Below are positions 1 to 64,000 of a stretch of 64,000 bases of DNA, one piece after another (position 1 is the first letter of the stretch; every line of letters starts with the position of its first letter). The position numbers and the translations under genes are program-made. The stretch lies in contig JASAON010001585.1 of the NCBI GenBank assembly GCA_030849065.1, positions 1 to 64,000 on the forward strand. Direction: 5' to 3'. The stretch is from Jaenimonas drosophilae (Eukaryota > Euglenozoa > Kinetoplastea > Trypanosomatida > Trypanosomatidae). Below the pieces are notes generated by a model. It had not been told where the DNA came from, did not search any database, and saw only the letters and a list, made by a program, of their open reading frames with translations.

Positions 1-120
1 GAGATGGGCAGCCCACGTGAGTTGGTGCAGCAGCGGCAGTCCGTCTTCCGTGGTATGGTGGAGTCTCTCGGTGATGCGGGCATGGCTGAGTTTATGGAGC
101 TTGTTGAAACTTCCGTATAA
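1..120 (+). CDS. ABCC-family (MRP-like) ABC transporter, C-terminal end only
   Basis: The frame is open from base 1 and ends at TAA 118-120, leaving 39 residues. The text (SPRELVQQRQSVFRGMVESL, then GDAGMAEFMEL) matches the tail that follows the second nucleotide-binding domain in MRP/ABCC pumps, where a 'SP.EL....G.F..MV' helix is typical. In Leishmania the MRPA (PGPA) thiol-conjugate pump lies upstream of PTR1 in the H locus, and the same neighbour is seen here. ABCC pumps export glutathione or trypanothione conjugates across intracellular or plasma membranes. The catalytic parts are outside the window, so the assignment rests on the tail plus synteny. Confidence 0.6.
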   Translation, partial: EMGSPRELVQQRQSVFRGMVESLGDAGMAEFMELVETSV

Positions 121-282
121 ACGGTCATAAAGAAGATGTTGTTTTGAGGTGATGTTGTGGCGTGATGAGATTGTTGAGTGAGTGAAGGAAAAGACGGCTA
201 ATGCTGTTCGTGTATGTTCTTCTCTGTTGGTGCTTTGATTGCCTGTTAGACCGGTGTTGTAGTTGCCAAAAAGTAGGTCGCA

Positions 283-1101
283 ATGCCTCCATCCACCGCC
301 CCGGTGATGTTAATCACAGGTGCGGCAAAACGCATTGGGCGTAGCATTGCTCAGTGTGCTCACCGCGATGGGTACTCCGTCTGCGTTCACTATCATCTCT
401 CCAAGACCGAGGCGGAGTCAGTGGTGGCAGAACTTAACGCACAACGACCAGGCAGTGCGACGGCTATCGCTGCCAATCTTGGAACTCAAGACGCAGGCCA
501 AAGCCTCAGCAAAACCTGTGAAGGCTTGATTGATGCCTGTTTCACCACTTTTGGACGTTGTGATGTGCTCGTCAATAGTGCCTCCGCCTATTTCCCTACT
601 CCTCTCTTGGTGGAGGATGGCAGTGATGGTGAGACGGCAGGTGATGTGCCGCATGTGGTCGAGACCAATGCCCTGGCGCCATTCTATCTCACCCGTGCCT
701 TTGCGCGACGCGTGAAGGACGGTTGTGGCAAGAGCGACCAAGCTCCGCCATCATGTTGCGTTGTCAATCTCTGCGACTCCATGACCCAGATTCCCTTTGT
801 TGGCTTCTCCCTCTACACGATGGCCAAAGCTGCACTGGAGGGGCTCACACGGGCAACGGCAGTGGAGCTCGCGCCGGCGGGGATTCGTGTGAATGGTGTG
901 GCCCCAGGCCTCTCTTGTTTGCCACCAGCGATGTCCGCGGAGGACCAAGCGGCACATCGGTTGAAGGTGCCTCTGGGGAAACGAGAGTCCACTCCTGAGG
1001 AGATCGCGGAGGCGGTGCTCTTCTTGGCCTCAGAAAAGGCAGCCTACGTTACCGGAACTATTCTTAACGTGGATGGTGGCTGGAGCCTCAAGCGATCCTG
1101 A
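283..1101 (+). CDS. PTR1: Pteridine reductase 1 (short-chain dehydrogenase)
   Basis: A 272-residue short-chain dehydrogenase of the kinetoplastid PTR1 type. PTR1 uses NADPH to reduce biopterin and folate to the tetrahydro forms and lets cells bypass antifolate block of DHFR. Visible motifs: TGAAKRIG at residues 12-19 including the PTR1-type Arg17, HYHLS at 36-40 (NADP preference), NSAS at 98-101, and the catalytic set Asp165, Tyr178 and Lys182 (YTMAK), followed by the conserved RVNGVAPG. Length is close to the Leishmania enzyme (about 288). The ATG at 283 is the natural start because the cofactor motif begins 11 residues later. It lies 162 bases after the ABCC stop, the H-locus order. Confidence 0.92.
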   Translation: MPPSTAPVMLITGAAKRIGRSIAQCAHRDGYSVCVHYHLSKTEAESVVAELNAQRPGSATAIAANLGTQDAGQSLSKTCEGLIDACFTTFGRCDVLVNSASAYFPTPLLVEDGSDGETAGDVPHVVETNALAPFYLTRAFARRVKDGCGKSDQAPPSCCVVNLCDSMTQIPFVGFSLYTMAKAALEGLTRATAVELAPAGIRVNGVAPGLSCLPPAMSAEDQAAHRLKVPLGKRESTPEEIAEAVLFLASEKAAYVTGTILNVDGGWSLKRS

Positions 1102-1401
1102 CGGAGTTGAGCTCTGCATGTCTTTGTATTCAGTCCAAATTCATGGAAATACAGCCGCCACACCCCTCACCTCGTCTTCCGTGAAGTGGTGATTCGTACC
1201 CTAAGGCACTCCGCTTCACTTAGCTTCACAACGGTGGCTTAACAGCCAGTTTATACGCGGCTACACTCACGTGTTGTTCTCCAGCGATGTGTGTCATTGC
1301 TGTGTTGTGATGGTTTTCATTCACTCATGGTTCTTCCACTCATCTAATTTGTTTGTTCTAAGGTGTGTTGTATCTTCGTATACACTTGAAGAGGATTGCT
1401 C
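1102..1401 (+). other. Intergenic region between PTR1 and RING gene
   Basis: About 300 bases without a credible gene. It holds the PTR1 3' UTR and, from about 1300, pyrimidine-rich sequence with AG dinucleotides suited to spliced-leader addition ahead of the ATG at 1402. No hairpin or repeat stands out. Confidence 0.5.
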
Positions 1402-4400
1402 ATGCCGGCAATGCGGCGTACCTCCCGTCCAGCCCCGGCGACACGCGAGCCGCCATCGCAGGTGAAGCCGACCATCACCCCTCGGCCAGCCCCGAATCGC
1501 GCGCGCCGTGAGCTGGCTGCTCTGCAGGCGATGGAGCTCTATCCCATTTGCCCAGCACCCTCTCCATCTACTTCCCCCTCGCCAAGCCTCGTTCAGAAGA
1601 CCAGCGTCCTGTACTCCACCGACAACGAACGTGTGTCCTTCGCCCCGTCCTCGATGATGCCCTCGGCTGCGTCTCCGCCCCCACCACCTCCCGCACGTGC
1701 CGCCCCCTGCGCAGAGCTTCACTCCGCCACGCTGCCCCCACTCCGCTCCGCCACCGCACATCACCAAACAGCCGAGCGTTTGGCCTACGTTCTCAGTCTT
1801 CGATTGAAGGAACTCGTCAACCAAAAATTGTCGCGTCGACGTGCCGAGTACGCCATCGCCCACACCATGGATGCCTACCCGCTGCCAGACCTCCTTCAAG
1901 GGGAGGGGGTAGCCAGCACACCACCACCCCCGACGGAGGTGGAGAGCATAGAAGAGGCTGAGCTGCCGCCGATACCGCCGCTCAATCTTGTCAATGCTGG
2001 CGCCTTCTCATCGGAGCTCACCCCGACGGCCGCCGCTACGTCGAGTCGTCCGGTGGAGGAAAGCAATCTGGAGGATGGCATCCGTGGGGCATTCTTTGGA
2101 CCAGACTTCCTTCGCCCCGATGAGGGTCCGAGTCCGCTCTCGTGGAACCCAGAAAACCGCAACAAGCTTGAGCGACTGCTGGGCAAGATCAACCGCCACG
2201 AAGCCAGCGTCGCGCAAAGCCACACCGAAGCCGGCAATCGTGCCGACCTCATCCGCATCATCAAACTTCGGCCGCAGCCCAATCACAACCGCGGTCTCTT
2301 TGCTGGCATGGTTGATCGCTACACCACGCGCAGTGGACTCTGGATCACCGGGAGGAAGGCGGACGATGGCGACCGCATCCGCCCCATTGCGTGGAGGCTT
2401 CTTCAGCAGAAGCAGGACGATGAAGGAACGCCGGCGGCATATCGCGTGGTGCCCGCAGCACCACCGCTCTCCTCTGCAGCGGTGAGCGCACATCCTGATC
2501 CATCCACCGCCACTCACACCACTGTTCCATCCACCACCACGAGTGAGCCTCCGCAGGGAGATGTGTGTCGTGGGATTCACTTCGATGAGCGGGCCCTGGC
2601 GCTTGTGGTTCCCCCCACGGCATCACAACAGCAGCCACGCCACCCCGAGTCTCGCAAACTTGTCCGCCATCGACCACGCCATCCGTATCATCATGGGGAT
2701 GATTTTGCTCCTCAAGCACCGCACCAGGTCCTCAAGAGTACGGCAGATGGCGATGGGCTGAACTTCGAGTGGGAGGTGGGGAACCCTGATGATGCCTATC
2801 AGCCCCCACTGCGCAAGTCCTACGCCTTCATTGACAGCCTCGGCAGCAGTTTTAGCAGTATCATGGAGGAGCTGTGCCGTGGTATGGGGAAGAGTCTGGA
2901 AAAGATGCGGGCGGTCCTCACGCCAGAGGAGCGCGCACTCGCACGCAAGCGGTTGTGGGCGAAGCGCAAGATGGACTCACGCGTCATCATCAAAAATGCA
3001 AAACAAAAGTCGTACGCCAAGTTCCAGAGTAACCAGTCCATCCCTATACCAAAGGAACTGCAGGCCTTTCTGCCGTTGGGGGCAACGTACGTGCCGGGAG
3101 TGGGCTTCCGGGATGTGGATGGCCGTACCATTGTGATTCCGAAGCACTTGATGGGCATTTACAAGAAGTACTGCGCTGCACAGGATGCGGCCTTTGAGAA
3201 GGCGGCGAAGCGGAAGGATGTGGAGACGGCACGGGAGTCCGAGCGGCGCAAGGCAGGACGGCTGAACGTCCCGCACGGCGGACGCTACGAGCCCGGTGTG
3301 GGCTTCTTTGATGCGCAGGGCAAGAAGATTGAGCGAGTAGCTGACCTCCTCACCACCATTCCCCCCGCCTTGCGTGGTATTCTCCCTGAGGGAGCGCGCT
3401 ACCTTCCTGGCGTGGGCTTTGTGGATGCCCTTGGCCATCCCATTGTGGTGAAGCCGGAGCACCAAGAGCTCCTCCAGCACTACGCCGATCAGTACTCCGC
3501 CACCTTTGGTGAAGCCGCCCTCACACCGCAGGATCTTGATCACACGGTGACGGAAGAGGAGGTCCGAGCCTTCTATCTCGCCACCCTTGACCGCGGATCG
3601 GCTGAAGGCTTAGACGGGGATTGGGCCCGCGCACAGGATGGTACAGGGGCGGACAGCTTCGCCGACCTCAGCGCGGCCACCATTGACCAACGACACGCTC
3701 TCTCCACCACGGTGCTCTACGATGACAACGGCGTACGCATGGACGGCACCATCGACGCTGCCAAGATGGCTGAGGCACGGCACCGACGTCGTCAGGGCGA
3801 CACGCGTTCGGTTCTGACGGAGCTCGAGGGCCTCGACGATTCCTTCAATGGCGGCTTCACAGACTTCTTCTTCACCGATGACTCCATCCTCAATCACGGT
3901 GACTCGGCCTACCGCCGCATCTCTGGCTCGGAGGGAAACATGATCAGCGTGTGGAAAGACGAGGTCGTGGAGGGCTTCCGCATCAGCAACGAGCTGCTGA
4001 ATCTTAAGTTCCGGTCGGAGGCAAAGGAGGAGTACGGCGCCCTCGTCCAGGAACGCGACGCGCTGCGCAAGGAGCTGGCGTCGCAGCTTACGACCCTGAA
4101 GGACTTTAAGCTGGATATTGTGCGTCTCTCTGGGGTGGTGGAAGGGGTGGACAAGGACCAGTACGCGATTGAGCTCACGAGTGATGCCAGCCACTATGCC
4201 GAAGAGCATGAGCTGAAGATTGTCTTGCAGGCGGAGGAGGTGGACCAGGTGGCACATGGCTTCTTGGATCAATTCAGCAAGGGAAAAACCGCGCAGCGAG
4301 ACGAGGCCTGCCAAGTGAGCGAGGAGGACCTTGGTTTCTCCGATGAGGATGCGCGCCGTGTGGAGGCGCAGATGGAGGAGCTCCTCATGCATGAGCGGGG

Positions 4401-4782
4401 CCTGATGCACGCCATCAAGCTCGCCACCATTGGGGTGGCCAACATCATGAATTTCCACGCTTCCCTGGAACTTGAGTCCACGTGCAAGGAGTGCTTCTTC
4501 ATTTTTGAGCAGCCACGCACACTCTGGCCATGTGGGCACACTTTCTGCCAGCGCTGCCTCACTGGGCTGTACAACAAGAACGACGAGCTCATCTGCGGTG
4601 AGTGCGGCTCCCTCTGCGAGGTGGGCTACACGCCCAACCTCTCCATGGAGCTCGTCTCCAACTACCAGGTTGGTCAGGACACCAATAGAGAGACTGGTGG
4701 CCCACACGGCCACACGATTGAGGCGCTGCTGCGCTCACTTGTGAAGGATCTACTCGCGACGCAGAAGAACTACCACGTCTAG
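1402..4782 (+). CDS. Large C-terminal RING-finger protein with PGVGF repeats
   Basis: A protein of 1126 residues. I start it at ATG 1402; the frame opens slightly earlier but only at a TTG. Residues 1-500 are Pro/Ser/Ala-rich and probably disordered. Around residues 557-695 there are three copies of a motif reading roughly 'G-x-Y-x-PGVGF-x-D-x2-G-x2-I'. Residues about 850-980 are acidic and helical. At the C-terminus a RING/C3HC4-type finger starts at Cys1028 (CKEC), continues through CGHTFCQRC and ends with CGEC, so an E3 ubiquitin ligase role is likely. In Leishmania the terbinafine-resistance gene HTBF sits near this position, but I cannot equate the two. Substrates are unknown. Confidence 0.7.
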   Translation: MPAMRRTSRPAPATREPPSQVKPTITPRPAPNRARRELAALQAMELYPICPAPSPSTSPSPSLVQKTSVLYSTDNERVSFAPSSMMPSAASPPPPPPARAAPCAELHSATLPPLRSATAHHQTAERLAYVLSLRLKELVNQKLSRRRAEYAIAHTMDAYPLPDLLQGEGVASTPPPPTEVESIEEAELPPIPPLNLVNAGAFSSELTPTAAATSSRPVEESNLEDGIRGAFFGPDFLRPDEGPSPLSWNPENRNKLERLLGKINRHEASVAQSHTEAGNRADLIRIIKLRPQPNHNRGLFAGMVDRYTTRSGLWITGRKADDGDRIRPIAWRLLQQKQDDEGTPAAYRVVPAAPPLSSAAVSAHPDPSTATHTTVPSTTTSEPPQGDVCRGIHFDERALALVVPPTASQQQPRHPESRKLVRHRPRHPYHHGDDFAPQAPHQVLKSTADGDGLNFEWEVGNPDDAYQPPLRKSYAFIDSLGSSFSSIMEELCRGMGKSLEKMRAVLTPEERALARKRLWAKRKMDSRVIIKNAKQKSYAKFQSNQSIPIPKELQAFLPLGATYVPGVGFRDVDGRTIVIPKHLMGIYKKYCAAQDAAFEKAAKRKDVETARESERRKAGRLNVPHGGRYEPGVGFFDAQGKKIERVADLLTTIPPALRGILPEGARYLPGVGFVDALGHPIVVKPEHQELLQHYADQYSATFGEAALTPQDLDHTVTEEEVRAFYLATLDRGSAEGLDGDWARAQDGTGADSFADLSAATIDQRHALSTTVLYDDNGVRMDGTIDAAKMAEARHRRRQGDTRSVLTELEGLDDSFNGGFTDFFFTDDSILNHGDSAYRRISGSEGNMISVWKDEVVEGFRISNELLNLKFRSEAKEEYGALVQERDALRKELASQLTTLKDFKLDIVRLSGVVEGVDKDQYAIELTSDASHYAEEHELKIVLQAEEVDQVAHGFLDQFSKGKTAQRDEACQVSEEDLGFSDEDARRVEAQMEELLMHERGLMHAIKLATIGVANIMNFHASLELESTCKECFFIFEQPRTLWPCGHTFCQRCLTGLYNKNDELICGECGSLCEVGYTPNLSMELVSNYQVGQDTNRETGGPHGHTIEALLRSLVKDLLATQKNYHV

Positions 4783-5109
4783 TGGGGCGTTGATGTCTCG
4801 CGTCATGATGACGATGTACCCTAGTTGCCATGACTTGGCTTGGATGCATGCATGCATGCATGGAACACCATTTTTGTGAAGGCGATGATGCTGTAGTGGT
4901 GTTGTGCTTCATCTATGTTTGCTCCCTCAACAAACTTCATCCTCCTCTTGCTCTCTTCATTGTGTTTTCCTGCAGATTCACTGCGTTGTCAGCAGAAGAG
5001 GAGCCTACATACGCCTCTCGCATGACGAATAGATGATTATAGAGCCCAACAGACTAACTGGTGCTTCTTCTGCAGCAATTCATTGGTAGGTGGTGAGTGA
5101 GCCCAAGGG
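4783..5109 (+). other. Intergenic region with GCAT tandem repeat
   Basis: A 327-base gap. It contains a short self-complementary (GCAT)n run at about 4844-4862 and a pyrimidine-rich stretch with a TGCAG acceptor at about 4970-4976, followed by further AGs. A 68-codon open frame here has no recognisable features and is not called. Confidence 0.5.
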
Positions 5110-6015
5110 ATGCGTCTCAAGGCGATGATCGAGGACTGCAAAGCCCTCCACAGTCTTCTCCATGTGTGCCGCAGTATCCAGCGCTGCTGCCTCATTGGCT
5201 TTCAGGCCTCACGCATGCGCTTCTTCACGAGCACGGAGGTGTCTGAGGGGATTCAGGTGTGGATTAGCACCAGCACGTCGCACATTTTTAGTGATTTTCG
5301 TTGTGAGTCGAGCTACGCCGAGAATGGCATCACCTGTGATGTACTGGACCCGCAGCAGTTCTACCACATCATCAAGCAGGTGGATGGGAGAGACCGTCAG
5401 CGGTCGCAGTACCCGCCCATGATTCGCCTGGTGAGTGTGAGGGGCCATCCAATGCTGCGCATCTCGGTGCAGGAAGGCGAGGGCCAGCCGGATGTCAGCT
5501 ACGATGTCCCTATCCGCATCCTGAGTGCGGAGGAGATGTTGAGCATCTCCAGTCCAACGATGGAGGAGCACTACCTACGTGTGCTCCTCCCATCTCTCCT
5601 CGAGCTCAGTACCTTCGTGGAAAAGCTCAACGGCACGGCATGTGAATGCGTGTCCTTTGAGGCGCGCGTGGCTGCTCCGTTGATGCACGGCGAGGGCCCA
5701 CGCACGGCATCGCTACGAATTGAGGCTCGTCATTATCTCGCCGCCTTCACACTGACCTACGATAGCCTAGCGCTGGTGCCTCGGCAGAAGACCTCAGATG
5801 GGGCTGACGATGAGGATGAGGATGATGGCCTCACGCTCTCCACGGTGACGGTGGAGGTGAAGAAGGTGGCTCGCTTTCTGGCAGCAGTGAAGGACCTCGC
5901 CAACACTGGAGTACATGCCTTTCTGGTGGATGGGGTGGCATTGGTACTGACCATCGCTGGCTCCGGAAACACCAATGTTGTGGCCTACATCCCAGCCAAA
6001 AACGTGTTGAGCTAA
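5110..6015 (+). CDS. HUS1: HUS1-like subunit of the 9-1-1 DNA-damage clamp
   Basis: A 301-residue protein that aligns by eye with eukaryotic HUS1 over its length: an N-terminal 'M-x-[FL]-[RK]-A-x-I-x-D' strand, the 'F-x(3)-[YF]-x-[ENA]-x-EN-x-I' segment (CESSYAENGITCDV), 'H-x-M-L-x-[IV]-S-V' and 'YDVPIRIL', and a C-terminal IPAKNVLS strand resembling the HUS1 'FIPALS' end. HUS1 pairs with RAD1 and RAD9 to form a PCNA-like ring loaded at damaged DNA, signalling to ATR. Leishmania HUS1 maps to the equivalent place on chromosome 23 as I recall. There is an acidic insertion (DEDEDD) near residues 235-240. The ATG at 5110 places the first strand correctly. Confidence 0.82.
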   Translation: MRLKAMIEDCKALHSLLHVCRSIQRCCLIGFQASRMRFFTSTEVSEGIQVWISTSTSHIFSDFRCESSYAENGITCDVLDPQQFYHIIKQVDGRDRQRSQYPPMIRLVSVRGHPMLRISVQEGEGQPDVSYDVPIRILSAEEMLSISSPTMEEHYLRVLLPSLLELSTFVEKLNGTACECVSFEARVAAPLMHGEGPRTASLRIEARHYLAAFTLTYDSLALVPRQKTSDGADDEDEDDGLTLSTVTVEVKKVARFLAAVKDLANTGVHAFLVDGVALVLTIAGSGNTNVVAYIPAKNVLS

Positions 6016-6162
6016 GTGCGCGTACTCCACGTCCATTGTACGTCGTGGCTGCTCACGGATGAGAAGGGTGACTCTCCGACTCATCTCCACAGAAATTTTC
6101 ATGTTGTGTGTTGGCGAAGATTGATGGATGCTCTCTGACACATGGACTGTCCTACACCATCG

Positions 6163-6219
6163 CACACACACACTCTCTCTCTCTCTTCTCACTTCTTCTT
6201 CATGTATCGTTCTTTTCAG
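6163..6219 (+). promoter_or_regulatory. Likely spliced-leader acceptor for TrpRS gene
   Basis: CA and CT repeats run into a long pyrimidine tract ending in TTCTTTTCAG at 6210-6219. The first AG after the tract is 6218-6219, which would give a 55-base 5' UTR before ATG 6275. This is the standard layout of a kinetoplastid trans-splice site; no mapping data are available here. Confidence 0.6.
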
Positions 6220-6274
6220 TCCTAGATCCTCCTTGCACAGCACATCTGCTGCTGCTCTTTGCGACGGTGTGTAG

Positions 6275-7591
6275 ATGCGCCGACTACTCTGCTCTCACGT
6301 ACGCTGTCTTGCCACCCAACGATGGGTAAGCTCCACAGCGGCGGAGGGGGACGACGTCATCACGCCGTGGGAGGTCACCGCCAAGGGCCCCAAGGGCATC
6401 AACTACGACCGTGTGCTCGAGACCTTCAAGGCAGAACGCGTGGATGAGGACGTGATGGGGCGGCTCACACGGCTCGCTGCCCAACGCCACGTGAAGGGGC
6501 AGGGCACCACGACCTCCAGCGTGGGAGAACACCTGTTTCGTCGGTCCATCGCCTTCAGCCACAGAGACTTTGGCACCGCGCTATCGGAGATTGAGGCCTG
6601 CGTCGCGCAGGGACTTCCTCCACGTGCGTACCTTTACACCGGTCGTGGACCGAGTGCGGGGAGCATGCACCTTGGCCACGCAATTCCTTTCCTCCTCACC
6701 AAGTACCTCCAGGATGCCTTGGGTCTCCCCCTCGTCATTCAGCTCACCGACGATGAAAAGTACCTCTTCCGTGGGGTTGAGTTTGATGGGGCAGAGGCGG
6801 AGGAGCGCATCATGAGCAACATCAAGGACATCCTGGCCTTTGGCTTTGACCCCGCGCGAACCTTTGTCTTCCGCAACACGGAATTCATGGGCAGCATGTA
6901 CCGCACCATTCTCCCGCTCCAACGCTCACTCACCATCAACGCCGTGCGGCACACACTTGGCATTCAGGACAGCGACAACATTGGCCGCCTCGCCTTTCCC
7001 GCCATCCAGGCAGCCCCATGCTTCCCCAGCTGCTTTGAGGGCATCCTCCCCGAAGCGTCACAGAAACGCCAACAACAACAGAAGCCGTGGAGGTGCATCG
7101 TTCCATGCGCCATTGACCAAGACCCCTTCTTCGTTCTCACGCGCAGCATCGCACCACGCCTCAAGTTGTTGCCGCCTGCGGTGCTACACACCAAATTCCT
7201 TCCCGCCTTGAAGGGTCCGACCCACAAGATGAGCAGCAGCGCGGAGGGGAACGGGGTTATATCGCTCCAAGACGGCGACGAGGCCGTGGCCAAGAAGCTG
7301 CGCAAGGCCTTTTCTGGAGGTCGGGCTAGGCTTGACGAGATGCAGGCGATGGGTGCGGACCTGGATGTGGATGTGGCTTTTCAGTTCATCCGCTTTCTGT
7401 GCCCGGATGAGCAATTCTTTGCGCAAGTGTCTGCGGACTACGGCTGTGGTGCCATGAATAGTGGGGAGGTGAAGAAGCTTGCTGCCGAGGTGGTGGTACG
7501 TGATGTGCTTCGCGATTGGAGGTCACGACGGGCGGCACTGACGGATGAAGACGTGGCGGCCTTTACCAGAACCCGCCCAATTGCGGAGTAG
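6275..7591 (+). CDS. TrpRS2: Tryptophanyl-tRNA synthetase, probable mitochondrial isoform
   Basis: A 438-residue class I aminoacyl-tRNA synthetase of the eukaryotic/archaeal TrpRS type. HIGH-type motif MHLGH is at residues 131-135 and KMSSS at 318-322; the DDEKYLFRG and CAIDQDPFF segments are typical of TrpRS. The first 23 residues (MRRLLCSHVRCLATQRWVSS) are Arg-rich without acidic residues, like a mitochondrial presequence. Trypanosomes have two TrpRS enzymes; the mitochondrial one charges the C-to-U edited tRNA-Trp that reads UGA in the mitochondrion. The gene at this syntenic position in T. brucei chromosome 8 is, from memory, that mitochondrial isoform. The isoform call is inference from presequence plus synteny; the enzyme class is clear. 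Confidence 0.88.
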   Translation: MRRLLCSHVRCLATQRWVSSTAAEGDDVITPWEVTAKGPKGINYDRVLETFKAERVDEDVMGRLTRLAAQRHVKGQGTTTSSVGEHLFRRSIAFSHRDFGTALSEIEACVAQGLPPRAYLYTGRGPSAGSMHLGHAIPFLLTKYLQDALGLPLVIQLTDDEKYLFRGVEFDGAEAEERIMSNIKDILAFGFDPARTFVFRNTEFMGSMYRTILPLQRSLTINAVRHTLGIQDSDNIGRLAFPAIQAAPCFPSCFEGILPEASQKRQQQQKPWRCIVPCAIDQDPFFVLTRSIAPRLKLLPPAVLHTKFLPALKGPTHKMSSSAEGNGVISLQDGDEAVAKKLRKAFSGGRARLDEMQAMGADLDVDVAFQFIRFLCPDEQFFAQVSADYGCGAMNSGEVKKLAAEVVVRDVLRDWRSRRAALTDEDVAAFTRTRPIAE

Positions 7592-7907
7592 CCTGCACCG
7601 CCCTCTCTCACAGAGATCATGATGGTGGCCCGACTGGGCATTGCGTGGATAACGAGTGTGGCGTGAGCTCATCTATCTTCATGATGTGCGAGCGTGACGG
7701 TATCTCTGCCCGGAAAGACTCCCCCTTCTCTTGTCTCTTCCAATCCTCTACCCCAACCCTAGCCTACGTGTGTGGTACGCCAATCAAGTCACCCTCACGC
7801 GCACACACACACACACACATAAGCTTGTACTTCCTTATACACCACTTCATCCCAGCACACGTACCCCCGCCCGGCGCACGAGGGTGGTGGTTGGTGGTGA
7901 GCCACAC
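7592..7907 (+). other. Intergenic region with CA repeat before Trl1-like gene
   Basis: A 316-base gap. It holds a pyrimidine run (about 7718-7760, ending CCCTAG) suited to trans-splicing and a (CA)n run at about 7801-7818. The downstream reading frame is open through this stretch without an ATG and would encode His-Thr repeats, which I treat as 5' UTR. Confidence 0.5.
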
Positions 7908-10900
7908 ATGTATAACCCTTCCTACCCGGGTGGCAGGAAGTACTGGACTCAACGCACACGAAAGAAGTTTCCGTGGCGGGTGTGGTCCGGGAAGGAGGGC
8001 GGGACGGACAGCCCCGTCCCAAGCGTCTCTGGCGCCTTCACGGCTGAAGATTGGCTCGGCCGTCATGGCCCATCAAGCGGAGGTCCGCGTCTGCTGCGGC
8101 CACTGACCGATGGCGCACCGCATTCTGCATCCAGCTCCTACAACTCCTTTCATCGCCAAATATCTGGTAGAAGTTCTGAGCGGGAGAGCCCCCTCTCCCA
8201 CGCGACGAGCGTCAATGGCAGTTTGGATGACTTGCAGGAGCGCTGTGCCGCTACAGCCTACAAGGTGAGCTTCCATGACAACAACCGCGTGAAGGAGCAT
8301 GCAACGGCAGTCGTGATTCACTCACGCAGCTTCGTGCTCGTTGACCGCTACGTCACTGGCCACACTCAAGACATCTACTCCAAGAGCAAGAAGATTTGGG
8401 AGCACGTACCTCTTGGCCAGGTACGTGTCTTTTCGCAGTTGGGGTCGGCATCACCAACCATGGTGGCCAACAACAGCTTCCCCAGCTCACCCGTCCAGCC
8501 TGTGAGTGTGTCCAGCGCACGGAGTGAGGGCAGGAGTAATTCGTGCGGCAGCATTGGGGGCTCACCCCACTACACCTGCATTGGTGGTCTAGATGGACTG
8601 AGGAAGTTTGGCCACTGGTGTGGCGGTATGGCCACCATCATGACGGGAACAAAGGAGACGCCGGTGTCGGCGATGGCAGTGGAGCTCGTGGATGGCGAGG
8701 CGGGCCAAGTGAGTGCAGTCGCAGATGGGGGTGAGCGGTATTGGCTCATTGGGTGTACGCAGAAGCACGTTCTTGTGCGTCTGTTGGTTCCCGAGGAGGA
8801 CATACGTGCCTATGAAGAGGTCATGGAGGCCACTGCTCCAGCCTCGACTACATCCAGCACCGCCACAATGGGTGCCGGCCCTTCTCCAGCAACAACCCTG
8901 GCGCTGCGCATGGCCTACCTCTGGCAGCACCTTCTCAATCATCGCCCACTTGCGGCGGTGGAGGAGCTCCACGATACGATGGTGCGCAACGAATGGACGG
9001 CCAACTTCAGCGCCATCTTGGCAGGTTGGGAAGGTCTCGTGGACTACGCCGGCTGCTTTGCTTCGCCCCCACTCTCCGCACAAGGTACGCAGGTGATGAT
9101 GGATGCAGATGGGGAACCTGTCGGGGATGGGGTTGGAGTGACGGCCTTTTCGCCCTACTCTGTGGACGGCACCGCACCATATGATGAGGTGCCACCAGAC
9201 AGCTTTGCCGGATATGAGCCGGATGAGATGGAGGCACACGGACATGACGGACTCATCTTCTATGCCCTCACACGCAATCAGCCCGCGGAGATGGGCCTCT
9301 GTGTGCCCGTGGAGGTTGCCATGCTCTTCTTTGAGACCCACCAGCTCCCCACGCCACACTGCCAGCCACGCGTCGTCCTGGGTACCCCTGAAAACTTTGA
9401 GCTGCGTGAATGCATCAATCGGCAGCTGAACTGTGCAGGCTACGTCTTCTACGGCACCGCCACCTCGGGAAGTGAGGTCATCACACGTCTTTGGAAGTGC
9501 GAGTCCTACGCCTACGTGATGGAGCGGGCGGTGCAGGAGACGGTCGTGACCCATCGCTTCTACGGTGCCACCGCACAGCAGAAGATCATGAAGAAGCTCT
9601 CGGGGCTCAGCCGGGAGGTACGTCCGCGCACGATGGAGTGGGAACGGGAGCGGCTGAACTTCCTCGTCTCCTTCTCACATTGGCTGCACCGCACGCAGCA
9701 ACTCTCGCCCAGCACCGATGCCGTCACTCTACGACGTATACGCGGATTCTGGATCAGCTTGCAGCGGGACTTTGAGAGTACCGCAGCGGGACTGGCGGAG
9801 GAGGATGGTGGCGGGGAGAGCAGCTCCAGCTCCAGCGACTCCTCCTCTGGAGACTCACTCAGCTTCCCCGAAATAGTCATTTTGATGGGCCCACAGGGAT
9901 GCGGCAAGTCCACCCTCGCACGCGCGTTGTGTACGTTGCTGGAGCAGGCCGGCCTCTTCCCACGGTGGATCAACCAGGATGAGTTTGGGTCCGCACGTGG
10001 GCAGTACCTCTCAGCGGTGAGCGCATGTGCAAGCCGGCGAGGAGAGTACACCCACCTCATCCTTGACCGAATGCACCTCGATGGAAGCTCCCGCAACGAC
10101 TACGCCAAGCTGCCCACCCGCGCTATCCTGTCCGTGGCCTGGCACGATGACCGTGGGCCGGAGCGGCTCGCGGAGACCTGCCTGGAGCGCGTACGTCAGC
10201 GCGGTGAAAACCACCGCTCCTTCAAGGTGGCCATCTCCCCCGCCACCTCCCCCACAACGACGACGGCAGCGGCTGACGCGGCGATGGACGCACGGTCCAC
10301 CAACCCAAACAGCGCGGGGAGAGAGACGGCCGGAAGCTTAAACTTCAATAAGGTGCGTGCAGTGGTGCAGCAGAGCGTGGAGCGCTATGACCTCCCGCGC
10401 TGCCACGACGACACGCTCCTCCTCATTGACATCAGCCTCAACCTCTCCACCATCATCGCACGTACGTGGGAGCGACTGCAGTACTGCAGCGGCTTTCCGC
10501 TACCCGACCTCTCCGAGCTGGACCCCACACAGGCGGAGCGCGTGGCTTTCCAGTACGAAAAAATTATGCGTACCTACCACCACGTCATTGCCGAAGCACG
10601 ATTGATGGTCGTGAATTTGACGGAGGTGTCTGCCCACGTCCCGGCAGAACTGCAAGAAGGAAAGAATGTGGTGGCGGAGCCCTACATTGTGGCGCACAAC
10701 TTCGTGGTGGATCCAAGTCCCGCTGCCTTTGTGCATTACGTAAGCCGATTGGGCTCAACCATCCTTGTGCGCCTTAAAACCATCATCTCCGACAGCCGTG
10801 TGACGCTGATCCACGTGGAGCTGGAGAGCAGCCTTCCCCTGCGCGCACCACCGTCGCGTGCCAACCCAACCAACGAGACCAGTGCTAGCCCCGCGCTCAC

Positions 10901-11108
10901 CCCAACGACAACATCGTCTGGACGAAAGGATCGCGTCATCACAACCTGCAGCAGCTTCATGACGCTATACAAGGCAAAGAAGACCTCGCAGAAGTACTGT
11001 GGCGCACTCTACGAACGAGTGATGGGCCTAGAGCAGCCCGATCCGTACTGCGTTGTCGTCCCGTTGCCTGCCACTGCCTCCGCCATGTTCGAGTTCAAGC
11101 TGGTGTAG
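7908..11108 (+). CDS. TRL1: Trl1-like tRNA ligase / 5'-OH polynucleotide kinase
   Basis: A 1066-residue protein from ATG 7908 (MYNPSYPGG...). Domains in order: an N-terminal RNA-ligase adenylyltransferase-like region, with candidate nucleotidyl Lys249 in TGTKETPVSAM, motif IV-like AGYVFYG near 510-516 and motif V-like RLWKCESY near 527-534; then a P-loop kinase with GPQGCGKST at 661-669; then a C-terminal region with a weak phosphoesterase-like segment (VTLIHVEL). This is the architecture of fungal/protist Trl1, which joins tRNA halves after intron removal. Kinetoplastids need such an enzyme for their single intron-containing tRNA-Tyr. The ligase motif I differs from the usual KxxG. Ser/Asp-rich linkers separate the domains. 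Confidence 0.72.
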   Translation: MYNPSYPGGRKYWTQRTRKKFPWRVWSGKEGGTDSPVPSVSGAFTAEDWLGRHGPSSGGPRLLRPLTDGAPHSASSSYNSFHRQISGRSSERESPLSHATSVNGSLDDLQERCAATAYKVSFHDNNRVKEHATAVVIHSRSFVLVDRYVTGHTQDIYSKSKKIWEHVPLGQVRVFSQLGSASPTMVANNSFPSSPVQPVSVSSARSEGRSNSCGSIGGSPHYTCIGGLDGLRKFGHWCGGMATIMTGTKETPVSAMAVELVDGEAGQVSAVADGGERYWLIGCTQKHVLVRLLVPEEDIRAYEEVMEATAPASTTSSTATMGAGPSPATTLALRMAYLWQHLLNHRPLAAVEELHDTMVRNEWTANFSAILAGWEGLVDYAGCFASPPLSAQGTQVMMDADGEPVGDGVGVTAFSPYSVDGTAPYDEVPPDSFAGYEPDEMEAHGHDGLIFYALTRNQPAEMGLCVPVEVAMLFFETHQLPTPHCQPRVVLGTPENFELRECINRQLNCAGYVFYGTATSGSEVITRLWKCESYAYVMERAVQETVVTHRFYGATAQQKIMKKLSGLSREVRPRTMEWERERLNFLVSFSHWLHRTQQLSPSTDAVTLRRIRGFWISLQRDFESTAAGLAEEDGGGESSSSSSDSSSGDSLSFPEIVILMGPQGCGKSTLARALCTLLEQAGLFPRWINQDEFGSARGQYLSAVSACASRRGEYTHLILDRMHLDGSSRNDYAKLPTRAILSVAWHDDRGPERLAETCLERVRQRGENHRSFKVAISPATSPTTTTAAADAAMDARSTNPNSAGRETAGSLNFNKVRAVVQQSVERYDLPRCHDDTLLLIDISLNLSTIIARTWERLQYCSGFPLPDLSELDPTQAERVAFQYEKIMRTYHHVIAEARLMVVNLTEVSAHVPAELQEGKNVVAEPYIVAHNFVVDPSPAAFVHYVSRLGSTILVRLKTIISDSRVTLIHVELESSLPLRAPPSRANPTNETSASPALTPTTTSSGRKDRVITTCSSFMTLYKAKKTSQKYCGALYERVMGLEQPDPYCVVVPLPATASAMFEFKLV

Positions 11109-11759
11109 CATGTAGGTCTAGCACCTGCAACTCAGCACAACCTTAGAGAAGATGTCTCCCTTCCCTCCCTCACCCACACCACGATAGAAGATATATGCTG
11201 ATGGAACGTGCAGCAGCTTACTCTCTCCCCCCGTGCCTTTGAGCTCTTGTGCGTGTGTGTAATATTCATTCATCACAACCACAACGCGTCAGGCACGCAC
11301 ATACACACTGATGCCGATGGCAGAGTGCAGATGTGCCTCATCCCCTCCGCATTTGGCATATACGTCGTAGTGACGGACGTGCGTAGATGCCGTCTCCTGC
11401 TCCCCTTCCCAACAGCCCCTCCTCATTCATACCTGCTTTACCTGCAACAAGCAGCCACCCCCACACCCCACCAATTGATGATGGATGATGGCCACGACGC
11501 GAGGTCTTCATCTCAGGAGACGTCGCGGGTGGTCCCCATGTCGGTGCGCATACCGTCGTTTGACTTTAGTCCACCACACACACACACACACACCTTCACA
11601 CGTACATGCGTGGAGTCTCAGAGCACCGCTGACTCCCCCCACCCCCCCTGTGCTGCTGTCAAACGCCAGACTATGCATCTCTTGATTCCCATCTTTCTTC
11701 GGTGCGCCGTTTCATTAGTAGCTCACCACAGATTTATTCTGTGCGGGTCAGAATCCATC
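11109..11759 (+). other. Intergenic region with CA repeats
   Basis: A 651-base gap. It carries a (CA)n tract at about 11573-11591 and a pyrimidine-rich stretch at about 11680-11718 followed by several AGs (TTAG, CACAG, GTCAG) before ATG 11760. The downstream frame is open through this region and includes an upstream ATG near 11478, but it would encode His-Thr repeats and a Pro/Cys-rich sequence unlike a folded protein, so it is treated as untranslated. Confidence 0.5.
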
Positions 11760-13412
11760 ATGCGGCCTCCGCCGGTGATTGCGCCGGTTCTTCCCAACCA
11801 AAACCAGCTCTACGCCTACTACCTCGCGCGTTGTGGGCATCATCGGGTGAAGAAGCCCAATCATGGTGTGCTCCATCTTCTTGTGGAGGATGTAGCCTCG
11901 CACGAGATCCGGCTGCAGGCAGAGGCCAAGGCACGTCAGGTCGCCGTCCGCGAGCTGGAGGACATTGAGGAGGACAACGTAGAAACACGCAGGTTGCGAG
12001 AACAGGCACAGTCCTTGGCGGAGCAAAAGTGTGTGCGTATTGCGGATGTATCACGGGTGAAGGATGGTGCAGCGGATGGGCTCTACGTTGGTGCGCGTGG
12101 CATGTTCGCTCTCATGGACCTTCTTGAGGTGCTGCCACTCATGGAGGAGCTGGATCTCTCTGGGATTGCCTCGTGGTATGCTGGGGACGCCTTCGCCGCC
12201 GATGGCTACCATGGCAATGACGTCGTGGATCGTCTGTGCCAGCTCATCCGGAGTCATCCGAGATTGCGTCGCGTGAATCTGCGCGGTCAGCCCCTCGGCA
12301 CACTGGCGGCCCAACAACTACTAGAGACCATCCGCGCCTGCTCCCATCTGGTAGAGGTGGAGGTGGACCCGGAGGGCATAGACCATCGGCTTGTGGCGCA
12401 GTTGGGCGTTGCCCTGCGCGACAACCGCGAGCATCGATACGACGACGGTGCTGCCGTGGCGGGTGCATCCGCCTCACCCGCCGCCCTCCCCGCCCTCTCT
12501 CTGCCATCGTTTCTGGCGGACTTACCCATTTTAGATCGCAAGACCATTCGCGAGCAGCAGGTACTCCGCGCACTCTTGGAGGAGGACGCGCACTTTGCCG
12601 ACCACCTCAGCTCCGAGGCGATGTCTTCCCTCGTCCTCCACGCGCGCACGATGAGTACGACGGAGGTCATCTTCCGATGTGCCGCCGGTGGCCTCCGTGG
12701 CGATGGCGAGCACCTCTTCGTCCTTAAGTCAGGCGTCATTCGTGCCGAGATGGACCTCGTTGGCTTCCCCCTTCAACGTGGGGACTACTTTGGTGATACC
12801 TACAACGAGCTTAGCTTCCCAACCTGCCGACTGGTGGAGGTGGAGCGTGGAGTGGCCTACTGCTTCCCTCTAGCCTGGTGCGGCCCACTGTTAGAGGTGT
12901 GGGGCCAGCGGCTGTCGGAGCTCTACTGGCCTCTCCGCACGGCGCCCTTCTTGCAGTCGGTGGATATGTGGACCCGTCTGCGCACCTGCACCTGCGGTGA
13001 AGTACAGACGTACGAGCCGGGAGTGGAGGTGGTGGCCCGCGGAGATGCAAGGAAGCGTCTTTGGATTGTGCGCGAGGGCGTCTTCATTGCGATGCCAGGA
13101 AGTCGCGCGGAGCAGGACATCACCGGCCGCTACGTTCCCTACCCCATCCACACCAATGAGGTGTTTGGTGTAGAGACGATTGTGGCTCGGAAGCGCTGCA
13201 CCTCCGTGCCCGTCATGACATCGCGAGAGAAGGAGCCTACGTACCGCGTTGTTTGTGTGTCGGGCATGGCGGTGCGTCTTCTCACCGATCAGCTGTGGCC
13301 GGTCTTGTGCTCTCTCGCACGCCCCTTCAGCGTGCACGAGGATCTTCGCCAGACGCGGCTGATGGCGGTGGAGACGGTGGACAAGCACCCAGACTTGATG
13401 TACCACATCTAG
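11760..13412 (+). CDS. LRR protein with two cyclic-nucleotide-binding-like domains (PKA-R-like)
   Basis: A 550-residue protein from ATG 11760. The N-terminus has an LRR cap-like segment (HRVKKPNHGVLHLL), a short charged helix, and leucine-rich repeats (LPLMEELDLSG, HPRLRRVNLRGQPL, CSHLVEVEV). Two jelly-roll domains follow: the first contains HLFVLKSGVIRAEMDLVG and FGDTYNELSFPTCRLVEV (phosphate-cassette position, Phe344 on); the second contains LWIVREGVFIAMPG and FGVETIVARKRC (Phe469 on). Kinetoplastid PKA regulatory subunits have this unusual LRR plus two-domain layout. No RRxS/A pseudosubstrate is obvious, so this may be a paralogue. Both cassettes lack the canonical FGELAL, so cAMP binding is doubtful. 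Confidence 0.62.
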   Translation: MRPPPVIAPVLPNQNQLYAYYLARCGHHRVKKPNHGVLHLLVEDVASHEIRLQAEAKARQVAVRELEDIEEDNVETRRLREQAQSLAEQKCVRIADVSRVKDGAADGLYVGARGMFALMDLLEVLPLMEELDLSGIASWYAGDAFAADGYHGNDVVDRLCQLIRSHPRLRRVNLRGQPLGTLAAQQLLETIRACSHLVEVEVDPEGIDHRLVAQLGVALRDNREHRYDDGAAVAGASASPAALPALSLPSFLADLPILDRKTIREQQVLRALLEEDAHFADHLSSEAMSSLVLHARTMSTTEVIFRCAAGGLRGDGEHLFVLKSGVIRAEMDLVGFPLQRGDYFGDTYNELSFPTCRLVEVERGVAYCFPLAWCGPLLEVWGQRLSELYWPLRTAPFLQSVDMWTRLRTCTCGEVQTYEPGVEVVARGDARKRLWIVREGVFIAMPGSRAEQDITGRYVPYPIHTNEVFGVETIVARKRCTSVPVMTSREKEPTYRVVCVSGMAVRLLTDQLWPVLCSLARPFSVHEDLRQTRLMAVETVDKHPDLMYHI

Positions 13413-13597
13413 CCCGTGGTGCTGTGTGATGTACATATACAACCTTCTCTCTCTGACATCCTGTTGATGTCCTCCCCCCACCACCACCCCTCTTCCGTGA
13501 CTGATGTGGTAGGTACCTGGCCTCTGAATGAACTACCTTCTTCTTCTTCTTCTCATGTACACGTACGTATCGCGTTAGGTTCATTGTTGCTTTTTTG

Positions 13598-14272
13598 ATG
13601 ATGGATTCGGTTTTGCCGCCGGCACATTCGGGAGTACGTACTCGACGGCAGGGCCATGTCGGTGGGAACCCCCGCGGGGGACGTGTGCCACGTTCTGAGA
13701 AGGGCGTCAAGCGACAACGCAGCTGTCCTACCGCCGTGCGCATGTTTCATCTCTGCAGCGACGACGTTGCCACACGCAGTGGTATGTGTGCTGCTGTCTT
13801 GGGGGTGCACTCAGCCATTGCTGCAGAGGAGACGTCACCAGCGCCAGGACCATCACAACCAACCTCAGCCAACACTGCCGTCAAACCTGCTCCAGTGGCG
13901 GTGGTCCAGGTGTGGGCCGACACAACGGTGCTGGAGGTGGTGCAACAGTTGGTGCCAACGCTTCGCCGTCTCTTGGATGAGCGTGGCTCAGAGGAGGATG
14001 AGCAGCACCAAGCCAAGGCCGGTACGTCCATGGATGAGGAGGAGCCAACCAAGTACAATCTAGAGTTCCTTGTTGGTGGGGTGAGTGCGGAAGGCCAGGC
14101 CTCTCTACGCTCCATGGGTGCCATCACTCTTCGGCAGGTGTTGGCGGGCCAACGATGGCTCTACCCGATGCGTCGTCCTCGTGATACCACCGCCATTGAT
14201 TGGTGCGCGTGTTGGATGGATTTGGGCTACCAGATTGGGGATCCGATCTTCTTCACCTGCTCACGGCAGTGA
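13598..14272 (+). CDS. SAP18: SAP18-like protein
   Basis: A 224-residue protein; I take ATG 13598 (13601 is equally possible). After a basic, Gly-rich N-terminus the sequence follows SAP18: CPTAVRMFHLCSD (SAP18 'CPLLLRVF'), a strand VVQVWADTTVLEVVQQLVP (SAP18 'LQIYTWMDATLKELTSLV'), NLEFLVGG, and a C-terminal GYQIGDPIFFTCSR (SAP18 'KFQIGDYLDIAI'). SAP18 has a ubiquitin-like fold and in other eukaryotes works in the Sin3 deacetylase complex and the ASAP/PSAP splicing and exon-junction complexes. An acidic insertion (EEDEQHQ...MDEEE) splits the domain. A kinetoplastid role in mRNA metabolism is inference. Confidence 0.66.
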   Translation: MMDSVLPPAHSGVRTRRQGHVGGNPRGGRVPRSEKGVKRQRSCPTAVRMFHLCSDDVATRSGMCAAVLGVHSAIAAEETSPAPGPSQPTSANTAVKPAPVAVVQVWADTTVLEVVQQLVPTLRRLLDERGSEEDEQHQAKAGTSMDEEEPTKYNLEFLVGGVSAEGQASLRSMGAITLRQVLAGQRWLYPMRRPRDTTAIDWCACWMDLGYQIGDPIFFTCSRQ

Positions 14273-14323
14273 ATTCTCTCGTTAAAGCAGCGTCGTAGTC
14301 ACCCAAATAACTTATTTATGTGC

Positions 14324-14361
14324 ATGTATGTGCGTCTGTTGGATGTATGTGCGTCTGTTGG
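14324..14361 (+). repeat. Two-copy 19-base tandem repeat
   Basis: The 19-mer ATGTATGTGCGTCTGTTGG occurs twice head to tail (14324-14342 and 14343-14361) in the gap between the SAP18-like and TraB-like genes. It is non-coding and probably a recent slippage duplication in UTR sequence. Confidence 0.85.
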
Positions 14362-14496
14362 TGTTATGAAGGTCCATGGATTTGGAGCCATCCTTCTTCT
14401 TTTTCTCTCGTCTCGTAGTAGCCCTGTGGTGCCGTACGTGTTGACGTCGGCCTCTCCCTAGACACACAAGTAAGAAGCAGTTGTTGTGGTACCAGC

Positions 14497-15165
14497 ATGA
14501 ACTCCATCAAGGGGAAGTCTGCCATGGTCATGACCAAAGGCATCATGGATGTACGCACCGACCCGCCCAGTCTCGTCTGCACCATCCTCAAGTTCCGCCA
14601 CGAGGAGAGCGGCAAGGAGGTGACGCTCCTCCCCGTTCCCAACATCGCCTCGCCCGACTACTTTAAGCGCATCCTCACGGCGGAGTCGCTCCTGCCGCGC
14701 TACGACCGCGTTCTCGTCGAGGACGGACGACTGCCCTTCGTGACGGGCTCTGCGATGGACCACAAGCAGCGCCTCTTCCGTCGCATTTTTCCCTACTTCA
14801 GCTTCCGACCCGTGGTGCCCGAGACGGAAACACGCTTTGATGGTGCGGAGCTGCGAGACCCGATTGAGTCCCGAATGAGCTACCAAATGGTCCTGGATGG
14901 ATGCGACCCGCCCATCGACCCACGCGCGCGTCGTGGAGTGGAGCGGATCATGGAGCACTACGAGCCAAACCTCAAGGTGGCGGTGCCGTGGGGGGTGTAC
15001 CACATGCCCTACTTCCGCTATCGTTTGCTCAAGGAGGGCTTCACGCAGGTGGAGGCGGAGGAGGTCGTGGTGTTTGGATTTCGTCAGATCCTTGGTCTCC
15101 TAACGATTGGTATGGCTGCATCATTGGTAACTATGTTGCTCTTTGCTAGCATCTTCTTCTTTTGA
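14497..15165 (+). CDS. Tail-anchored TraB/PrgY-like protein
   Basis: A 222-residue protein. Two segments resemble the TraB/GumN/TIKI fold: an N-terminal strand pair (VTLLPVPNIASPDYFKRI ... YDRVLVEDG, compare 'V.LVGT.H....' and 'PD.V.vE') and VAVPWGVYHMPYFRYRLLKE at 161-180, matching the 'WGa.H..G....L...GF' signature with His169. Residues about 197-222 are hydrophobic and end the protein in FFF, so it should be a tail-anchored membrane protein with its body in the cytosol. Eukaryotic TraB-domain proteins act at mitochondrial or plasma membranes. The first conserved His of TraB enzymes is not evident, so activity is uncertain. Confidence 0.45.
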   Translation: MNSIKGKSAMVMTKGIMDVRTDPPSLVCTILKFRHEESGKEVTLLPVPNIASPDYFKRILTAESLLPRYDRVLVEDGRLPFVTGSAMDHKQRLFRRIFPYFSFRPVVPETETRFDGAELRDPIESRMSYQMVLDGCDPPIDPRARRGVERIMEHYEPNLKVAVPWGVYHMPYFRYRLLKEGFTQVEAEEVVVFGFRQILGLLTIGMAASLVTMLLFASIFFF

Positions 15166-16105
15166 GGAGTGGCGTAGCTACTCTACAGCTCCCCTTCGCC
15201 TTGATGCATGCGTCGGGCGTTGAGCATGCGACAGACTGGTGAGTTGTGTGGAGAATTCGTGTACTTCTTTAAGGAGTAGGTACCTGTCAGGGGCATACTC
15301 TGAAAGATGATTGCCACTTCTTTTTTACTGCACGCAACTTCCTTCCTCTTCTACTTCCTGTGTATTTGTCGTAGTGCGCTAGAATAGGATCTGTGGTGAC
15401 GGGAGCCATTGTAGAGAGCATTGTTACTCCCCTCTGTTCCTTCTTGTCCCTCTCCCTCTCCATCACCACCGCCGACATACCTAAGTGAGCCCATCTCACC
15501 CAAACATCTAGCTGATATACACCATTGACGTGGAGAGCTCCTCCCTCCCCCCCTCCAACACCCCACACACACACACCGCCAACGTCTCTGCGTGGATTCC
15601 TCTTCTGTGGCTGGTGTTGGTCGTCGCTTTCACTACTGCTTCTTCAGCAAAGCCGCACCTGCTGGAGCCCGTCACTGCTGTGGAACACACGGCTCAGCGA
15701 GGTCACAAGTTGCTGACGTCGTTGCTCTTGTTGTTGTTGTTGTTGTTGTTGTTTTTCTTTTTTCTTCAATTGGTTTGCAGTTGTTCCGCGTGCTTGCACG
15801 TGCCTCTCTTATCCCTTTACACCTCCCTGTCTCCCCCTACCTACAACCACATATCCGCCCGTTGGCATTCACCGCACTCAATTTCTTTCACGCACACCTT
15901 CCTGATATCGGCCGAAAAAAAAGATCAACTTCATCGTCGTCGTTGTGGTTCGCTGTTTTTGATCATTGGCTGAGACAACCACGGAGAACGGGTGTTGGGG
16001 TGATTCCCTTCCTTCTGATGTGCGTGCTTGCGTACGCAACATTCCTTTCCTAGAGACCTCTGCTATCTACTCCACAAAAACAGGCTGAAGAAGCCAAAGA
16101 AGACG
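15166..16105 (+). other. Long intergenic region with strong acceptor tract
   Basis: A 940-base gap. Overlapping open frames here are low-complexity Leu/Phe products of pyrimidine tracts and are not called. The main signal is a (TTG)n/T-rich tract at 15727-15778 ending TTTGCAG at 15780, a textbook trans-splice acceptor. Another pyrimidine run with TCCTAG at about 16043-16052 lies closer to ATG 16106. Confidence 0.55.
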
Positions 16106-19100
16106 ATGGAGATTCTGAAAAACTTGTCGGAGTCGGAGCTCAACGAGCTGCGGAGATCTTTTCTCCAGAACCTCGACCACGGACTCAATGAGGAGCAGTT
16201 CCAGGCCGTCCTGCTGAAGGCCAGCGCAGGGAAGAGGTTGGCCTTCCCCATTACAACCCCCTACCTCGTCTACCTCTTCGCCTGCATCGACTACCCAGGC
16301 TCAGGCTACGTCACCTGGGATGACTTCTCTCTCTTTCTCATTGAACAGGAGAGGGCCTCACATGTACAGATGCTCCTCCCTCCAGATACCTCCCCAACAG
16401 GCACCAACTCCTCCCTCAGCTCCCCGCTGATGGATCCATCGATTCAGCAAGAGGAGATTAAACAGCGACGTAGACGCCGACGCAAGAAGCTCCACGCTAT
16501 GGCCCACCCCAGCGAAGAAAGCTCCGTCGGGGCTTCGTCATCGGGCGAAGACAACGAAGAAGACGACGGCTTTACCGTCTTTCGTGAGTACAACCTCGAG
16601 CGAGCTGTGCCAACCGCCTTTGAGACACAAGTGTCTTTTTTGTACTATGCCTACCGTTGGAACAAGCTGATCAAGATCGTCAACGATGCCAAGGGCTTAA
16701 GCACCATCACCATTCACCACCCCAACAAGGTGGAACTGCCGCTCTACGCCTCTCTCCCGCGGCAGCCGGAGACGGCCCTGACGGTGGAGTACATTCCTCC
16801 GACGGTCGGAGTACGCCACGCACACTCCATCGCCTGCGCCTACAATGGTGGTATCATCCGCCTCTTCACGGCAGAAAAGCGCCACTCCATTGATGAGTTC
16901 CTTAATCTGACCAAGACCATCAACGTGCCAGAAACACAAACCGTGCTGAAGTGGGCCCCTTCCTTCTGCCGGCTCACCATGGGCAGCCGCGGCGGCATCG
17001 TGTCCGTGTGGAATGTTGATGAGGATCAACTCTACGCGCAGGAGAAGTTGCACAACGGGCCCATCACCTCCATTCAGCTACATCGAGGGATGATGTACAC
17101 GGCGAGCATGGACCCCAACAACTCCGTGAAGGTGGTGGATCTGGAGCGCTCCGTGGTACGCTTCTCCTTCCACGACCACACCGTTGGTGGTGCGCTTGAT
17201 ATGGTTGTGGATGAGGAGTGCCTCTACTCCATTGGCTTCGAAGGGAAGGTGGTCCAACGCTTCCTTCAGTACCCAAAATCGCAGCCCTCCTTCCTCTACG
17301 ACCCGGTGCAGCCCCACGAAGGCCGTCTGTGCTGCATGCGACGTGTGCCCAACACCCCGCTCCTCCTCACCTCCGACTCCCGCGGCACACTCAAGATTTG
17401 GGACCTCCGCATGGGCTCCTGCGTTCAAACGATGAAATTCACGAGCTCCACCGCCGCCGCCCGCGCCAACGCCAATCGCCAACAAGTGAATCCCTTCTCC
17501 ACCTTCATTGCGCACAAGAGCAACAAGCTGCCGACGAACAAGAACTCCAACTTCGTCTCACCCGTCGTGACGGAGTCCAGCCCCGTCAACACCGCCTGCC
17601 CGCTGCTTAATACGGGCCTCATCCTGATTGGCACCTCACGAGAGCTCGTCACCCTCTCCTCGGCTGAGACCACCTTCCCTGACTTGGCCGACGATGAACG
17701 CAGTTGCCGATTCATCATGATGCCCAACCCACACCGCTTCATCACGATCCACGAACGCGAGGCCAAGCTGTGGCAGGCAGAAACAGGCCACCTCATTTAC
17801 AGCGTGGAGGACCTCACACAGGCCGACGTGTCGTCGTGCTCCCTCGTGGAGCCGCTGCGACGGCAGTTTGTGGTGGGCTCCATGGATGGTGAGCTCCGTA
17901 GCTTCTCCGTCGCCTTGGGCAGAGGCACCTTCGACTTCTCTCCAGCCCTGGAAGAGGCTGGATTTGGCGGGCTCGAGCTGCTCTCGTTGCACTCGCTGCC
18001 ACGCTTCCGCGACTACGCCGCACCCTATCTTATCATGACCTACCCAACGGGGGTGTGCTTCCTGCCAATGGTGGAGGGCGTCCCCGCCACGGCGGTGATG
18101 CGCCTCCACGCCCTCACCCCGCTTCTCGACGACAAGCCCTGCGTCACTGGCTCGCGCCTCGAGCGCGATCATCTCTTCGTCAGCACCTCCACCCCCGCCA
18201 TCCACGTCTTTGACCTGCACCACCTCGGCGTTCCTATCGCCACCTACCAGCTCACCACCAACGCTGAAAACATGTGCTGCGCGCCACTGCTCAGTCGTCT
18301 CGCCCGCAGCAAGGTCCGCCTCGTCAGCACACCTCCCCCGGAGGAGGTTTACCCAGCATCGTGCGCGCTGGGCGAGGCGGCCGTTTCGGAAAGCCCGCCT
18401 GAGGAGGACCCTGCACATGGCGACGATCCTCGGCATCTGCCCGACCTTCTCTTGCAGAAGCGCTCGCCTCCGCTTACAACCGCCTTCTCTACGCCCAAAA
18501 TGGCCACCGCCACCGCCACCGCCATCACCACCACACCGCGCAGCATGGCACAGACCGTAGTCTTCAGCGTTGTTCTTGCCGCCGACAGCAGCGGGTCCAT
18601 CGTGGTGGGCCACGCCCTGACCAACCCGATGCGGGAGAACACGATGGCGACGCTTGAGCGGGCGTACCACCTCGTCGGTGACTTCAACGCCGGGAATTCA
18701 GCGACGTGGCGGTGGTACCACCGTCGCAAGCATCTGCGCTCACTGGCCAAGGTACCTGGCCAGGCAGCCATTCCCACGACCACCTTCCTCAATACGTCGC
18801 AACGTCATATTGGTGGGGGTCCCCCAAACAACACCACAGCCACAGCAGGAGGTGGTGGGGTAGCAGCAAATGCCGGAACAGCAACATCTCCATCGGCTCT
18901 TCCAGCGGTGTTGAAGCAGACTCCCTCGAGTGGCTCCGTCGCACGTGCGGCGCGATCCAAGTTGGCCAACAACAACAACAACTCATCCACCCCACCACTG
19001 CCCGCCCTCACGCCGAGCGCCACCCCTGCCGTCACCCACGTGTGCTACTTCGACTCCTTCGACGTCCTTGCAACGGGGGATGAGCATGGGCAAATACGTT

Positions 19101-20278
19101 TGTGGGATATGAATGGTGTTGTGGAGGTGTGCCGGAGTACGACGGAGCACGTCGATCCACGGCAGCCCACCGCGGCCAAACATCGCGGCGGGCAGGCGGG
19201 GCGTGGGAAAACCGCCAAGCCGTCAACCATCGTGGAGGGGGGCTACGCGCCGGTGCTCATCACGGATTGGTTGTCCCACCCCAAGGGTCTGACGGCCATG
19301 TTTGGCATTCTGCATCCGTCCTCGCACCTCCCCATCATCATCACCGCGGGGGTGGAGAATACGGTGCTGTTGTGGTCTGCCGACGGGGTTGAGCTCGGCT
19401 CGTTGGCAACGGGGCGACTGGCCGACGACGCCACGGGCGGCCGCCGCTTTGGGCTTCGGCCCTACGCACTCTTCGAGTCCTCCTTCGAACACCTTCACGC
19501 CTCTTGGGGCGTCTTCATGAGCTACATGAGCTCCCACATGTCCAAGGATGGAGAGATGGAGCTGAAGACCATGCAGCCTGTGGAGGAGTCGGCGAGTGCC
19601 TTGTTGCGCGTCACCTCCCCCGATCTGGGACGCAGTGCCGAGGAGGCCCTCGCGCGCAGCCACAGCAACATCTCCCCCTCCGCCCTTGTCCCCAGCTTCT
19701 TCGTGACGGAAACACAGGCGGCGGCCAAGAACTCCGTCAGCAACTTGGATTGCCGCTCCACGGGCCTCTTTGGGGACTCCTTGTCCATGATGGGTAGCTC
19801 CATTTGCAGTGAGTTCGAGGTGGAGGAGGAGGACACACGCTCGAATGAAAAGCTGGGCATCATCAAATCCATTTACCAGGGCAAGCTCAACCCAACACGG
19901 CGTCGTCCGAAGCCACACCTCAGCCGTCTCCACCCAACAGGAACTCATCCACAGCAGCTACCTGCCATACAGCACACGGCGGGGGAGGAGCTGGGACAGG
20001 ACGAGCAGACGGAGGAGGATGACCTCAGCCAACAGCGCGCAGAGAAGTTTGTGAGTCGGGCGAAGGAAATACGCGAAGACCGCAAACGCGGCAAACATCG
20101 CAAGGCCCTCGTCAAGGGTGGAGGCATTGACAACTCCGCCAACAAGTGGCTCGGTGTGGGAAACACCCGGGGACCACCTCTCATCACCAACGGAACCAAC
20201 GCACGCGTTCTCACCAAGCAAAAGAAGATGACGCCGCGTGTGGTGTTGCCCTCCCTCTTCCCCTCCGCCTCCACCTAG
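16106..20278 (+). CDS. Large EF-hand / WD40-repeat protein
   Basis: A 1390-residue protein from ATG 16106 (MEILKNLSESELNELRR); the frame is open upstream but without a better ATG. Residues about 1-100 form a helical EF-hand-like pair, with a degenerate loop DYPGSGYVTWDD. A basic/acidic linker precedes multiple WD40 repeats, with recognisable ends such as GIVSVWNVDED, GTLKIWDLRMG, GQIRLWDMNG and NTVLLWSADG. There are long Thr/Ala/Asn-rich linkers around residues 790-970, and the C-terminus is basic. EF-hand plus WD40 layouts are seen in axonemal proteins of the WDR49/WDR64 type, so a flagellar role is plausible but not shown. Confidence 0.68.
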   Translation: MEILKNLSESELNELRRSFLQNLDHGLNEEQFQAVLLKASAGKRLAFPITTPYLVYLFACIDYPGSGYVTWDDFSLFLIEQERASHVQMLLPPDTSPTGTNSSLSSPLMDPSIQQEEIKQRRRRRRKKLHAMAHPSEESSVGASSSGEDNEEDDGFTVFREYNLERAVPTAFETQVSFLYYAYRWNKLIKIVNDAKGLSTITIHHPNKVELPLYASLPRQPETALTVEYIPPTVGVRHAHSIACAYNGGIIRLFTAEKRHSIDEFLNLTKTINVPETQTVLKWAPSFCRLTMGSRGGIVSVWNVDEDQLYAQEKLHNGPITSIQLHRGMMYTASMDPNNSVKVVDLERSVVRFSFHDHTVGGALDMVVDEECLYSIGFEGKVVQRFLQYPKSQPSFLYDPVQPHEGRLCCMRRVPNTPLLLTSDSRGTLKIWDLRMGSCVQTMKFTSSTAAARANANRQQVNPFSTFIAHKSNKLPTNKNSNFVSPVVTESSPVNTACPLLNTGLILIGTSRELVTLSSAETTFPDLADDERSCRFIMMPNPHRFITIHEREAKLWQAETGHLIYSVEDLTQADVSSCSLVEPLRRQFVVGSMDGELRSFSVALGRGTFDFSPALEEAGFGGLELLSLHSLPRFRDYAAPYLIMTYPTGVCFLPMVEGVPATAVMRLHALTPLLDDKPCVTGSRLERDHLFVSTSTPAIHVFDLHHLGVPIATYQLTTNAENMCCAPLLSRLARSKVRLVSTPPPEEVYPASCALGEAAVSESPPEEDPAHGDDPRHLPDLLLQKRSPPLTTAFSTPKMATATATAITTTPRSMAQTVVFSVVLAADSSGSIVVGHALTNPMRENTMATLERAYHLVGDFNAGNSATWRWYHRRKHLRSLAKVPGQAAIPTTTFLNTSQRHIGGGPPNNTTATAGGGGVAANAGTATSPSALPAVLKQTPSSGSVARAARSKLANNNNNSSTPPLPALTPSATPAVTHVCYFDSFDVLATGDEHGQIRLWDMNGVVEVCRSTTEHVDPRQPTAAKHRGGQAGRGKTAKPSTIVEGGYAPVLITDWLSHPKGLTAMFGILHPSSHLPIIITAGVENTVLLWSADGVELGSLATGRLADDATGGRRFGLRPYALFESSFEHLHASWGVFMSYMSSHMSKDGEMELKTMQPVEESASALLRVTSPDLGRSAEEALARSHSNISPSALVPSFFVTETQAAAKNSVSNLDCRSTGLFGDSLSMMGSSICSEFEVEEEDTRSNEKLGIIKSIYQGKLNPTRRRPKPHLSRLHPTGTHPQQLPAIQHTAGEELGQDEQTEEDDLSQQRAEKFVSRAKEIREDRKRGKHRKALVKGGGIDNSANKWLGVGNTRGPPLITNGTNARVLTKQKKMTPRVVLPSLFPSAST

Positions 20279-20638
20279 GGAGTGAGAGAGCAGTGGCGAG
20301 GAGGGTGCGGTTACACACATGTATTGTTCTCACCACATCTTGTTTGAATGCCTGCACATGCAGTCGTCCAACGTCTGACTACGTGTGGGCAATAATGCCA
20401 AGAACATGTACGTGATGGCCACCTTGACAAAGAATCTTCTACATGTCCTTTGTTTTCCTGAATATCTTTTCAAACACAAAAATAACTTGTTTCAAAACAC
20501 AACTGTGCTAGCAACACACACGACACAAAAGTGAAGCTGCGTGCCTGACGTGTAGATCCACTCAAGCACCCACCCCATCATCATCCAACAGCTTTGGTTT
20601 TCATCGCATTAACGCCACCCAATTCATTCATCATCACG
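20279..20638 (+). other. Intergenic region before V-ATPase G
   Basis: A 360-base gap, A/C-rich with a T-rich stretch at about 20440-20470 and a CAACAG near 20586-20591 before ATG 20639. No gene, RNA or repeat is evident. Confidence 0.45.
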
Positions 20639-20965
20639 ATGCCTCCCGTTCAGGACAACGTTCAGAAGCTTCTTGCTGCGGAGGAGAAGCGCAACCGCGT
20701 CATCGCCGACGCGAAAAGTCGCCGGCAGCAAAAAGTGAAGCAGGCGAAGGTGGATGCCGAACGTGAGGTGATGAGCTTTCGTGAGGAGAAGGACCGCGAA
20801 ACGGAGGTGTACCGCGCGGAGCAGAACCGGGATGCAGAAACCCAAAACGCTGCGATCGCAGAAGCCACCAACGTGGATCTGCAGGAACTCCATCAGCTCA
20901 CCTCTCAGCGCATGAATGGAGTAACGGATATGATGGTTCAGCTCATAGTGGCAGTGAAGAACTGA
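20639..20965 (+). CDS. VMA10: V-type H+-ATPase subunit G
   Basis: A 108-residue protein from ATG 20639 (the frame is open upstream from a TTG only). The N-terminal pattern VQKLLAAEEKRNRVIADAKS matches subunit G ('iqqLL.AEk.A...v..Ar..k..RLKqAk.EA..Ei'), followed by RRQQKVKQAKVDAEREV and a charged coiled coil. Subunit G forms the peripheral stalk of the V-ATPase with subunit E; the pump acidifies acidocalcisomes, lysosome-like compartments and the contractile vacuole. Length is within the family range (105-120). It is one of the clearest calls in the window. Confidence 0.88.
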   Translation: MPPVQDNVQKLLAAEEKRNRVIADAKSRRQQKVKQAKVDAEREVMSFREEKDRETEVYRAEQNRDAETQNAAIAEATNVDLQELHQLTSQRMNGVTDMMVQLIVAVKN

Positions 20966-21558
20966 TTGCGTGCAGCGTGCGCAGACATACATAGGTATCC
21001 CCTCACTTTGATACGTCGTGGATCTCCCCTTCTTGAGCTTCCCGTCTTCCTCGGCACACACGCAGGAGGTCGTATCCACCACGGCCCCTGTGGCGAACAT
21101 GAATATGGTGGTAACTCTTCATGCAGATGGTCATCTCACCTCTTCTTTATTTTTTTTGTTTTGTAGTGTAGGTCCTATACGACGCATAACGCGACACACG
21201 GCCATACATCAGCACACACGCACACGCATACACCTCGGACCTTTTTGTTGTTCTATCGATCCTCACCATACAAGAAGCCCCTGTTCGCACCCGAACCCAC
21301 GACATCCATCATCAGTGCAGGTCTTCCGGAACCTAATCCCTCTTCGCGAATACCAACGCACATCACCGAGCTCATACGTATCGTGGCAACACGCTCAATC
21401 CACTTGTTTCATAACTTCTTTATTGTTTGTACCTCCACATTCTAACACAGATAATTCTGTAGCTTTTGTAAGTCGTTGTTGTTGTTGTTGTTGTCATACT
21501 TGCAGAAAGCACACCCAAACACGCACTCGTTTACCACAGCAGCAACCAACTCTGTTTG
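20966..21558 (+). other. Intergenic region with (TTG)n acceptor tract
   Basis: A 593-base gap. A (TTG)n tract at 21476-21494 followed by TCATACTTGCAG places a likely spliced-leader acceptor AG at 21504-21505, about 50 bases before ATG 21559. A second pyrimidine stretch is at about 21140-21168. No gene is called. Confidence 0.55.
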
Positions 21559-22392
21559 ATGGCCCCACGTCGCAATGCACGCGCTGAGCGCTCGCGTAGC
21601 GCATCACCGACAGAATCCGAAGAAGAGCGCGAACCCTTCGACTACAAGCGGCCCAAGCCGGCAGTGTTGCAGTCAGCTGGTCTTTGTGTGTGGGAGAATG
21701 CCGCCGTCTTCTGCGAGCCTCGCGATGTGGCGCAGATGGAGCTCGTCTGCCGCGACGTCAATGATCGGCTGCGCGAGCAGAGCACCGGCACACGTTTGAT
21801 GCAGCGGTACTGGAATTTGCAGTGGGCTGTGATGGTGTGGAGTGAGGCGGAGATCTCCGCGGATAAGCGTCAGCTGCTGCCGACCTCCCTCACTCGAACG
21901 GAGGGTAAGAAGAACTGGAAGAAGATGTTCGTCGTCGAGTACCCCGACTGGGTCCAGCGCACCTTCCAAGGAAAGGGCATCAGCAACAACGCCAACAACG
22001 CGGCGAAGACGCTGTTTCATCGCGAGGAGCTCAATACGAAGCGCAGCGCTGCACAGTTGGCCAAGATGGAGCTCACCGTCGATGAAGCAATTCAGAAGGC
22101 GGAGAAGAAGCGCGGTGTGGTGGTGGAGATGGACGACGGCACCACAATGGCCTCCGATGATGGATCGGGACCGAGCAGCCCGCTCAACGGCAAACGCGGG
22201 CCCAATGGGCGTCGCAACGAGGATGGCAATCGTAAGCCGCTCATTCGTATTCCAAAAAAAGTTGTGACGGAGAATTTTTCACGTCAGGATTATCAGGACG
22301 ACAAACGCCAGGGCGATCGGAAAGGCAAGCATGCGAAGGGGGGTGAGAAGAGGTGGAGTAGCTTCGGCGGAGGGGAAGACGACTACTACTAG
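21559..22392 (+). CDS. F-box-like protein with basic C-terminus
   Basis: A 277-residue protein from ATG 21559. After an Arg/Ser/Glu-rich start, residues about 40-90 read CVWENAAVFCEPRDVAQMEL then VCRDVNDRLRE, close to the F-box pattern (helix, 'L.p.dl.....VCr.wr.l...') with a following W-rich segment (RYWNLQWAVMVW). This could bind SKP1 and recruit substrates to an SCF ubiquitin ligase. The C-terminal third is polar and basic with Gly/Asp/Arg (KRGPNGRRNEDGNR ... RQGDRKGKHAKGG), possibly RNA binding. I do not recognise an orthologue by name. Confidence 0.5.
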   Translation: MAPRRNARAERSRSASPTESEEEREPFDYKRPKPAVLQSAGLCVWENAAVFCEPRDVAQMELVCRDVNDRLREQSTGTRLMQRYWNLQWAVMVWSEAEISADKRQLLPTSLTRTEGKKNWKKMFVVEYPDWVQRTFQGKGISNNANNAAKTLFHREELNTKRSAAQLAKMELTVDEAIQKAEKKRGVVVEMDDGTTMASDDGSGPSSPLNGKRGPNGRRNEDGNRKPLIRIPKKVVTENFSRQDYQDDKRQGDRKGKHAKGGEKRWSSFGGGEDDYY

Positions 22393-22862
22393 TGCCACAT
22401 TCGGAGATCATGGCTGTGGTGATGGGAGTTTTGCCAAGCCGAATTTTTGCTTTGATTGTGGTGATGGTTTGGCACGTCAGTGAGGTACCTGGACTGTACC
22501 TGTGGCGTTGATATTGGCGTCTCGTCGTGTGGGCGAGCGTGGATCTCACGTCAGCTCCTCCCTCTCCTTCGTCATTGCTAGTCCATGTGCTCCTGTGCTA
22601 ATCAGGTACGCGCTGCACCACTCGATGCTTTTATTTATGTTGTTGGCTGTCATTGGCCAATGTTTCCTTGTCTTCGCCATATGCGCATGTGGATGCATCG
22701 AACACACGTGTTCTCATGTGCCACCACCATTTTGTGATGGGAAGAGAAGTGTTGTTGTTGTCATGGTGAGTTTCCACCACAGATGCATTCTGTTGTCTCC
22801 TTATTTCATCATCTCCTATATGCGTGCATTCACCATTTTATTCATAGTGTTGCGCAAGACAC
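22393..22862 (+). other. Intergenic region
   Basis: A 470-base gap. A pyrimidine-rich stretch at about 22795-22845 ends TTATTCATAG (AG at 22846-22847), 16 bases before ATG 22863, a plausible acceptor. Nothing else is recognisable. Confidence 0.5.
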
Positions 22863-23969
22863 ATGCCAGATGGTTGTAGCCAAATGAATGAGGCGGTCGG
22901 TGGTGTGCGGGCGGCTGCATCATCTGCTGGCACGACAGATGCGGTGATGGAGGCAGAGGAGAGCCCCACCTTCTTCTCTGAGCTCTTCCTGCGCATGGGG
23001 CGTGCGGCGATGCAGCACCCCGACACGCCCATCCTCATCGCCTCTGACGCCGATGAGCGCCGCATGCATCTGCACCTCTACCAACTTTTGCACCACACCT
23101 TTGATGAGTGGTCGAAGCGGCAGAAGCGAGCCACCGCCCTCGCCGCCCGTCCTGACGCGGTGGCCGGGGTTATCCGCACATGCGCGGCGCACATCGATAC
23201 CGCCGAGGCTGCGGCCTCCACGTGTGGGCTGAAGCAACAACTCAGTGGGCCGCCATCCACCGCCGAGGCATTCATTCGGCGGGCTCCATCCATTGCCCTC
23301 GGCAGCACATCCCTCTGCGGTGATGTTCCTCTCCCCGTCACTGCACAAGCAAATGTGCTGGAGCTCTGTCGTGCCGTGGATCAACGTCTCGGCCTTCGTA
23401 CCCCGATTGGCGCCGTTCATGTGCTTCACTTCGCTGCCATGTCGGCAGCCTTGGTGCCCGCGGCAGAGGTGGCCGATGCCTGCCGTTTGGTTGGACGTTG
23501 TCTAGGGCAGCTCGGCACAACGTCCACCACACGCGCCGCCACCACATCCACAACACGTATCCCCTACTTCATGGCTGCCGCCATCTTTTATGAATGGGCA
23601 CTGTTTGATGATTGCCACGCACCTGCGCTGCGACGTCTGAGTGAGGAGGTTGTTGCGTACTGGCATCGGATAGTGAAGGAACAAGGAGAGGAGCCCGCCT
23701 TGGGGAAGCTCGAGGAGCACATTGATCATCTTCTGTCGCATGATGAGCTGGTGATGGAGCTGCAACGTGGATCAGCTGACCCTGCCATGACGCTGGAGCT
23801 GCCACCACGCGCGGCCCTTGACGTGAAGGGAGAAGAAGTCGGTGGTGCCCCCGACAAGAACGCAGCATCATCTCATCCAGACGAAGAAGATGATGATGAT
23901 TTATCTAGCCTCCCAGAGGATGATGTAGATCGCCAGTTTTGGGATCGGCTAGCCAACGGCTCAGAGTAG
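22863..23969 (+). CDS. Hypothetical helical protein with acidic tail
   Basis: A 368-residue protein I do not recognise. Most of it is predicted helical from residue pattern, with Ala-rich helices between about residues 30 and 280. Residues about 330-368 are strongly acidic (DEEDDDDLSSLPEDDVDRQFW). There are Thr-rich repeats (TTSTTRAATTSTTR) near 227-240. No membrane segment, signal peptide or catalytic motif is visible. It sits only 143 bases upstream of the next ATG. A helical-repeat scaffold or complex subunit is possible. Confidence 0.55.
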   Translation: MPDGCSQMNEAVGGVRAAASSAGTTDAVMEAEESPTFFSELFLRMGRAAMQHPDTPILIASDADERRMHLHLYQLLHHTFDEWSKRQKRATALAARPDAVAGVIRTCAAHIDTAEAAASTCGLKQQLSGPPSTAEAFIRRAPSIALGSTSLCGDVPLPVTAQANVLELCRAVDQRLGLRTPIGAVHVLHFAAMSAALVPAAEVADACRLVGRCLGQLGTTSTTRAATTSTTRIPYFMAAAIFYEWALFDDCHAPALRRLSEEVVAYWHRIVKEQGEEPALGKLEEHIDHLLSHDELVMELQRGSADPAMTLELPPRAALDVKGEEVGGAPDKNAASSHPDEEDDDDLSSLPEDDVDRQFWDRLANGSE

Positions 23970-24112
23970 GTTGGCAGCTCTGCGTCCAACACACAAACAT
24001 ACAACACTTCTTGCTCTGCATACACACACACACACGGAACAAGCTCTGTTGTGCCACAATCATCTCTTCTCTTTTCTTCACGCATTGTGTTCCTTCGTTT
24101 CACAAGCCAGCA

Positions 24113-24691
24113 ATGAGTGGCACGGTCGTCACCGTCGTGGCGTTTCGTCAACGCGCCGCATTCCTTCTTCATCGCCTGTTTCTGCAGTCGCTGTGGAGCT
24201 CCACCACACAGGAGGAGCGAGCTGTGGTGCAGCACATTGGCCTGCTTCTTCAGCCACAGGATGCCCCCCATGTGGCTAGCCACGAAGGCTCATCATCGTC
24301 GTCGTCAGGTGCCCGTGATGTGTTTTCATCGCTGCATCGCGCCTGGACGGAGTTGTTCTCTGCCGCCAATGATGGCGTGTGGGCGTCGGCGTGGCAATGT
24401 TGGGAAGTGGCCATGTATAACGCACTGGGAGAGGCGGAGGAGGAGATCAAGGATCAGAGGATTACGCCGAAGGATTCATCTCGCCCGGTGTTTCTCTGTT
24501 TGCTCCGCGTGATGCACGCGTTGTTTCCATTTGCTGATGGGTGGTTTGAGAAAACTGAATCATCGCACATGACGAAAACACAGGGCGAAGGAGGTGCCTC
24601 ACACGTCCAGCAGCCACCGAGCTGGAGCATCGCCGCGCCGATTTCTCCCGCAGTCGCTCAGATCCTCTCCACACCCATGGCTGGGCAGTGA
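24113..24691 (+). CDS. Hypothetical small helical protein
   Basis: A 192-residue protein from ATG 24113; the open frame starts earlier at 23939 inside the previous gene, but that extension reads through CA repeats and is not credible. The sequence MSGTVVTVVAFRQRAAFLLH then helices with Trp (AWTELFSAANDGVWASAWQCWE) suggests a compact helical domain, with a Ser-rich loop (SSSSSS) and a polar C-terminus. No known family recognised. The AG of CACAAG or CCAG at 24104-24110 would serve as a trans-splice acceptor close to the start. Confidence 0.5.
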   Translation: MSGTVVTVVAFRQRAAFLLHRLFLQSLWSSTTQEERAVVQHIGLLLQPQDAPHVASHEGSSSSSSGARDVFSSLHRAWTELFSAANDGVWASAWQCWEVAMYNALGEAEEEIKDQRITPKDSSRPVFLCLLRVMHALFPFADGWFEKTESSHMTKTQGEGGASHVQQPPSWSIAAPISPAVAQILSTPMAGQ

Positions 24692-24852
24692 AGGGATGAT
24701 CATGTGTGAGAATTGGTACATACCAATCATTGTCGTGGCAGGTCCAACACACACACCACTGCGTACTCCGGTTCTTCCATTCACTTGATGATGCATTCCT
24801 CCCTTCCTCCTTCTTGTATTCTCAGACAGCAAAATTGTTGTTGCTGTGTGCG

Positions 24853-24871
24853 TGTGTTTTTTTTCGCCTAG
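24853..24871 (+). promoter_or_regulatory. Likely spliced-leader acceptor for the RNase III gene
   Basis: A T-rich tract, GTGTTTTTTTTCGCCTAG, ends with AG at 24870-24871, 46 bases ahead of ATG 24918. This supports 24918 rather than the upstream GTG at 24846 as the start. Confidence 0.55.
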
Positions 24872-24917
24872 TTGGAAGGACTTCGTTTCACTTCATCATT
24901 GTACGATTGTCGTCAAG

Positions 24918-27900
24918 ATGTTGTGCTCTCCTCGCAATGAAAGTGTCAAGGAGGCCTTCATCAGGATGAATGGCGGCGCCGCCGTGGCCAATGACTTTCT
25001 TGTGGCCTTCGTGGAGGTGATGATGCGAGAGGCGCACTGCTCCGCGGCGGAGATTCACGCATTTCAGATGGAGGAGCTGAAGTTTCCCGTTGGGCAGCTG
25101 CCGCGGGAGATGGTGAAGGCCGTGAGCGATGCGCTCTTCAAGTGTGCGACGAGTGAGCTCGTGTGGAGGCTTCTCGCCGTGGATGGCATTAGCGGCACAA
25201 GCACAGAGGAAATGACGAATGATATGTCTGTGCTGCGTTCGACGGGTGCCCTACACACAAGCATCGCCTCCCTCTTTGCCTCCACACGTCAGGCCACCAC
25301 AACATGCCTACGCACCGTCCTGGATGCGATGTTGGTCCTCCTCATTCTGCAAGGCAAGATTGCGTGGGCGGTGAAGCTGGTGTTGTTGCTGCTGCGCCAG
25401 GACCAGCTCTGCTTCAGCCGCTTTCGTGGCCTGCTGGTGTTCTTCTACGGCGGCGCAAGGACAAAGGTGCTTTCACGTTGGGAACGGGTGCGTCTTGTGG
25501 TGGAGGCAGTGGAGAAGCACAACTGCCGCATGGAGTTGGTGGTGCAGCGCACGGGAGCGACGGTGCCGATCAATGATTTGCTGCGTGAGGCGGAGCAGCT
25601 CGAGAAGGAGCCTAGCACGACGGAGAAGAAGATGGAGGAATCCTTCTGCCTCCGTGTCTTTGATCCCAAGACGCCAACACAGCCGCACGAAGTGATGTGC
25701 CACGGTCATCGGGGTGTGGTGGCGGCGGTGGCTGATGTGGCGGAGCGCATGAAGTCGGCGGGGAAGGCCACCAAGACCGCCACCAAAGCCCCTTTGGAGC
25801 TCTCCACCCTTGTCCGCCTCGTCTTCAACACACTGCGCATGCGAGAGGTGCCCGAGCGGCTGCGTGAGGCGATGATTGCCAGTGAAGGATGGCTACCTGT
25901 GGTGGAGCTCCGCACGCTCATGGAGGCATCCATCGCACGCATAGGGGCCCCTCTCCCTCCCGAGGTCAGTGGGGTAGCTTCCTTCGTGGAAGACTTGGTG
26001 GCCCACCACGATTGTGTAGCTCGGCTGGAAGTTGGTCGGTGCCCCACAGGCCCCTTTGCCCAACAACGCTGTATGCGGTGCCTCTATGCGCATGAGTGCT
26101 CCCTGGATGATCGACGACGGTTATGGATCAGTGGCATCGCACGCCAATCGGCAGAGGAGCTCCCTGCACGTGGGTGGATCCTTGCGCGGAGGTACTTCCA
26201 CGCACTCAAGTCCGCCACGACCCCCTTCGTGAGCATAACCCGCCTGGGTTTCTTTTCCATCTTCAGCGCAGCGGCCTTGCGTTCCTTTTGGGCGTACAAC
26301 TGTGCCACCGCCACCCCACTCGATGCACATGTGCGTGTGGAGGAGGGCGGAAACCCGTGTGTCTTTATGGAGGTGGACCTCCAGGCCCTCGCTCGTGATG
26401 TGAAGTACATCCGCATCTTTGACGGTCGCACGGAATCTAACACGACCATCGAGAAGTGGTACCTCTTCAGTGGCTACGCCCCCTGCATAGGTGCTAGTGA
26501 CGGAATGCCCGATGTGGTGTACGATGATGATGATGATGATTGGTACCTCAACCTGGCAGTGGACTACCTTCCCAAGGTGTTCCTCACGGGCAGAGTACTC
26601 TCCTTGTCTGGTGTGTGTTCGGAGCAGTTTCTTCTACCAGACGCGCACTTTGATGTTGCCGAGACGCTCGGCGCGGCGCTTCCTGACGTTCCCGCTAACG
26701 GCAGATGCATCAAGATGCCAGTTGGCTACCGCATCAGCAGCGCCTTTCTGCCGGAGAAGTGGAGCCGGCGTGGCGTACATCTCCCAGAGAATAAGTCAGA
26801 ACTGCTGTACTACTTCCCCAGAGAACGTGTGGAGAAGCTCTTTGGCGGTACCACCACCACCCATCTCCCCTCATCCGACGACCAGGCCCCTACACCGTCG
26901 CCGTACGTGGCACCGCAGTCCCAACGCATAGATCTTCCATCCATGCGGGAGAAGGTGCGGGCCTTTGCGGAAAATGAGGCGAGAATCATCATGGATCTCG
27001 AGGTTCCCATCTCCTCCGTGGGCCATCTTGTGCTTAATCGCGCGGCAGATATGTCCGACTTCCGTGCGTGGGTGGAGAGCCTTGGGCTACGTTTGCTGAG
27101 TGAGGAAAAGAATCGGCAGTGCCACATGGAGTCCTTCGTCGTGAAGAAGCTGCACCCATCCCCACAACGTCTGGCGTTGGTGCGCAAGCACTTGAACCTC
27201 TCCGACCGCGTGGATCGCCACACCCTCTCCGCCGCCATGACCCCACAGAGCGTGGATCGCTGCAATAACTACGAGGTGTTGGAGTACATTGGCGATGCCG
27301 TGATGGAGCTGGTGCTGCAGGTGGATAATGCACTCATGTGGCTCCTTCTGGATAAGCGGAAGTCCGCGGCACAGACGTCAATCGTTGCCAACGTGGTGAC
27401 GAAGATTGGCTGCAATCGCGTACTCAGCCGTCTGCTTCCGGAGCTCATTGCTGAGCACCTCGATCATATCCATGGAGGGACCACGGGAGTGAAAACCCGC
27501 GCCGATGTCATGGAGGCGCTCATTGGTGCGGTGTACCACAGCGGATGTGGGCTGGACGGTGTGAGGCACCTTCAGCGGCATCTGTTTGGGCCGCTGGCAC
27601 ACGCAGAGGGGGAGGAGCAAGACGTCGCCGCGGCGTGTCCATATCGATGGGAGGTGGAGGCGGAGCTTGATCAGGTACATGCCTACAACATGGATAGGTT
27701 GGTGGAGGACCGCGATGTGCGTTCCTTCGCGGTGGTGGAGGCAAGCGCGGAGCCATCACGCGTCCATCTTCCGCACGCAGCCTCCTCGCCCTTCCCTCGC
27801 ATTCAGTGGAAGTCGGAGGCCTCCCACTTCACCACGGGAGGTGCGTACAGCTACCGGCGCATCTTTTTGCTCGACGGGCAACGAATGCTGAACCGCATCG

Positions 27901-30233
27901 TGGCCCTGCATCAAGCCCAGCAAATGACCTACTCCAATGAGATACTCACGCCCATTACTCAGCTCGTCTTCGACTTTGATGGGTGCAGCATTCACTCATT
28001 TGCCGTGAAGGACATTGTGTGGAGGTGGTTCCGCCACACTTTCCCAAACTGCGGACCCATGATGATCCTGAATTGCAGCGGAGATCGAAAGAGTGGGGAT
28101 GGCTACAAGTCCTCCTACCACATCCACTTCCCACAAGTGGCCATCAGCATGGAGAGCTACGCCCAGATTCGTCAGAGCTTGGTGTCCTTCATCACCAGCA
28201 CCCTTCGTGGCGCCTATCAACGGTGTGAGGCACTACGTCAGGGGCCTCCACCACAACGCCTCCTAACCTCCCTCTACGTGGAGCGTGAGTTGAAGAAGCT
28301 GAAGGGGTCCTCAGCGCCCATGAAACGCATGTGGTCCTACTGTGGGTATGAGGAGCTGCGTGAGCTGGCCAAGACGTGTCGTGGCGTGCGTCAGAGCGTG
28401 TTGGAGCACATTGCCCATCTTCTCCAGCACGACTTGCAAGGTTTGTGGAGGATCTTTGGCGGTGGCGAGCGCACCACAGCCAACGGTACCCCCACCTCGG
28501 AGGAGAACGTGGTAGTTGATGGAGTGTACGGCATTTTTGATGCTCCACCAGCGCGGGCAGTGGTGCGATGCAGAACAACCGGTCGCACCATCCTGCTTCC
28601 GCTGGAGGAACTGGAGCGTAGCACCTTCCTCCCCGACACCAAGTGGGAGGAGGTGGTGGATGCAGGTCTCTCTGGCAGCATGAAGCTACGCATGTATCTC
28701 TGTGATAAGTACGATATGGTGTATAAGGAAGAACAACGCCCACTGCACTTTGACTCCATGACGTTCGCCCCACATCCGTTGGTGGATAAGCCACTCCGCC
28801 TTGTCTCGGTGGGCAATCGCCAACCTCCTCTAGGCCCGTTTAGATCCGCAGAGGCATGGAAGATGGCGGATGCCATGCGTATCTCGCCTGCAAGCTCGTT
28901 GGATCGCACTTTCTCAGCCTTCGCAGGTGTAACCGACGATGAGCTCATGAAGATGATGGCAAAGGATGTTGGTAAGGTGCAGCCTCTTCACGGCACACCT
29001 CCTACAATGGATTGGCCCCTCATTCGAAGCTGGCATGGCGTACTCTCCATGAGCTCCATGCGCTGCCCACAATACCGCGATGTGGATGGTCGGCTGCATC
29101 ACGCCTGGAATGCCGTGTGTGTGGATGAAGTCGTGGGTGGAGAGAAGGCGTGTGCGGCCAACACCTCACTCGTGGTACGTCCACTTGAGAAGAAGGTGGT
29201 CCATGACCGCCTCGCTGGCATCCACGACGTACTCACACATCGTCCAGCATGGAGAGCCATGCATCCTCCGCCCGCCCGTTCGTGGGATGTGTGGTCCAAC
29301 GCCCTCATGCTGCGTCTGGCGCCAATCAAGCAAGCCACAAAGGCCATGGAAGTTATTCCGAGCCGCGCGCAGCTACCTGTGTGGTGGGAGTACATGGCCT
29401 CGGCGCGGCAGGCGGTACTCTTCATTGCCGGCGATCCAGTCATGGTGGTGCGCGGCTGCTCGAGCCTCACCGAAGGCTTGGCGCCAGTGGCCCAAGGCGG
29501 TCGTGGCGGCATGCAGCGCATGGCACAATACATCATTCCCCACCTCGACTACACCAACACTGAGTGGAACTACCCTTCACTGGGAAACATAATGATGCTG
29601 AGTTTTGGGGTTGAGCAACTTCGTCAGAAGGGTGTGGTGGCACCTCAGCCACCACCTCCCACTTGCAAGCCAAAGACGCAGACCACACCAGCACCCCTCC
29701 TCCCACAGCAGCCAAAGACAGAAGTCTTGAAGGCGAGGCCGCCGGCCATGGCCAACCCATCCCTTGCCACCAATCGTGCACCCAATGCGTGGGTCAAACC
29801 CGTCGAGAGGATGGGCTACACGCACATTGGCATCACCTACACAAATCTTCTTCTCGACAAGGTTGAGCACTGGAGGGAGGAGAACATAGATACGTGGCTG
29901 GAGCATCTGATTGCCCTCCTCAGCATGGATCGCGTGGACCTCTCTCAGGTAATTTTTGTGTGTGCGTCCCGAGCGACGTGTGGAGTCCTCCGCTCAGAGC
30001 CGGCCCTCTGCTACTCAACGGTGGAAGAAGCTGACGGTGTGGCCGCGTGTCGTGAAAACCCCAATTTGGCAGGCTACCGTCGTCGCTTTGCTGCTGTTGT
30101 ACTGCTCTGCGATGGTCCGCAAACGCAGAAGCTTCATGTCCTGGATACTGCACTGGCACTGTGTCGCGAAAAGAAGCCTGCGATGATCTATGTGGGCTCG
30201 GTTCCATCCATGAGGTACTTCCTCGCACCATGA
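24918..30233 (+). CDS. DCL1: Dicer-like RNase III protein with primase-like module
   Basis: A 1771-residue protein from ATG 24918. Residues about 730-890 form an RNase III domain: NNYEVLEYIGDAVMELV at 783-799 and KTRADVMEALIGAVY at 859-873. The four metal ligands fit Glu789, Asp793, Asp863 and Glu866, with spacing as in bacterial RNase III. No helicase, PAZ or dsRNA-binding domain is visible, as known for kinetoplastid Dicer-like proteins. L. braziliensis and T. brucei DCL1 lie at this chromosomal position (from memory). Residues about 1000-1310 carry QLVFDFDG (Asp1019/Asp1021), SSYHIHFP (His1068/His1070) and LHFDSMTF ... PLRLVSVGNRQ (Asp1279), the order of archaeo-eukaryotic primase motifs I-III. 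A Cys cluster lies near 375-392. Likely role: processing dsRNA for RNAi; the primase-like part is inference. Confidence 0.7.
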   Translation: MLCSPRNESVKEAFIRMNGGAAVANDFLVAFVEVMMREAHCSAAEIHAFQMEELKFPVGQLPREMVKAVSDALFKCATSELVWRLLAVDGISGTSTEEMTNDMSVLRSTGALHTSIASLFASTRQATTTCLRTVLDAMLVLLILQGKIAWAVKLVLLLLRQDQLCFSRFRGLLVFFYGGARTKVLSRWERVRLVVEAVEKHNCRMELVVQRTGATVPINDLLREAEQLEKEPSTTEKKMEESFCLRVFDPKTPTQPHEVMCHGHRGVVAAVADVAERMKSAGKATKTATKAPLELSTLVRLVFNTLRMREVPERLREAMIASEGWLPVVELRTLMEASIARIGAPLPPEVSGVASFVEDLVAHHDCVARLEVGRCPTGPFAQQRCMRCLYAHECSLDDRRRLWISGIARQSAEELPARGWILARRYFHALKSATTPFVSITRLGFFSIFSAAALRSFWAYNCATATPLDAHVRVEEGGNPCVFMEVDLQALARDVKYIRIFDGRTESNTTIEKWYLFSGYAPCIGASDGMPDVVYDDDDDDWYLNLAVDYLPKVFLTGRVLSLSGVCSEQFLLPDAHFDVAETLGAALPDVPANGRCIKMPVGYRISSAFLPEKWSRRGVHLPENKSELLYYFPRERVEKLFGGTTTTHLPSSDDQAPTPSPYVAPQSQRIDLPSMREKVRAFAENEARIIMDLEVPISSVGHLVLNRAADMSDFRAWVESLGLRLLSEEKNRQCHMESFVVKKLHPSPQRLALVRKHLNLSDRVDRHTLSAAMTPQSVDRCNNYEVLEYIGDAVMELVLQVDNALMWLLLDKRKSAAQTSIVANVVTKIGCNRVLSRLLPELIAEHLDHIHGGTTGVKTRADVMEALIGAVYHSGCGLDGVRHLQRHLFGPLAHAEGEEQDVAAACPYRWEVEAELDQVHAYNMDRLVEDRDVRSFAVVEASAEPSRVHLPHAASSPFPRIQWKSEASHFTTGGAYSYRRIFLLDGQRMLNRIVALHQAQQMTYSNEILTPITQLVFDFDGCSIHSFAVKDIVWRWFRHTFPNCGPMMILNCSGDRKSGDGYKSSYHIHFPQVAISMESYAQIRQSLVSFITSTLRGAYQRCEALRQGPPPQRLLTSLYVERELKKLKGSSAPMKRMWSYCGYEELRELAKTCRGVRQSVLEHIAHLLQHDLQGLWRIFGGGERTTANGTPTSEENVVVDGVYGIFDAPPARAVVRCRTTGRTILLPLEELERSTFLPDTKWEEVVDAGLSGSMKLRMYLCDKYDMVYKEEQRPLHFDSMTFAPHPLVDKPLRLVSVGNRQPPLGPFRSAEAWKMADAMRISPASSLDRTFSAFAGVTDDELMKMMAKDVGKVQPLHGTPPTMDWPLIRSWHGVLSMSSMRCPQYRDVDGRLHHAWNAVCVDEVVGGEKACAANTSLVVRPLEKKVVHDRLAGIHDVLTHRPAWRAMHPPPARSWDVWSNALMLRLAPIKQATKAMEVIPSRAQLPVWWEYMASARQAVLFIAGDPVMVVRGCSSLTEGLAPVAQGGRGGMQRMAQYIIPHLDYTNTEWNYPSLGNIMMLSFGVEQLRQKGVVAPQPPPPTCKPKTQTTPAPLLPQQPKTEVLKARPPAMANPSLATNRAPNAWVKPVERMGYTHIGITYTNLLLDKVEHWREENIDTWLEHLIALLSMDRVDLSQVIFVCASRATCGVLRSEPALCYSTVEEADGVAACRENPNLAGYRRRFAAVVLLCDGPQTQKLHVLDTALALCREKKPAMIYVGSVPSMRYFLAP

Positions 30234-30932
30234 AGGCAAGCATCCCAACCACATACTACTACTACCCTTTCCTAAGCACGCACGCACCAACACACGCTAT
30301 CGGGCTCCATCCCAACATATCTGTGTTGTTGGGGTCAAGGTACCCCAGAGGTCAATCGTGTGATGTGCTGGAATCTAAGTGAGGTGTTTAGTACGCACAA
30401 GAGCGAGATGTTGAGTCCACCCTCCCCCCCCCCACGACGAGGGTGGAGCTTATCGTGTGGAAGATATAATGTAGGCGGGAAATTATTTCACTATTGTTTT
30501 TTTTTCTTTTTGGCGCCACGCGTCCGTGGGATCAGTTGACAGAGTACGCGGCATGGGTCACAGTGTTTCTGTTGTTGGTAGGTGTTATGTGGTCGGAGTA
30601 TCTTCAGTCCTCGTTCGATTGGGCACACACCCTCTTCGTGGATGCATGATTGTGTCAAAGGGATGTGCCGTGTTGCCTGGTTGTGTGGTGGCTGAGGGTT
30701 TTCACGTCTACTGCTTCTCAATGGTACTAATGGGAACAACCTAAGTAAACCTCCTGGATGGACCTCCCTCATCTTACAGACCACCTGATGGATGGCTGCA
30801 TGCAACGATGGAAGCACGTGTGACGCACCCCTCTCATATCCAATGCTATCTCCTTTTCTTTTGCTATATCGTAGAATCATCTAGCTACCTCACCAATCTT
30901 TCCACCCCCACACACCTCTCTACACACCACTC
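30234..30932 (+). other. Intergenic region before alcohol dehydrogenase
   Basis: A 699-base gap. It contains a C-run at about 30421-30433, a T-run at 30498-30508 and a pyrimidine tract at 30848-30866 ending ATATCGTAG (AG at 30873-30874), a plausible acceptor for the next gene. A 72-codon frame at 30526-30744 has no supporting features and is not called. Confidence 0.5.
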
Positions 30933-31988
30933 ATGGCTACAAAAGCTTTTGGTTGGGCAGCTCAGAATGCCAAGGCTAAGCTGGCCCCCTTTGCCTTCAC
31001 TCGTCGCGCCGTCGGGCCGGAGGATGTGGCCATCACTGTCGACTTCTGCGGTGTGTGCCACAGTGACGTGCACCAAACCCGCGACGAGTGGGGTGGCAGC
31101 ATCTTCCCCATGGTTGCCGGCCACGAGGCTGTGGGCCACGTCGTGGAGGTTGGCCCAAAGGTCAAAAAGTTCCGTGTTGGTGATGCGGTCGGAGTGGGCT
31201 GCATGGTGGACAGCTGCCTCAACTGCCGTCAATGTGGACGTGGCCTGGAGCAGTACTGCTGCGGCCACACAAGCTGGACCTACAACGGCCTCGAGCAGGA
31301 CAACGCCACGCCCACTTACGGCGGCTACTCCAACCGCATGGTGGTGCGGGAGCACTTTGTGCTGCGCATCCCCACCAACCTCGATCTCTGCGCCTCCGCC
31401 CCGCTCCTCTGTGCGGGCGTCACGACGTACTCCCCTCTGAAGTACTGGGGTGTGAAGGCCGGAGACAAGGTGGGCGTGGTTGGCCTTGGAGGTCTGGGCC
31501 ACATGGCCGTGAAGCTGGCCAAGGCCATGGGCGCTGAGGTCACCGTCTTCACCACCACCCAAGGGAAGACCGAGGCTGCGCGTGCGTTGGGCGCGGCCCA
31601 CGTGGTGGTGTCCAAGGATGCCGCGCAGATGGCTGCCGTGAAGGGTACGTTGAGCCTCATTGTGGATACCGTGGGCTGCAGCCACGATCTGATGCCCTAC
31701 GTGGATGCCCTCGACATTGATGGCAAGCTCGCGCTGGTCGGCCTCCCCGAGCACGACCACCCGGCCTTGGACCCGAAGCGCCTGATCGGTGGCCGCAAGA
31801 CCGTCAGCGGCTCGAACATTGGCGGTATCGCCCAAACGCAGGAGATGCTGGATTTTTGTGGTACCCACGGCATCACATCGGATGTGGAGCGCATCAACAT
31901 CGACTACATCAACGAGGCGTACGATCGCATCTTGAAGAGCGACGTCCGCTATCGTTTTGTTATTGATATGTCTTCGTTGAAGGAGTGA
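30933..31988 (+). CDS. NADP-dependent zinc alcohol dehydrogenase (cinnamyl/YahK type)
   Basis: A 351-residue medium-chain dehydrogenase. Catalytic zinc ligands are Cys42 in CGVCHSD and His64-Glu65 in GHE; structural zinc cysteines are Cys95, Cys98, Cys101 and Cys109. The Rossmann motif GLGGLGHMAVKLAKAMGAEV follows near residue 185. The sequence is of the cinnamyl-alcohol-dehydrogenase/YahK group, which reduces aldehydes with NADPH in the cytosol. Length is typical. Leishmania has an NADP-dependent alcohol dehydrogenase at the same place on chromosome 23. No targeting signal is seen. Codon usage is more GC-rich and regular than in neighbours, consistent with high expression. Confidence 0.9.
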   Translation: MATKAFGWAAQNAKAKLAPFAFTRRAVGPEDVAITVDFCGVCHSDVHQTRDEWGGSIFPMVAGHEAVGHVVEVGPKVKKFRVGDAVGVGCMVDSCLNCRQCGRGLEQYCCGHTSWTYNGLEQDNATPTYGGYSNRMVVREHFVLRIPTNLDLCASAPLLCAGVTTYSPLKYWGVKAGDKVGVVGLGGLGHMAVKLAKAMGAEVTVFTTTQGKTEAARALGAAHVVVSKDAAQMAAVKGTLSLIVDTVGCSHDLMPYVDALDIDGKLALVGLPEHDHPALDPKRLIGGRKTVSGSNIGGIAQTQEMLDFCGTHGITSDVERINIDYINEAYDRILKSDVRYRFVIDMSSLKE

Positions 31989-32878
31989 AGATGAGGGGTA
32001 CCTGCGCACGGCTGACTGAGATGGCGCTGCACGGTGTGTTCCATCTCATCTGTTGTCTCGGCACGTTGTTTTCGTTGCTACATGTTTCCGTGGTTTGCAT
32101 CACAAGAGAATCATCATCGATGGGTGAAGTGGGGCGCAAACGACAAAGAAGCGAGCAGGACCCTCTCCCGATCTCTCTCACCCTCGTAACTCCACCCGTT
32201 CTGCCGCCCATGACTGTACGCACAGAACAGTCCTGGAAGCTTCCCCTCCTCTCTTTCATTCGGTTGTGTTTGATTTTGTTGTTGTCCGCCGCTTATGCTT
32301 GATGTGATGCATGCTGCCTGGCAGAAATGACGACCCGCATGGATCATTCTCCGCGAACACCATCTACTTTTTTGTGTGTTTGTTGTTTCTTCGCCGGACC
32401 TATGTTGCGCGTTCGCGCACGTGGGATGATAACGGAAGTACATCAAAAGACAGTAAAAAAACGTTTGCTTGATTCTTTGATTGGCCAGCATGTTCAACTT
32501 CCACCACATCAACACGCTGTCTAGATGGGTGGGTGATGCACTACATGATTTAGTCAGTGCCATAATGATGCATGGTCCTTCACCATGTTGCTGTCTGTCG
32601 CCCTTGTATCACTCATCAATCTCTACGTCTTTGTGTGTGATGTGCGTGCGCTCTGAGCCACGGCTCTTTTTTATCGCTTGTGCTTTTTTTTTCTTGACGT
32701 ACATGGCTAAATTCGTATCTCACTGAACATTCACATATCAATACTGCCGTTTTTTTTCGGACAACGTCATCATCATCTCCTCCTCATCTTCTCAATCACA
32801 CAATACTTACCCAACATAGATTGCTGCCCATTCGCTGCGCTATCGCCCATCTCTCTTCCACAAGCTTCGCCAACAGCC
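31989..32878 (+). other. Intergenic region
   Basis: An 890-base gap with several T-rich runs (about 32675-32695 and 32748-32757). The last pyrimidine-rich stretch, 32765-32817, ends AACATAG with AG at 32818-32819, about 60 bases before ATG 32879. Short open frames are low complexity and not called. Confidence 0.5.
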
Positions 32879-33238
32879 ATGTTCCGTCGTCTCTCCGCCC
32901 GCACCTCCTCCAGCGCCGTCGCCGCCGTCAGCCTTCAGGCCCGCCAGCTTCACTTCCCCATCTCTGCGCCACCGATCGCCATTGAGTACCTCGACAGCGA
33001 TCCGCTTGAGTATGCCGTGCGTACTGAGGCCCGCAAGTGGGGCTTCGACGACATGCAGTACATGCGTGAGCTCGCCTTCGTCCGTATCAAGGAGAACCCC
33101 ACAGTTGGCCAGTTCCGCCAGATGGAGGCCGCGGAGCGTCGCGACATCTTCTGGGGCAGCGACCGCCAGGACTTCTACCGCCACCTCACCTTCACGCTGC
33201 TCGGCCAGCCGGAGCACCTCTACCACCGTGGATGGTAA
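32879..33238 (+). CDS. Small mitochondrial protein, candidate respiratory-chain subunit
   Basis: A 119-residue protein. The first 26 residues (MFRRLSARTSSSAVAAVSLQ...) are rich in Arg, Ser and Ala and lack acidic residues, a classic mitochondrial presequence. The mature part is compact, soluble and rich in aromatic and charged residues (EARKWGFDDMQYMRELAFVR; SDRQDFYRHLTFTLLGQPEH). Codon usage is strongly biased, suggesting abundant expression. Such features fit the kinetoplastid-specific subunits of cytochrome oxidase, ATP synthase or complex II, but I cannot say which. The ATG is preceded by a good acceptor. Confidence 0.6.
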   Translation: MFRRLSARTSSSAVAAVSLQARQLHFPISAPPIAIEYLDSDPLEYAVRTEARKWGFDDMQYMRELAFVRIKENPTVGQFRQMEAAERRDIFWGSDRQDFYRHLTFTLLGQPEHLYHRGW

Positions 33239-34014
33239 GCGGTCATGGCACACCGTGCCTCCCGTGCCAACAGCATGTGATGTTGTGTGCGATGATGATG
33301 ATGATCTTCATTGTGTTGCACGCATATCATTGATGTTGTGCCGTGTAGCCCTTCTTTTTAATGGAAAGCAAAGCACAAAAGACGTAGAATGAAGTGCAAC
33401 GGTGGAAGCAGCGTCCTTGGCGATTATGCTCAACCAGACGCAGCTCTAGTCGCTGTAGCTTTGGTGGTCATTGCAGAGGCATCGCCCTCCGTTGTACCTT
33501 GTTCTCTAGGAGAGTAGTCTAGGTATCTCATGTAGGAAACGAGCGTGCATCTATGCTCACTCCCGAAGAGGGAGTTGGGCCTCATCCAATGACGGTGGCG
33601 TCGTGTCACGTTGATCCTCTCGTACTCCTGAATAACTACTACTTTTTTTCTTCTTCTTCTTGACAATTTTCTCTTCGTGTAGGTAGTTTGTACCTTAGTG
33701 TACGCACACTCAGCCAATAAGAGTCTCCTCCAGGATCACCTGCATCCCTCGCCACAGGCCACCAACAACACTTCTCTTTGCCTGTGATACTGGTTGACTA
33801 GTGATTCCGTCGTGTACTTCCATTTCATTGTTTTCATTGGGTGATTTGCAGATCTCCACTTACCTCGTGCAAAAAAAAAAAGCACAACACAACATTTATT
33901 CCTTCAGCCACACTTGGAGGGAGAACAGAGCCCGCTCACTTGCTGTTATTCAACAACAACAAATCTTTGAGGTGCAGCCTCTGTACGTCTCCACCTACAC
34001 CTGGTGAGAGAAGG
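33239..34014 (+). other. Intergenic region with structured block and ABCG acceptor
   Basis: A 776-base gap. From about 33430 to 33640 it holds the hairpin-rich block listed separately. A pyrimidine tract at 33635-33680 follows, and a later one at 33818-33849 ends GATTTGCAG (AG at 33850-33851), the likely spliced-leader acceptor for the ABCG gene with ATG at 34015. Confidence 0.5.
33430..33640 (-). ncRNA. Candidate structured RNA or LSU-rRNA-like fragment (minus strand)
   Basis: Read on the minus strand, 33626-33615 is AGTACGAGAGGA, the universal sarcin-ricin core of large-subunit rRNA. Downstream on the same strand are hairpins: ACTCCC/GGGAGT (33559-33564 with 33570-33575), GAGCGT/ATGCTC (33541-33546 with 33553-33558), and a nested TACCT/AGGTA stem (33495-33499 with 33521-33525) enclosing CTCT/AGAG. 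Kinetoplastid LSU rRNA is split into several small pieces, one of which carries this domain, so a displaced copy is conceivable. I could not confirm homology beyond the 12-mer, and the bases next to it do not form the usual closing stem. Treat as a candidate only. Confidence 0.3.
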
Positions 34015-37000
34015 ATGCCGAGGATGATGTTCGATTGCAGCCATGGGCACAGTCATCCACTCCGGGCCATTGTCGTCGTTGTGATGATCTGTGTTGCCAC
34101 ATGCTTTCCTGCAGTATCTGCAGCTATTGGCGAGGAGCCAACTACTCACTCGCTCGCACCCATCTACCACACGCTGCTTCCCGCCGCGATCACCACCACA
34201 GATGTGCGTGGGATGATGCCTCCCACTCCACGTCTTCATGACGATATAACGTGCGTCAACGGTGGTGAAGTGAGGGATGGGGGGCAGTCGTGTGCCTGCC
34301 CCATCTTCTACACCGGAGACAACTGCAGTGAGCGGCAGTGCCCCAACTCCATGGGAGGGGTGGCCCCCTTCTTCATTGAGGCCATCGACCCCGCCTCACA
34401 CAAGTGCGACCACTGCCGAGAAGGCGACTACACCGGCATCAACTGCCAACTGTGCCTGAAGGACAGTGCCTGCACCGCCTACGCCGGTGGAGAAGCACGC
34501 TGCAACCGTGGCATTGCCATTCAAGGCAACCAAAAACAGTTTCAGTGCCAGCTAAACTCACCCTACTTCCTTCGTTTGATGGGGGATGATCGTGATATTC
34601 GAGCAGATATCGTACTCAACTGGAGCACCTCCGATGGCAAGGCCTTCGGGAGCAGCCCAGGAAACGGTCTGTGCCACATGAGCATCTACCGCTTTGAGCC
34701 CAATGACAGCTACGTCGATCCCTTCTTTCGTTGTGAGGCAACCAGCTGCTCCATGCGGTTTGGGGAGGTGGAGGCCGACTCAGGGAGTGGCAGCAGCAGC
34801 TCATCCAATGATGACGATGATGATGATAAGAGCAGCAGCAGCAGCTCCAACAGCCGGCGAGGCTCTCAACGTCCAGAGCGCCGCTACGTTCGGTATCTTC
34901 GTGTTGGAGGCCAGATCACGCTCATTGTGCTCTGCACCCTCCTCGCCTCGCTCGGGGCCTGTGCCAGTAGCCTGGGCCCGAAGCGGCTCCGTCGCCTCAC
35001 TCTCTCCATCGCCGCCATCCTCACGTTAGTGGTGGTGGCCTACATCATTGCCATGTCCATGATGATGGGAACGGAAAACCCAGAGAAGAGCGTCATTTAT
35101 GAGTGCGAGCACACCAAGTGTGCCTGCGCGGAGGATCCTCCGGTGGAGTACCAGCCCATCTGCTCCGACTCACCCGTCCTCTCCAAGGCCATCTTGCCCA
35201 TCATTCAGAACCACATTCGCTTTGAGTGTAACATGAAGAACCAAGACTGCAAGCTGACCTTGGCGGACTTGGCCCTCGTCTTTGATGGTCAGTGCAAGGC
35301 AGCGGAGTGCGTCAACGTCACCGCCTTCCCCATCAACCCAGAAGATGGGGCGGACACACACCACAGCAGCAAGGGTGATGCTCGTCAGTGGTTGATTGTT
35401 CGAATGCTCTTTGGGGTGGCCATGATGATGTGTGTGGGTGTCATTGCGCACTGGTACGTCCTCCGTGGACGGAGTCGTGCCTTGATGCTGGAGTTTGATC
35501 ACATCTTCTTGGAAGATGATGATGAGTACAGTGTTATGGAAGGTGATGGGGAAGCTTTGGGAGACCAACACCCTCCACAAGCGCACAGCGCTCTTCGAGG
35601 CGCAAGTGGCTCACCCGAGCCTCGCTCACCTGGCCAGGACGACGACGAGGATGACAACGATGTTGATGCCCCACTCATTCCACGTCACCCAGCGGATGCG
35701 GCGGTGGAGGTCGCGGACCTCACATTTGAGGAGGAGGCCAGTGCGATGCGCTGTTTGGCGCGGTCCCCCATTGAGCTCGTCGTATCGAACCTTCACTACA
35801 CCCTGCCTTCTTCGTGCTTTGCAGCACGGGATGAGGAAACCATGGATCGCGCCATCCTCGAGCGTATTCACCTCTCCATCCACTCGGGTGAGATGCTGGC
35901 CATCATGGGCCCATCCGGTGCCGGCAAGACCACCCTGCTTGACCTTCTCGCTGCACGCGCGAAGTCTGGCATCGTGGAAGGTTCTGTGATGCTCAACGGC
36001 ACCCCCATGACCGCCAACAGTCGATCTGGGGAGCACTACGCCGCACAGTACCGCAGTGTCATTGGCTACGTCTCACAGGAAGATACGCTGCTGCCCGCCT
36101 TGACGGTGCGCCAGACCATCCGCTATGCTGCACGCCTGAAGCTTCCCACCGCCTTCTCACCGGAGGCAATTGATGAGATCGTCACCGACGTGATCTATGC
36201 ACTTCGTCTTCAGCGTTGCGAGCACACACTTGTCGGGGATGGTGCGCAGCTGCGTGGCATTAGCGGGGGTGAGAAGCGGAGGGTATCGATCGCGGTGGAG
36301 CTCCTCGCCAACCCGCGCATTCTCTTTCTGGATGAGCCAACAAGCGGCCTCGATGCTGTCAGCGCGATGCGGGTGATGGAGGCCGTTGCCGACCTTGCGC
36401 GGCACTCCCCCATGCGGGCCTACGCTCCTCACTTCTTTTCCTTCTGCCCAGCCGTCATCTTCAGCATCCATCAACCCTCGCAGGAGATCTTCGCCCTCTT
36501 TGATAAGGTGCTGCTGCTCTCACAGGGTGTGGGCATCTACTGCGGACGTGCTGACATCGCAGGCGAGGTACTCGAAGGTCGTGTGGCAGCCGCAGTGGCT
36601 CACTCGCGGCCGGTTCCTCGCCGTGAGGAACACCCCAACTCCGCAGAGTACCTCATGAAGCTGGAGGAGATCCTGGACGACCACTCACGGCAGGAGCTGC
36701 AAGAGGAAGACTTCCACGAAGGCGTCAGCAGCGCCTACCTCCAACAGCAACGTCGTGAGCCGCACCAGCAGGGCGAGGATGCAGCCGGGGCGGCCAACGG
36801 GTCGGAGGATGAGCCCATCATGGTTGATGGCGGAACCTTGTTGGCCAGCACCACCAACTGCCGCAAGTACTATGCCAATCTCTATCAGCAGCTGAGCCTC
36901 CTCACTGCCCGGGCCGTTGGTTGTCTCATTGGTGCTTTCCACCTCGTCGTGTGTCACGCGGCGGTGGTGGCCTGCCTTGCCACCTTGATGTGCTTCCTTT

Positions 37001-37734
37001 ACCGTGCGCAGGCCCTCGACCTGCCGGGCTCGCTCAATCGTGCGGGCTCCGTAACGTTCCTCCTCCTCGTGACCTCCTTCGTCTCCCTCAGTGCCCTCGA
37101 ACAACTCCTCGTGGAGCGCAAGCTCTTCGTCGTGGAACGGGAGAACGGCTACTACTCCACCCTCCCCTACCTCCTCAGCAAACTCATCGTCGATATCGTC
37201 CCCCTGCGCGTCATCCCTGCCGCGGTGCTCGCCTCCGTCATTTACTTCCCCATGGGCTTCCGCGTGGATGAGGGAAGCCACCTGCTGTGGTTTGTCCTCA
37301 TCATCGTCCTCTTCTCCGTCGCCATGACCCTCATCGTCCTCTGCGTTGGCATCCTGAGCGGCTCCTTTGGGGCGGCAGCACTCCTCAGCAGCGTTGTGAT
37401 TCTATGGAACTTCGTCTTTGGGGGAGAGATGGTGCAGTTTGATACCATACCCTACGTCCTGAGGCCTTTTCAGCTCCTCTCACCCTTCTTTCTTGCCTTT
37501 GAGTCGCTCATGGTGAATGAGCTCAATGGGCAGGCCTGCGTCTTCTCCCCAACGGATGAAACAGGGAAGCAGAGCAGCGCCAGCATCCCCATCATGTGCG
37601 TGCAGTACCTCGCCAATGTTGGATTGAAGCCAAGTCGCTTCTCCGTTGACGTGATGCAGCTCGGTCTGTACTGCTTCGTGTTGGTCCTCGTTGCCTGGGT
37701 GCTGCTCGCAACTCGAACCAAGATCACTCGGTAA
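34015..37734 (+). CDS. ABCG-type half transporter with Cys-rich extracellular N-terminus
   Basis: A 1239-residue protein from ATG 34015. A signal-like hydrophobic segment (IVVVVMICVATCFPAVSA, about residues 16-36) is followed by a Cys-rich EGF-like region (CVNGGEVRDGGQSCACP, GDNCSERQCPN, CDHCREGDYTGINCQLC), transmembrane segments near 300-345 and 465-485, then an acidic linker. The nucleotide-binding domain has Walker A GPSGAGKT at 632-639, signature ISGGEKRR from 749, Walker B LFLDEPTSGLD near 770 and H-loop SIHQPSQE. The C-terminal ABC2 membrane domain has about six helices. This long layout matches plant/protist ABCG24/28-type proteins, which move lipids or sterols. Leishmania has an ABC transporter gene at this position. 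Confidence 0.85.
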   Translation: MPRMMFDCSHGHSHPLRAIVVVVMICVATCFPAVSAAIGEEPTTHSLAPIYHTLLPAAITTTDVRGMMPPTPRLHDDITCVNGGEVRDGGQSCACPIFYTGDNCSERQCPNSMGGVAPFFIEAIDPASHKCDHCREGDYTGINCQLCLKDSACTAYAGGEARCNRGIAIQGNQKQFQCQLNSPYFLRLMGDDRDIRADIVLNWSTSDGKAFGSSPGNGLCHMSIYRFEPNDSYVDPFFRCEATSCSMRFGEVEADSGSGSSSSSNDDDDDDKSSSSSSNSRRGSQRPERRYVRYLRVGGQITLIVLCTLLASLGACASSLGPKRLRRLTLSIAAILTLVVVAYIIAMSMMMGTENPEKSVIYECEHTKCACAEDPPVEYQPICSDSPVLSKAILPIIQNHIRFECNMKNQDCKLTLADLALVFDGQCKAAECVNVTAFPINPEDGADTHHSSKGDARQWLIVRMLFGVAMMMCVGVIAHWYVLRGRSRALMLEFDHIFLEDDDEYSVMEGDGEALGDQHPPQAHSALRGASGSPEPRSPGQDDDEDDNDVDAPLIPRHPADAAVEVADLTFEEEASAMRCLARSPIELVVSNLHYTLPSSCFAARDEETMDRAILERIHLSIHSGEMLAIMGPSGAGKTTLLDLLAARAKSGIVEGSVMLNGTPMTANSRSGEHYAAQYRSVIGYVSQEDTLLPALTVRQTIRYAARLKLPTAFSPEAIDEIVTDVIYALRLQRCEHTLVGDGAQLRGISGGEKRRVSIAVELLANPRILFLDEPTSGLDAVSAMRVMEAVADLARHSPMRAYAPHFFSFCPAVIFSIHQPSQEIFALFDKVLLLSQGVGIYCGRADIAGEVLEGRVAAAVAHSRPVPRREEHPNSAEYLMKLEEILDDHSRQELQEEDFHEGVSSAYLQQQRREPHQQGEDAAGAANGSEDEPIMVDGGTLLASTTNCRKYYANLYQQLSLLTARAVGCLIGAFHLVVCHAAVVACLATLMCFLYRAQALDLPGSLNRAGSVTFLLLVTSFVSLSALEQLLVERKLFVVERENGYYSTLPYLLSKLIVDIVPLRVIPAAVLASVIYFPMGFRVDEGSHLLWFVLIIVLFSVAMTLIVLCVGILSGSFGAAALLSSVVILWNFVFGGEMVQFDTIPYVLRPFQLLSPFFLAFESLMVNELNGQACVFSPTDETGKQSSASIPIMCVQYLANVGLKPSRFSVDVMQLGLYCFVLVLVAWVLLATRTKITR

Positions 37735-38548
37735 AGGAATAGAGAAGAACATGCCCAGTGATGAGGGAGGTGATGGGTGCTGGACGACGGTGCCCACACT
37801 ACGCACAAGAGACACAGACAACACTCTGAGCGTGCGGAGGCATCATCTTTTATATGAAGCACCTACACTTCCTCTTTGTTCTGTGGAAGGTTCTCCTTGA
37901 GCTCCTTCCCTCCTCTTCTCCCCTCCTCGTGTATTGTCGGAGCGGCCCACATGGACGTACTCCTCGCGAGCGTTGATGCTTTGTCAGGATACACCCACAG
38001 AGACGCGGGTGACTTATCACGTACGCGTTGCAATTCACCCCAAAAAAACAGACTCCTTCTTCTCTTCTACTTCCTCGTATCGCTCTATGTGCTATACATT
38101 CCACCGCACACGCAGCAATACTGTGCGCTGTGTGGTGATGTGGATGCGATGTCTGGTGGTGAGAACGACAGAAGTGAATCATAGCCGGCAACTCCATTTT
38201 TTGTTGTTGTTATTTGCTGTTTCCTTCGAACATCATGTCGAGTGGCCTCTGCTGCTTCTTGGAATACCAGCAGACTTCCACACTCTTTTGGTGAATGACA
38301 CCCAACACTCCTCTCATCTTCATCTTCATCTTCATCCCCGTCCTTCATCTTTGTTGTGCATTGTCGATGAGTAGCACGCGGAGCTGTGACCCAAGCACAT
38401 CATCCGCTGACGAGATCATCATTGTGGAAGCCCTCGGAGTAGGGACTTACTCGGCGGTGCAGACGACGCGTTGAGGTCTGCCGCTACACCACAATCTCCC
38501 CCACAACACCCACAACACACACACACATACTCCAAGCTATAGTTAGGA
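37735..38548 (+). other. Intergenic region
   Basis: An 814-base gap of mixed composition with a (CTTCAT)n-like run at about 38313-38340 and CA repeats at 38514-38528. The probable acceptor is CTATAG at 38537-38542, seven bases before ATG 38549, or an AG further upstream. No gene is supported. Confidence 0.45.
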
Positions 38549-41500
38549 ATGTTGTCCGCACCAGATGCATCTTCTGGTGGGATTCAATTCACCGCACCAC
38601 TGCAGAATGACTTCCAGTGGAGGAACCTCTACATGAAGCAGTACGGCACCTGCACCTACCCCCCACCCATACCCAAGAACCCGAGCACGACGAGCAACGC
38701 CTTCCCCAAACGCAAGGATATTGGCACCTACCTCGGCGACATTGACAGCGATGGTGAGGAGGACTACACCACGGTAGAGACCGTACACCGGAAGTCGCTC
38801 TCCCGCAAGGAGAGCTTCTTCAACCTGGCCGACAACTTCGTGAATGATGAGGCCGGTGGTGGCGCACAAGGCGATGGTGATTCCCACCACCGGCACGGGG
38901 ACGACGGCAAAAACAGCAACCAGGATGACAGCGAGCTCGAGAGCTTCCTCTTCGCCCCAAACATCTTCAACTTCCTCTACAAGAAGAAGCCCAAGGCACC
39001 GGTCCCCGGCAGCAACTTCTCCGACATCAGCAGCGATGTGGCCGACCCCACACTGCCGGCTGAAGGCTCCATTGGCAGCCTTGCAGTGGGTTCCCACCTC
39101 ATCAACCCGCACCACATTCCGCGCGAGATCTTCAAGCTCCACCGGGATGCGTGGTCGCTCCTGATGGACAACCGAGCCATGGCCTGGCTTGAGCGTGAGG
39201 CGTCAGAGAAGGGCCACACCGCCACCAACGTTCGACGACGGCTGCTCGAGGTCGCCGTCGGGCCCAACTCGATGCTCGCCAAGAACTGGGAAAAGATCAA
39301 CGCCGAGGACTTCCAGGCCGTGCGGAGTCCACCCATCTCGGAAGAAGCCTCCTTCCAGCGGGTCTACGAAAGCTTTGTGCCCTTCTTTGCCGTCATTAGC
39401 TCACCCAGCATCGTGCGTCGCCTGAAGGACCAATTCATGGCGAGTCGGCGAGTACAGACCCGTGGCATGGCGGGTGCCGCGGCCGACATTGTGGGCTACC
39501 CACTCTTTAGCCAGTTCTCCACGTGGAAGGAGGCCTACCAACACCGAAAGCTTTGGAACTGCACACCGCTGAGCTTCTTCCTCATTCATGATGCCAGCTT
39601 TAACTACGCCCACATCTCCGCGGTGTACGTCCTCCTCGGGGTCATCAACGATCACTCCCACGTTCACTCCCACAAGTGTATTGGCAACAAGAGCGGGCCC
39701 ATCCTCCTCGAGGAGGCCAGCCGGCTGCTGCTACACTCACGAGAGATTCGCAAGGCTGTGGAGATGCAGCGCTACCTCTGCCCACTTCTTGCCGTTCAGC
39801 AAGTGACGGAGGATATCTTGTTGGCCTTTGAGCAGAGTGCCTCACGTACCACCTTGAGTATGGTCCTGAATGTGTGTGGTTTTTTGACGGACTGCGTCCT
39901 CGACCCAGAAACGGCCACGCGCTTCCTGGGACGCGAGGCGCTGGTGCGGCAGAGCAGCTTCCACGTTCCGGGCATGAATGTGATGAAGACGGAGGATGTA
40001 GCAGCACCCGCAGCTACCAAACCAGAAGGAGAGGATGCAGAGGAAGGCGAAGGTGATGCCACCACGGACCAGCTACCTAACAGCCCGGATGATCAAGGCA
40101 TTCAAGCATTTGGGCTGAAGCAGTTCTCCGACGCAGACTTCGATGCCCTCTTCGACCTCGTCTTTTGGTTCATTGACGCCCCCACCGCCAACTCACGAGT
40201 TCCCGTCGATACCGCCCTTATCCCACCCCCGCGCGAGCATCACTCTCCGCACGCGGATCAGCCAGACCAACTGCAGCCCACCGGAAGCATGGAAACAACA
40301 ACAAGCCCACGCAAGCGCTCAAACTCCCCAGCCTTTGGCCGCGGCAAGCTGAAGCGCTCCAACTCCATTAGCATGTCTGGCACCCAGAATCAGGCCCAAA
40401 ACAACAACAACAACAACAACAACGCCAACAACAATAGTGGGGCGACTGAGCATCAGTACATACCTGGACGCCTCCAAGTCTTCAGTCCTGTGCGCTCTAT
40501 TGTGGAGGCGGTCACCCTCCACGAAGTGTGCCGCGGCGCACTCATGCAGGTGAAGCAGCGCTCCAGTACCAAGGATGCATCGAGGGCCAAGAAAGCCAGC
40601 CGCGGTGGTACACGGAACATGTCTATGGAGATACCCAGTCGGGACAACACCCGCGATGATCTCTCCGAGTCGGTGAGCAGCATCAAGGAGCCCAGCCTCT
40701 CCCTCTCCACGACCTTGCTGGCCACTCCGCTCATCTTCATCTCAAGCTACATCCGTTTGCATGGAGGTCCTTGGCTAAAACATCTCTTCAATCGTCTCTT
40801 CAACATTCTTCGACGAGAGAGCGTGTTGCTCTACGTGAACCGGCTAGACCTCGGGGAGCCGCGGCACATTATGGACCCCACTCCGCACATACCAGCCGGC
40901 TCCACCCCGACCACCACCCCAACAAAGCGCTCCAACAGCCCACATCTCCGCCCAAGCCCCTCGACCCTTTCACCATCTCGCGGCGGACTGGAGTCGGAGA
41001 GCTCCCACGCCTTCATTGGGCGCATGGAGAGGCTCGAGGATCTCATTTGCCAAGACATCCAGTTTTTGATGAATGAGTTCTTCAGCGCCCTCCACGGCAA
41101 ACGTTCTCTGACGCGACTCCCGCAAGGTATCACCTCCCTCATCACCCAATTCACGAGTACCGTGCATCTTCACCTCCTCAATAGCATCACCATGGCCACG
41201 GTGGACAACACCGATCGGCCTGGCAACACGGCGAAGCGGGTGCGGGATAGTATTGGTGCGCTGAAGCAGAAGCGCATGGCTGGCAAGGCCTTCCGCGCCG
41301 ATCACATCACAGACAGCAGCGTGAGCCGACTCATTTGCAACATTGAGCAGTATCGAATGACCAAGTTTCTGCTCTTTGATACGTGGATCATCCCGGCACT
41401 CAATGATGCTGTGTCCTGCGGCTACCTCTCCGAGTCCTCCTCGCTCCATCTCCGGTGGAACATCGACGCCTTCGCGCGCTACCTCAAGATCCTCGTTAAC

Positions 41501-43066
41501 TCCCCCTTCGCCGACGCCGACTCCTCCAGCCGCGCCAACGTGCCCAAGACCATGATCCAAAGCCCCGCCTCCCGACGCAAGAAGAGCAGCAGCAGCAATC
41601 TCCGTGATACTATGCAGCCACCCTTCACCCTCACGTTGCCACGCTACATCACGGGCATCTACGACGTGTCCAGCGGCTCGCTCGTTCGAGTCTTCTCCCC
41701 GCAGGGGCCTTCGACCCCACCACCCCTCGCCACCCCACCCGACGAAGCCAGCGTCCCTGCCAGCCCGGTGTACCACCACGTGAATGAGATGTCGCTGCCT
41801 ACCTTGATGCCCCAGACCCGCACCTTTGGCTCTTTGCGCGCTCCGCAGTGGAAGCCCACGCCTCCATCCCGCTCCCCTGCCGGCCTCTCACAGAGCCTGC
41901 AGCTTGAGACCTCCGTCTCCGTCTTCAACACCGTGAATCGCTCCTCCTACTTCAAGGTGATGGATGAGGCGGGGTGGGAGGATATCTCGGCGAGCATGCG
42001 CGGCCTCAACGAGGGCCTCGGCATTGCGGGCTACGACCCCGATGAGGAGGCAGACATTTATCGCATGGACCGTGGTATCGGGGCATACTCGGAAGAGAAC
42101 TGCGCCATGCGTGTGCTCGATATCTTCTGCCGTCGCGCGAGCTACGAAGGCTCCACCAACGTGGTGGTAAGTGAGTTTGAGGTGCTGCCGTCAATGGCGG
42201 CGGGCTGCATCGATAAGATTTACGACATGATGACGGGGGCACATCCCCTCGTCTCGCAGTCGCTCGGCTCCGGTGCGTTGCCCAACAAGTTCAGCTTTTC
42301 GCCCTACCTTGCCTGCCTCAATGGGGTGTTACTGCACCCAAAGAGTGCCGCACGGGCACTGGACAACATTTACTACAACAGCCAGCGCTTCTACAACACG
42401 CTGATGCAGCCAGTGAGGGACGAGAGCATTCTGAACATGCTCTCCGCCCTCGTGGTGGATCAGGATGATCTGCCCATGGTGGACTCCAACGCCCTGCAGC
42501 CCCTCCTGAGCTCCATCCCTCCCCTCAACGAGCCACCCACGCAGGGCTCCCTCGCACAAAAGTGGGAAGCCGAGGCAAGAAAGCTGCAGCTCCATCAATC
42601 CTTCCTCACCACAGGTGCCCCAAGCGGAAGCACATGCATGCAGTCCATCATGCGCAAGGTACGCCCCGACGACCCACTCAATGTGGTGCGCGCTGGCGCA
42701 GAGACGATTGAGCGTGAGGCCAGCATCGTACCAACCTGTTTTGATCCGTGGTGGCGCGCCATGACGTTGGCGCTCTGCGTGAAGGTGATGACGGTCTTCT
42801 CCGAGTGCAGCCCCACCCATTCCAACTCCTTTGATCAGTGGTGCCAACAAAAGGTGGACCACACGCGCAAGGAGCATCGGTTGCTCTACGACCTCTTCAT
42901 TCAGAACAAGGGAAAGAAGGTGGAGCAGAAGGATGTGGTGGCGGCGGAGGGAAGCAAGAAGCGCAAGGTCACCACCGGCACACTCAACGCCTTCGGCTCC
43001 GTTGGGCCGTCGCTCACTGCCCTGCCCAAACGGAAGAAGCGCCGCGCCAAGTCGAAGAGGAAGTGA
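38549..43066 (+). CDS. Large hypothetical protein with Asn tract and C-terminal basic signal
   Basis: A 1505-residue protein with no family I recognise. Residues about 180-460 are a folded helical region (IPREIFKLHRDAWSLLMDN; SFFLIHDASFNYAHISAVYV). Residues about 480-690 are disordered, with a poly-Asn run encoded by AAC repeats at 40399-40437. Further helical blocks at about 710-1010 and 1120-1420 look conserved, separated by Pro/Ser linkers. The end, KRKKRRAKSKRK, is a strong nuclear-localisation type cluster. No membrane segments or catalytic motifs are visible. The alternation of helical blocks and linkers suggests a nuclear scaffold; this is inference. Confidence 0.55.
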   Translation: MLSAPDASSGGIQFTAPLQNDFQWRNLYMKQYGTCTYPPPIPKNPSTTSNAFPKRKDIGTYLGDIDSDGEEDYTTVETVHRKSLSRKESFFNLADNFVNDEAGGGAQGDGDSHHRHGDDGKNSNQDDSELESFLFAPNIFNFLYKKKPKAPVPGSNFSDISSDVADPTLPAEGSIGSLAVGSHLINPHHIPREIFKLHRDAWSLLMDNRAMAWLEREASEKGHTATNVRRRLLEVAVGPNSMLAKNWEKINAEDFQAVRSPPISEEASFQRVYESFVPFFAVISSPSIVRRLKDQFMASRRVQTRGMAGAAADIVGYPLFSQFSTWKEAYQHRKLWNCTPLSFFLIHDASFNYAHISAVYVLLGVINDHSHVHSHKCIGNKSGPILLEEASRLLLHSREIRKAVEMQRYLCPLLAVQQVTEDILLAFEQSASRTTLSMVLNVCGFLTDCVLDPETATRFLGREALVRQSSFHVPGMNVMKTEDVAAPAATKPEGEDAEEGEGDATTDQLPNSPDDQGIQAFGLKQFSDADFDALFDLVFWFIDAPTANSRVPVDTALIPPPREHHSPHADQPDQLQPTGSMETTTSPRKRSNSPAFGRGKLKRSNSISMSGTQNQAQNNNNNNNNANNNSGATEHQYIPGRLQVFSPVRSIVEAVTLHEVCRGALMQVKQRSSTKDASRAKKASRGGTRNMSMEIPSRDNTRDDLSESVSSIKEPSLSLSTTLLATPLIFISSYIRLHGGPWLKHLFNRLFNILRRESVLLYVNRLDLGEPRHIMDPTPHIPAGSTPTTTPTKRSNSPHLRPSPSTLSPSRGGLESESSHAFIGRMERLEDLICQDIQFLMNEFFSALHGKRSLTRLPQGITSLITQFTSTVHLHLLNSITMATVDNTDRPGNTAKRVRDSIGALKQKRMAGKAFRADHITDSSVSRLICNIEQYRMTKFLLFDTWIIPALNDAVSCGYLSESSSLHLRWNIDAFARYLKILVNSPFADADSSSRANVPKTMIQSPASRRKKSSSSNLRDTMQPPFTLTLPRYITGIYDVSSGSLVRVFSPQGPSTPPPLATPPDEASVPASPVYHHVNEMSLPTLMPQTRTFGSLRAPQWKPTPPSRSPAGLSQSLQLETSVSVFNTVNRSSYFKVMDEAGWEDISASMRGLNEGLGIAGYDPDEEADIYRMDRGIGAYSEENCAMRVLDIFCRRASYEGSTNVVVSEFEVLPSMAAGCIDKIYDMMTGAHPLVSQSLGSGALPNKFSFSPYLACLNGVLLHPKSAARALDNIYYNSQRFYNTLMQPVRDESILNMLSALVVDQDDLPMVDSNALQPLLSSIPPLNEPPTQGSLAQKWEAEARKLQLHQSFLTTGAPSGSTCMQSIMRKVRPDDPLNVVRAGAETIEREASIVPTCFDPWWRAMTLALCVKVMTVFSECSPTHSNSFDQWCQQKVDHTRKEHRLLYDLFIQNKGKKVEQKDVVAAEGSKKRKVTTGTLNAFGSVGPSLTALPKRKKRRAKSKRK

Positions 43067-43366
43067 GCGTTGCTGCACACACTTGCCACCAACAAGACTT
43101 GTGTTTGTGCTACACAATGCGCCAGCTGAAATGGATGATGGTATGTATAGTAGAGTTGCGTGGCACATGCCCCCACATACAACACAAGCACAGACGTTTT
43201 TTCTTCCTATGTTTGAGTGTCTTTGCCCCTTGAGATACGTCATCCATCTTCTCACTCCCTTCTTCTCATTGTGCTCCAACACCTACACGCAAGCACCCAA
43301 AGTATAGAAACGTGAAGGAATTCTCCAACTTCTTCTCACGCCACCTCCCCTTTCCCTTCCGCAGGG

Positions 43367-46300
43367 ATGCCGGTTCCACCGTTGCTTGGGGCCAAAACGG
43401 CATCCACGAGCAACAACAAAAACAGCAACGCATCAACTCCGGCACGCACCTTCTACGCACGACGGCCCACCTTAGAGGCATTTGCTCGCCATGGAGCAGT
43501 CTCATCCCTCAACGCGCGCAGCACCAAAACCACCACCTCCGCAACCAAGAGGCGCGTAGCCACGTCAGCGGCCCCAACCGCCTCCATCTCTTCCACCACT
43601 CCAGCCAGCACCACGCCGCGCATACGCAGACGAGGCTCCTTGCCAGCCTGCACCCCGCTAGTGAGCCGCACCGCCTCGGCGGCAGCAACAAAGCGCTCCA
43701 AAGCCGCCACAACCTCGACCGCCACCACAGCAGTGATGGAGGGCGAGCGATTCTGCCGCACACCGCCGTCCATCGCCACTCCCATGTTGGCCCCCAGCAG
43801 CTCTGCAAATGGCAGCACACTCATCGCGGTGGATTCACCTGCGGCTGAATCAGTGCGAGCGATTCCAATCCCCAACTTTGATCGCATCACGGAGCAACGC
43901 ACCGCTGTAGAGAGGAAGCCGACCACATCTGGAGGAGATGTAGCTGATGATGATGATGCCACACAACAACACAAATCACATCAACATGATGCAGCCAGCC
44001 CCACACGTGAGGGATCGCCCGAGGCTGAGATGCACTCCATCCGTGTCGTGAATCCCGTCCAGCCCTCCGCGACGAGCACAACAACGGCGGTGGAGGCGTT
44101 AATGAATACCCCCTCACGTGAGCGGGCTGCCTCATCAAGCCCGACGGTGATGCGGCGTGCGTGGGCCGTACCAAAATTTTCTGCCGACTCTCTGGGACTC
44201 ATGTTTGCCGCCATGGATATCAATGGAGATGGCCTCGTCTCAGCTGCCGATTTGATGGACTTCGTCAGCCTCCATCAACGGCACATCATGTGCGTGGAGG
44301 AGGCGGAGCTGCTCGCATTTCTATCCTACGTTGCCCCCGCAACCCCCAACAACGCATGGGCAGCTATGTGTAGTGCATCATCATCATCATCATCTCCAGT
44401 TGCTGAAGACAGCATCACCAACTTCGTCAATGCGATACTCCACGCCGCCGGATCGGTATCCAGTACGACCACCTTCATGACTGGTGTGAAGTACTTCGCT
44501 CGCACAGCAGCACCGCTTCATGCATCACAAGTACTGCCGCCCTCCACTCGGGCAAGTTCCATTGACTTCCACGTCGTGGCCTACATCCCCAACTTTCTCA
44601 CCGTTGCACGTTGGGTGCGCTTCGTGGACGGCTGGTCAGGTCTCGTTGCATCGGCGGAGATGATTGCCGAGAACCCCAGCCCCAACCTTCCAGCCGACGC
44701 GCGCATTCATCAACGAGCACTCTACACACTACGTGTGCTGCGCCTCATCTCCTTTGCTCATGCGTTGGTCGTGGCGCTCGCACAGCTCGCAGCAAAGCCG
44801 CCGCTGCTGCATCGAAGCCCGCGCGCTGGCGGCCTCTCACCGCGTTTAGCTTGTCTCACGCCTCGCATACGTACCCCGCGAGGCCTACGCCGCCACGCAC
44901 GGTCCGCCCTGACAACACCACGACGCACCCTTCCCTCCTCACAGGCATTGATGCCCACCACAGCTGCGTCTATGGGCGACCTCAGCCTCACACTCGCCAA
45001 CGCAGAAGCTTCTGCTGCTGCTGCTGCCACCTCCACCACGTTGAAGGGCTCCTCCATGTCGGCGACGGAGTTGCTGGCGGCGGTGTTGCCCGAATTCGCG
45101 CTGCGCATGCGGCTGAAGGTGGCTTCCGTGCGCGACCTCTCGGCAGAAGATGAGGTGAAGGGTGTAGAGATGATGTTGGGGAGTTGTGGGCTTCGATGGT
45201 GGCTGCGGCATCTTGCCGGGGCGCTACGCCATCTCATGGCGGAGGAGAGAGCTGGAGAAGATGGTGCTGGTGCAAGGCTGGCTTCCATTCTTTGTCTTGT
45301 GTTTCACCGACGCAGTGAGCGGCCTCTCATGGAGTGCCAGGCGCACTGCCTCCAGCGGCTGCAGAGGCTTCTTCGGCCCGCCTCCGGCCACGACGCGGCC
45401 TGGGCGGAGCGGCTGCTCTATCAGCTGCCGTACCCAACCCTTCTCACCGCAGCACACAACAGTAAGACTGAGTGCAGCACATCCATCTCCTCACTCGCGC
45501 TGTGGATGATTGCCCTTCGCGTGTTGGTGCTCGTGACGGTGTGCGTGAGCGTGTGGGGCGGAGCTGCGCTGTGCGGTGTCTGCGCGTGGCTGTGGGATGG
45601 GATCTCCACGCCATCTCGCGTCGATCGAGCCATGGGAGCACTGATGCATCTCATCCTCTCCGCCATGATTCCATCTCTGACAATCGTTGGCGGGGCCATC
45701 ATGATGGAGGTTGGCCTGCGCAGTCTTGTGGCTGTTGCGGTGGCCGCGCAGCTGCCACCCGTGGAGCGTAGCACGACTGCCACAGCGGGAGAGGCCTTTG
45801 AGCAGTACATGAGCTCTGGATTGGATAAGATCAATGGGCTGCCCACCTCCGCGAGGAGTTGTGTGGTGCGGTGGTCGCGCGCGGTGTTGTGGGTGGCCTT
45901 CGCTGAAGATATCCCACGACCGCTGCAAGCGGCATCTTCATCACATGGAATGCGTCTCGCCTGGCGAAGCATTGTGCAGCACCTCACCCCAGCAAGGAGG
46001 CAAGATGGAGCGCTCTTAGCCGTCCAAGTGGCCGCTGTATCTTGCACGTGGCCTGTGTGGTGGTGGAGATGGATCGTGGTGGTGCTTCTCTCCATCATTC
46101 ACACACATCAATGCCTACCTAACCTCATCACAGCAACGCAGTGGAGGCTACGTCAGCTGCAGCAGGCGGAGCATCTTGCCTCCGCATTATTGCGTGTATG
46201 TGGTGGGCCAGTCCTCAGCACCACTCCTCCACCCGATGCCGGAGGTGATGAGGAGAGGCTCTACGCCCTACCGATGCGAGTCGTGTTGGAGCTCACCAAG

Positions 46301-47092
46301 TTGCGAGCGGTGCTTGAGCTACTAGCTCCCGCTGCCACATCCAGTAGATCAAGAGATGTGCTGAGCCCTGGTGAGGTGCTGTGGGAGGCAGTACTCTGCC
46401 GCTGCTGTCTGCCGTCGCTCACGCTTTCATCGGAGGAGGCAGGCGATGCCACCAACAACGGTGGGCGAAGTCGTGCAGCGGTGGAGGCCCTCCTCGGAAC
46501 CGCCACAGCCCTGCTTCCAAAGACAGAGGCCAGCGTCCGTGCGTTGTGGGCGCAGCGACGTACACGCACCAAGACAGATCTTTGTGGTGCCAGCACCCAC
46601 ACAGCAAGTGATGCCACCATGGCAATGCAGCAGTCAGTGTGGCTCATGGAAACCTCCTTTCCGTGGCTGCGGTGCAACGAGGAGGGCTACGTACACCCAA
46701 CATGCGATGCTCACGTGCCATGGACTGACCTCTCGCCGTTCCAGTGTGAAGGACCACCAACAGCGGAGGAAGTGAGTTTCGCACCCTGCCCATTCCTCAC
46801 CCTGAAGGATAGGCGCTTGTTGGCGGTGTGGGGTATTCTGTTCGCGGCGTTGCTCCTTCCGCCGCCACCTCCATCAAGGGGATCCGATGATGCCCTGCCC
46901 CTGATGATGCCCCTTGTGGTGGCCTGCGCTCACCTCTATGCTGGCGCAATCTCCTACCCACTTCGTCTGGAGCGTTGCGTTGAGCGTGTGGAGGGTCATC
47001 TTCGGCGGTACCGAGCGCGTCTCTCTGCCGAGCACAGTTGCGGTGTTGGCCCCGCCTTATCCGTGGTTCATCTACTGCAGGACTTGCAGTAG
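43367..47092 (+). CDS. EF-hand, polytopic membrane protein; possible PEX11-like
   Basis: A 1241-residue protein. Residues 1-270 are Ser/Thr/Ala-rich. One good EF-hand loop, DINGDGLVSAAD, is at 284-295. Beyond it, TNFVNAILHAAGSVSSTTTF then FLTVARWVRFVDGWSGLVAS and ALYTLRVLRLISFAHALVVA resemble the order of PEX11 helices (GrDK-like helix, 'RK.lRl' helix, then a long hydrophobic helix). Later hydrophobic stretches lie near residues 705-735, 755-795, 885-915 and 1150-1170. PEX11 proteins shape peroxisomes, and kinetoplastid glycosomes have several relatives. The match is only a pattern by eye; a calcium-regulated organelle membrane protein is the safer statement. Confidence 0.45.
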   Translation: MPVPPLLGAKTASTSNNKNSNASTPARTFYARRPTLEAFARHGAVSSLNARSTKTTTSATKRRVATSAAPTASISSTTPASTTPRIRRRGSLPACTPLVSRTASAAATKRSKAATTSTATTAVMEGERFCRTPPSIATPMLAPSSSANGSTLIAVDSPAAESVRAIPIPNFDRITEQRTAVERKPTTSGGDVADDDDATQQHKSHQHDAASPTREGSPEAEMHSIRVVNPVQPSATSTTTAVEALMNTPSRERAASSSPTVMRRAWAVPKFSADSLGLMFAAMDINGDGLVSAADLMDFVSLHQRHIMCVEEAELLAFLSYVAPATPNNAWAAMCSASSSSSSPVAEDSITNFVNAILHAAGSVSSTTTFMTGVKYFARTAAPLHASQVLPPSTRASSIDFHVVAYIPNFLTVARWVRFVDGWSGLVASAEMIAENPSPNLPADARIHQRALYTLRVLRLISFAHALVVALAQLAAKPPLLHRSPRAGGLSPRLACLTPRIRTPRGLRRHARSALTTPRRTLPSSQALMPTTAASMGDLSLTLANAEASAAAAATSTTLKGSSMSATELLAAVLPEFALRMRLKVASVRDLSAEDEVKGVEMMLGSCGLRWWLRHLAGALRHLMAEERAGEDGAGARLASILCLVFHRRSERPLMECQAHCLQRLQRLLRPASGHDAAWAERLLYQLPYPTLLTAAHNSKTECSTSISSLALWMIALRVLVLVTVCVSVWGGAALCGVCAWLWDGISTPSRVDRAMGALMHLILSAMIPSLTIVGGAIMMEVGLRSLVAVAVAAQLPPVERSTTATAGEAFEQYMSSGLDKINGLPTSARSCVVRWSRAVLWVAFAEDIPRPLQAASSSHGMRLAWRSIVQHLTPARRQDGALLAVQVAAVSCTWPVWWWRWIVVVLLSIIHTHQCLPNLITATQWRLRQLQQAEHLASALLRVCGGPVLSTTPPPDAGGDEERLYALPMRVVLELTKLRAVLELLAPAATSSRSRDVLSPGEVLWEAVLCRCCLPSLTLSSEEAGDATNNGGRSRAAVEALLGTATALLPKTEASVRALWAQRRTRTKTDLCGASTHTASDATMAMQQSVWLMETSFPWLRCNEEGYVHPTCDAHVPWTDLSPFQCEGPPTAEEVSFAPCPFLTLKDRRLLAVWGILFAALLLPPPPPSRGSDDALPLMMPLVVACAHLYAGAISYPLRLERCVERVEGHLRRYRARLSAEHSCGVGPALSVVHLLQDLQ

Positions 47093-47340
47093 ATCGTATT
47101 GAGCCTTGTTGTTGTTGTTTTTTTCGCTCTCTCACACAATTCAACTCATACATCCTCTGCCTACACGACATACTCCCTTCTTACCGCAAAAACAAAAAAA
47201 GAATCATTGACCTCCGAACTCACGCCTGATGCTGGAAAAGCACCCACCAACCTCGTGTGTGGCCTTCAACCTTGCCTATCCTCTTCATTCTCCTACGCCT
47301 TCTCTGTGGTGCTAGACGTGGAGGCTGCACACAGGTTTCC

Positions 47341-47610
47341 ATGATGAGCGCATCGATACCACACTCGAGCCACGGTGTTTCTCACGAAGAAGACCTTCTT
47401 TCTCATCTTCACGCGTGGCAGTATCTTCACAACTCACGCATGGATGGGCTACAGCGTCTAGACACCTTCCTGCAATCCGGCGTCCATGTAGCGGAGCATA
47501 ATCTCTACCGATTGCACCACCGCCTCGAAACCACGTCACGAGAGCTTCGCACACTGACCGCCTCTCTCTCCCATCTTAGTGATGATGTGGCACCTCGCCC
47601 TCTGGTGTAG
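47341..47610 (+). CDS. BRK1/CCDC53-like small coiled-coil protein
   Basis: An 89-residue protein from ATG 47341 (the frame opens at 47257, but that part is hydrophobic and belongs to the 5' UTR). The core, AWQYLHNSRMDGLQRLDTFL then VAEHNLYRLHHRLETTSREL, lines up without gaps with BRK1/HSPC300 ('W...YI....' , 'I.dFL.sF', 'L..Ln.kL..LErri.yiE') and about as well with CCDC53/WASHC3. Both families are short single-helix subunits of Arp2/3 activators (WAVE and WASH). Other tiny coiled-coil families (BLOC-1/KXD1) cannot be excluded. The size agrees with BRK1 (about 75). Confidence 0.4.
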   Translation: MMSASIPHSSHGVSHEEDLLSHLHAWQYLHNSRMDGLQRLDTFLQSGVHVAEHNLYRLHHRLETTSRELRTLTASLSHLSDDVAPRPLV

Positions 47611-48039
47611 GTGAAGACAGACACAGTCACTGACGCACGCTTCTGCCGGGAATTCTCTGCTTCTATCTCTGCTATCAACCACCAATCTGAGTGTGCCAAC
47701 TCTCCTCCTCAAGTCTGCACATCATGTACCATGTTCCACGATGGATGCCACTCACTTTCTTCTTCCTCAGCTTCTTTTGTTGGTAGCAACTGCCTTCCTG
47801 ACGTTGTCTGTGCCTGCGCAATCATACCTCAACGTTAGCGCTCACAACTTGAAAGATAAAGCACGTAGCACACTGAATATCATTATCGAATCATTTAGCC
47901 AACCGCACTTATTAGTGAATTCTCGTTAGTTCCTCCAACCGCATACCCACCCCCACTCTTCTCTACCCAACAAACACAACGCAACACACGTGACGAGCGA
48001 CGATACCACCTACTCATCACTAATATCTTTGCCTTCCAC
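47611..48039 (+). other. Intergenic region
   Basis: A 429-base gap. A pyrimidine-rich stretch with AG (TTCTTCCTCAG at 47759-47769) and an A/C-rich leader precede ATG 48040. No gene or RNA is recognised. Confidence 0.45.
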
Positions 48040-49233
48040 ATGAGCTCTCCCGTTGTTGCTGAGGCAGTCGGCACACCGCACCCGCAGTTCTGCGCCAAGT
48101 CTGTTCCGTTTGGCCAGGGAAGCCAGGTCATCCTCGTCTCGCCCAACCTCCGCGTGGAGCTTCTCACCCAAGGTGCTGCCGTGAACTCAGTGAGGGTTCG
48201 AAAAACCGCCACGTGGGACGCACCGTCATGTGATACGGACGAGTGGATTGAGGTCTGTCTTGGCTACACCGATGCCAGTGAGTGTGAAGAGCCAGACAAC
48301 CTCACGGGTGTTGTGTGCGGCCGCTTCGCCGGCCGCATCGGCGATGGCCGCTTCTCGCTGAACGGCTCCGAGTACTCCACGTTGCAGAACTGTGGCAAGC
48401 ACACACTCCACGGTGGGCCGATGGGCTTCAGCCGTCTACCATGGCGGTTCCTCATCACTGAAGGTGAGGAAGAGATTGGGGTGGCTTTTCACCTCACCTC
48501 AACGCACCTCGATCAGGGATTTCCCGGTGAGCTGCACGTCACTGCCACCTACGCCATCCCCAAGACAACACAACGTGCCCCGCAGCTCAGGCTCAACCTG
48601 CAGGCCCACCTCTCTGACTCCACCCCGGTGAACGCCACGGTAGTGAATCTTGCCAACCACACCTACTGGAATCTCAACGGCGTACCTCGGGCAGCACGTG
48701 TGACCGATGTCTGCCCTCTGCCCGCACCCATCACCAACCACTGTCTGAAGCTGCAATCCATCTACACCCTGGAGTTGGATGCAGACCTCATCCCAACCGG
48801 AGGCATGGTACCAACGGAGGGCACCTACCACGACTACCAGCGCATGCGATGCTTAGAGGCGGGCATGATGGATGGGGCGGAAGATGGCCGCGGGGAGGGC
48901 TACGACAACCCCATGGCCCTCGAGACGTGGGACCACACCTTGCGAGAGGCATTGGTGCTGTACAGCCCACAAACAAAGCTGCAAATGAGCATCCAGACCA
49001 CCAACCCTGCAGTAGTCGTCTATACAGCAAACGGCCTCCCCGCCACCGCCAATGGTGCCCGCGGGCAGCGCTTCCAGAAATTTGGTGCTGTCTGCATGGA
49101 GTGCCAGTACTTCCCCAACAGCCCCAACGTGGAGGCCTTCCCGTCCACCACCCTCAGCAAGGGTGAGACCTACTCGGAGATCACCGTGCATGAGTTCAAG
49201 TTTTCAGCCTCTCTTCCTCACGACGTGGAGTGA
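48040..49233 (+). CDS. GALM: Aldose 1-epimerase (galactose mutarotase)
   Basis: A 397-residue protein of the galactose mutarotase family, which interconverts alpha and beta anomers of hexoses. Key motifs: GRFAGRIGDGRFSLNGSEY, KHTLHGG with substrate-binding His124, NLANHTYWNLNG with the catalytic His, and the late GAVCMECQYFPNSPN with the catalytic Glu. These occur in the family order. It is slightly longer than human GALM (342) because of an N-terminal extension of about 20 residues and a loop at residues 54-70 (TATWDAPSCDTDEW). No C-terminal SKL-type glycosomal signal is present; a cytosolic location is likely unless the N-terminus targets it. Confidence 0.87.
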   Translation: MSSPVVAEAVGTPHPQFCAKSVPFGQGSQVILVSPNLRVELLTQGAAVNSVRVRKTATWDAPSCDTDEWIEVCLGYTDASECEEPDNLTGVVCGRFAGRIGDGRFSLNGSEYSTLQNCGKHTLHGGPMGFSRLPWRFLITEGEEEIGVAFHLTSTHLDQGFPGELHVTATYAIPKTTQRAPQLRLNLQAHLSDSTPVNATVVNLANHTYWNLNGVPRAARVTDVCPLPAPITNHCLKLQSIYTLELDADLIPTGGMVPTEGTYHDYQRMRCLEAGMMDGAEDGRGEGYDNPMALETWDHTLREALVLYSPQTKLQMSIQTTNPAVVVYTANGLPATANGARGQRFQKFGAVCMECQYFPNSPNVEAFPSTTLSKGETYSEITVHEFKFSASLPHDVE

Positions 49234-49990
49234 TGAGGGCGTTGGCTGCCTCTCTTTCTGTGCTCTCTGGTTGGTCTGTTGTTGTCATCTTCTTTCTTTT
49301 TGGCAAGGGGGCTGTTCAAGGGTTGCTGTACTCCAGACAGGGTGAGTGATGGGCTAACCTACCTTCATGTTCTGCTCGATACTTGATGTATCGTTGAGCT
49401 AGCCTAATGTAACCGCATTTGTGCGGATGGTTGTGCTCTAGTGAACCCACCATGGAGGCTGCCACGGAGCACCTCACCCACTTCGATGATAAAGAAGAAG
49501 TTTTGGATTCCGCAACTTATTCCCTCATACCAACAACAACAACAACAAGCAGAGGTTGGGTGGTGGCATGAATGGCACTGCACTCTCCTCACCCCATCCT
49601 ACCATCTCTCCCCTCCTCCTGCGTTTGTTTGGCCCCCATGAACCCTCGGTTGCTGTTTTGCCTTATTGGATAAGATCCAACCCCACAACAGCCAACCGCA
49701 TCTGCCCAGTGGCACACATACACACGAGCTCTGCATTCAGTGTCGTTGTGTGTACCTCATCAACAGAATACTTTCATGCCCTTCCCCTTCCCTCTCTCTC
49801 TCTCTCGTTCTGTTGGTATGGTTTTTCGTCCGTAGCGTAGACGTGGTGTGGCAGCTTCTGCGGCACAAGAATCCCCTTCTCTCGTTGTGCTTTATTTGCT
49901 TGTTGCATCGTGGGGCGGTGGTGAGTGTCTGTGGAGCATCACGCCAATCTTATTCACAGAAAAACGGTGTAGGTCGGACCTTCCCTACGC
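49234..49990 (+). other. Intergenic region with CT-rich acceptor tract
   Basis: A 757-base gap. A (CT)n tract at 49783-49806 followed by T-rich sequence ends CCGTAG, with AG at 49834-49835, a likely trans-splice acceptor. A further GTGTAG lies at 49966-49971, close to ATG 49991. An (AAC)n run is at 49530-49547. Confidence 0.5.
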
Positions 49991-50869
49991 ATGCACATCA
50001 TCACGACCTATTTCAAGGTGAAGAACATTCCAGGAACCATCAATCTGGGCAAGAGTGGGGTGAGTAGCTCAGCACTGCACCTGCAACGTCAAGATGAGTA
50101 CCTTTACTGCTTATCAAAGATGACGCAGCATCGTGGAGTGAAGAAGGTTCATCTGCTGGTAGAGGGGCAGAGCTCTCTAGATCACTTTCACAGCCACGTG
50201 CGTGAGCCAAGCGGGGCAGCGCCAAGCACCACCACCTCAACATCCTTTGTGCGCCACAAGCTCATCCCACTACTTCGGACATCCGCAATGATGCCCGTCT
50301 ACGGTGATTTTTTCCAATACGCCAACCAAATGCTGCAGAATCAGCTCGTCATGGTGTGCAACGCCGACGTGTATCCATCGCTGACCAAGTTTGATGTGCA
50401 GCACGTGGCGGATCTTTTTCAGCTCTGCGAGCAACGTGTGACGGCGCTGCGCGAGATGACCCCGAAGGGGGATGAAGATGCAAGGCCTACATGGCCACTT
50501 GCCCTTGCACTCACAAGACATGAAAGTGAGCAGCGTATGGATGCACCTTTTATTGAACGCTATCGTGGATCGCATGATGCCTTCATTGTGCGCCCCCCTC
50601 TCCCCCTTTCCTTAATTCAGCGGCTTGGCCACCCACAAAACTGCTATCAGGCAGAGAACATCGTCATTCACGAGCTGAAGCAGCACGGCTTTCTTGTCCT
50701 GAATCCATGCCTTGACCTTCACCTCACCCACGTTCATGCGGCAGATGTGCGGCAGTGGTTCCCGTCAGTGGACCCAAAGCGGTACGGTCTGGCACCACCA
50801 TGCACAATGAAGGAATGCAGGCACATTACCAGCCTCTCCCTCTATCCAAGCGGATCAACCGAGTTGTGA
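49991..50869 (+). CDS. Glycosyltransferase-like protein
   Basis: A 292-residue protein. The segment YGDFFQYANQMLQNQLVMVC then NADVYPS resembles the 'yk.lf.yaN......i..iaNaDI.f' region of a family of uncharacterised glycosyltransferase-like proteins. Later features fit too: LALALTRHE, DAFIVRPP, LGHPQNCYQAENIVIHELKQ (family 'LG.pGCDNr...eL') and GFLVLNPCLDLHLTHVHAAD (family 'NPs..ikt.HlH.s'). The usual CDN triplet reads CYQAEN here, so key residues may have changed. No signal peptide or membrane helix is visible; it may act in the cytosol. Confidence 0.42.
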   Translation: MHIITTYFKVKNIPGTINLGKSGVSSSALHLQRQDEYLYCLSKMTQHRGVKKVHLLVEGQSSLDHFHSHVREPSGAAPSTTTSTSFVRHKLIPLLRTSAMMPVYGDFFQYANQMLQNQLVMVCNADVYPSLTKFDVQHVADLFQLCEQRVTALREMTPKGDEDARPTWPLALALTRHESEQRMDAPFIERYRGSHDAFIVRPPLPLSLIQRLGHPQNCYQAENIVIHELKQHGFLVLNPCLDLHLTHVHAADVRQWFPSVDPKRYGLAPPCTMKECRHITSLSLYPSGSTEL

Positions 50870-51407
50870 AGAACGTTTGGCGATGCGCGCGCCGCGCAAT
50901 CATCAACCTTCCTGTCTTTGCTCTCCCTCCCTACGTTGGTGTTTTGGATGGTACAACCCTCCAAGCACCCTCATCATCACCCTCTTAACGTACCTGTTTG
51001 TTGGGCTCTCTTGCGCAATAAAGCACTTTCTCCGCCATGTGGCAGTAGTGCATCCTGATCCTTTCTTCATTCATTCTCCTCTACGCCGAAGTAGCTTGTA
51101 GGAAAGGTTGCTCCCCCCAAGACACACCACACGCCGCTGTTGTTTTGGCTGTAAGTTCTTACGCGCCACTTAACACAACAGTAGGTGTGGTGTGCTACAT
51201 CATCAGATATTATTTTTCTGTTCTATCTTGTGCTTTAGTGGTTTGTGTTTGTGTTCTGCTTTATTTCTATTTTGGTTGAGTTCCCACGTTATTGGTGCAA
51301 GTGTAACTTTGTGTATCCTCCAGCCAAAAACTGAAAGACACCGTGAGAGAGTTGCTACGAGGGGTACCATCATCGTCCAACGTCGTACCCGTGCGTGCCC
51401 AATCAGC
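50870..51407 (+). other. Intergenic region before FtsX-like gene
   Basis: A 538-base gap. The T-rich stretch 51208-51236 ends GCTTTAG with AG at 51237-51238, a good acceptor candidate. The downstream frame is open from 51192 but only from a GTG, and the added residues are hydrophobic translation of the T-rich tract. Confidence 0.5.
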
Positions 51408-54400
51408 ATGGACTCTCCCACCTTCACGGGGAAGCGAATCGTCCTACGTCCCAATGCAGATGAAATCACCCGGCTAAGCGAGGGAAGCATTTCCATCAAC
51501 AACACCAGCGGTGAATGGCTTCTACAGCGTCAATCCTCTCCGCGCGAACGAAGGAGCACTCCAGTCATCCGAGTGCCCTCCACCCCCAAGAATGTGCAAG
51601 CGCCAACCTACCATTGCGATCCAGACGCCGGGAACCACATGGCTTACCACACACCTCTCGCACGACCTCCTGCACATCGGTACAAGGATCAGAACTCACC
51701 CGATCGCACCCCAAATGGAGCCGAGCGCCGCCTGCTCTCCTCCATGCCAGATGACGATAGCACACCGCCCTTCATGACGGCCTCTATCACCTCCCACCAT
51801 CCAGAGATGGACTTTCACCGACCAGCCTCCATCGTCATAACCCCTGACGAGGGCTCCACCAACAACAAACCACGTGTATCTTTAGGTGAGGTGACCACCA
51901 TGGACACGAGCAGTGATGGTGATGCACATGCCGCAGGATGCTGTTGTTGCTGCGGTGGGGCCATCTCACGCATGTGGGATACCTTCAAGGTTAGCGCCAA
52001 ATACGTCACCGCTGACGTGTATCGACGTCCGAGGAACACCATCATCGGCTTCATCGCAGTCCTCCTCCTCGTCTTCTTCTCTGGTGTGGTGATGCTGGCC
52101 ATTTCCAAGGCCCCGTGCATCCTGCTGAGGCTGGCAGAGCTCACCGTGGGCGAGATGGATGTGGTTTTCTACAGCGGAGGAAGTAGCAACCCGCTGCTTA
52201 ACTTTACGGCCCTGCTCCCGGATATCATGGGGGGCAATGAAGTGCATGGCACATCCCCACGCTGGATCGTGAAGGCTGGCATCAGCAACTCCAACCAATC
52301 ACTCTCCACGGTGGCCAACCTCATTGTGGCGGACACCAAACGGGAGATTCAGTCAGGTATCGGCAGAGGATGGCCCTACCGGGCAATTGGTTTCGGTGAA
52401 GCCCAGGTGTTTTACTCCGCCGCGGAATACGTTGATACTTCCCCGGAGGCGGGCGAGCGGGTATTCCTGACTGTGGATCCCAGCAACCTCGCCGAGAATG
52501 TGTCCTTGCCGGAGATCACGGTGAATCGGCCCACCACAGTTACGAGCTACCCCGACTTGTTGCTGCAAGCCTTTTTCCAAATGAATAATATTCAGGGAGA
52601 CTCCTTCAACGCCATGGATGCCATCACGCCCTCCGTCTATGCCACCATGGAGAGCGCTATTCAGAGCTCCTACGGGAAGTACCCCTCCTCCTTGGGCAAC
52701 GTCGTTATGCTGGACTCTACAGCCCTCCCGAGTATGGTGGTGAGTGAGAGCTGCTTGCTCGGTGCACCAAGCATTAACACCAACCCAGAGAATGGCTACT
52801 ACTTTCCGACACCGGCATCCCTTCTTGGCCTTCCCACCGAGAAGCTGGAGGACTTCCGCTTGGCGGACTACGCCATGATGATCATTGCCATCTTCAAGGG
52901 ACGCTACTCCATGTACTACAGCTCCTCCAACAAAATGCAACGGCTCATGGTGCTCAAGAGCAACTCCATGATGTTCGCCATGGGTATTGATAGCTTCAAC
53001 GGCACAGTTCAGTATCCGCTCGTGACGGCGCTGGAAGCCTACGACACCTTCAAGGTGCTCCTCATCTCCACGGTGGTGGTGGTGGTGGTCTGCCTCGTCT
53101 TCCTTGGCTCTATCCTGATGTTTGCCCTTCTCCGCATTAACGCAGAGGAGCGCCAATTCGAGCTTGCCATGCTCCGTGCCACAGGTGCCCCGGCCTTTTA
53201 TCTCGTGGTGGCCTTCGTGCTTCAGACCCTCATGTTCGCCGTACCCGCCACCTTCTTTGGAATTGGGCTAATGTGGATCGCCAACGTGATTATTGAGAGC
53301 ATTCTCACCAACTTCACCTATGCCCCCACACGAGCAGCAGACATTCCCGTCTATGCAGGACTCCTCTGCACCTTCCTTGGCTTGGTGCTGCCGCTGGTGG
53401 CGGTGTGGGGGCCCATTGCCAACGCACTGGGAACGAGCCTGCGGAACGCCCTCGACATTTACCGCCAGGCGCAGAATGAATCCACGGTGGTGATGCAGAG
53501 GTTGGAGGAGATGGGTCTGGCTGGGTGGCAAGTTGCCCTCGGCGTCTTCCTCACCGTGGCGGGCTTCATGATCTACTACATGGTTCCCCTTGCCTTCATC
53601 TTTCAGAACATCCTCCTCTTCTTCCTCATGATGGAGTTGGTGCTGCTCTGCATGATTGTTGGGCTCTGCATGATGACCTATGTACTTCAGCCCCTCTCGG
53701 AGAAGGTGGTCCTGAAGGCTCTGTTGTGGGGAGGAGAGCGTCGTCTGGAGGATCTCATTCTCAAGAACCTTCGCAGCCATCGTGAACGCAATTCGAAGGC
53801 CTATATGATGTTTTTGCTGAGCGTGGCGTGCCTCATGGCGGCTGGCGTCATGTTTGCGGAGCTATCCCAGGTGTCTGCAGACATGGCGGAGCTGGCCAAC
53901 GGTGCGCAAATCACTCTCACCTCCTCTTCCTTCGCCAGCCCCATTAACGAAACCGTCATGGATGCGTTCCTCTCCACCCAGAGCAAGTACGTTGCTGCAT
54001 GGGCGTACAGCTCCTTCGAGCTAACCTCCTACCCACAAATGGGAACCAACACCTACATATCAAGCCTCATTGGCAAATCTCGCAGCGTAAACACAATCTC
54101 CGTTTCGAAAAACTTCATGAACGCCGTCTACCCAAAATTCAATATGGTGCAGAGCTACGCCAAGGGCTACAAGTACCCGAAGACCAGTGAAGGCAAGATG
54201 GATGTGGTGAAGAGCATGTACGACGAAGCCCCACATGCACCATCTGTCACCAACGTCATTCCCATTGGCACCGGCTTTGACAGTGGCATCCCAATCCCTG
54301 ACGTATCGCGCAAGCTCACCTTCCGGGTTCCCATCATGATCGCAGCCGCCGCCAAGGACTTGTTAGGCATCACAACCACCAGCGGGTCACTGATCAGCTT

Positions 54401-55199
54401 CTGGTACCGTACCCGTATTCCAGGAGGCACCAACTACCCATCGACGACCATCTACGCCGAGCCACGCGCACTCATGAAGCGTGTGTCTGGCTTCTTTGCG
54501 GTTTCCTCGCTGCCGGTGCTCTTCTCCACGGGCTCCATCATGATGCCCGAGAGCTACTTCCTGACCCTCCTTGATCTCACCCGCATCGACTACGAAGCCA
54601 ACTCAGGGGTTGAGATCGCATACGGTGCCGTCCTGGAAATACGTCAGAAGGTGCTCTACGTGCGGCTCCACGGCGGCACCAGCGAGCGCAATCGTATCCG
54701 CGTTGTCAATGCCATCCAGGCCATGGATAACTCCCCCGATCACACACTCACCGACACATCGGCGTTGGTGGCGCAGCTTGAGTCCGTCCGTAAGATGATT
54801 ATGATCTTCTTCTACTGCACGGCGGCCGTGGCTTCCATTCTGTGTGCCTTCATGTTGTGGGTAACCTTCATTGCGACGGTGCAGCACAGCGCGTGGGTCT
54901 TTGGCGTCCTCAGGTCGTTGGGCTTCACCACAGCTCAGCTCATCCGTGCCGCTATCTACGAAGCACTCTGCATCGTGATCTCCGGCTTCGTCATTGGCCT
55001 CACCGTTGGCGTGTTGGTTGGTCTAACCATGGTGATTCAGCTCAGCGGCTTCATGGTTCTTCCCTTCTCGTTCCAGGTGCCCTATGTGCTTCTCATTCTC
55101 TTGTTGGTGATGGGCGTGTTGGCCGCCGTCGTGGGCTCATCGCTGCCCTTCTGGAGCCTTAGCAGCAAGCCCATTGCGCAGGTACTTCGCGGGTTGTAG
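51408..55199 (+). CDS. FtsX/MacB-like permease protein
   Basis: A 1263-residue protein from ATG 51408. A disordered N-terminus carries a five-Cys run (GCCCCCGG, about residues 178-185), possibly palmitoylated. A transmembrane helix at about 211-235 is followed by a large extracytoplasmic part, then a first FtsX-type permease block at about 548-690, with VVVVVVCLVFLGSILMFALL and the signature EERQFELAMLRATGAP. A second ectodomain follows, and a second FtsX block at about 1128-1258 (SAWVFGVLRSLGFTTAQLIR). This is the MacB/LolC topology in duplicate, as in other protist FtsX-like permeases. No ATPase domain is fused; a partner ABC protein or a mechanical role is unknown. Confidence 0.75.
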   Translation: MDSPTFTGKRIVLRPNADEITRLSEGSISINNTSGEWLLQRQSSPRERRSTPVIRVPSTPKNVQAPTYHCDPDAGNHMAYHTPLARPPAHRYKDQNSPDRTPNGAERRLLSSMPDDDSTPPFMTASITSHHPEMDFHRPASIVITPDEGSTNNKPRVSLGEVTTMDTSSDGDAHAAGCCCCCGGAISRMWDTFKVSAKYVTADVYRRPRNTIIGFIAVLLLVFFSGVVMLAISKAPCILLRLAELTVGEMDVVFYSGGSSNPLLNFTALLPDIMGGNEVHGTSPRWIVKAGISNSNQSLSTVANLIVADTKREIQSGIGRGWPYRAIGFGEAQVFYSAAEYVDTSPEAGERVFLTVDPSNLAENVSLPEITVNRPTTVTSYPDLLLQAFFQMNNIQGDSFNAMDAITPSVYATMESAIQSSYGKYPSSLGNVVMLDSTALPSMVVSESCLLGAPSINTNPENGYYFPTPASLLGLPTEKLEDFRLADYAMMIIAIFKGRYSMYYSSSNKMQRLMVLKSNSMMFAMGIDSFNGTVQYPLVTALEAYDTFKVLLISTVVVVVVCLVFLGSILMFALLRINAEERQFELAMLRATGAPAFYLVVAFVLQTLMFAVPATFFGIGLMWIANVIIESILTNFTYAPTRAADIPVYAGLLCTFLGLVLPLVAVWGPIANALGTSLRNALDIYRQAQNESTVVMQRLEEMGLAGWQVALGVFLTVAGFMIYYMVPLAFIFQNILLFFLMMELVLLCMIVGLCMMTYVLQPLSEKVVLKALLWGGERRLEDLILKNLRSHRERNSKAYMMFLLSVACLMAAGVMFAELSQVSADMAELANGAQITLTSSSFASPINETVMDAFLSTQSKYVAAWAYSSFELTSYPQMGTNTYISSLIGKSRSVNTISVSKNFMNAVYPKFNMVQSYAKGYKYPKTSEGKMDVVKSMYDEAPHAPSVTNVIPIGTGFDSGIPIPDVSRKLTFRVPIMIAAAAKDLLGITTTSGSLISFWYRTRIPGGTNYPSTTIYAEPRALMKRVSGFFAVSSLPVLFSTGSIMMPESYFLTLLDLTRIDYEANSGVEIAYGAVLEIRQKVLYVRLHGGTSERNRIRVVNAIQAMDNSPDHTLTDTSALVAQLESVRKMIMIFFYCTAAVASILCAFMLWVTFIATVQHSAWVFGVLRSLGFTTAQLIRAAIYEALCIVISGFVIGLTVGVLVGLTMVIQLSGFMVLPFSFQVPYVLLILLLVMGVLAAVVGSSLPFWSLSSKPIAQVLRGL

Positions 55200-56479
55200 G
55201 TGTAGGTGCAACGAGGACAAACCATTGTTTTTTGGATGTTGAAACAAGCCGGTGTAAATGTTTGCGCTCCAGTATTGGTACCACCGGAGATGTTGGCGTG
55301 CTGGGGATTGATTTTTATCTGTCACTCCAACATTCGAGCTGAACTGTGTAGAAGAGGACGAACTTCCTCTGAAGTGTGGGTCGTCATGATGGATATTATG
55401 GGTGTTGCAGAGGTGCCAATGTGTAAGAGTGATGGTGGAGCATCGATAGCGTAACATCTCCTTTTCACACATACACACATATATTTGTATTCGTATATGT
55501 TTCCAACCCTCTCGCCCCCCCCCACTTCACTACACTCAGTGCAGCAGATAGACAGACGCGACTAGCGCAGCACGTGTGCTGCGTAGCCTTCTTCCAGCCG
55601 CCATCCTGTGAATTCCATGCCCCGCGTTTTCATTTTGGCAAAACGTTCGTTGGTTCCAACTTTTCTGCCACGACAGACGTGGCACACACAGCTTCCAGCT
55701 CCCCCCCCCCCCAATCTCCAAACTTCCTACTTTTCGTCGCAAGGAAATCTAATACGTTGCTGTTTCGGTTTGGTGAGCTCCACCAGGCTATATCAACGGA
55801 AGGAGATAGCATCTCTCCTTCGTCAATCTAATGGGGGGGGAGTAGGTAGCAGGATTCGCGCTGCCAACAGCCTCCGCCACCTCATTCGAGTTGTGGTGGC
55901 GATGGCAATCAACAAGATCCGTGTGCGTCAGCCACCCACGATGGACCATGAGTTCTTTTTTTTTCGTTTCTTACAACAATTTTCAGTGTCTTGCTTTCAC
56001 TCTACCCTCATGATTTTCTGCTGTGGCCTAACCAGTGCTTCGCCACCATTTGTGGGTAGTCTTCAAGCCCCTGAAGCATATATATATATACACCCCCACT
56101 CCATGTGTTGTACTCTCTTCACCTGAGAGGAGCATACATGGCACCATCAATCAGCAGACTTGTTTGTTTTCGCTGTCGTTCTTTGCTGAAAAGTGTGCCT
56201 GCAGTGGTGTTGTATGTGCGTCTTCTCCTGACAACGTTAGGAACTGAAGATCTCTGCCCGTTTCTGCTCAGTTTTTCTTCGGTGGATATATAATATCAGC
56301 GCCGCCACATAACTCGACAAGGCATCCATCTGCCGTGGATGAATCAATACAAGACCCCAGAGACATCTCCTGACACAACATGTGTGCATCTATCCAAACC
56401 ACTTCTCTCATTTCCATGTCTGCTCTCTCGTAGGTACGGTTCCTATCATCTGCTGTTGTGCGAGTGTGTGTAGGTGTGA
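55200..56479 (+). other. Longest gap: homopolymer-rich intergenic region
   Basis: A 1280-base gap without a credible gene. It contains C-runs at about 55515-55524 and 55704-55713, a G-run at about 55832-55839, a T-run at 55956-55963 and a TA repeat at about 56079-56092. Open frames crossing it are compositionally odd and read through the homopolymers. The acceptor for the next gene is probably CTCTCTCGTAG with AG at 56432-56433. Confidence 0.5.
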
Positions 56480-57172
56480 ATGGGCTGCGGGAACTCTTCA
56501 GAGGCTTCTGCCACCTCATCACAGATGAGCCACGACGAGTATGTTCCGCTGCATGGGCGATGCGGCACAACCAGCGATGGGGTCGTGGCCTTCAGCAACG
56601 CCAGCGATTCCACCTGGACCTCCATCAAACACTACGAAGATGGCTTCTTCATGGGCTATCAATGGCAGTGCGTTGAATTTGCTCGACGGTGGTTGTGGCT
56701 GACGAAGCGACTGATTCTCCCAACCAAGTTGTGCGCCTACTGTTTCAGCAACCTCAAGCATGTGCAACGCCCCATATTTGCAGAGAAGGACGCCGATCAC
56801 GACGGTGTCACTCCCGCTCTTCCATCACCATCATCATCATCATCCTCTCCGTACAACATTGAGCGTGTGCTTCGCTATGAGCAGGTTCCATGCCGCTATG
56901 TAAAGCAAGGGAGCTCATCTCCCCCAAAGCCAGCGAGCCTCATCATCTACCCGTTTCGGCCACACAGTCCGTGGGGCCACATTGGGGTGATCGTCAATGT
57001 GGATGTACTCTCACAGCCGCCGATGGTGTACGTGGCGGATCAGAATCGAAGCTTCACGAGCTGGGGAGATCGGCCGTACAGCTTTGCCTTCCCGTTGGAG
57101 AAGCTGAAGGATAAGTACTACATCCGCGATCACCAACACTATGAGTGTAGCGGGTGGATCGAGTTTGATTGA
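56480..57172 (+). CDS. CHAP-domain amidase/peptidase, probably N-myristoylated
   Basis: A 230-residue protein. Residues about 50-225 form a CHAP (NlpC/P60-like) domain: YQWQCVEFARRW with catalytic Cys64, PWGHIGVIVNV with His167, and VYVADQNR with the third polar residue. The closest relatives by pattern are the amidase domains of glutathionylspermidine and trypanothione synthetases, and the stand-alone 'D-alanyl-glycyl endopeptidase-like' genes of trypanosomatids, one of which I recall on Leishmania chromosome 23. The synthetase ATP-grasp half is absent. The start MGCGNSSEAS is a strong N-myristoylation plus palmitoylation motif, so it should sit on a membrane. A Ser-rich insertion lies at residues 115-123. 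Confidence 0.72.
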   Translation: MGCGNSSEASATSSQMSHDEYVPLHGRCGTTSDGVVAFSNASDSTWTSIKHYEDGFFMGYQWQCVEFARRWLWLTKRLILPTKLCAYCFSNLKHVQRPIFAEKDADHDGVTPALPSPSSSSSSPYNIERVLRYEQVPCRYVKQGSSSPPKPASLIIYPFRPHSPWGHIGVIVNVDVLSQPPMVYVADQNRSFTSWGDRPYSFAFPLEKLKDKYYIRDHQHYECSGWIEFD

Positions 57173-57414
57173 TGCAGGCATGCGCATATTTTTTTCTGTT
57201 TTTGTTGCGACCATTATTTTTTTTGTGTGTGTGTGTGTGTGCAATGAGCTACATGCTCTCATGGATCCGTTCAGGGCAACGACCTTTCACACATACACGC
57301 ATGATTGTGGCACCCGCATACCGGATCTTGCACGCAACTACATCTCCGCATACTAACTCTCACTCATTTTCCATCCATCTAGCAGAAGTACGCTGCGTGT
57401 GGCAGATTGACTGG

Positions 57415-58128
57415 ATGCGGTGTCACGAACAGCATCGTGCGGTGCCGCTACGCTCGAGCAGCTCCTTCGTGGTGCGTCGGCTTGAATCCTCTTCACAACC
57501 AAAGTGTTGTGCAGATGAGCATCGCTCGTCGATGAATTCCTCGGCTGCTGAGCCCACCTCATTGTGTTGGCGGATGCCACGCACACAAGAGGATGGGCTC
57601 AGAGCTCCATCACCGCCCTTGGCTGCAGCTCCTGTGAGCTCGCTTCGTCGGCGTCGAAGACTATCGTCGCTCTCCTCCTACGTAGCCCCGCCAACACTAC
57701 GCGAGAGCCTGCTCAACTATGCAACTAGTCAGCCCACCTCCGCATCTCTGCCAGCCTCGGAGCTCAAACAACAACGCCCAATGACAGACGCAGCAGTGGA
57801 GAGCTCATCGACGCTGCTTTCTGGTTTGCAACAAGTCGTTCTTCACAACTCTCGCGCGATGGAAGAGCACAGCAGATTGCTGCAGGCAATGATGGAGGTG
57901 ATGGCGAGCGCAGCAGATGTGTGGCGATCACCGCCCAACCACAACTCAGCCCCGCCACGAAGTGCCGTGAGTGCCTCGACGCAAACTGATTGTGATGTGC
58001 AGCAGACCAGCTGCTCATTCACACAGGATGCTGCGTGCGCGGCATCTGCTCAGGTGCTTGGTGGCGTTGACGAGGAAGCAAGCGCTTCCAGTGGTGCTGC
58101 AGATGCTGAAGATATCTTCGTACTCTAG
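57415..58128 (+). CDS. Hypothetical protein with TQT motif
   Basis: A 237-residue protein from ATG 57415, chosen because the upstream in-frame sequence is T/GT-repeat translation and an acceptor-like ATCTAG/CAG occurs at 57380-57383. It is Ser/Ala-rich and mostly disordered, with an Arg cluster (RRRRRLSSLSS) and one helical segment (LLSGLQQVVLHNSRAMEEHS) that may form a coiled coil. SASTQTD at residues 186-192 matches the dynein light chain LC8 binding motif. The function is unknown. It precedes a giant coiled-coil gene, which would fit a cytoskeletal context. Confidence 0.45.
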   Translation: MRCHEQHRAVPLRSSSSFVVRRLESSSQPKCCADEHRSSMNSSAAEPTSLCWRMPRTQEDGLRAPSPPLAAAPVSSLRRRRRLSSLSSYVAPPTLRESLLNYATSQPTSASLPASELKQQRPMTDAAVESSSTLLSGLQQVVLHNSRAMEEHSRLLQAMMEVMASAADVWRSPPNHNSAPPRSAVSASTQTDCDVQQTSCSFTQDAACAASAQVLGGVDEEASASSGAADAEDIFVL

Positions 58129-58492
58129 CCACAACTCATCTCGTCTTGTTTTTTTTTCTGCTTCTGCATCAACGTGGACGTGCTCAGCTCCCTACACACT
58201 TGATGGCCACGCTAACTGCCGTGGTGCAGGTGTGGGTGCGGGTGGAGTTGAGGTGCGGTCTTCTTCTGCTACCTGAATGGTCCCCTCCCATCGCATTGAA
58301 AAGATGAAACATGGCTCGTTGCCGTGCATCCATACATACACACACACAGACGCATGCTCATTCACTCTCATATACTCCAAAGAATAGGGCGAGCAAGAAG
58401 AAGACGTACTTCATCACACGGCCACAACACGGTTTTGTAGCAACTTCATTTTCATCTCTGTACGCACTCACCCACACACACCATCATCAAGG
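58129..58492 (+). other. Intergenic region
   Basis: A 364-base gap with a T-run at 58147-58156 and CA repeats at about 58335-58348. GGTTTTGTAG at 58431-58440 is the likely acceptor ahead of ATG 58493. Confidence 0.45.
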
Positions 58493-61400
58493 ATGGATAT
58501 TCAATGGAAAGGTGCCATGGATGCAACACTTCAGGCAACGGAGAACACACTTCGACGTCTGCGTGATCGCCAGGCGCGCTACTCCGCGGCCAAACAGCGT
58601 GCATCTGAGGCCTATCCATCTGCGTTTACCACGGAGAGCGCCACACGCCTCAATGTGCGTCGCTACGATGATGCTGTGGAGATGATGCCTCCGCCTCTTC
58701 CTGCCGCAACAGCAAGCGCGCTGACGCACCGACCGTCTGGATGTGGCGGAGCGCATCTTCACGCCGCGCAGCTTGCCAACGTGGTGGCGGAGCTTCAGTT
58801 GGAGCGCAACACACGCATCGATGAAGTGCGCGAGCTCCAGCGTCGCTTAACCAACGAAGCGGCGGAGCTCCGCCATGCCATTGCGCAAGGACGTGAGGAG
58901 CACACATTTCTACGGCGCTCCGTCACTGCCTTGGAGGAGCAAGCGGCGTTCGATGTGCCTCAACCGAGGGAGGCGGCGGCAAACGCAACGAGGTTAGGCG
59001 CTGCCAAACGTGCGTGGATGGAGAACAGCGCGATGAGTGCCTACTCGGATCACATGAATAGTGGCTTGTACTCCTCCATTCGCCCGCCGACCATGGCCAG
59101 CAATGCCGATGGTGGCGATGCCATGCTGCTGCGGCGTGTGGTGGAGCTGGAGGAGCGTGTGCGGCACCAACAAGGTCTTCTCGATGATTGGCAACGCCGC
59201 ATGGACCAGTCAATGGCGGAGATCATCCGCGGCCAGGTGCAGGTGGAGATGGAGCGCATGCGCTCCGTGGCACGTGAGGCGGCGCGTGAGAGTGCGGAGG
59301 AGCTCGTCAAGCTTCGTCTCACCTCCATGAAGGAGGCGATGGCGGCCGACCTGCGTGCGATGATGGATTCCTCGGGCCTCACCAACACTCTTCAGCGTAG
59401 CGCGGAAACATATTTGCGAGACGTGGAGCAAACGTGGTCTCGACGGATGCGGGAGATGGAGATGAGCCATCCACGCATGCAGCCACTGATGCAGCAGGGC
59501 ATCCATGCACGTGAAGGTGATGTAAATCACAAGAAGTTGCAGGATGAGTTGGAGCTGATGCGCTCCCACATGGGCAAGATGGAGAAGCAGATGCAGGAGA
59601 TGGATCAGCGTGAGGTATCACTCCGCACCGCCGTGGAGGTGGTCAAGTCGGATCTCCAAACTTGTGTGGAGATGAAGACGGAGAATGTGCGCCAACCAAC
59701 AACATCCGCCGCCCCTCTCGACGCCTCGGACGTACATCGCATGTTGGATGCCTCGTCTCTGCACGCCGGTCTGGAGGAGCTGCGTGGGCGGCAGGACCGT
59801 CAACGCAGCGCCAATGACGAGTGGCAGCGCAGCCTTCAAGAACGTCTTTCTCTTCTGGAGAAGAACCACATCACGGCTGAAAGTGAGCGTCAACCGCTGC
59901 GGATCAGCGTGGAGGAGTGCGTGGCTCGTATGAGTACGTTGGCGGCACAGGCCGACGCACTCCGCGATCAGGTCGCTCGATGTGCCGGCCTCGTGAGTGA
60001 TTGCCAAGAAAACGTGAAGGAGGTGGTGGAGCGCACCAACCGCATCACCGCCACGAAGGAGGACGAGACCTCCACCATGGAGCGCCAACACCGCGAGCTG
60101 CAGCGATCGATGGCCGCCGTGGATGCCAGTGTGGCGGCGTTGCGGAAGGAGCACACCGCCACCGCGGAACGTTTGTGTGTTGTAGAGAGCAATCTTGCCA
60201 GTGATCGAGCAACGGTGCTGCCCGCCACACGTGAGGCCACTGCCAAGGTGGAGGCACTTCGGTTGGCTGTGCATGAGCGCTGTCTTCCGCAGGTGGAGAG
60301 CCTCGGGCAGCGCATGACGTCGGTGGAGGAGCGTGCGAGGGAGGCCACAAGCTCCACGGCTCATCATGAAGCCTCCGCTGCCCGCATCAACACTGATCTC
60401 CGGCATGAGATGCTAGACCAAGTGAAGGAGGTGGAAGCACGATTGCGTAAGTTGGTGGAGCAGGTGCAGAGCGATGATGTGGCACAGTATGAGTCCTTCG
60501 TTTCTAGGATCACTCATGCAGAGCAAGACATCGCACGATGCATGGCACGTGTTGCTGCATCTGCTGCTGCACCCATTGACACGGGAAAAGAAGGAGGCAA
60601 TGATTCTTCTGCTGCACCACCAACAGCATCTGGATGTACGGTGGAGGTGGTGGAGCAGCTCCTGCATGCAGCACTGGCGGAGGCGGAGAGCCGTCGCAGC
60701 GAGCAGATTGCCGCTGACATCGCCGCCAGCACACGCACACAACGCCTGGAGCTCTCTGTGGCAACGCAACAGGCGGAGCTTCTCTCCACGCGTATCGAAG
60801 ATGTGCAATCCGCGCAAGAAAAACTCAGCAAAGATGTGGCCTCCCTTCGCGACATGGTAGAGCATCCGTCAGAGTCTGCCAACGCCATGAGCCGTGAGGT
60901 GGAGCATCCAACCGCCTCGATGGAGAAGATCATGGACGAGCGCATCGCCGTTCTGCACGAACGCATCAGCGAGGAATGCAACGACCGTGTGGAGGTGCTC
61001 CGGAAGGAGATGAGCTCTTCGCGGATGGAGGCAATCCGCGCACAAGTAGCAGAGAAGCTCACCGCTTCCTCCATCTCCTCCACCTTGGCCGGCGATGATG
61101 ATGCGATGCAGCACATCACCCATGAAGTGAAGAAGCGTTTGGCGGAGGGCGTGCCATCCATCCTCGCACCGCAGGCCCCACCTACTGATGTTGATGCAGA
61201 AGACGCAGCAGCAGCTGAGAGTGGTGCCACACGGCGAGAGATGGAGCTGCTCCAACACAACGTGCAGGCCAATGACGTACGCCTCACCGCACGGCTGGAG
61301 CAGCTGGAGGAGCAACTCACACAAGTGGAAGCCGATCAGTCTGAGGCGCTGAACCATCTCTCCATAGCCCTTCGCACGCACGTGGAGAGCAGAGTGGCGG

Positions 61401-62443
61401 AAGCCTTGGCTGAGCGGCCCACACCAACGGCAGAGGAGATGGAGGCGCTCGCAACCCGTGTGGCTGAGGAGGTGCAACGACCTCTCACGAAGCAGGTGGA
61501 GGACCTGCATACGTCCATGGATGAGCTACGCCAACGTTCGGAGGAGCATGCAGCACAAGAACATGTGGCATCTTTGGAAGTGGCTGTGCGTGGATGCGAG
61601 GAGCGCTGCCAGCAACTGAGCCACGATGCGATGGAGGCGGAGGAGCGGCGAGCGACCCTCGCGGAGGAGCTCGAGCGCCTCCAGGGGAACCTCCGCCACG
61701 AACTCAGCACGCTGAAGGACGCACCTCCACCTCCACCAAGTGATGAGAAGGAGCGTTGTGATCGCATCGAGGTAGCTCTGAATGCCATCATGGCCAAGTC
61801 AGACCTCCCATGCCCGCTCAACGCCCGCGTGGAGGAGCTGGATGATCGTCTGCGCCATCTCGGCGAGGACCTCCGCCTTGTGCGGGAAGAGAGTGCGCAT
61901 CGTCAAGCGGAGCTGATTCCTGCGACGTCCATGGATGCCGATTCGCATCAGCTCTCCGGCAGGTTGGCTGAGGTGGAGGTGCGGATGGAAACGATGGAGG
62001 AGCAGAGCCTCGCCGCCGCCGCCGACACCCTCGCCACCATTCACGAGATCATCCGCACCTGCGTACATCGTTTTGCCGCTGCATTGCAGGACTCCTCCTC
62101 TGCACCCATGACTAGCTCCGCCACGCCACCGCCGCAGACGCTAGATGAGGTGGTACTCTATTTGCTCAATCAGCTCCACATGCTCGGGGGAGGTCTTCAG
62201 ACGCTGCAGCGCAACGCCATGGCCACCTTGGAGCTCCTCGAGCAGCAGGAGATGGATACAGCTGTGTTGGTTCCACTGCAACAAGCGGTGCGGCACCTTT
62301 CAATGGTGCTGCAATCTGCTGCCCTTCGCTTGGAGCTACAGCCGTCTGACTTCGATGTTGATGTTGGACCAACCATCGCCTCCTCCTCCGTCGCTGGGTC
62401 CTGCCTTGATGACCGCCTCGTGGAGAGTGGCGTGGATGAGTAG
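58493..62443 (+). CDS. Giant coiled-coil protein
   Basis: A 1316-residue protein that is heptad-rich almost throughout. After a short N-terminal region with Arg-rich helices (RRLRDRQARYSAAKQR), long coiled coils extend from about residue 90 to 1200, interrupted by short Ala/Pro/Ser hinges (for example near 700 and 895). It contains many Glu-Glu-Arg and Leu-Glu-Glu patterns (VVELEERVRHQQGLLDDWQR). No motor, membrane or enzyme motif is seen. Such proteins in kinetoplastids are commonly parts of the flagellum attachment zone, basal body or paraflagellar structures, but nothing here fixes the location. Confidence 0.7.
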   Translation: MDIQWKGAMDATLQATENTLRRLRDRQARYSAAKQRASEAYPSAFTTESATRLNVRRYDDAVEMMPPPLPAATASALTHRPSGCGGAHLHAAQLANVVAELQLERNTRIDEVRELQRRLTNEAAELRHAIAQGREEHTFLRRSVTALEEQAAFDVPQPREAAANATRLGAAKRAWMENSAMSAYSDHMNSGLYSSIRPPTMASNADGGDAMLLRRVVELEERVRHQQGLLDDWQRRMDQSMAEIIRGQVQVEMERMRSVAREAARESAEELVKLRLTSMKEAMAADLRAMMDSSGLTNTLQRSAETYLRDVEQTWSRRMREMEMSHPRMQPLMQQGIHAREGDVNHKKLQDELELMRSHMGKMEKQMQEMDQREVSLRTAVEVVKSDLQTCVEMKTENVRQPTTSAAPLDASDVHRMLDASSLHAGLEELRGRQDRQRSANDEWQRSLQERLSLLEKNHITAESERQPLRISVEECVARMSTLAAQADALRDQVARCAGLVSDCQENVKEVVERTNRITATKEDETSTMERQHRELQRSMAAVDASVAALRKEHTATAERLCVVESNLASDRATVLPATREATAKVEALRLAVHERCLPQVESLGQRMTSVEERAREATSSTAHHEASAARINTDLRHEMLDQVKEVEARLRKLVEQVQSDDVAQYESFVSRITHAEQDIARCMARVAASAAAPIDTGKEGGNDSSAAPPTASGCTVEVVEQLLHAALAEAESRRSEQIAADIAASTRTQRLELSVATQQAELLSTRIEDVQSAQEKLSKDVASLRDMVEHPSESANAMSREVEHPTASMEKIMDERIAVLHERISEECNDRVEVLRKEMSSSRMEAIRAQVAEKLTASSISSTLAGDDDAMQHITHEVKKRLAEGVPSILAPQAPPTDVDAEDAAAAESGATRREMELLQHNVQANDVRLTARLEQLEEQLTQVEADQSEALNHLSIALRTHVESRVAEALAERPTPTAEEMEALATRVAEEVQRPLTKQVEDLHTSMDELRQRSEEHAAQEHVASLEVAVRGCEERCQQLSHDAMEAEERRATLAEELERLQGNLRHELSTLKDAPPPPPSDEKERCDRIEVALNAIMAKSDLPCPLNARVEELDDRLRHLGEDLRLVREESAHRQAELIPATSMDADSHQLSGRLAEVEVRMETMEEQSLAAAADTLATIHEIIRTCVHRFAAALQDSSSAPMTSSATPPPQTLDEVVLYLLNQLHMLGGGLQTLQRNAMATLELLEQQEMDTAVLVPLQQAVRHLSMVLQSAALRLELQPSDFDVDVGPTIASSSVAGSCLDDRLVESGVDE

Positions 62444-62765
62444 GCACGTCTCTTCCATCATCTCCTCATCAACATCACGCACAACAACAACAACAACAGC
62501 AGCAGAAAAGCCAATGCATTTGCACACGTGGCTGCGCTCATAGAAGTAGTTGCATCCAACACATGAAGATGTTGTGGTGGTGGTCAGCATAGAGTCCCTC
62601 GTGACCTACACACTGAACGAGTATGTTTGCATTGGTAGGATGCTCCAAACACACCTCCATTGCGTGTGTCATGCCACTCACCTTCACGCTACTTCCTTTC
62701 CTTCTTGGTTGTCTCTATTTGTGTAGCATCTTGTGGGCACCACCAACTGAGTACATTCTCTGGTC
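62444..62765 (+). other. Intergenic region
   Basis: A 322-base gap with an (AAC)n run at about 62481-62497. The pyrimidine tract 62681-62721 ends TTTGTGTAG (AG at 62725-62726), about 40 bases before ATG 62766. Confidence 0.5.
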
Positions 62766-63470
62766 ATGACGCACTTATCCTTTGAAAAGACCAAGCGTGA
62801 GCTCTTCGCCCTCTACGAAAATGAGATAACCTCACTTGTGGAGGGGAAGGTGGCAGAGGAACAGGCCTTGGAGGATCAACTCCCACCAAGTGATCGCGAG
62901 ATGCGCGAGCAGATTCCTGAGCATCTCCGCATCTCCTACCCACGGCAACAGCTCCTCTGTCTGCGGGCGTCCAAGGTGACGCCATGTTTAGTGCCCTGCT
63001 ACCGTGAGAAGCCGCCGGGGGAGGGGGAGGAGGAAGAGGAGGAGGTGGCACCCCCAAAACTGTCAGACGAGGACATTGCCAAGTACGAGGCCATCCTCCT
63101 TGAGCAGGAGATTGAGGACCACATTCGTGCACGGGGCCTGCTTGATGTCAGCCCGGCCAAGCGCCAGATGCTGCGGGTGCAGGCGGAGAGCGTCAAGCGG
63201 CTGAAGCAGAGTGTGTTGGAGCAGATGGAGTACAAGGAGAAGAAGCGCGCAAGCGAGGCTGCTGCCGCTCCGTCACCCACCGAGGAGGATGCAGCACTGG
63301 ATGAGTGTGCCCTCGCACGGCAACAGGTTGCGGAGCACAATGCGGAGGTTGTACGTGCGGGTGGGGTATCCAGAGACAAGTATGATGAGCAGCGTTTGGA
63401 GCTGCTCGATGAAATGGAGATGCAGCTTCGTCGCGAGCAGCTAGATCGGGTGGCGCACAACATTGCTTAG
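62766..63470 (+). CDS. Short charged coiled-coil protein
   Basis: A 234-residue protein I do not recognise. It is highly charged and helical: an N-terminal helix (FEKTKRELFALYENEITSLV), an acidic Glu/Gly stretch (about residues 85-96), then KLSDEDIAKYEAILLEQEIE and two further charged helices to the end (DEQRLELLDEMEMQLRREQL). No membrane or catalytic motif. The size and composition would fit a structural or flagellar protein. The ATG lies shortly after a good acceptor tract. Confidence 0.55.
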   Translation: MTHLSFEKTKRELFALYENEITSLVEGKVAEEQALEDQLPPSDREMREQIPEHLRISYPRQQLLCLRASKVTPCLVPCYREKPPGEGEEEEEEVAPPKLSDEDIAKYEAILLEQEIEDHIRARGLLDVSPAKRQMLRVQAESVKRLKQSVLEQMEYKEKKRASEAAAAPSPTEEDAALDECALARQQVAEHNAEVVRAGGVSRDKYDEQRLELLDEMEMQLRREQLDRVAHNIA

Positions 63471-64000
63471 ATCATGATTCATGTTGTTGTTTATTGCGCT
63501 GGCACCGAAGGAAAAGGTTCATCTTGGGTGAGACTGTGAGTGTAGTCATGTTGCTCGTTGCGTCACCCGTACGCAGCAACCTCTTCATGTAAGTTAGATC
63601 ATCCACTCAAAACGTGGTTGGACTGAAATTGTCGTGCCTTGCCAAGGCCTCCTGTTCCACTGAGACTGAGTTGTTGTACCACAACCATACTTACTACTGT
63701 GCCACATCAACTATCATTCATGTTCCCGTCTTGTCTTTTTGTGTCTTGTGAAGTTTTCTGTACCGTCGTGTGGGCCGGCCCGCTCGACTGCGCTTATTCT
63801 CCCCCTTCTTGTTAGCACTACTCCCCCCACCTCCAATATAAAGAACCGTCACACCTCACCATTGAAGCACATTTGTGTGTGTGGACGTTCATTCCCACAG
63901 CACTAGTCTTGTCTTCCGCACAGCAAGTGAGGGCACACACACACACAGGCGTAAAACGTAGTTTTCTTGTGTCTTGTGCAGGAAGTACGTCATCATTGCC
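63471..64000 (+). other. Terminal non-coding region
   Basis: The last 530 bases hold no gene. They contain T- and C-rich stretches (about 63730-63765 and 63800-63832) and a CA repeat at about 63935-63948, consistent with the 3' UTR of the last gene and the start of the next intergenic signal outside the window. Confidence 0.45.

What the first reader, a model, noticed from the sequence alone, without database searches (positions are those of the whole stretch)
27950..28840. Primase-like (AEP) module fused behind an RNase III domain
Within the Dicer-like protein, residues about 1000-1310 show three motifs in archaeo-eukaryotic primase order: a hydrophobic strand ending DFDG (Asp1019, Asp1021), SSYHIHFP (His1068) 49 residues later, and LHFD (Asp1279) followed by a PLRL...NRQ segment like the basic strand of PrimPol and herpes-type primases. 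I know of no described Dicer or RNase III protein carrying a primase fold. If real, one polypeptide could couple short-RNA or primer synthesis with dsRNA cleavage. The motif I to II spacing is close to PrimPol; motif III is further away than usual, with Asp1208 as an alternative.
Basis: partly seen in the sequence, partly recalled or inferred. Interest (0 to 1): 0.85.

Follow-up and report, generated by a model that had tools for sequence, protein, structure and literature searches.

The report
Primase domain in trypanosomatid Dicer-like protein
The RNA-cutting Dicer-like enzyme of this trypanosomatid really does carry a primase-type polymerase domain with an intact-looking active site, but this domain is already a named family in its relatives, so the open question is what it does.

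The parts
24846..30233 (+). DCL1 reading frame, 1795 aa from GTG; likelier start ATG 24918 (1771 aa)
   Evidence: the ORF listing; sequence around the start; relatives named Dicer 1 / dicer-like
25872..26042 (+). La_HTH_kDCL-like region (residues 343-399)
   Evidence: Pfam E 0.0018, below its cut-off; profile of relatives E 1.1e-13 for residues 320-425
26118..26681 (+). KptA_kDCL-like region (residues about 425-612), diverged
   Evidence: no Pfam hit here; profile built from the relatives E 5.7e-14 (alignment anchored on the window row)
27222..27551 (+). RNase III domain (793-902), catalytic-type residues E813, D817, D887, E890
   Evidence: Pfam, just below the cut-offs in this protein and above the cut-off in the six-frame search; the four residues 17 of 17
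27747..28799 (+). AEP (Prim-pol 4) domain, residues about 968-1318
   Evidence: Pfam PPL4 976-1115; model and structure matches
27972..27980 (+). AEP motif I, D1043-F-D1045
   Evidence: 26 of 26
28113..28121 (+). AEP motif II, S1090-Y-H1092
   Evidence: 26 of 26
28659..28661 (+). AEP motif III Asp, D1272 (corrected assignment)
   Evidence: 26 of 26; best block match to the motif III of the genome's own PrimPol-like protein
28683..28709 (+). basic strand K1280-L-R1282 ... D1287-K1288
   Evidence: K1280, R1282, D1287, K1288 26 of 26
28752..28754 (+).
   Evidence: Asp in 21 of 26
29163..29915 (+). conserved C-terminal region (1440-1690), no Pfam family
   Evidence: profile of relatives E 4.6e-28; no Pfam match at E 1

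Best explanation
This is the Prim-pol 4 (PPL4) AEP domain of a kinetoplastid DCL1. Shown: the family, the fold match, and invariant catalytic-type residues of both the RNase III and the AEP. Inferred from AEP chemistry: D1043, D1045 and D1272 hold metal ions, H1092 and the K1280/R1282/K1288 strand hold the incoming nucleotide, and the domain is a live nucleotidyltransferase (about 0.75). Inferred further (about 0.4): it acts on RNA, making short templated stretches or filling in the ends of dsRNA or damaged RNA, while the KptA/La-like region binds RNA ends and the RNase III of a dimer cuts, so that end synthesis and dicing happen in one enzyme. The confidence below is for identity plus a live AEP, not for the RNA-end role.
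Confidence: 0.7

Rival explanations
1. The AEP works as part of an RNA repair device rather than in RNAi proper: end healing (KptA-like), gap filling (AEP) and trimming (RNase III) of damaged RNA. (It overlaps with the best explanation in needing a live AEP.)
For: Kazlauskas 2018, passage seen, says Burroughs and Aravind predicted RNA-repair roles for such proteins, primarily in kinetoplastids; KptA and La-type regions upstream.
Against: No ligase family in the Pfam scan of this protein at E 1. DCL1 is missing together with AGO1 and DCL2 in RNAi-negative Leishmania (passages of PMC2965760) and in Phytomonas (passage of PMC3916237), which ties it to RNAi. A stand-alone KptA/Tpt1 match exists elsewhere in this genome.
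Confidence: 0.25
2. The AEP fold is kept without catalysis, as an RNA-binding platform that replaces PAZ/helicase parts in measuring dsRNA.
For: No PAZ or helicase family at E 1 in this protein; AEP cores bind nucleic acid (general knowledge).
Against: Metal-ligand, His and basic positions are invariant in 26 of 26, down to the most diverged relative P0017. A dead platform should lose some.
Confidence: 0.2
3. Chance motif resemblance, no primase fold.
For: Sequence searches against the PDB find no AEP; profile comparison with the genome's PrimPol-like protein is null.
Against: Pfam PPL4, structure matches led by primases, invariance.
Confidence: 0.02

Closest known systems
Kinetoplastid DCL1 with PPL4 (Pfam PF18188), e.g. 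T. brucei P0010, Leptomonas P0004
   Same: Same order: La_HTH_kDCL, KptA_kDCL, RNase III, PPL4, conserved C-terminus; same active-site residues
   Different: Only 21-26% identical over the full alignment A1; KptA region below Pfam detection here
African swine fever virus PrimPol C962R N-terminal AEP (Pfam PF23162) and D5-type primases
   Different: No D5 helicase family in this protein at E 1; below Pfam cut-off (20.6 of 23 bits)
Human PrimPol / herpes UL52 type primases
   Different: No UL52-type zinc domain family in this protein at E 1; profile comparison with the genome's PrimPol-like protein null
Canonical Dicer
   Same: RNase III with the four acidic residues
   Different: No helicase or PAZ family, one RNase III stretch detected

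Membership tests
AEP superfamily | Motif I hhhDhD/E (definition: passage of PMC5862659) | tested here: met
   LVFDFD; both Asp 26 of 26
AEP superfamily | Motif II sxH | tested here: met
   SxH 26 of 26
AEP superfamily | Motif III hD/E | tested here: met
   D1272 26 of 26, after a hydrophobic residue in the blocks printed, except Leptomonas-like rows none seen otherwise and P0001/P0017 with Leu; not D1303. Position in space not measured
AEP superfamily | RRM-like catalytic core | tested here: met
AEP superfamily | Primase or polymerase activity | not testable with these tools
   needs bench work
Pfam PPL4 (Prim-pol 4) | Score above the curated cut-off | tested here: met
   96.5 bits against 25
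PrimPol (UL52-type zinc domain) | Herpes_UL52 PF03121 domain after the AEP | tested here: not met
   Not among Pfam matches of the whole protein at E 1; the one match in the genome at E 0.01 is at C301. A much diverged finger is not excluded
AEP_C962R (PF23162) | Score above the curated cut-off | tested here: not met
   20.6 bits against 23 on the domain alone
Kinetoplastid DCL1 | RNase III followed by PPL4, with kDCL N-terminal regions | tested here: met
   T. brucei DCL1 matches the genome only here among the candidates scored
Canonical Dicer | Helicase, PAZ and two RNase III domains | tested here: not met
   Only one RNase III stretch at E 1; a diverged second domain is not excluded

The most novel reading that the evidence does not exclude
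Trypanosomatid DCL1 is a polymerase and Dicer in one chain: its AEP makes the second RNA strand (or primes it) on target transcripts and hands the duplex straight to its own RNase III, a primase-fold substitute for the RNA-dependent RNA polymerase of other RNAi systems.
Probability: 0.15. Interest if true: 0.88.

Novelty: new member of a known kind. Interest (0 to 1): 0.38.

Why it matters
The domain is on record, but among the rows listed by my ten library searches I saw no paper that tests it. The full set of catalytic-type residues, with the corrected motif III, gives the exact residues to change. That makes a clean question testable: does an RNAi enzyme also synthesise RNA with a primase fold?

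Full report
What was checked. The mechanical ORF is 24846-30233 +, 1795 aa from a GTG. The genome is an unnamed 18.8 Mb assembly in 370 contigs. It has a Piwi-domain match and, besides DCL1, two further RNase III matches. PPL4 gives one match in it, in this gene.

What the domain is. Pfam gives PPL4 'Prim-pol 4' at 976-1115 (E 1.9e-27), two RNase III families at 793-902 (both a little below their cut-offs), and a weak La_HTH_kDCL; AEP_C962R is weak. Three protein searches returned 26 proteins (P0001-P0026), each with PPL4 in its precomputed Pfam column. Among them are T. brucei, T. congolense, T. grayi, Leptomonas, Crithidia, Leishmania and Angomonas entries. P0011 is named 'Prim-pol 4', and P0021 'putative La HTH in kinetoplastid DICER domain/KptA in kinetoplastid DICER domain/Prim-pol 4'. 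Of the 26 rows of A4, Pfam at E 0.01 finds PPL4 in 26, La_HTH_kDCL in 24, RNase III in 24, KptA_kDCL in 22 and AEP_C962R in 10. The window row there was its AEP piece only, so for the other domains the denominator is 25.

Motifs. In A1 (17 sequences) D1043, D1045, S1090 and H1092 are invariant. D1272, K1280, R1282, D1287 and K1288 are invariant in the 16 that reach that far; P0014 is cut short. D1232 is Asp in 4 of 17 and 1 of 26. Motif I-II spacing is 44-65 residues; II-III is 170-341, because of variable inserts. As an in-genome yardstick, the PrimPol-like protein at C301 has IIDLGVYSRNRSMRCAGCSKLG as its motif III region (motif assignment by eye). Scored against 312 windows of the kDCL domain, this block fits best at windows starting 1254-1270, all of which hold D1272; the first window without it ranks eleventh. 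Profile comparison with the same whole protein is null.

The rest of the protein. RNase III keeps acidic residues E813, D817, D887 and E890 in 17 of 17 (their catalytic role is general knowledge of RNase III). Profiles built from the relatives find the La region (E 1.1e-13), KptA region (5.7e-14), RNase III (3.4e-30), AEP (1.5e-90) and C-terminal region (4.6e-28) in the window protein. The 500 shuffles and 220 other open segments reach no better than E 0.3 (the alignment had been anchored on the window row, which favours it somewhat). A separate KptA/Tpt1 match lies on C370 (E 5.3e-54), so the Dicer-borne copy is not the cell's only one.

Literature. Kazlauskas et al. 2018 (PMC5862659, passages) give the AEP motif definition. 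[quoted passage not shown] That 2016 paper was not held, so I have not seen whether it names Dicer; the link to Dicer comes from the Pfam and protein names here and is otherwise recalled. Passages of PMC2965760 and PMC3916237 show that DCL1 is kept and lost with AGO1 and DCL2. Passages of PMC12975129, PMC5512222 and PMC6333775 were also seen; none treats a primase in Dicer. Ten library searches listed no experimental study of a primase domain in Dicer among the rows shown (one search showed 25 of 98); apart from the passages named, only listings were read.

How it most likely works. Two intact-looking catalytic centres in one chain argue for two chemistries. The AEP most likely transfers nucleotides to an RNA end or primes on RNA; the substrate is inferred. 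Only the RNase III step is familiar. Rivals: an RNA repair device; a dead RNA-binding platform. The boldest reading, a primase-fold stand-in for RdRP fused to Dicer, is not excluded. It lacks evidence: the RdRP search had no working control, and reports that T. brucei RNAi does not spread along transcripts are recalled, not checked.

Verdict.

Noticed in passing
G000:C301:9696-10271 and C301:33415-33561 (L005, L011): The Argonaute (Piwi) match and a PrimPol-like gene (UL52-type zinc domain; motifs DVE, SQH, IID by eye) lie about 23 kb apart on one contig.
   Followed up: partly
window 26118-26681: The KptA-like region is recognisable only with a profile of relatives; Pfam KptA_kDCL misses it here while T. 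brucei scores 5e-52. The HGT motif that PMC6333775 passages give for Tpt1 is not seen by eye; invariant R331, R393, R411 and H416 (R331 lacks a letter in one row) might answer to part of the Tpt1 Arg-His-Arg-Arg set, untested. End binding without catalysis is a possibility.
   Followed up: partly
window 29163-29915: C-terminal region conserved across DCL1s (profile E 4.6e-28) with no Pfam family.
   Followed up: no
G000:C236:45676-45939 (L001): Second RNase III protein, 728 aa frame, one RNase III domain and no PPL4 at E 0.1; candidate DCL2.
   Followed up: partly
G000:C355:83590-83916 (L003): 227 aa RNase III-like protein downstream of a frame that looks like a ubiquitin hydrolase; its RNase III signature looks altered by eye.
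   Followed up: no
P0017: Most diverged relative found (unnamed source, 1667 aa): keeps the AEP motif I, II and III positions though PPL4 scores only E 3.5e-8.
   Followed up: partly
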